Source: Candidatus Iainarchaeum sp. | Lineage (GTDB): Archaea > Iainarchaeota > Iainarchaeia > JAADDC01 | Assembly: GCA_030445695.1 (NCBI GenBank) | Contig: JASUTF010000004.1 | Location: 1-38,875 of the forward strand | Reading direction: 5' to 3' | DNA length: 38,875 nucleotides | In this document: in pieces, positions 1 through 38,875 of the stretch | How the letters are laid out: every line of letters starts with the position of its first letter | Numbering within the stretch: position 1 is the stretch's first letter | Translations under genes and position numbers: made by a program | Notes under the pieces: model-generated | Seen by the model: the letters and a program-made list of their open reading frames with translations, nothing else | Databases searched by the model: none | Told to the model about the DNA's origin: nothing

Positions 1-640
1 TCGCGGCTGCAAGAACGTCAATCGCCTTCTCCACCCTCTTCACAAACTCCTCCGGCGCCATCGGGGCATCTATGTCCACCAGCCGGAAGAAGTCCTCCAC
101 GTGCTCTTCGCCCACTATTCTGGCGGCGGCGTCGGCAAGGGCGTTTATGTCCACGCCCAGTTCTTCCTTGTACATGTTCGTGAAGAAGTCGGCCCCTGTC
201 TTCGAGAGGTCTGGGTCGAAATACGATTGTTTTGACGCGTCGTATTCAATGGTGTTCAGTATGATCTCCGGATCGAGGTTGGAGCCCACCGTCTGCTTCC
301 TCCACTCCACAAGGAAGGCGGAAAGGTTCAAGGGCTGCTTGTTCCACACCTCGTAGAACTTTGCCAGTATGTCCTTTGCCTTCTCGGGCCGCTCGTTCAG
401 CCGGCCGAGGAAGAGAATTTGGTTCAGCGCCACGGCGCTCTGCCAGTTGCCGTCAGGGAACACGTCGGCCACTATTTTGCCAAGGGTCGCAGCAGCATCC
501 TTATCTGCCATTATTCTGGATACCGTTTCAACGTGCGGCTGAATCCACTTTCTCGTCTCCTCCGCACTCACGTTCTTTCCGGCGTCCCTCCATATGCCCG
601 TGAGAAATTTCACCGCGTCCTGAATATTTCCGTTGCCCAT
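1..640 (-). CDS. hypothetical helical protein, truncated at window edge (MGNGNIQDAVKFLTGIWRDAGKNVSAEETRKW...)
   Basis: Not in the ORF track because it runs off the window. Minus frame is open from ATG (cat at 638-640) to base 1 with no stop, giving a sensible amphipathic-helical composition. Confidence 0.75.
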   Translation of the reverse strand, partial: MGNGNIQDAVKFLTGIWRDAGKNVSAEETRKWIQPHVETVSRIMADKDAAATLGKIVADVFPDGNWQSAVALNQILFLGRLNERPEKAKDILAKFYEVWNKQPLNLSAFLVEWRKQTVGSNLDPEIILNTIEYDASKQSYFDPDLSKTGADFFTNMYKEELGVDINALADAAARIVGEEHVEDFFRLVDIDAPMAPEEFVKRVEKAIDVLAAA

Positions 641-739
641 GTGAATAAATCGCAGCGGCTGAATTAAAACGTTCCTGAACTCTGTTACTCGGTTTTGGGG
701 GTAACAACGTCTTTTTATCCCCTCCCCCCATATACTTAC

Positions 740-2497
740 ATGGAGTTCCGTGTACTTGCGGAGACCTTCGACCGGCTGGAGCGGACCTCTGCCCGCCTCG
801 AACTCATGGACATCCTCGCCTCTCTCCTCGCCAGGGCAGACGCCTCCAACGTGGATAAGATTATATACCTCCTGCAGGGCCGTGTTGCTGCTCCCTATAC
901 CGGTATAGAGCTGGGAATAGGGGAGAAGCTCGCGATACAGGCCATTGCCCGGGCGTTTGGTGTGAATGCAGATGAGGTGGAACGCCTCTACAAAGAACTC
1001 GGCGACCTGGGGAGCGTTGCAGAACGGCTTGCGGGTAACAAGAAGCAGATGACATTATTCTCTCAACCGCTCACCGTGGAACGCGTCTACGACAACTTCT
1101 ATCGCATCGCCACCGCCTCCGGCTCTGGCTCACAGGAACTGAAGCTCCGGCTTCTCATAGATCTGCTCAACGACGCGGAGCCCCTTGAGGCCAGATACAT
1201 CGTCCGCATCCCCTTGGGGAAGTTACGTCTCGGTGTCGGGGACGCCACGATACTTGAGGCCCTTGCCATTGCAAGGACGGGCTCCCGCGAGTTTAAGGAG
1301 CGACTGGAGCGCGCATACAACCTCTGTTCGGACCTCGGGTACGTGGCGAAGGTGCTCTACGAAAAGGGCCCCGAAGCCATTCAGAACTTCAAGATCGTTG
1401 TGGGTATCCCCATCCGTCCCGCTCTTGCCCAGCGTGCCCAATCAGCCGAAGAAATTGTTTCTCGTCTCGGCACGTGCGCTGCGGAGGCAAAGTATGACGG
1501 GTTCCGCTGCCAGATACACAAGAAGGGCGATAAGGTCTGGATATTTTCCCGCCGGTTAGAAAACATGACGAACATGTTCCCCGAGATCATAGAGGGAACC
1601 TTGAAGCAGTTCGACGCGGAGGAGGCCATTTTTGAGGGGGAGGCAATCGCCTACAACGAGGAGACGGGTGAGTTCTACCCCTTCCAGATGACCATCCAGC
1701 GCAAGCGTAAGTACGGCATAAAAGAGGCGGCAGAGGAGTACCCGCTGAAACTCTTTGCTTTCGACCTTATATATGCTGACGGCGTTGACTACACGCCTAA
1801 ACCGTATAAGGAGCGGCGTGCAGAGCTTGAGAAGAGGATAAAAAAGGGAGACGTGCTCGATCTTTCCGAGAAGGTGATCGTCTCCACTGCCGAGGATCTT
1901 GAGAAGTTCTTTGAGTCCTGTGTTGAGCGTGGCCTCGAAGGGATCGTTGCAAAGGACCTGAACGCCCCCTACATCGCCGGGGCGAGGAAGTGGGCATGGA
2001 TAAAGTTGAAGAGGTCATACAGGGGAGAGCTCTCCGACACGCTGGACGTTGTGATCGTCGGCTACTACAAGGGGAGAGGCAAGCGTTCGCAGTTCGGCCT
2101 TGGGGGTATTCTGGTGGCCGTCTACGACAAGGACGAGGACACGTTCAGAACCATAGCGAAGGTGGGTTCCGGCTTCACGGAGGAGCAGCTCGTGGAGATG
2201 AAGAAGATACTCGACGAAATTGCTGTCCCCCACCGTCCGGCCCGCGTCGTTTCCTTCCTCGAGCCGGACGTCTGGGTGGAGCCGAAATACGTCATAACCG
2301 TTACCGCTGACGAGATTACGAGGAGTCCTAACCATACGGCTGGCTGGGACGGGAAGAGGGGCTATGCTCTGCGCTTCCCGCGTATCGTGGGCTGGATCCG
2401 CTCGGACAAGGCCCCCGAAGACGCTACAACCGTTCAGGAAGTTGTTGAGATGTATAAGCAGCAGAGGACAGTCATCACCGGTGATGAGAATGCGTAG
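740..2497 (+). CDS. lig: ATP-dependent DNA ligase
   Basis: Contains the AEAKYDGFRCQIH active-site motif and downstream EGIVAKDL / WIKLKRSY nucleotidyltransferase motifs. The track ORF starts at 695, but MEFRVLAETFDRLE at 740 is the more likely start. Confidence 0.95.
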   Translation: MEFRVLAETFDRLERTSARLELMDILASLLARADASNVDKIIYLLQGRVAAPYTGIELGIGEKLAIQAIARAFGVNADEVERLYKELGDLGSVAERLAGNKKQMTLFSQPLTVERVYDNFYRIATASGSGSQELKLRLLIDLLNDAEPLEARYIVRIPLGKLRLGVGDATILEALAIARTGSREFKERLERAYNLCSDLGYVAKVLYEKGPEAIQNFKIVVGIPIRPALAQRAQSAEEIVSRLGTCAAEAKYDGFRCQIHKKGDKVWIFSRRLENMTNMFPEIIEGTLKQFDAEEAIFEGEAIAYNEETGEFYPFQMTIQRKRKYGIKEAAEEYPLKLFAFDLIYADGVDYTPKPYKERRAELEKRIKKGDVLDLSEKVIVSTAEDLEKFFESCVERGLEGIVAKDLNAPYIAGARKWAWIKLKRSYRGELSDTLDVVIVGYYKGRGKRSQFGLGGILVAVYDKDEDTFRTIAKVGSGFTEEQLVEMKKILDEIAVPHRPARVVSFLEPDVWVEPKYVITVTADEITRSPNHTAGWDGKRGYALRFPRIVGWIRSDKAPEDATTVQEVVEMYKQQRTVITGDENA

Positions 2498-2720
2498 AAG
2501 GATGCACTGGAGCGGTTTCAAGGTGTTCGTCCTCTCTACCTTCATCGTGGTGGCTGTGGTCATATACGTCTACGTTCTGAACCTTTACCTCGGCCGCTGG
2601 AAGGCATACTTCATGCGCTCCGGGAACCTGATGTATTACGTCTACCTGACCCTGTTTACGTTCATATGCGTCCAGATCATGAAGTATCTCTGGAAGTGGC
2701 AGGTGCGGGGGCTCACCTGA
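2484..2720 (+). CDS. small membrane protein (2 predicted TM segments)
   Basis: MRMRRRMHWSGFKVFVLSTFIVVAVVIYVYV...LMYYVYLTLFTFICVQIMKYLW. Overlaps the ligase 3' end. Confidence 0.6.
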   Translation: MRMRRRMHWSGFKVFVLSTFIVVAVVIYVYVLNLYLGRWKAYFMRSGNLMYYVYLTLFTFICVQIMKYLWKWQVRGLT

Positions 2721-3033
2721 CCCGTGCACCCACCTTTACGTCCCTGTCGGGCAGAAGGAGCGCCACGTTCTCCCCGTCGTCCGCTGCCAGAAGCATGCCC
2801 TGTGAAGTCACGCCCATGAGCTTCTTCGGCTCGAGGTTCGCCAGAACCACGATCTTCCTCCCTTCGAGCTCCTCCGGGCTGTATATTCCCTTCAGACCGG
2901 CTACCAGCGTTCTCTCCTCGTCCCCGAGATCCACTATCAGTTTGTAGAGCTTCTTGCTCCCGGGAATGTCCTCCACCTTCTTCACGAGGGCAACGCGGAT
3001 GTCCAGTTTCGCGAACTCGTCGTAGGATACCAT
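2713..3033 (-). CDS. stand-alone tRNA-binding OB-fold protein (MetRS C-terminal/beta-like, CsaA-like)
   Basis: Pattern YDEFAKLDIRVALVKKVEDIPGSKKLYKLIVDLGDEERTLVAGLKGIYSPEELEGRKIVVLANLEPKKLMGVTSQGMLLAA is typical of the tRNA_bind family. Confidence 0.9.
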   Translation of the reverse strand: MVSYDEFAKLDIRVALVKKVEDIPGSKKLYKLIVDLGDEERTLVAGLKGIYSPEELEGRKIVVLANLEPKKLMGVTSQGMLLAADDGENVALLLPDRDVKVGARVR

Positions 3034-3065
3034 GGTTATAAACGTGTCCGCAACATAATTAAACC

Positions 3066-3644
3066 GTGCGCATAAAGCTCGTTGCAGCGGTGAAGGACCC
3101 GAAGGTTCTGCTCATGCAGATGAAGAACGACCCCGACGTCATTCCCAAGGGCAGCACCACCTACGTTGAGACGCTCCTCTTCATGATGCAGGGCGCATAC
3201 GGTGCCCCCGACCTCTATGCCATCCGTGTCTGGGACGAGCGGGACGAGAAGGCGGTTCTTGTCCATCTCGGCCATGGTCTTCGCAACCAAGAAGAGGACG
3301 TCGTGGAAACGGGTGAGAAGGACCGACTTCTTTACAAGCTACAGAACCTCGGCTACCAGCCCGTGGGCGAGTTTACCGTCTCGGAGTGGAAGTATCGCTG
3401 GAGGGAGTTCTTCGGGGATATCATTACCGTGGAGGGTCTTGGTACGTTCATACGCATCTACCGCGAGTTTCCAGGAGAGGACTCCAACGTTTTCGCGGAA
3501 CGTCAGCGGAAGGCCTTCGAGTTTCTCCGACGTTTTGGGATAAAAAAGGAGGATCTGCTGCCCTACGACGTGCGCGGTTTGATCGTCGTGATGCTTCTCC
3601 AGCAGATGGAGCAGCAGGCACAGCAGGGGCAGGGGCAGCAATAA
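3066..3644 (+). CDS. hypothetical protein, possibly CYTH-like
   Basis: GTG start. ITVEGLGTFIRIYREF resembles the V-x-GLG-x-F-x-E segment of CYTH-fold proteins. Weak family assignment. Confidence 0.6.
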   Translation: MRIKLVAAVKDPKVLLMQMKNDPDVIPKGSTTYVETLLFMMQGAYGAPDLYAIRVWDERDEKAVLVHLGHGLRNQEEDVVETGEKDRLLYKLQNLGYQPVGEFTVSEWKYRWREFFGDIITVEGLGTFIRIYREFPGEDSNVFAERQRKAFEFLRRFGIKKEDLLPYDVRGLIVVMLLQQMEQQAQQGQGQQ

Positions 3645-3672
3645 AAGTATTTCCCGGCAAAGATCTTGTCGC

Positions 3673-3747
3673 GGGCCCGTGGTCTAGCCTGGCTATGACG
3701 TCGCCCTTACGAGGCGAAGGTCCCCGGTTCAAATCCGGGCGGGCCCA
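3673..3747 (+). tRNA. tRNA-Val (anticodon TAC)
   Basis: Manual cloverleaf: acceptor GGGCCCG/CGGGCCC, anticodon arm TCGCC-CTTACGA-GGCGA, T arm CCCGG-TTCAAAT-CCGGG. No encoded CCA. Confidence 0.95.
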
Positions 3748-3756
3748 CTTCTCTGC

Positions 3757-3866
3757 ACATTTCATTTAGCTGCGAATTCGTATTCAGGGGATCTTCGACC
3801 CCCTTGTACTCAGTTGTGGGTACGGGTTCGTAGAACCCGTGGCCGCGTTCGCGGCTCAATGAAATG
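3757..3866 (+). repeat. structured element downstream of tRNA-Val (long imperfect hairpin with internal hairpins)
   Basis: CATTTCATT-T-AGCTGCGAA (3758-3776) pairs with TTCGCGGCT-C-AATGAAATG (3848-3866). Internal hairpins are GGGGaTC-TTC-GACCCC and ACGGGTTC-GTA-GAACCCGT. First 56 nt are homologous to 36733-36787. Confidence 0.75.
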
Positions 3867-3875
3867 GGCTTCGCG

Positions 3876-3892
3876 ATCCGGGCAGGCCCACT
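3876..3892 (+). repeat. partial 3'-end copy of tRNA-Val
   Basis: ATCCGGGCAGGCCCACT versus tRNA ATCCGGGCGGGCCCACT (3733-3749): 16/17 identical. Confidence 0.85.
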
Positions 3893-4008
3893 CCAATCCC
3901 TTTTGGTTTTCTCGCAATAATTTTTGGGTTTGAATGTAGTTCGTTTTTATTCACCCTGCCACCAACTATTAACTTATGAGTAGTGGTAACACCCGTGGGG
4001 TGATAGGT

Positions 4009-7000
4009 ATGCGTGGCTTCTACGCGCTATTTGCAATAATACTCATCCTTGCGGCTCACGTGGCGTACGCAGAGGACGATGCAGCCATATGGATCACGTC
4101 CCCGAAGGACGGTTCTGAAGTGCTCGGGAAGTATGCTGACGTTTCCGTTTCTTTCTACGGCGGTGATAGAATAGACCTCTTTGTGGACGGTAAATACACA
4201 GCGTTTAAGGGAGGTCTGGCCGGAAAATACTCGTACACTTTTGAAAATGTTGAGCTCGGCGATATCGGTTCGCACACGATTACCGTAAAGCTCTACGACT
4301 GTGCAAACGCTGTTAACGGGCAGTGCAACTTCCTGGATCAGGACAGCGTGGACGTGACTGTCCGCTACATACAGCTGAGCGGCAGTAAAACAGTGCCCGT
4401 TGGTTCCCCTGCCAGTTACACGGCTCGCGTGTGCTACGCGGACAAGGTTGCCTTCTACGTGAACGGTGAGAAGGTCACGGACAAGAGTGCCAACGACGAG
4501 GGCTGTACCAGCGTTTCCTTCTCCTACACGCCGCAGGAGGTCGGCAGCTACACGATCCGCGCAGACGCTGTTAAATGCCTCATCGGGGGGTGGTTCTGCA
4601 ACTGGGACAGCCCCCTTGACTCGGATTCCCTCACGCTCAACGTTACCGAGAAGTATTCCGTGACGATCCAGGAGCCCAGGACGGGTTACGTGATACACTC
4701 ATCTCCCTTCGACGTGGGCGTCCAGTACTCCGGATTCGACGGATGTTCGAACCCGGCCATTGCCATTTACGTTGACGACGAATTCAAGACAAAGAAAAAC
4801 CTGACCAGCGGTTCCGGGAGCGTTCTTTTCAGCATCTCCGTCCCCGAGGGCGAGCACACAATCAAGGCGGCGGGTTACTGCAACTACCCGAACAAGGAAG
4901 ACGGCTACGCGGGGCACAGCGTAACCATAAAAGCGGATTACTTGGAGGACATACGAATAACGTCCCCCGCCAGCAACACCACCACGGATAAGTCAAGCAT
5001 TGATGTGGACTACTCTTATGACGGCCTCGGGTTCTGTTCCAGTCCAATGGCGTACATATACGTTAACGACGTGCTGAAGGACGGGAAGTCCCTCAGCGGC
5101 TATTCCGGAACGGGATCCTTCACAGTGGGGCTGGAGAAGGGAGCGAATGACATAGAGGTCGTGCTCCGCTGCCAGAAGACATACGGTGCCAAGGATCTTG
5201 TGGAGGTCTCCGACTCCGTAACGGTGAACTACGAACCGCCCACGCCACCCCCACCATCCAACGAGCCCCCCAAGATAGAGTCCGTTGACGTTGAGCCGTC
5301 CAACACCGTCGAGTGGGGCACGTTTGTAACAGTCACGGTCACTGCAAGCGATCCCGACGGCGTGGACGATCTGGACGATCTTGTGGTCAAACTTGTGGAC
5401 GGTCCCTGTGATAAGAGAGAACACTACGGGCTCTACATCGAACCGTTTACCGGAGATACTGCCAGCGTTACCATGAGGACGGACTGGATAAAGGGCTGGC
5501 AGCAGGGCACGAGGATACCGCCCGGAACCTACACGCTCTGCGTGAAGGCGTATGACGATTCAGGCGACTACGACGAGGCATCAAAGACTCTTACAATACT
5601 GGAGCAGTATGTTCCTCCCAGCGTGAGCGTGGAAGTCCCCTATGAGAACTACAGGGTTGGCTGGGCAGTCCACATAGAAGCCCGTGCCACGGGTACTGAC
5701 CTTGAACTGCTCGAGGCGAACGTTTACCGTGGTTGGGACGATCCCGTGTTTGTCCGCCGCCTCTTCGAGGAGTGCTCCGGCAATTCCTGCGAACTGAACG
5801 CGAACTTTGTGCCCATGATTGCAGGGCACTACACAGTGGTGGCCAGGGTCGTGGACTCAAATGGTGCGGAGGCCACGGCTGAGGACAGTTTCAACGTTCT
5901 TCCATCCCCGCCCAGGAATCAGGAGCCCGTTGCGAAGATTTATACCCCGAAGAAAGCCAGCCCCGGAAGGACCTTCCAGTTTACAGTCTGCGGTTCTGAT
6001 TCCGACGGGGAAGTCGTCACGGTGGCGGGCAAGGTCGGCTCCGGCGACTGGGTCTATAAGACGCCCAACTCCAAAGGCTGTGCGGAGTTCAGCGGAACGG
6101 CACCGAGCAGCCCCACCACAGTCACCGTATATGGTAAGGCGAAGGATGACGACGGTGCCTGGAGTTCCGTGGTTTCAAAGACCATCGAGGTGAACTACTC
6201 TGCCCCCGTCGTGGAGGCGATGAACGTTCCTCCAAAGGTCTTTGTGGGCAGGGATTTCAACATTTCCGTCATCGTGAGCGACGTAGACCGCGATCTTGAC
6301 AGGGTAGTCCTGGAGATCGTAAAGAGCGGCATCACCGTCGGTCGCTACAGCAAGCCCGTTGATGAGGACGGTGGAACTGTTGTCTTCACGGTGTCTGTTT
6401 CCGAGGATGGGAACTATACCGCTTTCGTTACTGCCTACGACCGGCAGGGACTGAAGGCGTCCCGTTCCGAGAACTTCGAGGCAGTGTTCCCGCCGAACGA
6501 ACCACCCGTCGTCGACTCGGTTGAGATACTGGGCGATGTTTATGTGGGCGAGCCCTTTGACATGAACGTCTGCGCCCACGACCCTGATGATCATGTCCAG
6601 TGGATATCCTACCGCATCGAGAAGGGTGCAGCAGGTGCCTCTCGCGTCTGGGCGGACGGCTGCCACGTGATTACCGTTCCATCCCCGGGCGTTTCTGCAC
6701 CCGGCGACTACGAGATGAACGTGTGGGCCGTTGACTACAGAAACGCCAACAGCGAGATTTACACGCTAACGCTGCACGTGGTGTCCCCAGAGCACCCGCC
6801 GAAGATCGAGGCCTTTGACCTGCCGCCCGATCTGCAGGTCGGCAAGGAATACACGGTTCCAGTTACCGTCAGCGACCCGGATGGCGACCTGTCCTACGTG
6901 GAGCTCAACGTTTATAGTGTGGATACGGGTGGACTCGTTGCAAGGGATGAGAAACCAGTGTCTGGCTACGAGGCAAACGCAACGCTCCACTTCACAGTGA

Positions 7001-8577
7001 ACAGAATAGGTCCGTACCGGATAGTCCTCGCGGTCTACGACAAGGCAGGGCACTCCGACGACAGAACGATCGCTATATTTGCAGACGACAATATCCCGCC
7101 CAGCGTTGAGGTACGGTGGACGAAAGATGTGAACGTCCCCGGCGTCATCTACGTGGACTTCAAGGCCCACGACAACTACGAGCTGAACGTCGCAAAGGTC
7201 TACTACCGCAGAGCCGGTTCGAACGAGTGGATCTTCCACGAGGCGTATGAGCTCAGCGGAACGGAGTACGAGGTGCAGGCGGGCATTCCCGTTTTCGAGC
7301 CCGGCGAATACAACATGATGATCGTGGTTTCCGACGTTGCGGGCAACGAGGCGACTGCATACGCTTCAGCACGTGCAGTGGACGAGATCGCACCGGTGAT
7401 CACCATAACCGCACCGAACGAGGTGAACCAGGGCGAGGAGTTCCAGTTCAGGGTGGACGTCACGGACAACTACAAGATCGGCTCCGTCTACGTCAAGGTG
7501 GATGGGAACACCATCTACTCAAACGAATCCGTTAATTCGAACCACTGGAGCGAGACGTTCACATACACGTTCACCCACGCCAGCCAGCACCACATTGAGG
7601 TGGTGGCGGAGGACGTGCTCCACAACGAGGTGACTAAGGAGCACCCCGTTGAAGTGCATACCGTCGATGCCAACGCGCCGGTCATCGAACTGAACGCCTG
7701 GTACGACGAGAACACCAACTACATCCTCTGGGAGGTGCACGTCACCGATCCGAACCTTGCGGACGTGAACGTATACCTCAACGGTGAATACTTGGGCTCC
7801 TGCGACGTGAGCGACGGCGTGGCGGACTGCGGTGGCGGACACGTCGTTGACGAGGCAGGGAAATACACGGTGAAGGTCGTCGCGGTGGACGAGTTCGGCA
7901 ACCGCTCCGAGAAGAGTGTTACCATAACCATCACTGACGAGCCACCCGTTCTGAACATCTCCGCACCGGCAACGGTGCCCGTTGGGGGCACTGCGACAAT
8001 ACACGTCTCCGCATCCGACGACTTCGGACTTGCGCACATAGAGTTGAACGGCTACGGCATCGGCGTGGACGAGAACATCAGCGGGAGAGCGTTTGAACGC
8101 GACTTCAACGTTGTGCTGTCCAAAGAGGGAGAGTACGCTTACAGAGTCGCAGTGACTGACACGGCGGGCCACAGGGTTGAGAAGAACGTCACCATCGTTG
8201 CCACAACCGAGGGACACACCTACGATCTCGTGCTGACGGCATACAGCGGCACCACCGCCAGGGTTGTTGTCCAGGGCAAGATAGACGGATCCCTTGTGGA
8301 TCTATACTGCTCCGACGTAGTGGTGAACATAGAACCCGCCGACTCGGAGACGCCCATGGGTTCCTACACGACGCACGACACGATTGTGGACAACCACAAG
8401 GCCTGCGAAGTTGTGGTGACCGGAACGGGCAAGTACATAGTCAGGGCAACATGGATGGGCGTGACGAAGGGAACAATCGTGACGGTGTTCTCCGAATCGG
8501 TGGCAGCGCCGGAGAGCGTGTGGGTCGCCCTTGTCCTGGGGCTCGTTGCCCTGGGTGTGCTCGGGCGGCTCATCTAA
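4009..8577 (+). CDS. large secreted/cell-surface protein with tandem Ig-like/PKD-like domains and C-terminal TM anchor
   Basis: Signal peptide MRGFYALFAIILILAAHVAYA. Many repeats of the form PPxVxxxxxPxxVxVGxxFxxxVxVxDxDxDL. Terminal hydrophobic VWVALVLGLVALGVLGRLI. The track start at 3976 is possible, but 4009 has a GGTGAT ribosome-binding site. Confidence 0.85.
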   Translation: MRGFYALFAIILILAAHVAYAEDDAAIWITSPKDGSEVLGKYADVSVSFYGGDRIDLFVDGKYTAFKGGLAGKYSYTFENVELGDIGSHTITVKLYDCANAVNGQCNFLDQDSVDVTVRYIQLSGSKTVPVGSPASYTARVCYADKVAFYVNGEKVTDKSANDEGCTSVSFSYTPQEVGSYTIRADAVKCLIGGWFCNWDSPLDSDSLTLNVTEKYSVTIQEPRTGYVIHSSPFDVGVQYSGFDGCSNPAIAIYVDDEFKTKKNLTSGSGSVLFSISVPEGEHTIKAAGYCNYPNKEDGYAGHSVTIKADYLEDIRITSPASNTTTDKSSIDVDYSYDGLGFCSSPMAYIYVNDVLKDGKSLSGYSGTGSFTVGLEKGANDIEVVLRCQKTYGAKDLVEVSDSVTVNYEPPTPPPPSNEPPKIESVDVEPSNTVEWGTFVTVTVTASDPDGVDDLDDLVVKLVDGPCDKREHYGLYIEPFTGDTASVTMRTDWIKGWQQGTRIPPGTYTLCVKAYDDSGDYDEASKTLTILEQYVPPSVSVEVPYENYRVGWAVHIEARATGTDLELLEANVYRGWDDPVFVRRLFEECSGNSCELNANFVPMIAGHYTVVARVVDSNGAEATAEDSFNVLPSPPRNQEPVAKIYTPKKASPGRTFQFTVCGSDSDGEVVTVAGKVGSGDWVYKTPNSKGCAEFSGTAPSSPTTVTVYGKAKDDDGAWSSVVSKTIEVNYSAPVVEAMNVPPKVFVGRDFNISVIVSDVDRDLDRVVLEIVKSGITVGRYSKPVDEDGGTVVFTVSVSEDGNYTAFVTAYDRQGLKASRSENFEAVFPPNEPPVVDSVEILGDVYVGEPFDMNVCAHDPDDHVQWISYRIEKGAAGASRVWADGCHVITVPSPGVSAPGDYEMNVWAVDYRNANSEIYTLTLHVVSPEHPPKIEAFDLPPDLQVGKEYTVPVTVSDPDGDLSYVELNVYSVDTGGLVARDEKPVSGYEANATLHFTVNRIGPYRIVLAVYDKAGHSDDRTIAIFADDNIPPSVEVRWTKDVNVPGVIYVDFKAHDNYELNVAKVYYRRAGSNEWIFHEAYELSGTEYEVQAGIPVFEPGEYNMMIVVSDVAGNEATAYASARAVDEIAPVITITAPNEVNQGEEFQFRVDVTDNYKIGSVYVKVDGNTIYSNESVNSNHWSETFTYTFTHASQHHIEVVAEDVLHNEVTKEHPVEVHTVDANAPVIELNAWYDENTNYILWEVHVTDPNLADVNVYLNGEYLGSCDVSDGVADCGGGHVVDEAGKYTVKVVAVDEFGNRSEKSVTITITDEPPVLNISAPATVPVGGTATIHVSASDDFGLAHIELNGYGIGVDENISGRAFERDFNVVLSKEGEYAYRVAVTDTAGHRVEKNVTIVATTEGHTYDLVLTAYSGTTARVVVQGKIDGSLVDLYCSDVVVNIEPADSETPMGSYTTHDTIVDNHKACEVVVTGTGKYIVRATWMGVTKGTIVTVFSESVAAPESVWVALVLGLVALGVLGRLI

Positions 8578-8637
8578 CGCCACCCTTTTTATTCTTGTCC
8601 CGCCGAAAACTATATGCTTTACCCGGGTCTCTGTAAA

Positions 8638-8652
8638 GCAGGGTTTGCCCGG
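8638..8652 (+). repeat. possible degenerate 5'-end copy of tRNA-Leu
   Basis: GCAGGGTTTGCCCGG resembles tRNA 5' GCGGGGGTGCCCGAG with one indel. Lies just after a TATA-like ACTATATG at 8609-8616. Confidence 0.4.
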
Positions 8653-8677
8653 CTCCGGTGCCGGGCGACAATCCTTT

Positions 8678-8761
8678 GCGGGGGTGCCCGAGGGGACAAA
8701 GGGGCCGGATTGAGGGTCCGGTGGCTTAGTGCCTGCCTGGGTTCGAATCCCAGCCCCCGCA
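8678..8761 (+). tRNA. tRNA-Leu (anticodon GAG)
   Basis: Class II tRNA: acceptor GCGGGGG/CCCCCGC, anticodon arm CCGGA-TTGAGGG-TCCGG, long variable arm, T arm CTGGG-TTCGAAT-CCCAG. Confidence 0.95.
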
Positions 8762-8843
8762 TACCCAATCATCTTTCTGTTCGATGACCTGTCGAGCGTA
8801 AGCGAAGACAGGGCGCGTCCGGCCAAAGCACTTGGCCTTCGTG

Positions 8844-8858
8844 ATCCCAGCCCCCGCA
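8844..8858 (+). repeat. partial 3'-end copy of tRNA-Leu
   Basis: ATCCCAGCCCCCGCA is a 15/15 match to tRNA 3' end 8747-8761, also preceded by TTCG. Confidence 0.85.
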
Positions 8859-8887
8859 CTTTTATGTCCTTATATCCTCTTTTTCTA

Positions 8888-8943
8888 GGCGATGATGACG
8901 TGTACAACCGCTGACCGGTGATGACAAGCAAACCGTCTGAGCC
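8888..8943 (+). ncRNA. C/D box sRNA candidate (2'-O-methylation guide)
   Basis: GGC-G-ATGATGA (C) - CGTGTACAACCG (12 nt) - CTGA (D') - CCG - GTGATGA (C') - CAAGCAAACCGT (12 nt) - CTGA (D) - GCC. Canonical archaeal geometry with terminal GGC/GCC stem. Upstream TATA-like CTTTTATG about 25 bp before. Confidence 0.85.
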
Positions 8944-8979
8944 GCCCAGTATTTTAAAGGGAGATAGTCATTTCATAGC

Positions 8980-10236
8980 ATGAGCGTCGTATCGGAGTAT
9001 CTAAAGTTTCTGGGGAACAAAACGGAGGAGGAAGTTGTCGAGGCGGTTCTCAAATTGGCAAAGAGGGCAGGTTTCCACAACATAGAGGAGATCGATTCCC
9101 TCTCGAAGGGAGACCGCGTGTATTACCGCAGGGGGAACTTCCTGGCACTGGCGGTGATCGGTGACGGCGACGAGGGTAGAATCGTCGTTTCCCACGTCGA
9201 TGCGCCCCGCATTGACCTGAAGCCCCGGCCCTTCGTGGAGATGGACGGTTACGTATATCTGAAGACCCACTACTACGGCGGAATCAAGCCCTACCAGTGG
9301 ATAGGGGTCCCCCTTGAGATCAGGGGGAAAGTAGTGACCGTGGACGGTGAGGAGTACTCCGTTTCCATCCCGACGGTCATAACAGACTTCGCCCCGCATC
9401 TCGATAGGAACTGGGGGGACAAGAAGGTCTCGGAGGCGTTCGACCCGGAGAAGCTCGAGCCCATTGTTGCCCTCGGGACGAAGGATGGCGTTCTGGAGAA
9501 GATAAAGGACGAGTTCGGTGTGGAGGAGGCGGACTTCCTTTCTGCCGACCTGAAACTCGTTCCGCGCATACAGCCGGAGATCTTCGGGGCCCACAGGGAA
9601 CTAATCATGGCCTATGGCCACGACGACCGTTCCTGCGTCTTCTCCTCCGCCAGGGCGATAATGGATGCTGACTACCATGGGGGCATCTCTGTGGCACTCT
9701 TTGTGGATCGCGAGGAGACGGGCAGCACGACAGAGGGCTCCGCCGCCTCCCGGGTGGTGGACCACTTCCTCATCACCCTGCTCAGGAAACTGGGGAAAGG
9801 GGGTGACTTCACCTCCCTACTGGACTTCTACGCGCGTTCAAGGGTAATATCGGCGGACGTTACCGCGGGTTACGACCCGCTCTACGGCGATCTATACGAC
9901 AAGGAGAACGCCCCGAAGCTGGGTAACGGCGTTGTTGTATCCCGCTACTCCGGCACGGGTGGGAAGTACTACGGCAGTGAGGCAAGCGCCGGCTACGTCG
10001 CGTGGATCCGCAGAGTCCTCGAGGAAAACGAGGTGCCATACCAGTCCGGGACGCTGGGCAAGGTGGGGACGGCCGGCGGGGGAACGGTGGCCACATACTT
10101 CGCCGTCAGGGGTGCTGATGTGGTGGATATGGGGCCTGCAGTCCTTTCCATGCACTCCCCCGTCGAAGTGATGGCAGGAGCGGATCTGGAGTCCGCCTAC
10201 AGGGCCTACAGGCACTTCTACGAGTGGGTGGATTGA
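8980..10236 (+). CDS. M18-family aspartyl aminopeptidase
   Basis: VSHVDAPRIDLKPRPF, YGHDDRSC, DREETGSTTEGSAAS and MGPAVLSMHSPVEV motifs typical of M18 metallopeptidases. Confidence 0.9.
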   Translation: MSVVSEYLKFLGNKTEEEVVEAVLKLAKRAGFHNIEEIDSLSKGDRVYYRRGNFLALAVIGDGDEGRIVVSHVDAPRIDLKPRPFVEMDGYVYLKTHYYGGIKPYQWIGVPLEIRGKVVTVDGEEYSVSIPTVITDFAPHLDRNWGDKKVSEAFDPEKLEPIVALGTKDGVLEKIKDEFGVEEADFLSADLKLVPRIQPEIFGAHRELIMAYGHDDRSCVFSSARAIMDADYHGGISVALFVDREETGSTTEGSAASRVVDHFLITLLRKLGKGGDFTSLLDFYARSRVISADVTAGYDPLYGDLYDKENAPKLGNGVVVSRYSGTGGKYYGSEASAGYVAWIRRVLEENEVPYQSGTLGKVGTAGGGTVATYFAVRGADVVDMGPAVLSMHSPVEVMAGADLESAYRAYRHFYEWVD

Positions 10237-10291
10237 GCTCAGGACAGAGTGGTTTCATCACCTTCAGCTACACCCGTTCTCATCATCGCCC
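10235..10291 (-). ncRNA. C/D box sRNA candidate (2'-O-methylation guide)
   Basis: Minus strand reads GGGC-G-ATGATGA (C) - GAACGGGTGTAG (12 nt) - CTGA (D') - AG - GTGATGA (C') - AACCACTCTGTC (12 nt) - CTGA (D) - GCTC. Terminal stem GGGC/GCTC. Confidence 0.8.
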
Positions 10292-10320
10292 CTTTAATTT
10301 TGTTCCTTGATCTTTAATGC

Positions 10321-10998
10321 GTGAAGGTCTGTCCAAAGTGCGGCAGGACGGAGAAGGAGGTTCCTTTCATCGGCTTCTTCTGCCGTGACTGCTATCTGGA
10401 AGACCACGACGTTGTTCGTTTTCCCGAGCGACTGGAACTGCCCTACTGCGTGTCCTGCGAGCGCATATACACGGGCAGGTGGACGGAGTTTTCCCTGGAC
10501 GCCCTGCGCCACTGGCTGGAGGGGAAGGTAAAGACGTCCGCGGACAATGCGAGGATCACATTCTCATTCCCTGAGATGGATGAGGAGAAAATCATCTATC
10601 GCTTCATCCTGCGGGGGGAGATTGAGGGCACGGAGGTGGAGGTCCCGGGTGATGGCGAGATCATACTCAAGAAGACCCTCTGCCCGCGCTGTGCCCGCGA
10701 GTCGGGCGGCTATTACGAGGCGGTGATTCAGATACGTGGCAGCAACGTCTACGACCACGCGGAGGAAGTGGCAAGGATGGTGGAGCGCGAGAAGGGTGAG
10801 TATAACTTCGTGGCAAAGGTTGTTGAACGCAAGGAGGGCGTGGATCTATACGTTGGCTCCAGAAAGATCGCTGAAAAGGTGGCCAAGAAGATAGAGCGCC
10901 GTTACGGCATAAAACCGGTCCGCTCGTACACGCTCGTCACCGAGAAGAACGGCAAACGGTTGTATAGGGTAACCATCGCCCTGCACTTCAAGGACTGA
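10321..10998 (+). CDS. NMD3-family ribosome biogenesis protein
   Basis: GTG start. N-terminal CPKCGR...FCRDCYLE and CPRCARESGGYYEAVIQIR motif characteristic of archaeal NMD3. Confidence 0.9.
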   Translation: MKVCPKCGRTEKEVPFIGFFCRDCYLEDHDVVRFPERLELPYCVSCERIYTGRWTEFSLDALRHWLEGKVKTSADNARITFSFPEMDEEKIIYRFILRGEIEGTEVEVPGDGEIILKKTLCPRCARESGGYYEAVIQIRGSNVYDHAEEVARMVEREKGEYNFVAKVVERKEGVDLYVGSRKIAEKVAKKIERRYGIKPVRSYTLVTEKNGKRLYRVTIALHFKD

Positions 10999-11569
10999 AG
11001 TGGAACAGCTTGCCCCTGAGCCCCGGGTTCACCACGACGGTTTCTCCGATCCACGTTTCGCTCCCGGCGCGCTCGTGCACGTGCCCTACGATGGCCACCC
11101 TTGGTTGGTATTCCTCTATATACCAGCGGACGGCCTCCGAGCCGGCGTCGTGCCCGCTCATGGTTCTTGCGAGTTCCGTTCCCTTCGGCGGGGTGTGCGA
11201 CACGAATATGTCTGTCTTTCCGAGCCGTTCAAGGATCTTGTATGCGTAGTCCTCGTCCCACTCGAAGAGGGTGTTGAAAGGGGTCCGTGGGGAACCCCCT
11301 ATGCCACCTATGCGTATCCCCTTTACGTTCTCCACCCTCCCGTGTATCACGTGGCGGAAGAACTCCTCCAGATGGTCTGGCCGCTCGTTGTTTCCCGGAA
11401 CGATGTAGAGGAGGTCGTTTATTGGAAGGAGAATGTCCGCGGCTGTTTCAAGCCCCCTCTCGCCGAAGGTGAGGTCGCCGGCACATATATAAATGTCCGC
11501 GTCCTCCTGGGTGAGGGATCTGAGCTGGTGCCAGTCGTTATGTATATCACTGAAGGCGAGGATCCGCAT
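10988..11569 (-). CDS. calcineurin-like metallophosphoesterase
   Basis: FSDIHND, CAGDLTF, GNNERPD and VGHVHERAG motifs. Confidence 0.92.
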   Translation of the reverse strand: MRILAFSDIHNDWHQLRSLTQEDADIYICAGDLTFGERGLETAADILLPINDLLYIVPGNNERPDHLEEFFRHVIHGRVENVKGIRIGGIGGSPRTPFNTLFEWDEDYAYKILERLGKTDIFVSHTPPKGTELARTMSGHDAGSEAVRWYIEEYQPRVAIVGHVHERAGSETWIGETVVVNPGLRGKLFHFSP

Positions 11570-11683
11570 TACACCACCATATAAACCTGACGGTGGGAAG
11601 GTTTAACCATATTACCCTGATGCTTCGGCATCCTTATCTTTTGAGTTAAGAAGTGAAGACCCCAATAGTATTCTCGGGGGCGG

Positions 11684-12427
11684 ATGGTGGAGGCGACTCG
11701 CGGCGTAAAGGCCGTTAAGATAAACGGGAAAGAAAAGGGCACCGACTGGATCACGGTGCCCAACGTCATGTACTACGATCTCTACGTGAACGGGGAGCGC
11801 ATAGCGGAACTCAGGGCAATGCCCTTTGCTCTGAGGGAACTAGCAATTGGATACCTTCTGGCGAATGCATACATAGAGGAGCCGCACATGATCGAGTCCG
11901 TCTCCGTTTCTTCAGACCGTATAGACGTTTATACCGATTCCGAGTTCGAGTTCCGCTACCAGTACTTCAAGGAGAAAAACATGAAGCCCATAGAGGCAGT
12001 AAAGATAGAGAGGATCACGTCAAACTACCAGGTCTCGCGGGACAAGATTTACGAGAAGCTTTCCCTCGCCGAGGAAAGGGCCGTGCTGTCAAAGGAGATC
12101 CCAGGGACGAATTTCGCCTTTGTCGCGGACTATAATGGATATTTCTTCCTCGCCGAGGACGTTTACCCCGATTCTGCCTTCTACAAGGCGCTCGGGCGGG
12201 CCGTATCCCAGAACTTCGACTTTAGAAGGTCCATGGTGGTGGTTTCCGACGTCCTTTTCCCGGAGTTCGTCGTTTTCTCCGCTTATATGGGCATACCCCT
12301 TGCCGGATCGGTGCGCGGCGTTCCGTCCCTTTCCATTGACATCTCCGAGACGATTTCCGGCCAGACCCTCTTTTACGTTCAGCCGCGGTCCCTGGTCGTT
12401 CTCTCCAATCCGCAAAGAATTATATAG
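11684..12427 (+). CDS. divergent FdhD-like protein
   Basis: ALRELAIGYLLAN and EDVYPDSAFYKALGRAV align with FdhD motifs (LAVGFLLGEG; EDVGRHNAVDKxIG). GVPSLSIDIS/SETISG near the C-terminus. Confidence 0.75.
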   Translation: MVEATRGVKAVKINGKEKGTDWITVPNVMYYDLYVNGERIAELRAMPFALRELAIGYLLANAYIEEPHMIESVSVSSDRIDVYTDSEFEFRYQYFKEKNMKPIEAVKIERITSNYQVSRDKIYEKLSLAEERAVLSKEIPGTNFAFVADYNGYFFLAEDVYPDSAFYKALGRAVSQNFDFRRSMVVVSDVLFPEFVVFSAYMGIPLAGSVRGVPSLSIDISETISGQTLFYVQPRSLVVLSNPQRII

Positions 12428-12447
12428 ATCTATGCCATTCTTTTGCC

Positions 12448-13575
12448 GTGCGGCGTGACCTGAGCTTTCTCGGAGCACTTGCCCTCCTTGTGGGTACGCA
12501 GATAGGTGCCGGAATTCTCGGTCTCCCGAAGGTACTGGCGCCTCTCGGCTTCTTCTGGGGCACCGTGGTGCTGTTCCTGTCTGGAATGCTCCTCGCTCTG
12601 ACCGCCATTATGCTCGTGGAGGCGCTCTACCTCACGAACCCCAGATACCACTACTTCGAGCTTACGGAGCACCATCTCGGCCCCCGAATGGCATTTCTTC
12701 TCACTCTGGCCATTCTCTACGCCGGCTACGGGGCACTGATCGCGTACACGGCGGGCCTCGGCTCCATACTTGCCGATGTTTTCGGAGGATCTCCGCAGCT
12801 CTGGGCGGGGATCGCGTGGGCGGTGCTTTCGGTGATCATCCTTCTTGGGCTGCGGATCTCCGGCGCGGCTGAGGAGTCCCTAACCATCCTCATGATCTTG
12901 CTCATATCCACGATCTTCCTCTGGGCACTCCCCGAGATGCGTGTGTACACCGCGCGCTTCGACCTGGTGAGCTTTACGGTGGCCTTCGGCGTCGCCGTCT
13001 TCGCCTTTTCAGGACACCTCGTTATTCCAGAGATCGTTCAGGGCGTTAAGAACATGGGGAGGACGATTATGGCCATTCTGGCCGCCTTCTCTCTCGTCTT
13101 CCTCATGTACACCTTCTTCTCGCTGGCCATCATAGGGGTTGCGGGGGAAAACGTCCCGGAGATAGGAACGGAGGCGCTCGTAGAAAACCTGGGCACCGAT
13201 CTCGCGTTCATCGCCATTCTCCTGCCGTTCCTGACCATCACCACGTCCTTCATAGGTATGGGCATTGCACAGAAGGACATCCTGCGCGAACTGGTGCGTA
13301 ACCGCTTTCTGGCGTGGCTCCTTGCCGTCTTCCCTCCGATCCTCGTTTATTATCTGGGCGCCCAGTCCTTTGTGGGGGCCATATGGCTGGCCTCCTTTGG
13401 CATCCTCGTTGCCTCAGGGATCCTCCCCCCGCTTCTTCTGATAAGGGCAAGGCGTGAGAGGAGGAGGGCCCTAACGCCCCTCCCCGACTGGCTTGTCAGC
13501 ACTGTTCTTGCATTCTTCGCACTAATTTTGCTCTACTCGGTTGTATCTGCCCTGTTCGGCTGGGCCGCAGCGTAA
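12448..13575 (+). CDS. amino acid permease (HAAAP/APC superfamily)
   Basis: GTG start. GTQIGAGILGLPKVLAPLGFFWG N-terminal motif and ~11 hydrophobic segments. Confidence 0.88.
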   Translation: MRRDLSFLGALALLVGTQIGAGILGLPKVLAPLGFFWGTVVLFLSGMLLALTAIMLVEALYLTNPRYHYFELTEHHLGPRMAFLLTLAILYAGYGALIAYTAGLGSILADVFGGSPQLWAGIAWAVLSVIILLGLRISGAAEESLTILMILLISTIFLWALPEMRVYTARFDLVSFTVAFGVAVFAFSGHLVIPEIVQGVKNMGRTIMAILAAFSLVFLMYTFFSLAIIGVAGENVPEIGTEALVENLGTDLAFIAILLPFLTITTSFIGMGIAQKDILRELVRNRFLAWLLAVFPPILVYYLGAQSFVGAIWLASFGILVASGILPPLLLIRARRERRRALTPLPDWLVSTVLAFFALILLYSVVSALFGWAAA

Positions 13576-13590
13576 AAATTAGAAAAGGGT

Positions 13591-14685
13591 TTAGAGGGGC
13601 TGGAAACGTCCCTCCAACTTCTTGAGAACTTCTGGCAGCGTTGTGTACTCCATCTCGTTCTCTGCGAGGCGGTGCGGCTCGAACGGTCCGTGGCGGCGCA
13701 TGTAGTCGGCCACTGCGTTGGCGAGTTCCCTTGCGCGGTCGAAGGCCGGGTCGTCGAACATGTCAACAGGCCCTTCCAGCATGCCGTTGGCGATCTGGAA
13801 GCCCATGGCTATGACCCTTGGGGGACCGTCGAAGCGCGTGGGGTGCGCGTCCCTGAACGCCACGGGCATTAACGGGCCGTTGTGGGAGCCGCGCATCCAG
13901 CCCTGGACGAGGTGCGGGAACGCGAACGGCTCGAGGACCTCCCCCACCGCCGGGAAGCCGTGCTGGGCACGGACGATCATGACGGGGTCGTCCTTGCCCA
14001 CATACTTGCCCGCGATCTGGTTCAGGAGGTCCGTGGACGTGACAGCGGCCACTTCGCCGTCGCTCTTGCGGAAGACGGACTTGATGACGTAGCGACCGGG
14101 CTGGCCAATGAGGGCGAGCATGTCGTACATCTCCTCCGGTGTTCTGAAGCGGACCTTCCTGTGTGCCTTGACGTCGTGGACCTCGAACTCAAACCCGTCG
14201 TGCATGCTGGGGTCGAAGACGAGACCAGCCGTGTTGAAGGGGTCCGCGAACATCTTGAAGAGGGGCATGTTCCACGCTCCGGGCTCCGTCTTGTCCGCCG
14301 CGAATACGATCACTGGCTCAGAGGGGCGCTCCTCGAAGGACATCTCCGCCACTCCTGGCCCCATGCCCTTGAGGTTGCCGGAGAACGTGTCCTTGAGCAG
14401 GTCCTGGCCCGCTCCGTAGAGCTTCAGTTCCTTTGCCACTTCTGCACATTCCTTGAACACGTCCCAAGCGAGCCCGTGGATCTCTGGGTTCTCTATGAAT
14501 TTGTCGTGGGTCATGACGAGGATCATGTCGTCGCCCACGTGGCCCACGTAGTAGTCAAAGATCTTGCCGTCCTCCCGTGCCTCCTCCAGCAGGTCCTCCG
14601 CCGTAAGGATCACGTCAGGGTGGACGGACGAGTGGCCCGGAAAACCACCTACATCTGCCTTTATTACAGAGAGCGTTACCTTCAT
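13591..14685 (-). CDS. fbp: fructose-1,6-bisphosphate aldolase/phosphatase (archaeal type V)
   Basis: MKVTLSVIKADVGGFPGHSSVHPDV...HDKFIENPEIHGLAWD. Near-invariant signature. Confidence 0.96.
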   Translation of the reverse strand: MKVTLSVIKADVGGFPGHSSVHPDVILTAEDLLEEAREDGKIFDYYVGHVGDDMILVMTHDKFIENPEIHGLAWDVFKECAEVAKELKLYGAGQDLLKDTFSGNLKGMGPGVAEMSFEERPSEPVIVFAADKTEPGAWNMPLFKMFADPFNTAGLVFDPSMHDGFEFEVHDVKAHRKVRFRTPEEMYDMLALIGQPGRYVIKSVFRKSDGEVAAVTSTDLLNQIAGKYVGKDDPVMIVRAQHGFPAVGEVLEPFAFPHLVQGWMRGSHNGPLMPVAFRDAHPTRFDGPPRVIAMGFQIANGMLEGPVDMFDDPAFDRARELANAVADYMRRHGPFEPHRLAENEMEYTTLPEVLKKLEGRFQPL

Positions 14686-14767
14686 GTTATCACCCAAAGA
14701 AAAACGCATTTCGCATATAAAATAGTGATTTTTGTGCCTGTTCGGTGGTTACAAAGAAAAAGAAGGG

Positions 14768-15067
14768 TTATTTCTTGCCCATCTTGACGATGCGGAACCT
14801 CGGTGGCTCCAGCCACTGGGAGTGGCATCGCGGGCACTTGGAGGCCTCGCGTGCAGACGGCTTGAATACGAAGCCGCACTTCTTGCACCGCTGTGGTATT
14901 ATGACAAGCCGCATGCCCTTCCGCTGTATGGAGAACTGTATGTGCGGCAGATCCTGGCGCACCGTTTTGGCATCTATCTTTAGAATCCTCGCAATATCCT
15001 CCGGGGAGAGTGGAACCTCCGTTTCGGACAGCAGTTCAATAATCCTCTGACGCCTGCTCATCCCCAT
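14768..15067 (-). CDS. HTH plus zinc-ribbon predicted transcriptional regulator
   Basis: RRQRIIELLSETEVPLSPEDIARIL...VRQDLPHI (wHTH) followed by CKKCGFVF...CPRCHSQWLEPP. Confidence 0.9.
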   Translation of the reverse strand: MGMSRRQRIIELLSETEVPLSPEDIARILKIDAKTVRQDLPHIQFSIQRKGMRLVIIPQRCKKCGFVFKPSAREASKCPRCHSQWLEPPRFRIVKMGKK

Positions 15068-15118
15068 GTTGCAAATAATGGCGGCAATGATTATATACGG
15101 AAGGGGTCATCTACGTTT

Positions 15119-16042
15119 ATGGACGAAGTGCAGAAAATTCTCGACGATATCCGGGCCCTTCGCGTTCAGGGTGCCCGCAACGTTGCCCTTGCAGCCCTCA
15201 AAGCCGTTAAAATTGTGGCAGAGCGTTCATCGGATGCGGATCTTGTGGATAACGTGAAGAACGTAGTCCTTGAACTGGCCAGAACCCGGCCCACCGAGCC
15301 CGCCATGAGGGACGCCCTGACGTATGTTCTACGCCACCTGTCGTCGAAGGAAGAACTTCTCAAGGCCATCGACCGGTACGAAGACGAGATCCGGGAAGCG
15401 GAGGAGAAGATAGCGGATTACGGTGCCCGCAGGGTTCCCGACGGCGGAGTCGTCATCACGCACTGCCACTCCACCACCGTCGTTCGTGTTCTTACCCGGG
15501 CCAAGGAGGTGGGAAAGGAGTTCCGTGTTGTGGTGACGGAGACCCGCCCCAAATACCAGGGGAAGATAACGGCAAGGGAACTCCTTGAAGCGGGCATTCC
15601 CGTCACGTACATTGTCGATTCGGCGGCATACCTCTTCATGCGTGATGCAGACCTCTATATTACGGGGGCAGATGCCATCACGTCCGACGGCTACGTGGTG
15701 AACAAGATCGGAACGGCGCTCATGGCCCTCGCAGCCAAGCGTTTTGACGTCCCTTACTGCGTGGCGGCGAGCACGCTGAAATACGATCCCGTTACAGCAG
15801 CGGGCTTTGAGGAGCCCATCGAGGAGCGAGACCCCTCCGAGGTCGTAGATCCCTCGGAGCTTCCAGGGGCAGAGATACGGAATCCGGCCTTTGACGTGAC
15901 GCCCCCCGATCTGGTAGATGGTATAATATCCGAAATAGGTGTTTACGCCCCGCAGATCTTCCCCGCCATGGTGGCACAGCAGAAGGGCGTTTCGGACCTT
16001 GAAGAGGTCATTGCACTGTTCGAGCTGGTAAGGCAGAAATGA
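15119..16042 (+). CDS. aIF2B-like / ribose-1,5-bisphosphate isomerase family protein
   Basis: VITHCHSTTVVRVL, VVTETRPKYQGKITARELLEAGIPVTYIVDSA and GADAITSDGYVVNKIGT motifs of the eIF2B-alpha/R15P isomerase family. Confidence 0.92.
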   Translation: MDEVQKILDDIRALRVQGARNVALAALKAVKIVAERSSDADLVDNVKNVVLELARTRPTEPAMRDALTYVLRHLSSKEELLKAIDRYEDEIREAEEKIADYGARRVPDGGVVITHCHSTTVVRVLTRAKEVGKEFRVVVTETRPKYQGKITARELLEAGIPVTYIVDSAAYLFMRDADLYITGADAITSDGYVVNKIGTALMALAAKRFDVPYCVAASTLKYDPVTAAGFEEPIEERDPSEVVDPSELPGAEIRNPAFDVTPPDLVDGIISEIGVYAPQIFPAMVAQQKGVSDLEEVIALFELVRQK

Positions 16043-16075
16043 TAAAATGAGAAAAAAGTAAAGCGGGCCGTGGGC

Positions 16076-16499
16076 TCACTGTGCCATCATGCTGCCCATG
16101 ACGTTGAACATAGCCACGCCGTACAGCACCACTGCGGCTGCCACTATGAGGGCCAGCACGAACGCTACCACTAAGTGCGTGCTCACGTCTTTCTTGACTT
16201 CGCTGGGCGTGTCGGAGACCATAACCACGATCCAGCCGATCAGGCCGAGGGCGAAGTACATGTACCATGCCCTGTAGATGTTCTCCTTGTCCTGGAAGTA
16301 GTAGTATATCAGCAGGCCAAGGTATAGCGCCATCCGATCATTGGCACCACGATGGCAAGTAGCTGGGCTATTGCAAGAATGCCTGCAACCTTTGCAAGGC
16401 CCTCGTTCTTATCCTTCTTCACGAGCCAGATGATTGCTGGCCCGATCACGGGAATGAACGCCAGGAGGAACCAGGCCCATGCCTTTTCATACTAGCCAT
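16076..16499 (-). pseudogene. small multi-TM protein apparently split by two 1-nt frameshifts (or two overlapping ORFs)
   Basis: ORF 16076-16333 (MALYLGLLIYYYF...) is preceded on the same strand by membrane-protein-like reading YEKAWAWFLLAFIPVIGPAIIWLVKKDKNEGLAKVAGILAIAQLLAIVVPMIG in another frame. The upstream ATG (MAS) at 16499 lies in a third frame. Confidence 0.6.
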
Positions 16500-16569
16500 T
16501 CAAACACCTCCCTTGTGCCATAATCTGGGTTTCATGGAATAAAAATGCGTGCGTCTTCCCCGAACCGGA

Positions 16570-16581
16570 TTTTTAAAAAAC
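16570..16581 (+). promoter_or_regulatory. TATA-like promoter for L3 operon
   Basis: TTTTTAAAAAAC about 90 bp upstream of the L3 start codon, implying a ~65-nt leader. Confidence 0.6.
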
Positions 16582-16664
16582 CTTTTGTGCCCCAACTTCT
16601 TAGGTTCTCTTACCCGCCTCTGCCGGCTGGGCATGCGGGGATGACTGACAAACGGTGAATAGGC

Positions 16665-17666
16665 ATGCCAAGGAGAACGAGACCCAGAAGAGGTTCATTG
16701 CAGTTTTACCCGCGAAAGCGGGCCAAAAGGGTTGTGCCACGCTTCAAGTCGTGGCCGTCTGTGTCTGAAGTCAAGCCCATTGGGTTCTATGGATACAAGG
16801 CGGGTATGACGCACGCCATTCTCGTGGATGCCCGCCCGAAGACGCCGACTTCCGGGCAGGAGGTGTTCAAGCCACTCACCATCATCGAGACACCTCCGCT
16901 CTATGTCTACGGCATCCGTGCCTACAAGTATGACCCCAACCGCGGACGCGTAACCGCCACGGAGGTCTGGGCGGAGAAGCTCCCCAAGTATTTTGACCGT
17001 CGCGTGACCGCACCGGAGAAGGGCCACGGCGACGTTTCCAAGATCGAGAACATGCTCGACGACCTCATTGATATCCGTCTTCTCGTTGCAACGCAGCCGT
17101 GGAAGATCCCTGCCCTGGGAAAGAAAACGCCGGACCTCGGTGAGATCGCCATCGGCGGTTCCTCCGTTGAGGAGAAGTTCAACGCGGCAAAGGAGGTCCT
17201 CGGCGGGGAGATCCGCGTTAAGGACATATTTGAACCCGGCGAGCAGATCGACGTGAAGGCCGTTACAAAGGGCAAGGGCTTCCAGGGCGTGGTCAAACGT
17301 TTCGGCGTTTTCGAGTTCGGCCACAAGAAGGAGAAGACCAAGAGAGGTGTTGGCGCCCTCGGCCCGTTCTTCGGCGGCAAGGTGTTCTGGGAAGTGCCGC
17401 GCCCGGGTCAGATGGGCTTCCACACGAGGACCGAATACAACAAGATCGTCGTTATCGTTGGCGAGAACGGGGAGCCGGAAATAACGCCGAAGGGTGGCTT
17501 CCTGCACTACGGTGAGGTGAAGAACGACTACATCGCCGTGATTGGATCGGTGCCCGGCCCCGCAAAGAGGATCGTGGGGCTGAGGAAGGCAATTCGCCCG
17601 AACAAGCACCCGTTCCAGTTCAGCCAGGTGAAGTACATATCGCTCGAGTCGAAGCAGGGTGTCTAA
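16665..17666 (+). CDS. rpl3: ribosomal protein L3
   Basis: RRTRPRRGSLQFYPRKRAKRVVPR...GYKAGMTH; first gene of the S10/spc-like cluster. Confidence 0.98.
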   Translation: MPRRTRPRRGSLQFYPRKRAKRVVPRFKSWPSVSEVKPIGFYGYKAGMTHAILVDARPKTPTSGQEVFKPLTIIETPPLYVYGIRAYKYDPNRGRVTATEVWAEKLPKYFDRRVTAPEKGHGDVSKIENMLDDLIDIRLLVATQPWKIPALGKKTPDLGEIAIGGSSVEEKFNAAKEVLGGEIRVKDIFEPGEQIDVKAVTKGKGFQGVVKRFGVFEFGHKKEKTKRGVGALGPFFGGKVFWEVPRPGQMGFHTRTEYNKIVVIVGENGEPEITPKGGFLHYGEVKNDYIAVIGSVPGPAKRIVGLRKAIRPNKHPFQFSQVKYISLESKQGV

Positions 17667-17667
17667 C

Positions 17668-18480
17668 ATGAAGGCAAACGTTCGTGATCTTCAGGGCAAT
17701 GTCGTGGGGGAGATCGAGCTCCCCGATGCGTTCAGCACTCCTGTTCGTGAGGACATCATAAAGCGAGCCGTCAAGGCCATCTGGGCGAACCGTCTCCAGC
17801 CCTACGGGACGAAGCCCATGGCCGGACGCGACTATGCCGCGTTCACGGACAACAGGAGGAGGATCGGTTCCGCTCTGAACCATACGATAAATGTGGGTCA
17901 CGCACGCCTGCCCCGCGTTCACTATAGAAGATACTTGCTCTACGGCTTCGTGGCCAACGTTCCGCAGGCACGCGGCGGTCCGAGGGCTCACCCGCCCAAG
18001 GTGGAGAAGCGTCTCTGGGAAAAGGTGAACAAGAAGGAGCGCCGCCTTGCCATACGTTCAGCAATTGCGGCCACCGCGTCCCCGGAGTGGGTCAAGTCCA
18101 GGGGTCACCGCTACGACGGTGAGCTCCCGATCGTGGTGGTTGACGACCTGGAGGGCGTGAAGAAGACGGCAGAACTCAAGAAGATCCTCCAGGCCCTCGG
18201 CGTCTGGGAGGACGTGGAGCGTGCGTATGAGGGCCGCAGGAGGAGAGCCGGCAAGGGTGAGCGCAGAGGCCGCGCATACAAGGTGCCCAAGTCCGTGCTC
18301 ATTGTCGTGTCTCAGGATCGTGGTATTTACAGGGCGGCACGCAACCTGCCCGGTGTGGACGTGGTGGAGGTGCGCAACCTCAACGCGGAACTCCTTGCAC
18401 CGGGCACCCATCCGGGCCGCCTGACAATCTGGACGAAGAGCGCCGTGGAGGCGCTCAACAACCTGTTCGTGGTGAGCTAA
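17668..18480 (+). CDS. rpl4: ribosomal protein L4 (L1e)
   Basis: Sequence RVHYRRYLLYGFVANVPQARGGPRAHPP; position in cluster. Confidence 0.97.
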   Translation: MKANVRDLQGNVVGEIELPDAFSTPVREDIIKRAVKAIWANRLQPYGTKPMAGRDYAAFTDNRRRIGSALNHTINVGHARLPRVHYRRYLLYGFVANVPQARGGPRAHPPKVEKRLWEKVNKKERRLAIRSAIAATASPEWVKSRGHRYDGELPIVVVDDLEGVKKTAELKKILQALGVWEDVERAYEGRRRRAGKGERRGRAYKVPKSVLIVVSQDRGIYRAARNLPGVDVVEVRNLNAELLAPGTHPGRLTIWTKSAVEALNNLFVVS

Positions 18481-18481
18481 C

Positions 18482-18742
18482 ATGGATGCAGAAGAGATCA
18501 TCCTCTATCCCCTCATATCGGAGAAGGCCATTGCCCAGATCCATAACAACAACACAATCGTCTTCATAGTGCGCTCCGACGCGACGAAGCAGCAGATAAA
18601 GAAGGCGGTTGAGGATCTCTATGACGTTAAGGTTCAGGATGTTAACACCCTCCTTGCCAGGGACGGGCGTAAGAAGGCATACGTCCGCCTGGCAGAGGGA
18701 TACTCCGCGTTGGATCTAGCAACGAAGCTGGGTGTGATCTAA
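18482..18742 (+). CDS. rpl23: ribosomal protein L23
   Basis: YPLISEKAIAQIHNNNTIVFIV; position in cluster. Confidence 0.97.
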   Translation: MDAEEIILYPLISEKAIAQIHNNNTIVFIVRSDATKQQIKKAVEDLYDVKVQDVNTLLARDGRKKAYVRLAEGYSALDLATKLGVI

Positions 18743-18743
18743 A

Positions 18744-19472
18744 ATGGGTAAGAGAATTCGCGTTCAGCGGTTGGGTCGCGGAAGCCCCACCTTCCGCGTG
18801 GCTGACCACAGGAGGAAGGTGGAGAAGGTTTCCTATCCGCCCTACACGGACGTTCAGAAGAGCGGTGTCCTCCGCGGGCAGGTGACCAACATATTCCACG
18901 ACGTGGGGAGGAAGTACCCCGTCATGGAGGTCATGTATGAGGATGGCAGTGTTTCCTACCTCCCCGCACCGGAGGGCATCGCCGTTGGTGACTGGATAAG
19001 CGTCGGTGCAGGTGCAGACCTTGCCATAGGTAACGTCCTGCCTCTCCGCGCGATCCCCGAGGGTACCCCCGTTTACAACATCGAGGGCGTCCCCGGGGAC
19101 GGCGGAAAGTATGTGCGTTCATCCGGCGGATACGCCATCGTCTCCACGAAGACGGAGAAGGCCGTTTACGTCAAACTCCCGTCCGGTAAGATCCGCGAGT
19201 TCCACCCGGACGCAAGGGCAACCATTGGCAACGTCGCCGGTGGTGGAAGGATAGAGAAGCCGTTCGTAAAGGCGGGCAAGCGTTATCATGCCATGCGCGC
19301 CATCAACAAGAAGTATCCGAGGGTGCGCGGTGTCGCAATGAACGTCGTTGACCACCCGCACGGTGGTAAGGAGCACCACCCGCCCGGACCGACCACCGTT
19401 GCGAGGAACACGCCGCCCGGACGTAAGGTAGGTCACATAGCGGCACGCCGCACCGGTAGGAGGAAGAAGTGA
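18744..19472 (+). CDS. rpl2: ribosomal protein L2
   Basis: [45 protein letters not shown]. Confidence 0.98.
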
Positions 19473-19483
19473 AGGTGATACTC

Positions 19484-19879
19484 ATGGCGAGGGAATTCCG
19501 CTTCAGGGGTCACACGCTGGAAGAGCTCATGAAGATGCCCATCGAGGAGTTCGCCAAGCTCCTCACGTCCCGTGCCAGAAGGAGCATCCTCCGCGGCTAC
19601 CGTGACCCCCAGAGAAAGAAGCTCCTGAAGAAGGTGCGTCTCGCCCGTGCCGGTAAGAAGGTGAAGCTCCGCACGCACAGACGCGACGTTATCATCACCC
19701 CCGAGATGGTAGGATTGACCATAGAGGTGTATAACGGCAAGGAGTTCGTCCCCCTCCAGATAAAGGAAGGGATGATCGGCCACTACCTCGGTGAATACGT
19801 GTTCACACGGAAGCGTGTCATGCACTCCTCACCGGGTGTCGGTGCGTCCCGATCCACGAAGCACGTGGGTAGGAAGTGA
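19484..19879 (+). CDS. rps19: ribosomal protein S19
   Basis: [18 protein letters not shown]...[38 protein letters not shown]. Confidence 0.97.
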
Positions 19880-20334
19880 TGGCCATGGTGAAGAAGCACT
19901 ACTCAACGACTATCACCGGTGGGAAGACGGCAAGGGGCATGCTCGTCAACGCCCCCATATCCACAAAGTGGGCGGTGGAGATATCCAACGCCATACGCGG
20001 TATGCCCCTCCTCAAGGCAGAAGAATACTTGAAGAGGGTGCTTGCCCACAAGGAGTGGATCCCCATCCGCCGATACAAGAGGGACGTCCCCCACAGGAAG
20101 GGCGTCCGTGGTGGCGTCAAGAGCGGCCGCTACATGGACAAGACCGTTCGTTACTTCCTCAAGCTCATTGAGAACGTCAAGAACAACGCCCGGCAGAAGG
20201 GTCTGGACGTTTCCAAGCTCAGGATCGTCCATGTTTCCGCTTCCAAGGGCTACCGCAGAATGCGTGTCCAGCCCATGCTTCGCAGGATCATAAGGAGGAA
20301 GTCCACACACGTTGAGATGGTGGTGAGCGAATGA
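19879..20334 (+). CDS. rpl22: ribosomal protein L22
   Basis: TARGMLVNAPISTKWAVEISNAIRGM; position in cluster. Confidence 0.97.
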   Translation: MAMVKKHYSTTITGGKTARGMLVNAPISTKWAVEISNAIRGMPLLKAEEYLKRVLAHKEWIPIRRYKRDVPHRKGVRGGVKSGRYMDKTVRYFLKLIENVKNNARQKGLDVSKLRIVHVSASKGYRRMRVQPMLRRIIRRKSTHVEMVVSE

Positions 20335-21038
20335 TCGAGCGTGAATTCATCAAGGACGCCACGAGCGGCCTCGCGATAAAGGAATACCTCATGGAAGAGG
20401 TCCGCCAGGCACTCCCCTCCGATATTCAGGTTCTCAGGACCCCCCTGGTCACAAGGATCGTGCTCAAGGTCGCCAGACCGGCACTGGTCATCGGTCGCAA
20501 GGGATCCAGGATAAAGAAGCTCACGGAAGACCTGAAGAAACGCTTCCGCATAGAAAATCCACAGATCGAAGTGGTTCCCGTGCCCAACCCCACCCTTGAC
20601 GCACAGGTTCAGGCACTCCGCGTTGCCATCGGACTGGAGCACGGTCAGGCGTGGCGTCCTCTCCTTCGGAAGACGCTGGCCCGCATCATGGCTGCGGGTA
20701 CGAAGGGCTGTGAGATTGTCATCAAGGGTAAACTGGGCGCCCGTGGTGCCAAGAAACGTACGGAGCGTGTCTATGCGGGCTACATGAAGAAGTGCGGTGA
20801 CCCCGTCAAGCTCGTGGACCAGGGTCACGCCGTCGCCAAGACCAAGTGGGGTACCATCGGCGTTCACGTCTACATCGTCCACCCCGAGACGGTCTTCCCC
20901 GACCACGTATCCGTCCCTGACGTCCCGAAGGAGCAGATCCTTGCAAAACTCGGGATTTCGGGTGAGCAGAAGGAAGAGGTAAAGGAGGAGGTCAAGAATG
21001 GCGATAGCGAGGGCGAAGGAGCTAAGGCAGAAGAGTGA
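20331..21038 (+). CDS. rps3: ribosomal protein S3
   Basis: KH-domain VIGRKGSRIKKL; position in cluster. Confidence 0.97.
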   Translation: MIEREFIKDATSGLAIKEYLMEEVRQALPSDIQVLRTPLVTRIVLKVARPALVIGRKGSRIKKLTEDLKKRFRIENPQIEVVPVPNPTLDAQVQALRVAIGLEHGQAWRPLLRKTLARIMAAGTKGCEIVIKGKLGARGAKKRTERVYAGYMKKCGDPVKLVDQGHAVAKTKWGTIGVHVYIVHPETVFPDHVSVPDVPKEQILAKLGISGEQKEEVKEEVKNGDSEGEGAKAEE

Positions 21039-21198
21039 AGAGGAACTAAGGAAGATGCTGGCAGAGTATCGTGCCGAACTCCGCCGCATCAAGGCGCAGA
21101 CCGCCGCAGGAGTCCGCCCAGAGAACCCCGGCAGGGCGAGGGAATTAAAAAGGACAATCGCCAGAATACTAACGATACTTCGCGAGAAAAAGGGGTGA
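20998..21198 (+). CDS. rpl29: ribosomal protein L29
   Basis: MAIARAKELRQKSEEELRKMLAEYRAELRRIKAQ; overlaps the S3 end by 41 nt. Confidence 0.95.
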   Translation: MAIARAKELRQKSEEELRKMLAEYRAELRRIKAQTAAGVRPENPGRARELKRTIARILTILREKKG

Positions 21199-21207
21199 AA
21201 AGGGAAA

Positions 21208-21525
21208 GTGGCTAAAAAAGATCTTGCGGACGTCATCGGTCTTCCCGAAGATCTTATTGAGCCCGAGGCCCTTACCCGCGAATTAATGCGCATAAAGATC
21301 CGCCGCGACAAGCGCAAATGGGGCAAGATAATGACAGTTATATCGGGGTTTGACGACACCGTTGACGTCAAGGCCCTGGCGAAGAAGCTCAAGAAGGCGC
21401 TGGGCTGCGGCGGGACCTACGATCCCAACGCGAGAATCATCGAGCTGCAGGGAGACCACGCCCGCAAGGTTAGGGAGCTTCTCATACAGGAAGGGTTCCC
21501 CGAGGAGAACATAGACGTTGTTTGA
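21208..21525 (+). CDS. translation initiation factor aIF1 (SUI1)
   Basis: MTVISGFDDTVDVKALAKKLKKALGCGGTYD...IELQGDHARKVRELLIQEGFPEENIDVV. GTG start. Confidence 0.96.
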   Translation: MAKKDLADVIGLPEDLIEPEALTRELMRIKIRRDKRKWGKIMTVISGFDDTVDVKALAKKLKKALGCGGTYDPNARIIELQGDHARKVRELLIQEGFPEENIDVV

Positions 21526-21528
21526 TTC

Positions 21529-22260
21529 TTACACCATTCTTGCCGCGGCGAGCACGGCAGCGAGTAGTATGGACAGCGCGAGCCATATCTTTGCCTGCCT
21601 TTCGGGGACGTTTCTAACGAAGTGCTCCAGGTGCCGTTCAATACGTCTGGTTATTAGAATGGAGAAAACGCCAAATAGGATCCCCGTCACTATGTCGTGG
21701 AACCAGTGTTGCAGGAGGGCTATCGCGGAGATCCATACAAGCGGTGCCAGGACGGTGTAAAACCATTTTACTGCCTTGTTGCGTGCGTTCCAGAATACAA
21801 CCACAAAAATCGTTACAATGCCCGCGTGCAGGGACGGGAGAACCATTTTGTCGTTCACCCATCTCCTCTGCATCGTGCCCTCCAGCGGGTTTTCCCCGTA
21901 GACACGGTGGGGCGGTGTGACCCTCACCGCGGTGTAGATGATACAGGAAAGGACCATCAGCACTGCGAGGGCCCCCAGCGTCCTCGCGGCCAGATTCGGC
22001 TCCCGGAAAACGGCGTACCAGACGGCCATCGGGATCGATGCGAGGTAAACGTAGAGGTAGATGATTAGGAGAAGGTCTTCCAGAACCGTGCCGGCGATTT
22101 TTTCGTGGAGCATGTGCGATATGCCTGTGGGGGGGATTTGAAGGAGAAGATCTGTGGCGTCCGGTGCGGGTATGTGTTCGCTTACCACCGTGTAACCCGC
22201 CCAGAAGAGGAATACGGTTATGGCCAGAGCCGTGTATGCCATTTTTTGTCTATCCACCAT
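21529..22260 (-). CDS. PAP2-superfamily membrane phosphatase
   Basis: KMVLPSLHAGIVTIFVVVFW (PSxHA) and ALLQHWFHDIVTGILFG (SRxxxxxHxxxDV-like) on a multi-TM protein. Start at MVDRQKMAY preferred over the track start at 22314. Confidence 0.85.
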   Translation of the reverse strand: MVDRQKMAYTALAITVFLFWAGYTVVSEHIPAPDATDLLLQIPPTGISHMLHEKIAGTVLEDLLLIIYLYVYLASIPMAVWYAVFREPNLAARTLGALAVLMVLSCIIYTAVRVTPPHRVYGENPLEGTMQRRWVNDKMVLPSLHAGIVTIFVVVFWNARNKAVKWFYTVLAPLVWISAIALLQHWFHDIVTGILFGVFSILITRRIERHLEHFVRNVPERQAKIWLALSILLAAVLAAARMV

Positions 22261-22307
22261 CTTCTTTGCACGGTTCGGTATATATTGGTTTTCCCTCCCT
22301 TTCCACT

Positions 22308-22616
22308 GTGGCACTCCACCCGGCGCTCCTCGGCGAGATCATCGGTCTCCGCGTGCGTGTGGTCAACGCCACGCACCCGGGCTACGTGGGTATCGAAGGT
22401 ACTGTGGTCGACGAGACGAAGAACCTTTTGGTTGTCGAGACGCCAGAAGGGATTAAAAAACTTCCCAAGCCAGATATTGTGGTAGAGTTCCGGCTCCCAA
22501 ACGGGGAGCTAATTTGTGTGGACGGTGCTGAAATAACCGTCCGTCCGGAAGAGCGGACAAAAAAGCTGTGGAGGAAGGTGCATGCGCGCAGTGGTCATAG
22601 GAAACGAGGTCATTGA
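22308..22616 (+). CDS. rnp1: RNase P protein component 1 (Rpp29/Pop4)
   Basis: ALHPALLGEIIGLRVRVVNATHPGYVGIEGTVVDETKNLLVVET; between aIF1 and S17. GTG start. Confidence 0.95.
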   Translation: MALHPALLGEIIGLRVRVVNATHPGYVGIEGTVVDETKNLLVVETPEGIKKLPKPDIVVEFRLPNGELICVDGAEITVRPEERTKKLWRKVHARSGHRKRGH

Positions 22617-22935
22617 GCCACCCCAGAAAGAGGACTGTGGCGATAAGAAGTGCCCGTTCCACGGAGATGTGACCGTTCGCGGTCAGCTGCTAGTGGGTCG
22701 TGTCATCTCGGACAGGATGCAGAGGACAGTGGTGGTCGCCCGCGAGGCAGCACGCTACGTTCCGAAGTATAAACGTTACATGCGTGGCACGTATAAGATC
22801 CACGCTCACAACCCGCCCTGCGTGAATGCACACGTGGGTGATATCGTTCTTCTCGGCGAAACCCGCAAGCTGGCAAAAACCGTTAACTTCGTTGTTCTCA
22901 AGATCATAAAGAAGGCGAAGGAGGGAGAGCAGTGA
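22582..22935 (+). CDS. rps17: ribosomal protein S17
   Basis: CPFHGDVTVRGQLLVGRVISDRMQRTVVV. Confidence 0.97.
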   Translation: MRAVVIGNEVIEPPQKEDCGDKKCPFHGDVTVRGQLLVGRVISDRMQRTVVVAREAARYVPKYKRYMRGTYKIHAHNPPCVNAHVGDIVLLGETRKLAKTVNFVVLKIIKKAKEGEQ

Positions 22936-23330
22936 AGGCCATCAGCGCATCCGTTACGAAGGGCATCACCGTGGGGACGCTCCTCACATGCGCGGACAAC
23001 ACCGGCGCCCGCGTCCTCAAGGTCATCGGCGTCATCGGCTACAAGGGCGTGAAGAGGAGGTATCCAAAGGCGGGCGTGGGCGACGTGGTGGTCGCCTCCG
23101 TGAAGAAGGGTACCCCCGAGATGAAGAAGAAGGTCGTTCGCGCGGTGGTGATCCGCCAGCGCATGCCTTACAGGCGTGCTGATGGGACGAGGATCGCCTT
23201 CGAGGATAACGCGGCAGTCATCGTCAACGAGAAGGGGGAGCCGAAGGGTTCCGAGATAAAGGGACCCGTGGCCAAGGAGGTCGGTGAGCGCTTCCCCAAG
23301 GTCGTGAGAATCGCTTCGATCGTGGTGTGA
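22932..23330 (+). CDS. rpl14: ribosomal protein L14
   Basis: LLTCADNTGARVLKVIGV...VRIASIVV. GTG start. Confidence 0.97.
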   Translation: MKAISASVTKGITVGTLLTCADNTGARVLKVIGVIGYKGVKRRYPKAGVGDVVVASVKKGTPEMKKKVVRAVVIRQRMPYRRADGTRIAFEDNAAVIVNEKGEPKGSEIKGPVAKEVGERFPKVVRIASIVV

Positions 23331-23333
23331 GCC

Positions 23334-23681
23334 ATGGCAATCAAGATCGGTTATCAGCCCAGGAAGCAGAGACGTTTCCGCTACAGGGCGCCCCTTCACG
23401 TTCGTCAGAAGATGGTTGCGGCACACCTTTCCCCGGAGCTGAGGAAGGAGCTGGGGCGCCGTTCCCTTCCCGTCAGGAAGGGGGATAAGGTCAGGATAAT
23501 GCGCGGCAAGTTCCGCGGAAAGGAGGGTGTCGTTGCACGTGTGGATCTCCGGCGCCTCAAGGTGTTCGTGGAGGGGATCACACAGAAGAAGGCCAACGGC
23601 ACAGAAGTGCTCTTCCCTCTGGATCCGTCTAACCTGATGATCATAGAAGTGGACAGGAGCGATGAAAGGAGGTTCGCATAA
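23334..23681 (+). CDS. rpl24: ribosomal protein L24
   Basis: RRFRYRAPLHVRQKMVAAHLSPELRKELGRRSLPVRKGDKVRIMRG. Confidence 0.97.
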   Translation: MAIKIGYQPRKQRRFRYRAPLHVRQKMVAAHLSPELRKELGRRSLPVRKGDKVRIMRGKFRGKEGVVARVDLRRLKVFVEGITQKKANGTEVLFPLDPSNLMIIEVDRSDERRFA

Positions 23682-24409
23682 TGGCGCTCGTAGGTGGAGG
23701 TTCAAGGCATCTTAAGCGTCTGGCCGCGCCGAAGTCGTGGAAGATCAAGAGGAAGCGCCGCTTCGGTGTCTGGGTCACCAGGACCATACCCGGTCCTCAC
23801 CCCAAGGAGCGTGCGCTGCCCCTGCGTGTGCTCATCCGTGACCTGCTCGGTGTCGCTAACAACGCGAGGGAGGCGGATTTCATAGTCCGTTCGGGCAAGG
23901 TCCTCGTGGACGGCGTTGTCCGGAAGGACCCGCGGTTCCCGGTAGGTCTTTTTGACGTTGTGGAGATCCCCGAGATAAAGAAGGTGTTCCGCATCCTGCT
24001 GGACGAGCAGGGCCGCCTCGTGCCCAAGGAGATCCCTGAGGGGGAGAAGAACATCAAGATCGTCCGCGTTGAACGCAAGGTCATGGTGAAGGGCGGGAGG
24101 ATACAGCTGGGCACCCACGACGGCAGGAGCTTCCTGCTCGACGACGCCAAGGAGGTCCGCCCCGGTGACGTGCTCAAAATAACGGTGCCCGACCAGAAGA
24201 TACAGGAGATCTTCCACCTGAAAGAGGGCAACCTCGTCTACGTCCTTTCCGGGCGCCACGCAGGTACGCTCGCCAAGATACTCGCCGTTAACAAGGGTGA
24301 CGTGATCCGTGAGCGTTCCGTGGATCTCTCCGTGGAGGATGAGAAGATCCAGACCGCTGCGAGAAACGTGTTCGTGGTGGGCAGGGACTCGCCCGCCATA
24401 ACGCTGTAA
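23681..24409 (+). CDS. rps4e: ribosomal protein S4e
   Basis: HLKRLAAPKSWKIKRKRRFGVWVTRTIPGPHPKERALPL. Confidence 0.97.
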   Translation: MALVGGGSRHLKRLAAPKSWKIKRKRRFGVWVTRTIPGPHPKERALPLRVLIRDLLGVANNAREADFIVRSGKVLVDGVVRKDPRFPVGLFDVVEIPEIKKVFRILLDEQGRLVPKEIPEGEKNIKIVRVERKVMVKGGRIQLGTHDGRSFLLDDAKEVRPGDVLKITVPDQKIQEIFHLKEGNLVYVLSGRHAGTLAKILAVNKGDVIRERSVDLSVEDEKIQTAARNVFVVGRDSPAITL

Positions 24410-24419
24410 GGTGAGTGGA

Positions 24420-24950
24420 ATGAGCGAGAACCCTATGAGGAGCATACGCATCGAAAAGGTGGTCATCAACGTCGGCATTGGCGAGCCGGGCGAGCGTCTC
24501 GACAAGGCAGAGGACATGCTCAAGCGTATCGCCAAGACGATCACGGGCAACGACTACAAGCCCGTAAGGACCGTTGCCAAGAAGAAGATCCCCAAGTGGG
24601 GCATCCGTCCCGGCCTCAAGATCGGTCTCAAGCTCACGCTGCGCGGTGAGGACGCGGAGAAGTTCCTCCGCGCTGCCCTCGAGGCGGTGGAGAACAAGAT
24701 CCCCGCCCGCTCGTTTGACGAGCACGGGAACTTCTCCTTCGGCATCCACGAGTATATCGACCTCCCGGGCATCAAATACGACCCGAAGGTTGGTATATTC
24801 GGAATGGATGTCTGCGTTTCCCTTGAGCGGCCCGGATACCGCGTCAAGAGGCGCAAGGTGCGCCGCGCGAAGGTGGGCAAGACCCACCTGATCACCAAGG
24901 ATGAGGCCATCCAGTTCATCAAGGAGAAGTATGGAGTGGAGGTAATCTGA
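24420..24950 (+). CDS. rpl5: ribosomal protein L5
   Basis: [29 protein letters not shown]. Possible upstream GTG at 24411. Confidence 0.97.
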
Positions 24951-25105
24951 TGGGGAAGAGACGACCGCGAGCCCGTCACGGGAAAAACGTTAAGTGCCAG
25001 CGGTGTGGACGCCCCGAGGCCGTGATCAGGAAGTATGGCCTCATGCTCTGCCGCCAGTGCTTCAGAGAGGTGGCCCGCGAGCTGGGCTTCGAGAAGTACT
25101 CATAA
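24950..25105 (+). CDS. rps14: ribosomal protein S14 (zinc-binding type)
   Basis: Missing from the ORF track (51 aa). Translates as [51 protein letters not shown]. Confidence 0.97.
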
Positions 25106-25110
25106 AGGTG

Positions 25111-25509
25111 ATGATAATGACAAGAGTGGATCCGCTTGCAGATGCCCTTAACGCCATCAAGAACGCGGAGATGGCAGGTAAGCGGGAGATTACAATCTAC
25201 CCCGCCTCCAAGCTGCTCCTCCGCGTCCTTGAGATCATGCAGAAGCACGGTTACATAAAGGAGTTTGAGTTCATCGACGACGGCAGGGAGGGCATGGTTC
25301 GCGTCGTCCTCGCCGGCACCGTGACAAAGTGCGGTGCCATTCGCCCCCGTTACGCCGTCAAGAAGGATGAGTGGGTGGACTGGGAGAAGCAGTACCTCCC
25401 GGCCCGTGGTATTGGCATCCTCATCGTATCTACACCTGAAGGATTGATGACCCACGAGGAGGCGAAGCAGAAGGGCCTTGGCGGGCGACTCATCGCCTAC
25501 GTCTACTGA
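25111..25509 (+). CDS. rps8: ribosomal protein S8
   Basis: [34 protein letters not shown]...; ATG at 25111 or 25117. Confidence 0.97.
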
Positions 25510-25519
25510 GGTGTGAACC

Positions 25520-26068
25520 ATGCAGAGATTGGTGCGCGAGATCGAGATCCCCGAGGGCGTTTCCGTGGACGTTGACGGAATGACCGTTACGGTTACAGGC
25601 CCACTGGGCACTCTGAAGAGGACATTTAACAACACGGGCATCGCCATCGAGAAGGTGGACAACAAGGTCATCGTCCGGGCACTGTCCCACAAGCGCAAGG
25701 CCAAGGCAAACGCGGGTACCGTGGAGGCCCACATTCGCAACATGATAAAGGGCGTTCAGAAGGAGTGGATATACAAGCTCCGCGTCGTCTATTCGCACTT
25801 CCCAATAAAGGTGACCGTTAAGGGCGATGTTGTGGAAATCGTGAACTTCCTCGGTGCAAAGACACCGAGGTACGCCCGCATCATGCCCGGCGCTAAGGTG
25901 GAGATCAACGGGCAGGATATCATCGTCCGCTCCATAAACAAGGAGGCAGCGGGTCAGACGGCCGCGAACCTCGAGCTCGCCACGAAGCTCGGCCCCGAGT
26001 TCGACCCGCGCAAGTTCCAGGACGGTATATACATCGTTGAGAAGGCAGTATGGGGTGAAGAAGAATGA
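25520..26068 (+). CDS. rpl6: ribosomal protein L6
   Basis: EIEIPEGVSVDVDGMTVTVTGPLGTLKRTF. Confidence 0.97.
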   Translation: MQRLVREIEIPEGVSVDVDGMTVTVTGPLGTLKRTFNNTGIAIEKVDNKVIVRALSHKRKAKANAGTVEAHIRNMIKGVQKEWIYKLRVVYSHFPIKVTVKGDVVEIVNFLGAKTPRYARIMPGAKVEINGQDIIVRSINKEAAGQTAANLELATKLGPEFDPRKFQDGIYIVEKAVWGEEE

Positions 26069-26409
26069 GCATAGTCGCACTTAAGCGAATCAAGCCCCGT
26101 TTCCGTCGTCAGCACGGTCCCTGGTCCAAGAAGCTCAGGGACACGTGGAGGAAGCCCCGCGGAGAGAACTCCAAGCAGAGGAAGAAGTGGTGGGGCAAGG
26201 GTGAGCACCCCGGTTCCGGCTACCGTCAGCCACGCAGCATAAGGGGGCTTCACCCGTCAGGTCTTCCCGAGGTCATCGTTCACAACCCCGGTGAGCTTGA
26301 CGGCCTCGAGGGGGTCGCCATAAGGATTGCCCGCACCGTTGGCAAGAGAAAGCGGGCACAGATCATCGAGAAGGCAAAGGAACTTGGACTGAAGGTGATT
26401 AACCCATGA
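26065..26409 (+). CDS. rpl32e: ribosomal protein L32e
   Basis: KRIKPRFRRQHGPWSKKLRDTWRKPRG. Confidence 0.96.
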   Translation: MSIVALKRIKPRFRRQHGPWSKKLRDTWRKPRGENSKQRKKWWGKGEHPGSGYRQPRSIRGLHPSGLPEVIVHNPGELDGLEGVAIRIARTVGKRKRAQIIEKAKELGLKVINP

Positions 26410-26846
26410 AGGTGGACCGCGCCAAGGAACTCGTGGCAGAGATATTCAAGGTGGGCGTGTCCCGCGTTCGCATCCGCCCCGACGCCATCCCCGAAGTGGA
26501 GGAGGCCATGACGAAGGACGATCTCCGTGGGCTCGTGGAACGCGGGGTCATAGAGATCCTTCCCAAGCGCTCCCCGTCCCGCCACCGTGCCCGTTACATC
26601 CACCGGCAGAAGAGGAAGGGGCGCCGCAGGGGTATGGGCTCCAGGAAGGGAAGGCCTGGCGCTCGCCTGCGCCCGAAGCTGGCATGGATGCTGAAGATCC
26701 GGGCAATCCGCCGTTTCCTGCGTGTGCTCCGCTCTGAGGGCAAGATCACGTCCAAGGAGTATAGGAGGATATACATGCTCGCAAAGGGAGGGCACGTGCG
26801 CAGCAGGCGCCACGTGCTCGAGATAATTGAAGAGATGAGGCGGTGA
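26406..26846 (+). CDS. rpl19e: ribosomal protein L19e
   Basis: [44 protein letters not shown]. Confidence 0.97.
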
Positions 26847-27433
26847 TCATGGCACACGGACCACGGTACAGGGTGAAGTTCAGGCGCATCCGCGAGGGGA
26901 AGACCCGCTATACGAAGCGTCTCAAGCTCATCAAGTCGGGCAAGCCGCGTCTGGTTGTTCGCAGGACTTCCAACAACATACTTGTCCAAGTCGTTGAGTT
27001 CCACCCGGAGGGAGACCGCGTTCTCGCCTCTGCATCCTCTGCGGATCTGAAGCGCCTTGGCTGGAAGGGACACGGGGGCAACACCCCTGCTGCCTACCTC
27101 GTGGGCTTCCTCGCTGCTAAGAGGGCCGTGGCAAAGGGGGTCAAGGAGGCAGTCCTTGACATCGGGTTCGCCACCCCCGTTCACGGATCCGCTCCCTTCG
27201 CCGCCCTGAAGGGGGCCATCGACGCGGGCCTCTCTGTCCCCGCCAGCGAGAGTGCGTTCCCGTCCGAGGAGAGGATCCGCGGGGAGCACATCGCTGCATA
27301 CGCCGAGGCACTCAAGAAGGAGAACCCCGAGCGTTACAAGCGCCAGTTCGGCGCATATTTGAAGAGGGGTCTCAACCCGGAGGATCTCCCCAAGCACTTT
27401 GATGAAATACTCGCGAAGGTGAAGGCAGAATGA
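26843..27433 (+). CDS. rpl18: ribosomal protein L18
   Basis: [47 protein letters not shown] at 26849 is likely. Confidence 0.97.
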
Positions 27434-28062
27434 AGGAGGACTGGACTCCGAAGACGAAGCTGGGCCGTCTCGTCGCCAACGGAGATATAACGACCATGGA
27501 GGAGGCCCTTGCTACTGGTCTCCCCATAATGGAGCCGGAGATCGTTGATCGGCTCCTGCCCGGCCTTCAATTCGTCATACTCGACAGCAGGGCCACGGTC
27601 CGCGTTACCGACTCCGGTAAGCGCCGTTCCATAGAGGTCCTCGTTGCCGTGGGAAACGGTAACGGCTACGTAGGCGTAGGTTATGGAAAGGCGAAGGAGT
27701 TCAAGACGGCCCTGCAGAAGGCAATCGCGGACGCGAAGAAGAACATCATACGCGTGCGCCGTGGCTGTGGTTCTTGGGAGTGTGGTTGTGGTACGGCGCA
27801 CTCCATTCCCTTCAAGGTGGAGGGGAAGTCAGGTTCCGTGCGCATTACCATCAAGCCCGCCCCCAAGGGCCTTGGTATTGTGGCACCTGACTCTATTAAA
27901 CCCATCTTCCAGCTGGCGGGCATAAAGGATGTCTGGACCCGTGCACGCGGCAACACGAGGAACACCATCAACTTCGCCTACGCGGTGATCGATGCGCTGA
28001 AGAACCTCACAAGGACGAAGATCCGTCCTGAAGAGATTAAGAAGCTAGGGGTGGATTGGTGA
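27430..28062 (+). CDS. rps5: ribosomal protein S5
   Basis: [47 protein letters not shown]. Confidence 0.97.
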
Positions 28063-28523
28063 TGGCTTACGCGGTTGTTCTCGTCAGGGGGCTCGTGGGC
28101 GTCCGCAAGGAGATAAAGGAGGCGATCCACCGCCTTCGCCTCACCCGTGTGAACCACGCCGTTGTCGTCCCGGAGACCCCTGAGATGAGGGGCATGCTCA
28201 ACCTCGCCCAGGGCTACGTTACGTGGGGCGAGATCGATAAGGACACACTGGAGCACCTCCTCCTGAAGTGGGGGCGCTTCGAGGGCGACGTCCCCGTGAC
28301 GAAGAAGGAGATCGAGTCCAGAACGGGCATGTCCTGGGACGAGTTCCTTGATGCAGTTCTCAAGGGCAAGATCAAGCTCTCTGACGTCGGTGTGAAGCCC
28401 TTCCGTCTTCACCCGCCCCGCAAGGGATACGAGCGTGGCGGCGTGAAGCGTTCCTTCAAGGCGGGCGGTGCCCTTGGATACAGGGGCGAGCACATCAACG
28501 ATCTGCTCAGGAGGATGAGCTGA
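28062..28523 (+). CDS. rpl30: ribosomal protein L30
   Basis: [46 protein letters not shown]. Confidence 0.96.
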   Translation: MAYAVVLVRGLVGVRKEIKEAIHRLRLTRVNHAVVVPETPEMRGMLNLAQGYVTWGEIDKDTLEHLLLKWGRFEGDVPVTKKEIESRTGMSWDEFLDAVLKGKIKLSDVGVKPFRLHPPRKGYERGGVKRSFKAGGALGYRGEHINDLLRRMS

Positions 28524-28524
28524 A

Positions 28525-28953
28525 ATGGTGGTGCGCCGCAGGAAGAAGTATAGGAAGAAGCTGGGAGAGAGGACGTATCACGGCAACACAAAGAACCGCA
28601 GGGGAAAGGGTGTAAAGGGAGGCAAGGGCTGGTCCGGCCGCTGGGGCCAGAAGCAGATCAAGGCAATCCTCGAGATAAGGAAGGAAAAGGGATTCACGCC
28701 CGTGCGCCGCAGGGAGGTCATTGCCATCAACGTGGCGGACCTTGACGACCTTGCCCTATCGGGCATCCTGCCCAAGGAGGGCAAGAAGTACGTGTTCGAT
28801 GCGCGCTCCTTCGGGGTGGACAAGGTCCTCGGAAGGGGCTACATCACAGTCCCTGTCATCGTGAAGAACGCAACGGTCACCCAGAGGGCGGCCATGAAGA
28901 TCGTGGAAGCAGGCGGAGAGGTGGAGGGTTTTGGCGCTGAGGCAAACGATTGA
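28525..28953 (+). CDS. rpl15: ribosomal protein L15
   Basis: RTYHGNTKNRRGKGVKGGKGWSGRWGQK. Confidence 0.96.
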   Translation: MVVRRRKKYRKKLGERTYHGNTKNRRGKGVKGGKGWSGRWGQKQIKAILEIRKEKGFTPVRRREVIAINVADLDDLALSGILPKEGKKYVFDARSFGVDKVLGRGYITVPVIVKNATVTQRAAMKIVEAGGEVEGFGAEAND

Positions 28954-30325
28954 GCGGATCTACTCCCTGTTCCCGGAGGTAGCACCTCCTAAAACCCCCC
29001 TCACGCTCCGCCAGAAGCTCATGTGGACGGGCGTTGCTCTCGTAATCTTCTTCATCATGGGTTATATCCGCCCATGGGGGCTGAGCAGTGCTGCCAATGA
29101 GCAGCTCAGCTTCTTCTCCCTCGTTCTCGCGTCCCAGCTCGGTTCAATCATATCCGCCGGTATAGGCCCCATCGTGCTCGCATCCATTATCCTCCAGCTC
29201 TTCGTGGGATCCGGCATCATCCAGCTTGACCTCTCCAACCCGGACGACCGTGCATACTTCACAGGCCTTCAGAAGCTGCTTGCGGTCGTTCTTGCGTTCT
29301 TCGAGGCATATGTCTATTCGAGGAGCTATCTCGTTGCCGTCCCGGGCTTCGAGTGGCTCGTCATTCTCCAGGTGGCCCTTGGCTCCATCGCCCTGATGTA
29401 CCTCGATGAACTCGTCATGAAGTGGGGCCTCGGCTCGGGAATATCTTTGTTCATTGCGGGCGGTGTGGCCAGGAGCATGTTCGTGCGCCTTGCAGGCCCT
29501 GAGGGCAGCGTCCTTGCCGAACTCTGGAGCGCCCTGAGCACTGGCGCACTGGCCCAGGCGATAGTGCCCCTCTGGATCATTCTGGCCACTGTGATCGTCT
29601 TCTTCTTCGTCGTGTACGCCGAGGGCATCCACGTGGAGATCCCCATCACGTGGGCCCGTGCTCGCGGTGCCGGTGGCCGCTACCCCGTAAAACTCCTCTA
29701 CCTGTCTAACATCCCCGTGATCCTTGCCGCAGCCATATTCGCCAACGTCCAGCTCCTCGCATACCTCGCGAAGGACGTGCCATACCTCTCCACGGTGCTC
29801 GGCCAGTACGAGCAGATCCCCACGGGTAACGGCGGGTACAGGTACGAACTTGTCGGGGGGCTTGCGTATTACCTCCGCCCGCCCAGCGCCCTGCTGGAGA
29901 AACTGGTGACCACGTTCGCCACTGGAACCCCTTACCCCGGTCTTCTCATGGATCTCGTCCACGCGTTCATCTATATTGTCCTGCTGACGCTCACGGCAGT
30001 CTTCTTCGGGAAGCTGTGGCTTGAGCTCTCGGGCATGGGCCCCAGGCAGATAGCGGAGCAGCTGGTGCGTTCAGGGTTCACCGTGCCGGGCTTCCGCAGG
30101 GATCCGCGTGTCGTTGAGAAGGTGCTCGAGCGTTACATCCCCGTGGTGGCGGTCCTCGGATCTGCTTTTGTGGGCCTCCTCGCTGCCTTCACGGACGTGT
30201 TCGGTGGCCTGACGAGCGGTATGGGCATACTCCTTGCCGTGAGCATCGTCTACAGGTACTATGAACTGTTGATGCGGGAGCAGCTGCTTGAGCAGCACCC
30301 GCAGGTTGCGAAGGTGTTGGGATGA
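28931..30325 (+). CDS. secY: preprotein translocase subunit SecY
   Basis: TTG start. FPEVAPPKTPLTLRQKLMWTGVALVIFFIMGYIRPWG, ten TM segments, MGPRQIAEQLVRSGFTVPGFR. Confidence 0.97.
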   Translation: MALRQTIERIYSLFPEVAPPKTPLTLRQKLMWTGVALVIFFIMGYIRPWGLSSAANEQLSFFSLVLASQLGSIISAGIGPIVLASIILQLFVGSGIIQLDLSNPDDRAYFTGLQKLLAVVLAFFEAYVYSRSYLVAVPGFEWLVILQVALGSIALMYLDELVMKWGLGSGISLFIAGGVARSMFVRLAGPEGSVLAELWSALSTGALAQAIVPLWIILATVIVFFFVVYAEGIHVEIPITWARARGAGGRYPVKLLYLSNIPVILAAAIFANVQLLAYLAKDVPYLSTVLGQYEQIPTGNGGYRYELVGGLAYYLRPPSALLEKLVTTFATGTPYPGLLMDLVHAFIYIVLLTLTAVFFGKLWLELSGMGPRQIAEQLVRSGFTVPGFRRDPRVVEKVLERYIPVVAVLGSAFVGLLAAFTDVFGGLTSGMGILLAVSIVYRYYELLMREQLLEQHPQVAKVLG

Positions 30326-30912
30326 TCGTGGTGGTAGGTGGCGTGCCGGGGTCCGGCAAGACCTCGGTGATACGCCGTGCACGGGAGATCGAGGACTTCG
30401 ACTACGTGAACTACGGAGACCTCTTTCTGGAACTCGCCCGCGAACTCTACGGCGTAGAGCACCGCGACGACATGAGAAGGACCCTCTCGATCCACGAGTA
30501 CAGACGGCTCCACCGTGCCGTTGCGGACCGCATCCGCGAGATCGACTACAGGGACATAAGGAAGCCCGTTGTCGTGGACACGCACTTCATGATCGCGACG
30601 CCCACCGGCTTCTACCCCGGTTTCCCGGAATACGTCATACGCCACATACCGGCTGTTGCATGGGTTCTGATCGAGGCAGAGCCGGATGAGATCCGCCAGC
30701 GCAGGGAAGCGGACGCGAGCATGCGAAAGCGTGGCGGGGGCATAGAGGACGACATCTGGACGCACCAGGATCTGAACAGGAGCGCGGCGGTTCTATACGC
30801 CTACCTGACGAACGGCACCGTCTACATCATCCACAACAGGCAGGGCAAGCTTGAGGAGGCGGCCAGGGAACTGGCAGAGGTGATCAGGAGATGCAGGACT
30901 GGCTCATTGTGA
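30322..30912 (+). CDS. adkA: archaeal adenylate kinase (AdkA)
   Basis: MIVVVGGVPGSGKTSVIRRA...VDTHFMIATPTGFYPGFPEYV; between secY and DUF106. Confidence 0.95.
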   Translation: MIVVVGGVPGSGKTSVIRRAREIEDFDYVNYGDLFLELARELYGVEHRDDMRRTLSIHEYRRLHRAVADRIREIDYRDIRKPVVVDTHFMIATPTGFYPGFPEYVIRHIPAVAWVLIEAEPDEIRQRREADASMRKRGGGIEDDIWTHQDLNRSAAVLYAYLTNGTVYIIHNRQGKLEEAARELAEVIRRCRTGSL

Positions 30913-31271
30913 CTCTCGCGGCGTTCGTCTACGCCCTTGCCATGTACGCTTTCAACCGCGTCTTCCGCCTCGAGGAGCGAAACAGGGCAATACTTGAAAT
31001 GTCAAAGCGCCTGAGCAAGGACCCTGATTCCGTCACGGAGGAGGAAATTGCAGAGCACACGAAGAACATGTATAAGATCATGGGCCTGCGTCTGGTCATG
31101 TTATTTATTGTTTTCTACCCCCTTTACTACGCGTTCAGTTCTCGGTACGGTACAATTGAGACGCCCCTCGGCCAGTGGTACTGGCTCTGGTGGTTCGTGG
31201 TGTCATCCATCGTGGCGAACATCGTGGTAGGAGGTGTAATGAAATGGTTAGCCCTATCAAGAGGCGATTGA
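30891..31271 (+). CDS. DUF106 (EMC3/TMCO1-family) membrane protein
   Basis: TM segments, the MYKIMGLRLVMLFIVFYPLYYAF block and genomic position after adkA. Confidence 0.88.
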   Translation: MQDWLIVTLAAFVYALAMYAFNRVFRLEERNRAILEMSKRLSKDPDSVTEEEIAEHTKNMYKIMGLRLVMLFIVFYPLYYAFSSRYGTIETPLGQWYWLWWFVVSSIVANIVVGGVMKWLALSRGD

Positions 31272-31585
31272 AGAAGGTGATCCGTCGTACTCCTGGTGGC
31301 CGCCTTGCTATTCACTTCCGCAAGGAGAAGACGGGCAAGCACGTCTGCGCCATATGCGGGAAGCCCCTGCATGGTGTGCCTCACGGGAAGCGGCCCTCAC
31401 AGGTTCGCAAACTCGCTAAGACCGAGAGGAGGCCCGAGCGTGTTTTTGGAGGCGTCCTCTGCCCGGAATGCACTCGCCGCGTCATAGAGGAGGCGTTCTA
31501 CGTGAAGCGGGGCGTGAAGGATATTTCAGAGATCGACATGAGGGACCGCAAGTACGTCGAGATGGCAATGAAGGTGGTGGGCTGA
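31244..31585 (+). CDS. rpl34e: ribosomal protein L34e
   Basis: KRRLKKVIRRTPGGRLAIHFRKEKTGKHVCAICGKPLHGVPHGKRPS. The real start lies within the longer track ORF. Confidence 0.95.
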   Translation: MVSPIKRRLKKVIRRTPGGRLAIHFRKEKTGKHVCAICGKPLHGVPHGKRPSQVRKLAKTERRPERVFGGVLCPECTRRVIEEAFYVKRGVKDISEIDMRDRKYVEMAMKVVG

Positions 31586-31586
31586 G

Positions 31587-31805
31587 ATGATGGTTCCCGG
31601 ACGCGTTTGCGTTAAGGTTACCGGCCGCGACGCCGGTGCAAAGGTCGTCATCGTCAAGAACATAGACGACGTGTTCGCAGAGGTAGTCACGAGGGGAGGC
31701 AAGAGGAGGAAGGTGAACAAGCGCCACCTGCTCCCCACGGAGACGATCATGGAGATCGAGGGCCTTTCTGACGAGGAAATTGCGAAGAAGCTGGAGGAAG
31801 CGTGA
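31587..31805 (+). CDS. rpl14e: ribosomal protein L14e
   Basis: VPGRVCVKVTGRDAGAKVVIVKNIDD...RKVNKRHLLPTE. Confidence 0.94.
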   Translation: MMVPGRVCVKVTGRDAGAKVVIVKNIDDVFAEVVTRGGKRRKVNKRHLLPTETIMEIEGLSDEEIAKKLEEA

Positions 31806-32830
31806 TGCCGTTCCCGTGGGAGGGCCCCAAGAAGTTTCTCATACGTGCCAGGGAGCCAGAGGGGCCGTGGGGCAAGCGGCCCGAGGAGAGGAGCGTGGAG
31901 GAACTCTTCAAGGCGTCGATGATCGTCCTTGACAAACCCGCGGGGCCCACATCCCACGAGGTCGTTGCATGGGTTCGCAAGCTCCTGAACCTGAGAAAGG
32001 CGGGCCACGCGGGGACACTGGACCCCCGGGCCACTGGCGTCCTCCCCATTGGCGTGAACTCTGGAACTAAGGTTCTTCAGGCACTCATTCTTGCCGGAAA
32101 GGAGTATGTTGGGATCATGCACCTGCACGGCGACGTCCCCGAGGAGCGGATAAGAGAAATCGCCAGGGAGTTCGTTGGGGACCTTTATCAGCGACCCCCC
32201 GTCAAGTCCGCCGTGAAGCGACGCCTGCGCATAAGGACCGTATACTACCTGGACATCATAGAGGTGGACGGGAGGGATGTGGTCTTCCGTGCCGGGACCT
32301 CCGCGGGCACGTATATCCGCAAGCTCTGCCACGACATGGGTCTCGCCCTCGGCGTCGGCGCACACATGGCGGAGCTGAGGAGGACGAAGGTGGGTGGCTA
32401 CACGGAGGACCGTGCGGTGACGCTCCAGGAAGTGGTGGACGCATACCACTTCTGGAAAGAGAACGGTATGGAGGAGCCCATCCGAAGGGTGCTCCTGCCG
32501 GTTGAAACGGCCGTAGTTCACCTGCCCAAAATCATCATACGTGACTCCGCCGTTGCTGCCGTTACCCACGGGGCCAACCTGGCGGTTCCGGGTATACTCG
32601 AGGTTCAGGCGGACATACGTGCTGGGGATATGGTTGCGCTGATGACGAAGAAGGGCGAACTGGTGGCTCTGGCAAAAGCTCTGATGGATGCCGAGCAGAT
32701 GGTGGAAGAAGAGAGGGGATACGCAGCTGACGTTGAGCGCGTTATAATGGAGCAGGGCGTCTATCCGCCCATGTGGAAGAAGAAGCCCAAGGCGTCTGAA
32801 TCAGGATCCGAGAGGGCAGAACAAATGTAA
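31802..32830 (+). CDS. cbf5: tRNA/rRNA pseudouridine synthase Cbf5 (dyskerin/TruB family)
   Basis: IVLDKPAGPTSHEVVAWVRKLLNLRKAGHAGTLDPRATGVLPIGVNSGTK; PUA domain. Confidence 0.97.
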   Translation: MMPFPWEGPKKFLIRAREPEGPWGKRPEERSVEELFKASMIVLDKPAGPTSHEVVAWVRKLLNLRKAGHAGTLDPRATGVLPIGVNSGTKVLQALILAGKEYVGIMHLHGDVPEERIREIAREFVGDLYQRPPVKSAVKRRLRIRTVYYLDIIEVDGRDVVFRAGTSAGTYIRKLCHDMGLALGVGAHMAELRRTKVGGYTEDRAVTLQEVVDAYHFWKENGMEEPIRRVLLPVETAVVHLPKIIIRDSAVAAVTHGANLAVPGILEVQADIRAGDMVALMTKKGELVALAKALMDAEQMVEEERGYAADVERVIMEQGVYPPMWKKKPKASESGSERAEQM

Positions 32831-32885
32831 GCTTTTTAATCGCTACTGTGCCCAGTTTATCTATCGAGTTTTCAAGGGTGATCGC

Positions 32886-33350
32886 GTGACAGCCAACGTG
32901 GAAAGGGAAATAGTCCGTGTGGCGGACGTGGACCTTGACGGTACAAAGCCGCTGCACCGGGCGCTCCAGCGGATAAAGGGAATAGGGGCGAACTTTGCAG
33001 TCATGATCGAACGTGTCTTCTTCGAGGAGACGGGTCTCGACCCGTCCACTCCCCTTGGTAACATACCGGAGGAGAAGATAGAACTTCTCGAGGATATCAT
33101 AAAGAACCCCGTGAAGCACGGCATTCCGGCGTGGGCAGTGAACACACCGAAGGATCTCGAGACGGGCGAGGACAAGCACTACGTGGGCGTGGACCTCGAA
33201 GTTAAGGAGCGTGAGATCCTGCGTCGCGAGGCGGATCTCGGTTCCTACAGGGGCCTCCGCAGGATGTGGGGCCTGAAGGTCCGCGGCCAGCGCACGAAGT
33301 CCAAGGGAAGGAAGAACAAGATCAGCCCGAGGATAAGGAAGAAGAGGTGA
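32886..33350 (+). CDS. rps13: ribosomal protein S13
   Basis: [26 protein letters not shown]...[15 protein letters not shown]-like C-terminus. GTG start. Confidence 0.97.
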
Positions 33351-33354
33351 CGGT

Positions 33355-33921
33355 ATGGGAGACCCCAAGCGTCAGAAGAGGAAATACTCACGTCCCTATA
33401 AGCGCTGGGACAAGGCGAGGATTATCGAAGAGCGCGGGCTCATGCGCACATACGGTCTCAAGAACAAGAAGGAGCTCTGGTGTGCCCGTGCCGAGCTGAG
33501 GAGGATCCGTGCAAATGCCCGCCGTCTTCTTGCTGCGTCCGGCGAGGAGAAGGAACGCCGTGAGAAGGAGCTTCTCGGCCGTCTCTACCGTCTGGGCCTG
33601 CTTCCGAAGGACGCAACGCTTGACGACGTCCTGTCCCTTGACATCAGGGACATTCTGGAGCGCCGCCTCCAGACGGTGGTGTGGCGCAAGGGCCTTGCAA
33701 GGACGATATTCCAGGCACGCCAGTTCATCGTGCACGGCCACGTCTACGTGGACGGGCGTCGCGTGACCGTCCCTTCCTACTGGGTGAAGCGTGACGAGGA
33801 GGATAAGGTCGCGCTCAACCCCGAGATGCTCGCAGTTCTTCAGGCCCAGCAGCACGCTCCCCAGATCTCTGAAGCTGCTGGTGCCAGCGTGGAGGGTGAA
33901 GTAAATGAAGGCCAGCAGTAA
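33355..33921 (+). CDS. rps4: ribosomal protein S4
   Basis: [25 protein letters not shown]...S4 domain. Confidence 0.97.
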
Positions 33922-34300
33922 CCGTAGGGCAGTTGTTCACATCTACTCGTCCAAGAACAACACCATCATACACGCCACCGACGAGACGGGGGCTGAGACC
34001 ATAGCGATCGCCTCCGGTGGCATGGTGGTGGACGCGGACAGCAAGAAGGGTACAGCGACTGCCGCCATGAAGGCCATGGAGATTGTCGCCACAAAACTGA
34101 AGGATATGGGGATCAGGCAGGTCATCATCAAGGTCCGTGCACCGGGAGGAACGAAGTCCAAGACACCCGGGCCCGGTGCACAGGCGGCGATCCGTGAACT
34201 CGCCCGTCACGGGCTTGTGCCTGTAGCGATACTGGACGTTACCCCGATCCCGCACGACGGCACCCGCAAGAAGGGTGGAAAGAGGGGAAGGAGAGTATGA
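33905..34300 (+). CDS. rps11: ribosomal protein S11
   Basis: [29 protein letters not shown]...[23 protein letters not shown]. Confidence 0.98.
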
Positions 34301-35046
34301 AGATCGAAATGCTCGAAAGGACTGGGGACTCCGCGACGTTCCTCATCAAGGGAGCTCCCCTTGCTTTTGCCAACGCACTCCGCCGTGCGATCATCTCGGA
34401 GGTGCCAGTGTTTGCCATTGAAGACGTTTACTTTTACGAGAACAGCACGTCCATCTGGGATGAGTACATTGCACACCGCCTGGGCCTCGTCCCCCTGAAG
34501 GCGGAGTGGGGAACCTACGACGAGAACAGTGAGGCAAAGTTCTATCTGGACAAGCAGGGACCGGGAACCGTTTATTCCGGCGACCTTCAGCCGGAGACCC
34601 CCGGCGTGGAGGTCGTCGATCCGGAGATCCCCATTGTTATGCTCCGCGAGGGCCAGAACCTCCGCCTCGAGGCGGTTGCAAAGGTCGGCACGGCGAAGAT
34701 CCATGCGAAGTGGCAGGCAGGTCTCGCTTCCTTCAGGCCTGTTGTCCGCGTGGAGATAAAGGACGAGAAGAAGTTCCGTGAGCTTCTGCCTGACATAGAC
34801 CCCAAGGAAGTGGAGAATCAGAACGAGCGCCCGCAGGGCGTGGACTCGAAGATCTATAACCTTGTGGACGAGCTGATCGAGGACTATCCGGACGTGGCCG
34901 AGATAAAGAAGAAGGACGACGTGTTCATCTTCTACGTTGAGTCCTACGGGAACATGCCCGTGGACACCCTTGTTCAGGCGGCTGTCTCTGAGATCCTCCG
35001 CCGCCTCGAAGAATTCCTCACGAAGGTGGAAGGTGAGAAGGCATGA
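34297..35046 (+). CDS. rpoD: DNA-directed RNA polymerase subunit D
   Basis: [54 protein letters not shown]. Confidence 0.97.
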
Positions 35047-35405
35047 AGCGTACAGGACCCACAAATGTGGTGCTCAGGGAGCTCATCATCGCGCTGGAAA
35101 AGGCGTCCCGCAGGGAAGACGCCCCCATTTGGGATGCCGTTGCCTACGAACTCTCCAGGGCAACGCGTAAACGCGTTCACGTGAACGTTGGCAGGATAAA
35201 CAAGTATGCCAAGGATGGTGACGTCATAGTGGTCCCCGGTAAGGTGCTGGGACTTGGAAAGGTGGATAAAAGAGTGACCGTCGCTGCCTGGGCGTTCTCC
35301 GCCTCGGCAAAGGCGAAGATAGAGAACGCGGGCGGTCGCGCCATCGGTATCCGGGAACTCCTCCAGGAGAATCCCAAGGGCAGCGGCGTCAAGATAATGA
35401 AGTGA
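35043..35405 (+). CDS. rpl18e: ribosomal protein L18e
   Basis: [51 protein letters not shown]. Confidence 0.96.
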   Translation: MKRTGPTNVVLRELIIALEKASRREDAPIWDAVAYELSRATRKRVHVNVGRINKYAKDGDVIVVPGKVLGLGKVDKRVTVAAWAFSASAKAKIENAGGRAIGIRELLQENPKGSGVKIMK

Positions 35406-35415
35406 GGGGAGAGCA

Positions 35416-35829
35416 ATGATCGTGATCGATGGAACGGACGCACCCATGGGCCGTCTTGCCTCCTACGTGGCCAAGCAGCTCCTGAAGGGCGAGACGGTTG
35501 TTGTGGTCAATGCTGAAAAGATCGTCATTTCAGGCGACCCCGACGCCGTGTATGAACGTTACAAGGCACGCCTTGACCTGAAGACACACAGGAACCCCAT
35601 CGTTAACTCTCCAAAGTATCCAAGAACGGTTACGGGGATCTTCCGCCGTGCTGTCCGCGGCATGCTTCCGCGCTGGAGGAAACGTGGCAGGGATGCCTTC
35701 CGCCGCCTGCGTGTCTGGCGCGGCGTCCCTGATGAGGTGAAGGGCATTGACCCCGTGAAGCTGGATTTCAAGCTCCCGAGAACGTATGTGCGTCTTGGCG
35801 ATCTCGCCAAGCGTCTCGGAGGTTGGTAA
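35416..35829 (+). CDS. rpl13: ribosomal protein L13
   Basis: MIVIDGTDAPMGRLASYVAKQLLKGE...AVRGMLPRWRKRGRDAFRRLRVW. Confidence 0.97.
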   Translation: MIVIDGTDAPMGRLASYVAKQLLKGETVVVVNAEKIVISGDPDAVYERYKARLDLKTHRNPIVNSPKYPRTVTGIFRRAVRGMLPRWRKRGRDAFRRLRVWRGVPDEVKGIDPVKLDFKLPRTYVRLGDLAKRLGGW

Positions 35830-35830
35830 C

Positions 35831-36244
35831 ATGGCCAGAAAGAAGAAGCAGGTGATCAATACCAAGGCGAAGAAGAAGCGCGCCGTCGCACGTGCTGCCA
35901 TTCACTACCCCGGCTCCGGAACGCTCCGCATAAACGGCTATACCCTTGACGCTTACACCCAGAACAAGTACATCAGAATGATCATAGAGGAGCCCCTCGT
36001 TCTTGCCGGAGATCTCGCCGGCAAGGTAGATATATACGTCAACGTCGAGGGAGGAGGATTCATGGGCCAGGCCGTGGCGATCCGCGGCGCCATCGCAAAG
36101 GGACTGGCCCAGATCAACGAGGATCTGCGCGACGTCTACATGCAGTATGACAGGACGCTCCTTGTAGACGACGTCCGCCGCGTGGAGCCCAAGAAGCCGC
36201 TTGGCCGCAAGGCGCGTGCCAAGAAGCAGACGTCCTACAGGTGA
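35831..36244 (+). CDS. rps9: ribosomal protein S9
   Basis: KAKKKRAVARAAIHYPGSGTLRINGYTLDA...RRVEPKKPLGRKARAKKQTSYR. Confidence 0.97.
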   Translation: MARKKKQVINTKAKKKRAVARAAIHYPGSGTLRINGYTLDAYTQNKYIRMIIEEPLVLAGDLAGKVDIYVNVEGGGFMGQAVAIRGAIAKGLAQINEDLRDVYMQYDRTLLVDDVRRVEPKKPLGRKARAKKQTSYR

Positions 36245-36249
36245 CCGCC

Positions 36250-36462
36250 ATGCTTCCCCCCGTTCGCTGTTTCACGTGTGGCAAGCCCATTGGCGGTCGC
36301 ATATACAGGGAGTTCAAGGAGCGCGTCGCCAAGGGAGAGGACCCCGAGAAGGTCTTCGAGGACCTTGGCATCAAACGCTACTGCTGCAGGATGACCTTGT
36401 TCACATCAGAGAACTACTTTGAAGAGATACTACCCTACACGACGGTCCGCACCAAGCAGTGA
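36250..36462 (+). CDS. rpoN: DNA-directed RNA polymerase subunit N
   Basis: MLPPVRCFTCGKPIGGRIYREFKERV...LGIKRYCCRMTL. Confidence 0.97.
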   Translation: MLPPVRCFTCGKPIGGRIYREFKERVAKGEDPEKVFEDLGIKRYCCRMTLFTSENYFEEILPYTTVRTKQ

Positions 36463-36515
36463 CCGTCTCCCTTTATTTTTGTTTCTCCCGATCTTTCTCT
36501 TTAGTGTATATGACC

Positions 36516-36532
36516 GGGGCCGTGGTGCAGCC
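36516..36532 (+). repeat. partial 5'-end copy of tRNA-Pro
   Basis: GGGGCCGTGGTGCAGCC versus tRNA-Pro 5' GGGGCCGTGGTGTAGCC (36649-36665): 16/17. Immediately follows the TATA-like GTGTATATGACC. Confidence 0.85.
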
Positions 36533-36645
36533 CACCGAGTGCTTCGGTGGAACGCCCGCGGGTGGGGTCTGCGACCCCACGCACATCCGCTGTGGGTGGT
36601 CGAGCGGAAGCGAAGACCGTCCGTCGTCAGGGCAGAGAATCTGAC
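36532..36645 (+). repeat. tandem hairpin array upstream of tRNA-Pro
   Basis: CCACCGA-GTGCT-TCGGTGG (36532-36550), GTGGGGTC-TGC-GACCCCAC (36562-36580), GGTC-GAGCGGAAGCGAA-GACC (36598-36618), GTCAG...CTGAC (36626-36645). Confidence 0.8.
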
Positions 36646-36648
36646 CAG

Positions 36649-36724
<76 letters not shown>

Positions 36725-36732
36725 CTGCTAGT

Positions 36733-36850
36733 ACATTTCATTTAGCTGCGACTTCGTATCTAGGGGGTCGTAGACCCCTAATACTCACCCCATCACGACG
36801 TTGTCGTGTGCACACAAGCAGAGCTTGCGATGCGGCTCGGTGCGGCGAGC
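36733..36850 (+). repeat. structured element downstream of tRNA-Pro
   Basis: First ~55 nt homologous to 3757-3812. Hairpins GGGGTC-GTA-GACCCC, CACGAC-GTT-GTCGTG, CAAGC-AGA-GCTTG, GGCTCG-GTGCGG-CGAGCC. Confidence 0.78.
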
Positions 36851-36851
36851 C

Positions 36852-36872
36852 TTCGAATCCCGGCAGCCCCAC
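36852..36872 (+). repeat. partial 3'-end copy of tRNA-Pro
   Basis: TTCGAATCCCGGCAGCCCCAC versus tRNA TTCGAATCCCGGCGGCCCCAC (36705-36725): 20/21. Confidence 0.88.
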
Positions 36873-36966
36873 CCCCTGTTTTGCGGCAGCTTTTTAACGA
36901 TTCCCTTTCCCATCGTAGCGAGGGGCACAGACGGGTGGTCCCGCGTGCCCAGCAGGAGGTGTTTGT

Positions 36967-37596
36967 GTGGCTGAAAAGAAAAAGAAGTCAGGAAGCGGAG
37001 ATGGACTACTGGTCCCCGTTGAGCAGTATCTGTCGGCGGGCATTCACATCGGAACTGTGTTCCGCACGGGCTTCATGCGCAAGTACATATTCAAGACGCG
37101 CCCGGACCGCCTCAACCTGATCGATATACAGAAGATCGACTACAAGATACGCATGGCTGCCAAGTTCCTCGCGCACTACGAGCCGGGCGACATCCTCGTT
37201 GTGGCCCGCAGGAAGTATGCACAGAACGCGGCGAGAAAGTTCGCAGAGGTGGTGGGCGCCAAGGCCATCGTGGGCCGCTTCGTCCCGGGCACCCTCACGA
37301 ACCCCGGGGCCAAGGAGTTCATCGAGCCGTCCGTTGTTGTGGTCTCCGATCCCATCGCCGACCGTGAGGCCATAGACGAGGCGGCGAAGGTGAGGATACC
37401 CGTTGTGGCGATCTGCAACACCAACAACACCACCCAGAACATCGACATCGTCATTCCGGGCAACAACCGCGGTAAGAAGGCCATTGCCCTCATATACTGG
37501 CTGCTAGCCCGCGAATACCTCAAGAACCGCGGCGTGATAAAGAGCGACGACGAGTTTAACGTGCCCCTCGAAGAGTTCGAGGGTGGTAAGCGTTGA
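36967..37596 (+). CDS. rps2: ribosomal protein S2
   Basis: YLSAGIHIGTVFRTGFMRKYIFKTRPDRLNLIDIQKIDYKIRMAAKFLA. GTG start. Confidence 0.97.
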   Translation: MAEKKKKSGSGDGLLVPVEQYLSAGIHIGTVFRTGFMRKYIFKTRPDRLNLIDIQKIDYKIRMAAKFLAHYEPGDILVVARRKYAQNAARKFAEVVGAKAIVGRFVPGTLTNPGAKEFIEPSVVVVSDPIADREAIDEAAKVRIPVVAICNTNNTTQNIDIVIPGNNRGKKAIALIYWLLAREYLKNRGVIKSDDEFNVPLEEFEGGKR

Positions 37597-38387
37597 TACG
37601 CCCCCCGGCAGTTGCCGGGCTCTTCTACCCTTCTTCTCCCAGCGATTTAGAGGCCATGATCGACGATTATCTGTCCCGTGCCCCATCCTATCCGAAACGT
37701 GACTACGTGGCGGCAGTTGTCCCCCACGCCGGTTACATCTACTCCGGGGCCATCGCCGCACACGCGTATAGGGCGCTATCAACGGTAAGACCTGAACATA
37801 TCGTGGTGGCGGGGCCCAACCACACTGGCTACGGTGCAGCCGTCTCCATCTGGCCGGACGGTGCGTGGGAGACCCCATTGGGCGAAGTTCCGGTGGACAG
37901 GGATGCCGCGGAACACATCATTTCAACCAGCGACTTTGCCGTTGCCGACTACGACGCACACCACTACGAACATTCCGTAGAGGTTCAGCTGCCTTTCCTT
38001 CAACGCATTTACGGCTCATTTTCCTTTGTCCCCGTTACCATGATGTATCAGGCGCCCGATGCGGCATATGACCTTGCACGATCCATTCCCGATGGAACAC
38101 TCTTCATTGCCTCCTCCGATTTTTCGCACTACGTCCCAGCGGACGTGGGACGCGAGAAGGACATGGAAGCGATCAAATACATCCTTGATCTTGATGTGGA
38201 CGGGCTCTATCGCTACGTTCTGGACAACGACGTGTCCGCCTGCGGAATAGGCCCAATCATGACAGCCATGGCGTATGCCCGGTCACTGGGTGCCCGTGCA
38301 GAACTCCTTGCTTTCGGCAACAGCGGAGACGTGACCGGCGACTACGATAACGTGGTGGATTATGCGGCCATCGTCTTCTACCGTTAA
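37593..38387 (+). CDS. MEMO1-family protein
   Basis: IRPPAVAGLFYPSSPSDLEAMIDDYL...VVPHAGYIYSGAIAAHAYRAL...GPNHTGYG. TTG start; follows S2 as commonly seen in archaea. Confidence 0.95.
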   Translation: MIRPPAVAGLFYPSSPSDLEAMIDDYLSRAPSYPKRDYVAAVVPHAGYIYSGAIAAHAYRALSTVRPEHIVVAGPNHTGYGAAVSIWPDGAWETPLGEVPVDRDAAEHIISTSDFAVADYDAHHYEHSVEVQLPFLQRIYGSFSFVPVTMMYQAPDAAYDLARSIPDGTLFIASSDFSHYVPADVGREKDMEAIKYILDLDVDGLYRYVLDNDVSACGIGPIMTAMAYARSLGARAELLAFGNSGDVTGDYDNVVDYAAIVFYR

Positions 38388-38411
38388 ATACTCCTCCCCC
38401 CATTTCCTAAT

Positions 38412-38875
38412 ATGAAGCTGAGTGATCACGTCCATGCTGTCCCTATCGTGGACAATGAGACCGATCTTTTCGAGTCCCTCTGGCCCCTTGACGAAGGGGT
38501 AAACTACAACTCATACGTGGTCGTGGGTTCTGAGGGTGCGGCAGTCATAGATACAGTTCACGAAGCGTTCTCCGAGGAGTTCTTGGAGAAACTCGGCAGT
38601 ATCGTTGACCCGGAGAAGATACGCTATGTCGTTCTGAACCACATGGAGCCGGACCACTCCTCTTCGGTTGAGGTAATTCTTCAGCAGGCGCCCAACGCGA
38701 AGGTGGTGGTCTCCCAGACGGCTGCAGCCATGTTCCGGCTTCCCGGGGACGTGTTCCCCGTGAAGGAGGGCGATGAGCTTTCTCTCGGTGACGTCACGCT
38801 TCGATTCCACTCGACACCGTGGGTGCACTGGCCCGAGACCATGATTACGTATGTGCCCGAGGACGGGGTGCTTTT
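38412..38875 (+). CDS. flavodiiron protein / MBL-fold (FprA-like), N-terminal part, truncated by window end
   Basis: Not in ORF track because it is open at the edge. MKLSDHVHAVPIVDNETDLFESLWPLDEGVNYNSYVVV...VLNHMEPDHSSSVE with the HxExDH motif. Confidence 0.9.
   Translation, partial: MKLSDHVHAVPIVDNETDLFESLWPLDEGVNYNSYVVVGSEGAAVIDTVHEAFSEEFLEKLGSIVDPEKIRYVVLNHMEPDHSSSVEVILQQAPNAKVVVSQTAAAMFRLPGDVFPVKEGDELSLGDVTLRFHSTPWVHWPETMITYVPEDGVL

What the first reader, a model, noticed from the sequence alone, without database searches (positions are those of the whole stretch)
3673..3892. tRNA-Val followed by a structured element bounded by a second tRNA 3' end (att-like)
After tRNA-Val there is a ~110-nt hairpin-rich element and then ATCCGGGCAGGCCCACT, a 16/17 copy of the tRNA 3' end, followed by T-rich sequence. 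The layout (intact tRNA, insert, displaced 3' end plus terminator) is what tRNA-targeting integrases leave behind, but the insert is far too small to encode an integrase. This suggests a miniature, trans-mobilised integrative element or a tRNA-linked structured RNA.
Basis: partly seen in the sequence, partly recalled or inferred. Interest (0 to 1): 0.8.

Follow-up and report, generated by a model that had tools for sequence, protein, structure and literature searches.

The report
Tiny hairpin elements at tRNA ends
In a small group of tiny archaea about half of the tRNA genes of one genome carry a small, gene-free, hairpin-rich insert at one or both ends, each repeating roughly 15-24 letters of that very tRNA so that the gene stays intact, which looks like an undescribed family of miniature mobile elements that target tRNA genes.

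Summary
tRNA-Val (3673-3748) is followed by a 126-nt hairpin-rich insert and a 17-nt copy of its own 3' end (3876-3892). In this Micrarchaeota genome 20 of 39 tRNAs carry such a self-copy: 12 at the 5' end (mostly nt 1 to 15/17) and 10 at the 3' end (mostly nt 58/59 to 73). Fisher p is 4e-16 (5') and 8e-11 (3'). All three tRNAs of the window are affected. The inserts share hairpin modules found in four species of the genus and, more weakly, in the sister genus. Of 96 left-module copies, 86 lie within 300 bp of a tRNA and 7 more at contig ends; orientation is strongly biased to that of the tRNA. Occupancy differs between species, and the orthologous Val-tac and Leu-gag sites of relative G004 are empty. 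The window genome has no detectable tyrosine or serine recombinase, Cas1, Y1 transposase or reverse transcriptase. Best reading: non-autonomous palindromic mobile elements that insert at tRNA-gene ends with target duplication, moved by an unknown activity. Template switching between tRNA flanks is the main rival.

The parts
3673..3748 (+). tRNA-Val(tac), intact; its 3' end 3733-3749 is the duplicated segment
3750..3875 (+). hairpin-rich insert (3' element), closed by 3758-3766 / 3858-3866; 7 further copies or part-copies in the genome, all beside tRNAs
3876..3892 (+). displaced copy of the tRNA-Val 3' end (16/17)
8677..8762 (+). tRNA-Leu(gag), intact
8763..8843 (+). hairpin-rich 3' insert, 81 nt; orthologous site empty in G004
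8844..8859 (+). copy of the tRNA-Leu 3' end
36516..36532 (+). copy of tRNA-Pro(ggg) nt 1-17 (5' duplication, one mismatch)
36533..36648 (+). 5' insert: left module 36533-36587 (model R1, 54.7 bits) plus right module ending at tRNA nt 1
36649..36725 (+). tRNA-Pro(ggg), intact, with elements at both ends
36726..36851 (+). 3' insert related at its left end to the Val element
36852..36872 (+). copy of the tRNA-Pro 3' end, from T54

Best explanation
SHOWN: small, gene-free, modular palindromic sequences (inserts of about 60-210 nt) sit at the ends of tRNA genes in one Micrarchaeota family. Each is bounded by the tRNA end and a partial copy of that same end, usually nt 1 to 15/17 at 5' sites and nt 58/59 to 73 at 3' sites, so the tRNA stays intact. 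INFERRED: they are non-autonomous mobile elements that insert specifically at tRNA-gene ends through staggered breaks about 15-22 nt apart, so that insertion duplicates the end and spares the gene. They are moved by an activity not yet identified, acting in trans or missing from the assemblies. Repeated insertion and exchange between tRNA flanks builds mosaics of hairpin modules.
For: 20 of 39 tRNAs of G000 carry a self-copy, far above matched controls. The copies match the local tRNA, at tRNAs of many isotypes. Modal duplication is 15 nt at both ends, with the outer boundary exactly at nt 1 in 14 of 24 5' sites. Inserts are a shared family: element probes hit 61 places in four genomes; 86 of 96 left-module copies lie within 300 bp of a tRNA and 7 more at contig ends. 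Occupied and empty orthologues: G004 keeps the gene neighbourhood of Val-tac and Leu-gag without inserts, and G002 has different inserts at Leu-gag. In G001 Ser-cga is occupied and paralogue Ser-gct empty. Precedent: casposase makes 14-15 bp duplications at archaeal tRNA 3' ends (PMC6977970).
Against: No candidate enzyme in the window genome, nor in G001 and G003, for tyrosine recombinase, Cas1, reverse transcriptase, serine recombinase or Y1 transposase, although assemblies are 87-92% complete. Duplication length varies (10-24 nt, outliers 35, 37, 38). Some copies are hybrids, and one 3' copy at G003 Glu-ctc looks like a tRNA-Gly end, which points to exchange between loci. No excised form or within-population polymorphism was seen.
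Confidence: 0.55

Rival explanations
1. Template switching or ectopic gene conversion, with no integrase. During replication or repair a strand leaves a tRNA gene, copies a hairpin module from another tRNA flank, and returns upstream at a motif shared by tRNAs (D-arm TAGCTCAG, T-loop TTCRAATCC), so the tRNA end is duplicated.
For: Inner breakpoints fall at the most conserved tRNA motifs. The T-loop part of many 3' copies differs from the local tRNA while the rest matches it. The P1 hairpin type follows the D-arm type: GGCCGACGC with TAGCTCAG-like tRNAs, CACCGAGTGC with Arg/Pro tRNAs (not independent events). G003 Glu-ctc carries a Gly-like 3' end. Two duplications run on into element sequence, 37 and 38 nt. 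It needs no enzyme and explains the sense bias.
Against: The right end of 5' inserts abuts nt 1 of many different tRNAs exactly, although leaders share no sequence to guide the return. Antisense copies exist (7 of 86). It does not explain where the modules came from or why only tRNA genes are used.
Confidence: 0.28
2. Functional RNA: the inserts are tRNA leaders and trailers kept for an RNA role (processing, sRNA release), and the partial tRNA copies are part of that RNA.
For: Strong folding, conserved hairpin arrangement, strong sense-orientation bias, 78 sense to 7 antisense.
Against: Presence at a given tRNA differs between congeners. G-U pairs are not commoner than A-C mismatches. Antisense copies exist. 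No Rfam match.
Confidence: 0.1
3. Scars of larger integrated viruses or plasmids, or decayed tandem tRNA copies, that left tRNA fragments behind.
For: tRNA fragments at element borders are the usual footprint of integrated archaeal elements (PMC9897764).
Against: The inserts are one shared sequence family at many tRNAs in several species, which decay would not produce. Three module patterns found no viral contig (exact patterns only). No larger insert was seen between a tRNA and its copy up to 600 nt.
Confidence: 0.05

Closest known systems
Casposons / Cas1 casposase (PMC6977970, PMC10359463)
   Same: Archaeal; target the 3' end of tRNA genes; make 14-15 bp target duplications, close to the modal 15 nt here; tandem insertion next to an existing copy reported.
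   Different: Casposons are large and carry Cas1 and a polymerase. Here there are no genes, 5' ends are used as well, the duplicated stretch lies inside the tRNA, and no Cas1 was found in G000, G001 or G003.
tRNA-targeting integrative elements and viruses with tyrosine integrase (PMC9897764)
   Same: One complete and one partial tRNA copy at the borders.
   Different: Those are about 9-23 kb and bring their own att site; these are about 60-210 nt, and the same modules sit at many different tRNAs with locally matching copies.
Caldiarchaeum tRNA-Thr disruption by a 1.8-kb element (PMC3293823)
   Same: A tRNA 5' fragment separated from a full tRNA by an inserted element in an archaeal population.
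   Different: A single tRNA, an element encoding a recombinase, and linked to intron gain.
Mitochondrial hairpin elements, RHE and double-hairpin elements (PMC2800124)
   Same: Small mobile-looking hairpins in several families, often between genes including tRNA genes; mover unknown.
   Different: Not tied to tRNA ends; no tRNA-end duplication reported in the passages read.
E. coli tyrT/rtT repeats and REP/BIME palindromes (own knowledge, not tested)
   Same: rtT: repeats after a tRNA that each contain the tRNA 3' end. BIMEs: mosaics of palindromic units.
   Different: rtT is one tandem locus. REPs are not tRNA-specific and depend on Y1 transposases, none found here.

Membership tests
Casposon (or mini-casposon) | 14-15 bp target duplication at tRNA 3' end | tested here: inconclusive
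   Modal duplication 15 nt, but 10-24 nt range, outliers to 38, and 5' ends also used
Casposon (or mini-casposon) | Cas1 integrase in the same genome | tested here: not met
   PF01867 absent from G000, G001, G003, G004; present in G002 and in element-free G005
Tyrosine-integrase element at tRNA | Tyrosine recombinase in element or genome | tested here: not met
   PF00589 absent from G000, G001, G003
Tyrosine-integrase element at tRNA | Complete plus partial tRNA copy at the borders | tested here: met
   24 5' and 20 3' cases listed, a few weak
REP/BIME palindromes | Mosaics of palindromic units | tested here: met
   Modules recombined in arrays, clearest in G001
REP/BIME palindromes | Y1 (RAYT-type) transposase | tested here: not met
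   PF01797 absent from six genomes
Retroelement (SINE-like or group II-like) | Reverse transcriptase in the genome | tested here: not met
   PF00078 only in G002
Non-autonomous mobile element (MITE-like) | Dispersed related copies with target duplication and empty sites | tested here: met
Non-autonomous mobile element (MITE-like) | Autonomous partner with the same ends | tested here: inconclusive
   Not seen in the fetched tRNA flanks or by viral-contig patterns; whole genomes not scanned for it
Known structured RNA | Match to an Rfam model | tested here: not met
   Only tRNA matches in the window

The most novel reading that the evidence does not exclude
A new kind of selfish or domesticated element: gene-free palindromes whose target is the tRNA gene itself, recognised at the mature tRNA boundaries (nt 1 and nt 73) and about 15 nt inward, moved by an enzyme class or tRNA-based process not yet described, and perhaps wider in Micrarchaeota (similar cases with unrelated sequence at 2 of 31 tRNAs in two distant families).
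Probability: 0.25. Interest if true: 0.9.

Novelty: new variant of a known kind. Interest (0 to 1): 0.75.

Why it matters
I found no published case of a prokaryotic genome in which about half of the tRNA genes carry one miniature insertion family with a duplicated tRNA end (open-access library only). It gives many natural experiments on how tRNA genes are targeted, on how the tRNA fragments thought to seed split and permuted tRNAs arise, and on whether host-dependent archaea harbour an unknown integrase. Such fragments also mislead tRNA annotation and break assemblies.

Tried and rejected
Rfam on the window and on odd loci: no family for the inserts. Missing RNase P as a reason for odd leaders: RNase P RNA not found in G000 but present in congeners, probably an assembly gap; dropped. 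G-U versus A-C counts as a test for RNA selection: no sign, but a weak test; one search also stopped on an error at its last step, and part of the A-C count comes from constant positions. Larger elements 300-600 nt out: only neighbouring tRNAs or gene sequence. Viral contigs, three module patterns: nothing. GTDB exact 24-mer: two contigs of one named Micrarchaeota MAG, whose sizes match G001. Flank folding energy as a genome-wide measure: only a mild difference from G005, not useful. Literature: no description of this family found.

Full report
CHECK OF THE OBSERVATION. tRNA-Val(tac) at 3673-3748 is intact. It is followed by a 126-nt insert (3750-3875) and by ATCCGGGCAGGCCCACT at 3876-3892, a 16/17 copy of 3733-3749. 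The downstream stretch folds at -71.2 kcal/mol against -52.1 +/- 3.8 for shuffles and matches no RNA family.

IT IS ONE OF MANY. A DNA search with the insert found 8 places in the window's own genome (G000, 664 kb, 29 contigs), counting itself. The seven fetched as loci each lie beside a tRNA gene: Val-tac, Val-gac, Glu-ctc, Pro-tgg, Ser-gga, Pro-ggg, Pro-cgg. The eighth lies just upstream of tRNA-Leu(tag) by its coordinates. The genome has 39 tRNA genes in my set. I scored each for recurrence of its own ends. Ten carry a copy of their 3' end downstream, twelve a copy of their 5' end upstream, and two (Pro-cgg, Pro-ggg) both, so 20 of 39 are affected. Against unrelated tRNA ends on the same flanks the excess is 12/39 vs 3/1016 (5') and 9/39 vs 5/1020 (3'; a slightly stricter cut), Fisher 4e-16 and 8e-11. 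Mirror-image controls gave 0 and 1. All three tRNAs of the window are affected: Leu-gag at its 3' end (8763-8859) and Pro-ggg at both ends (36516-36648 and 36726-36872).

ANATOMY. The 5' inserts usually begin with a left module: a variable hairpin P1, a short GCG..CGC hairpin P2, GG, a 7-9 bp hairpin P3, then CACA. A right module often follows, ending in a hairpin such as CAGAGAATCTG (G000), or GTCAACCGGGACACGGTT or GCCAGAGAAGCTGGC (G001), immediately before tRNA nt 1. In an alignment of 22 left modules, 6 of the 9 predicted pairs around P3 change on both sides in at least one sequence and none shows a one-sided (G-U type) change. Over more hairpins, G-U mismatches are not in excess of A-C. 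Palindromy is kept, but not in the way expected if only the RNA strand were selected. Replacement of whole hairpins, or correction of near-palindromes, would give such a pattern (inference).

DUPLICATION GEOMETRY. At 5' sites the copy starts exactly at tRNA nt 1 in 14 of 24 cases (one base further out in 4) and ends at nt 15 (9 cases), nt 17 (5) or nearby. At 3' sites it starts 15-17 nt from the end in 10 of 20 cases and 20-22 nt in 8, where the extra TTCG part often differs from the local T-loop; it ends at nt 73 or a few bases beyond. Most are 15-24 nt; outliers are 35, 37 and 38. A few entries are weak (for example G003 Cys, G003 Gln, G001 Glu-ttc).

RELATIVES. Congeners G001, G002 and G003 show self-copies too, largely at other tRNAs; their counts are smaller and the weakest p value is 0.03 (G001, 5'). 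Sister-genus genome G005 shows none. A covariance model of the left module matched 7 of 87 Micrarchaeota genomes, all in one family: 14-32 copies in each of four genomes of the genus, 2-7 weaker ones in G007, G008 and G009 of the sister genus. Of 96 left-module copies in held loci, 86 lie within 300 bp of a tRNA: 45 5' sense, 33 3' sense, 5 5' antisense, 2 3' antisense, 1 overlapping a doubtful tRNA call. Loci were largely chosen around tRNAs or by element hits, so the genome-wide evidence for tRNA association is the element searches themselves. Of the ten other copies seven are at contig ends. Of the remaining three, L220 carries an orphan tRNA-Thr 3' end beside the module, while L222 and L226 are unexplained. 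A 166-nt G001 element probe gave 61 matches in four genomes; 27 of the 30 fetched loci hold a tRNA by ARAGORN, a 28th (L187) an intron-containing one by Rfam, and the other two are at contig ends.

EMPTY SITES. G004 keeps the same gene neighbourhood (DNA ligase, the 3066-3644 ORF, the 2713-3033 ORF and the 8980-10236 ORF, 66-86% identity) and has tRNA-Val(tac) and tRNA-Leu(gag) without inserts. At Leu-gag the flank GGCGATGATGACGTGTACAACCGCTGAC follows soon after the tRNA in G004 and soon after the duplicated end in G000. G002 carries different elements at the same Leu-gag. In G001, Ser-cga has a 64-nt insert with a 35-nt duplication, while the paralogue Ser-gct reads straight through as TCACTATCCCTGCGCAGG.

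WHO MOVES THEM. Among G000-G003 the tyrosine recombinase, Cas1, reverse transcriptase and serine recombinase families were found only in G002, and Y1 transposase in none. Absence from 87-92% complete assemblies is suggestive, not proof. The nearest mechanistic parallel is the casposase, which makes 14-15 bp duplications at tRNA 3' ends (PMC6977970). Membership fails: there is no Cas1 in three element-bearing genomes, and 5' ends are used as well.

TWO MECHANISMS REMAIN. (A) Targeted integration with target duplication explains the local match of each copy, the modal 15 nt at both ends, and the exact abutment to nt 1. (B) Template switching between tRNA flanks explains the hybrid T-loops, the link between P1 type and D-arm type, the Gly-like 3' end at G003 Glu-ctc, the two duplications that run on into element sequence, the sense bias and the lack of an enzyme. 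I favour A for the insertions, with B-like exchange reshaping the arrays, but the evidence does not settle it.

BEYOND THE FAMILY. In two distant Micrarchaeota genomes (G012, G013), 2 of 31 tRNAs also show an own-end copy with a hairpin-rich insert of unrelated sequence. This hints at a broader phenomenon but is too little to claim.

LIMITS. The only record named by title is a metagenome-assembled genome, and the other genomes are multi-contig drafts; contigs tend to break at these repeats, so counts are lower bounds. tRNA ends follow ARAGORN, which can be off by a base. The literature search covers open-access papers only.

Noticed in passing
L250 and L257 (G012, G013; distant Micrarchaeota families): tRNA-Ala(cgc) with an upstream own-5'-end copy and tRNA-Arg(tct) with a downstream own-3'-end copy, each with hairpin-rich sequence between, unrelated in sequence to the elements here.
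   Followed up: partly
L220 (G002:C54), about 690-790: Left module next to an orphan tRNA-Thr 3' end (GGAATCCCGCCCGCGGCTC on the minus strand) with no tRNA gene nearby: a possible relic of a lost or moved tRNA.
   Followed up: partly
L222 (G002:C13) and L226 (G003:C98): Left-module copies in ordinary intergenic regions with no tRNA or tRNA fragment recognised.
   Followed up: no
G000 whole genome: No RNase P RNA match although congeners have one; probably an assembly gap at 88.6% completeness.
   Followed up: no
G001 loci L053, L085, L088: Long mosaics of left and right modules, about 300 nt, directly upstream of tRNA nt 1, mostly without a detectable 5' copy.
   Followed up: partly
window 3976-8577 (+): A 1533-aa ORF with many repeated segments and a hydrophobic C-terminus, looking like a large surface protein, directly after the Val element.
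   Followed up: no

Follow-up and report, generated by a model that had tools for sequence, protein, structure and literature searches.

The RtT repeats of the E. coli tyrT operon are structured repeats that lie 3′ of a tRNA and carry a copy of the tRNA 3′ end; they form a tandem array at one tRNA operon and are not known to have an upstream type. The units described here also couple a structured repeat to a copy of a tRNA 3′ end, but they occur at many tRNAs, include an upstream type and have no match in Rfam. Casposons produce duplications of 1-27 nt (median 15), target tRNA 3′ ends and a protein-gene 3′ end, and in some cases have palindromic inverted repeats; they are kilobases long, carry Cas1 and PolB, and their target overlaps only 4-7 nt of the tRNA 3′ end (PMC4046053). 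Our units resemble them in duplication length, in the kinds of target and in the inverted repeats of some copies, but are gene-free, overlap the tRNA by 15-24 nt, use its 5′ end too and reside in a host without Cas1. Integrase-type elements at archaeal tRNA genes, such as PYG1 (PMC9897764) and a 1.8-kb element of Caldiarchaeum (PMC3293823), are bounded, as our units are, by a complete tRNA at one end and a tRNA fragment at the other end. Those elements, however, are 1.8-23 kb long, encode a recombinase and occupy one or few tRNAs, whereas the units here are about 0.1 kb, non-coding and present at half of the tRNAs, on both sides of the gene.

Other comparisons are with small elements. Mitochondrial hairpin repeats, including the fungal double hairpin elements, are likewise small single or double hairpins located in intergenic regions beside tRNA genes and have no known enzyme, but they are mitochondrial, and the account of them does not mention duplicated tRNA ends (PMC2800124). 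The palindromic elements of Rickettsia are similar as palindromic repeats of 100-150 bp that tolerate insertion in genes, but they lie within protein-coding genes that remain functional and are not tied to tRNA ends (PMC3767692). SMN1 and SM3A of Sulfolobus islandicus are, like our units, short, ORF-free and multicopy, with direct-repeat flanks and with inverted repeats at the ends of some copies (PMC3718332). The units here differ from these two in their strong preference for tRNA ends, their 15-24 nt duplications, stems that vary while pairing is kept, inverted ends that are not clear in all copies and the lack of a known parent transposon. MITEs are of similar size (PMC3718332, PMC10969869), and our units share with them a short, gene-free and multicopy make-up and a target-site duplication (17 nt, with an empty orthologous site, at a C/D sRNA). 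The units work like a MITE that targets tRNA ends, although their membership of that class is only putative, since they have no known parent transposon and only some copies have clear inverted ends. The literature searched, outside subscription journals and preprints, yielded no matching description and no account of miniature elements that are specific to tRNAs and occupy half of the tRNA genes in a small DPANN-type genome.

The window analysed here is a stretch of 38,875 nt from the archaeal MAG G000 (664 kb, 88.6% complete). An earlier note on this DNA had singled out two similar cores, 33 kb apart and downstream of different tRNAs, as members of a dispersed family with conserved secondary structure. 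Both cores lie exactly where claimed (36733-36787 and 3757-3812), and ARAGORN and Rfam agree that they follow tRNA-Pro(GGG) and tRNA-Val(TAC). They are identical in about 45 of 56 aligned columns, with a local score of 65 that rules out chance similarity (the maximum for the same query was 28 in 20 shuffled windows). The further copies that such a family should have were found across the genome and its relatives: in G000 the core also follows tRNA-Pro(CGG) and tRNA-Val(GAC), with a fifth copy after tRNA-Ser(GGA), and more copies are present in the relatives G003 and G004. The supposition that changes fall largely in hairpin loops while the stem is kept holds in that the hairpin is retained and its loop differs, but one outer pair differs as well (U-A to U-G).

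The boundaries drawn around these cores were, however, too narrow. Each core makes up only the left portion of a larger unit, which begins at the tRNA 3′ end and runs through to the duplicate of that end (36726-36872 and 3750-3892; Table 1), and two other units, upstream of tRNA-Pro (36516-36648) and after tRNA-Leu (8763-8859), fell outside the original observation altogether. The idea of a structured family is thus upheld, with many more copies, but the layout that defines it had been overlooked, namely the duplicate of the host tRNA end, the presence or absence of units between species, and the sites at an sRNA gene and a protein-gene end. Taken together, these features point to insertion with target-site duplication, beyond a mere structured RNA family.

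Table 1. Intact tRNA genes, inserts and partial tRNA copies in the 38,875-nt window.
Feature	Position	Strand	Details
Partial copy of tRNA-Pro(GGG) 5′ end, 17 nt	36516..36532	+	16/17 identical to tRNA positions 1-17
Upstream insert of tRNA-Pro, 116 nt	36533..36648	+	module P1 + CGCGGGT-P2-ACGCAC at 36533-36584
tRNA-Pro(GGG), intact	36649..36725	+	ARAGORN, Rfam
Downstream insert of tRNA-Pro, 126 nt	36726..36851	+	holds core 36733-36787
Partial copy of tRNA-Pro 3′ end, 21 nt, TTCGAATCCCGGCAGCCCCAC	36852..36872	+	20/21 identical to 36705-36725
tRNA-Val(TAC), intact	3673..3748	+	ARAGORN, Rfam
Downstream insert of tRNA-Val, 126 nt	3750..3875	+	holds core 3757-3812; ends are inverted repeats
Partial copy of tRNA-Val 3′ end, 17 nt, ATCCGGGCAGGCCCACT	3876..3892	+	16/17 identical to 3733-3749
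tRNA-Leu(GAG), intact	8677..8762	+	ARAGORN
Downstream insert of tRNA-Leu, 81 nt	8763..8843	+	GTCGAGCGNAAGCGAAGAC common with upstream tRNA-Pro insert
Partial copy of tRNA-Leu 3′ end, 16 nt	8844..8859	+	15/16 identical to 8747-8762

Each downstream unit in the window (Val, Pro, Leu) consists of an insert of 81-126 nt followed by a 16-21 nt copy of the gene's own 3′ end, and the upstream unit of tRNA-Pro has the mirror layout of 5′-end copy, insert and intact gene. The upstream tRNA-Pro insert matches covariance model R1 (49.7 bits, E 1e-6) and has near copies at Arg, Pro, Ile and Ala tRNAs; the downstream tRNA-Pro insert has a copy at tRNA-Pro(CGG) that is 83% identical, and the tRNA-Val(TAC) insert one at tRNA-Val(GAC) that is 97% identical. 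In the tRNA-Val insert both ends close a stem with two hairpins inside (fold z-score -7.0), and none of 1000 shuffles gave terminal inverted repeats as good. Such repeats are clear in this insert and in the G003 Cys and G007 Ala copies; they are not clear in the window Pro and Leu inserts, which fold little better than their shuffles (z -0.7 to -2.0). A candidate C/D box sRNA, sR1-like, lies just 3′ of the tRNA-Leu unit (window 8888-8942, + strand; 44.0 bits against a gathering score of 45), and in G004 this same sRNA directly follows tRNA-Leu with no unit between. A second C/D box sRNA candidate (snoPyro_CD, 10236-10290, - strand) scores 35 bits, below its gathering score of 45.

Genome-wide, 19 of the 39 tRNA genes called by ARAGORN in G000 have at least one unit (12 upstream and 9 downstream units in all), and half of the tRNA genes are without any insert. 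Two additional G000 units are likely, one at Ala(GGC) at a contig end and one at Pro(TGG) with a weaker copy. The inserts are about 70-170 nt long, non-coding and multicopy, and the duplications that flank them measure 15-24 nt over the 12 upstream and 9 downstream G000 sites. Upstream copies stop near tRNA position 15, 17 or 20, while downstream copies begin in or beside the T loop and mostly finish 0-3 nt beyond the gene. Among 160 tRNA genes from five genomes, partial copies of tRNA ends were found at 23 upstream and 25 downstream positions (a few of the latter being adjacent tRNA genes), compared with none when the ends were shuffled. Matches at tRNA-Trp and a few in G001 are adjacent tRNA genes and were left out of the unit counts; a tRNA-Ser call of 575 nt in G003 (L166) was discarded as an ARAGORN artefact.

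Inserts at unrelated tRNAs have modules in common. The commonest consists of a hairpin P1, a short linker and CGCGRG(G/T)-P2-(A/C)CRCAC, with 47 distinct copies in four genomes, and the core of the earlier note is built on the same plan with TCGTAT-P2-ATACTC. That substitutions respect the stems, as a conserved structure demands, is borne out in the larger alignment of this related module: in 33 aligned copies both partners have changed in seven of the eight P2 pairs, and pairing is kept in 93.9% of P2 cells. That percentage is biased upwards because the copies were partly selected for P1/P2 pairing, but this bias does not account for the variety of pairs. The covariation score for P1 and P2 together was 0.536; shuffles gave 0.227 +/- 0.018 and slid partners no more than 0.183. 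P2 stems resemble one another within a genome but not from one genome to the next, a pattern that looks like bursts or homogenisation.

A covariance model built from this module and applied to 25 genomes found 16 copies in G000, 15 in G001, 30 in G002, 36 in G003, 9 in G007 and 4 in G008, with one borderline match in G009 and none in the 15 genomes outside the family; among the genomes searched, the module is confined to one archaeal family (Micrarchaeota/Diapherotrites MAGs). By-eye comparison with tRNA positions placed all G000 copies at tRNA genes or contig ends, and about nine-tenths of the copies over four genomes beside tRNA genes. A pattern scan of 257 Gb of genomes gave 12 matching stretches; the records of G002 and G003, both of the same genus as G000, account for 11. 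Rfam 15 returned only tRNAs above threshold in the window, the weaker matches being tRNAs, C/D sRNAs and chance-level hits; as no Rfam covariance model matched the inserts, we rejected a described RNA family, RtT included. A viral, phage or plasmid origin was likewise rejected, since two module patterns had no match in IMG/VR and the tRNA-Pro unit had none in phage and plasmid collections.

Members of the genus carry units at different tRNAs, at loci whose flanking sequence is shared on one side or both, and the window tRNA-Leu and tRNA-Val sites are empty in G004. The cleanest occupied/empty pair is a C/D box sRNA locus that precedes a pilin-like gene: G000 and G001 have the sRNA without interruption, and in G002 it is followed by an insert of about 66 nt with the module inverted and then by a repeat of the final 17 nt of the sRNA. 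In G003 a copy located after a protein gene has on its flanks an imperfect duplication of that gene's end, about 25 nt long, and at tRNA-Met of G002 the module is inverted. The sRNA, protein-gene-end and tRNA-Met copies support DNA insertion with target-site duplication; for the third non-tRNA copy (L266, G002), no duplication was found.

From this evidence we consider it probable that the units are non-autonomous, hairpin-rich mobile elements with target-site duplications of 15-24 bp and a strong preference for tRNA gene ends. An element would use a staggered cut to enter the first ~15-20 or last ~15-24 bases of a tRNA gene or, in rare cases, the terminus of a protein gene or C/D sRNA gene. 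In a tRNA gene one cut would fall at a mature end and the other inside the D- or T-loop region. Fill-in repair would then duplicate the bases between the cuts, so that the element would end up between a complete tRNA and a fragment. Many upstream duplications start exactly at the mature tRNA start, which suggests that insertion is targeted, not random with selection afterwards. Upstream inserts would leave the original promoter outside and so probably be transcribed as a tRNA leader, and downstream inserts probably as a trailer; at several upstream units TATA-like boxes precede the tRNA copy, and they are almost never found within the insert, a placement that makes transcription of the insert with the tRNA probable. 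The conserved hairpins with their variable stems are probably what the transposition machinery recognises, whether as single-stranded DNA, cruciform or RNA. The elements themselves are gene-free, so the enzyme must work in trans, and no gene-bearing copy was seen among the loci read.

Which enzyme this might be was addressed by domain searches. Neither Cas1 (PF01867), expected in the element or host of a casposon or mini-casposon, nor the tyrosine recombinase (PF00589) of integrase-type elements was found in the incomplete MAGs G000, G001, G003 and G004. The Y1 (HUH) transposase (PF01797) that a REP or IS200-IS605-type hairpin element would have in its genome was absent from G000-G008, and the reverse transcriptase (PF00078) that a SINE-like retroposon would need was absent from G000, G001, G003 and G004; within the genus, reverse-transcriptase domains occur in G002 only (L285 and L286, on C1 and C8, in open frames of 1607 and 1876 aa). 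As they were not found in the host, a casposon, a tyrosine integrase, a Y1 transposase and a reverse transcriptase were all rejected as the engine. The absence of these four enzyme types from G000 also counts against reading the units as mobile elements, as do the duplication length, which varies over 15-24 nt (most transposases give a fixed length), the several inserts without clear terminal inverted repeats, among them the window Pro and Leu inserts, and the strong bias in orientation towards the tRNA strand; that the host is an incomplete MAG is a further weakness.

The best-surviving alternative, which we nevertheless judge unlikely, is that the inserts are functional structured RNA leaders or trailers, co-transcribed with the tRNA and regulating its folding or maturation; in competition with the genuine acceptor strand, the additional one can produce an alternative fold that encloses the insert. 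Strong pair covariation, the location of nearly all copies on the tRNA strand and the placement of the TATA-like boxes agree with such a role, and at some isoacceptors the P1 hairpin and tRNA 5′ copy are kept across species, in some upstream units with P2 wholly changed, which also fits selection on RNA. A regulatory domain is, however, difficult to reconcile with the insert-free half of the tRNA genes, with orthologous sites that are empty in relatives, with the inverted, sRNA-gene and protein-gene copies and with the decay of some tRNA end copies.

We hold it very improbable that larger elements, which depended on an integrase or casposase and used tRNA genes as attachment sites, were later deleted internally and left the units behind, even though the order of complete tRNA, element and T-loop-to-3′-end fragment is that of archaeal integrated elements (PMC9897764) and the tRNA 3′ ends, 1-27 nt duplications and palindromic inverted repeats of casposons are similar (PMC4046053). 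The same short modules, however, recur at many different tRNAs, both upstream and downstream, and an integrase requires a matching attachment site of its own. Neither integrase nor Cas1 was found in G000, G001, G003 or G004, and the Cas1 of G002 adjoins a Cas2-like gene in a CRISPR-like setting. In a further scheme, slippage or recombination would have duplicated part of a tRNA gene in tandem, and the spacer would then have evolved into hairpins. This would account for duplicated ends that adjoin the gene, but its probability is negligible and we rejected it because the intervening modules are common to unrelated tRNAs and even an sRNA gene, and slippage imports no common sequence.

Within the preferred reading of targeted mobile elements, we propose, tentatively and with considerable doubt, an undescribed archaeal element whose ends would be recognised by hairpin shape and not by sequence, and which would use the ends of small genes for structured RNAs (tRNA 5′/3′, C/D sRNA) as insertion sites, its enzyme cutting at the mature RNA end and in the D-/T-loop region so that the host gene is always restored. 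The family may lead to a structure-recognising transposition enzyme, and its natural occupied and empty pairs lend themselves to the study of mobile DNA that targets an essential gene harmlessly.

The tRNA fragments in these units and contig breaks at the repeats can mislead annotators over tRNA counts and assemblies. Four G000 contigs break at inserts or within tRNA genes (C4 start, C8 start, C11 end, C27 start), probably because the repeats defeated short-read assembly. At three tRNA loci of G001 and G003 (L135, L158, L205) several inserts stand in tandem at one tRNA, as if newer elements had entered beside older ones. For the G000 locus L021 (C29:4679-4786) the ARAGORN call is Gly(CCC) with a 17-nt intron, but the gene is probably that of a different intron-bearing tRNA, perhaps Tyr(GTA).
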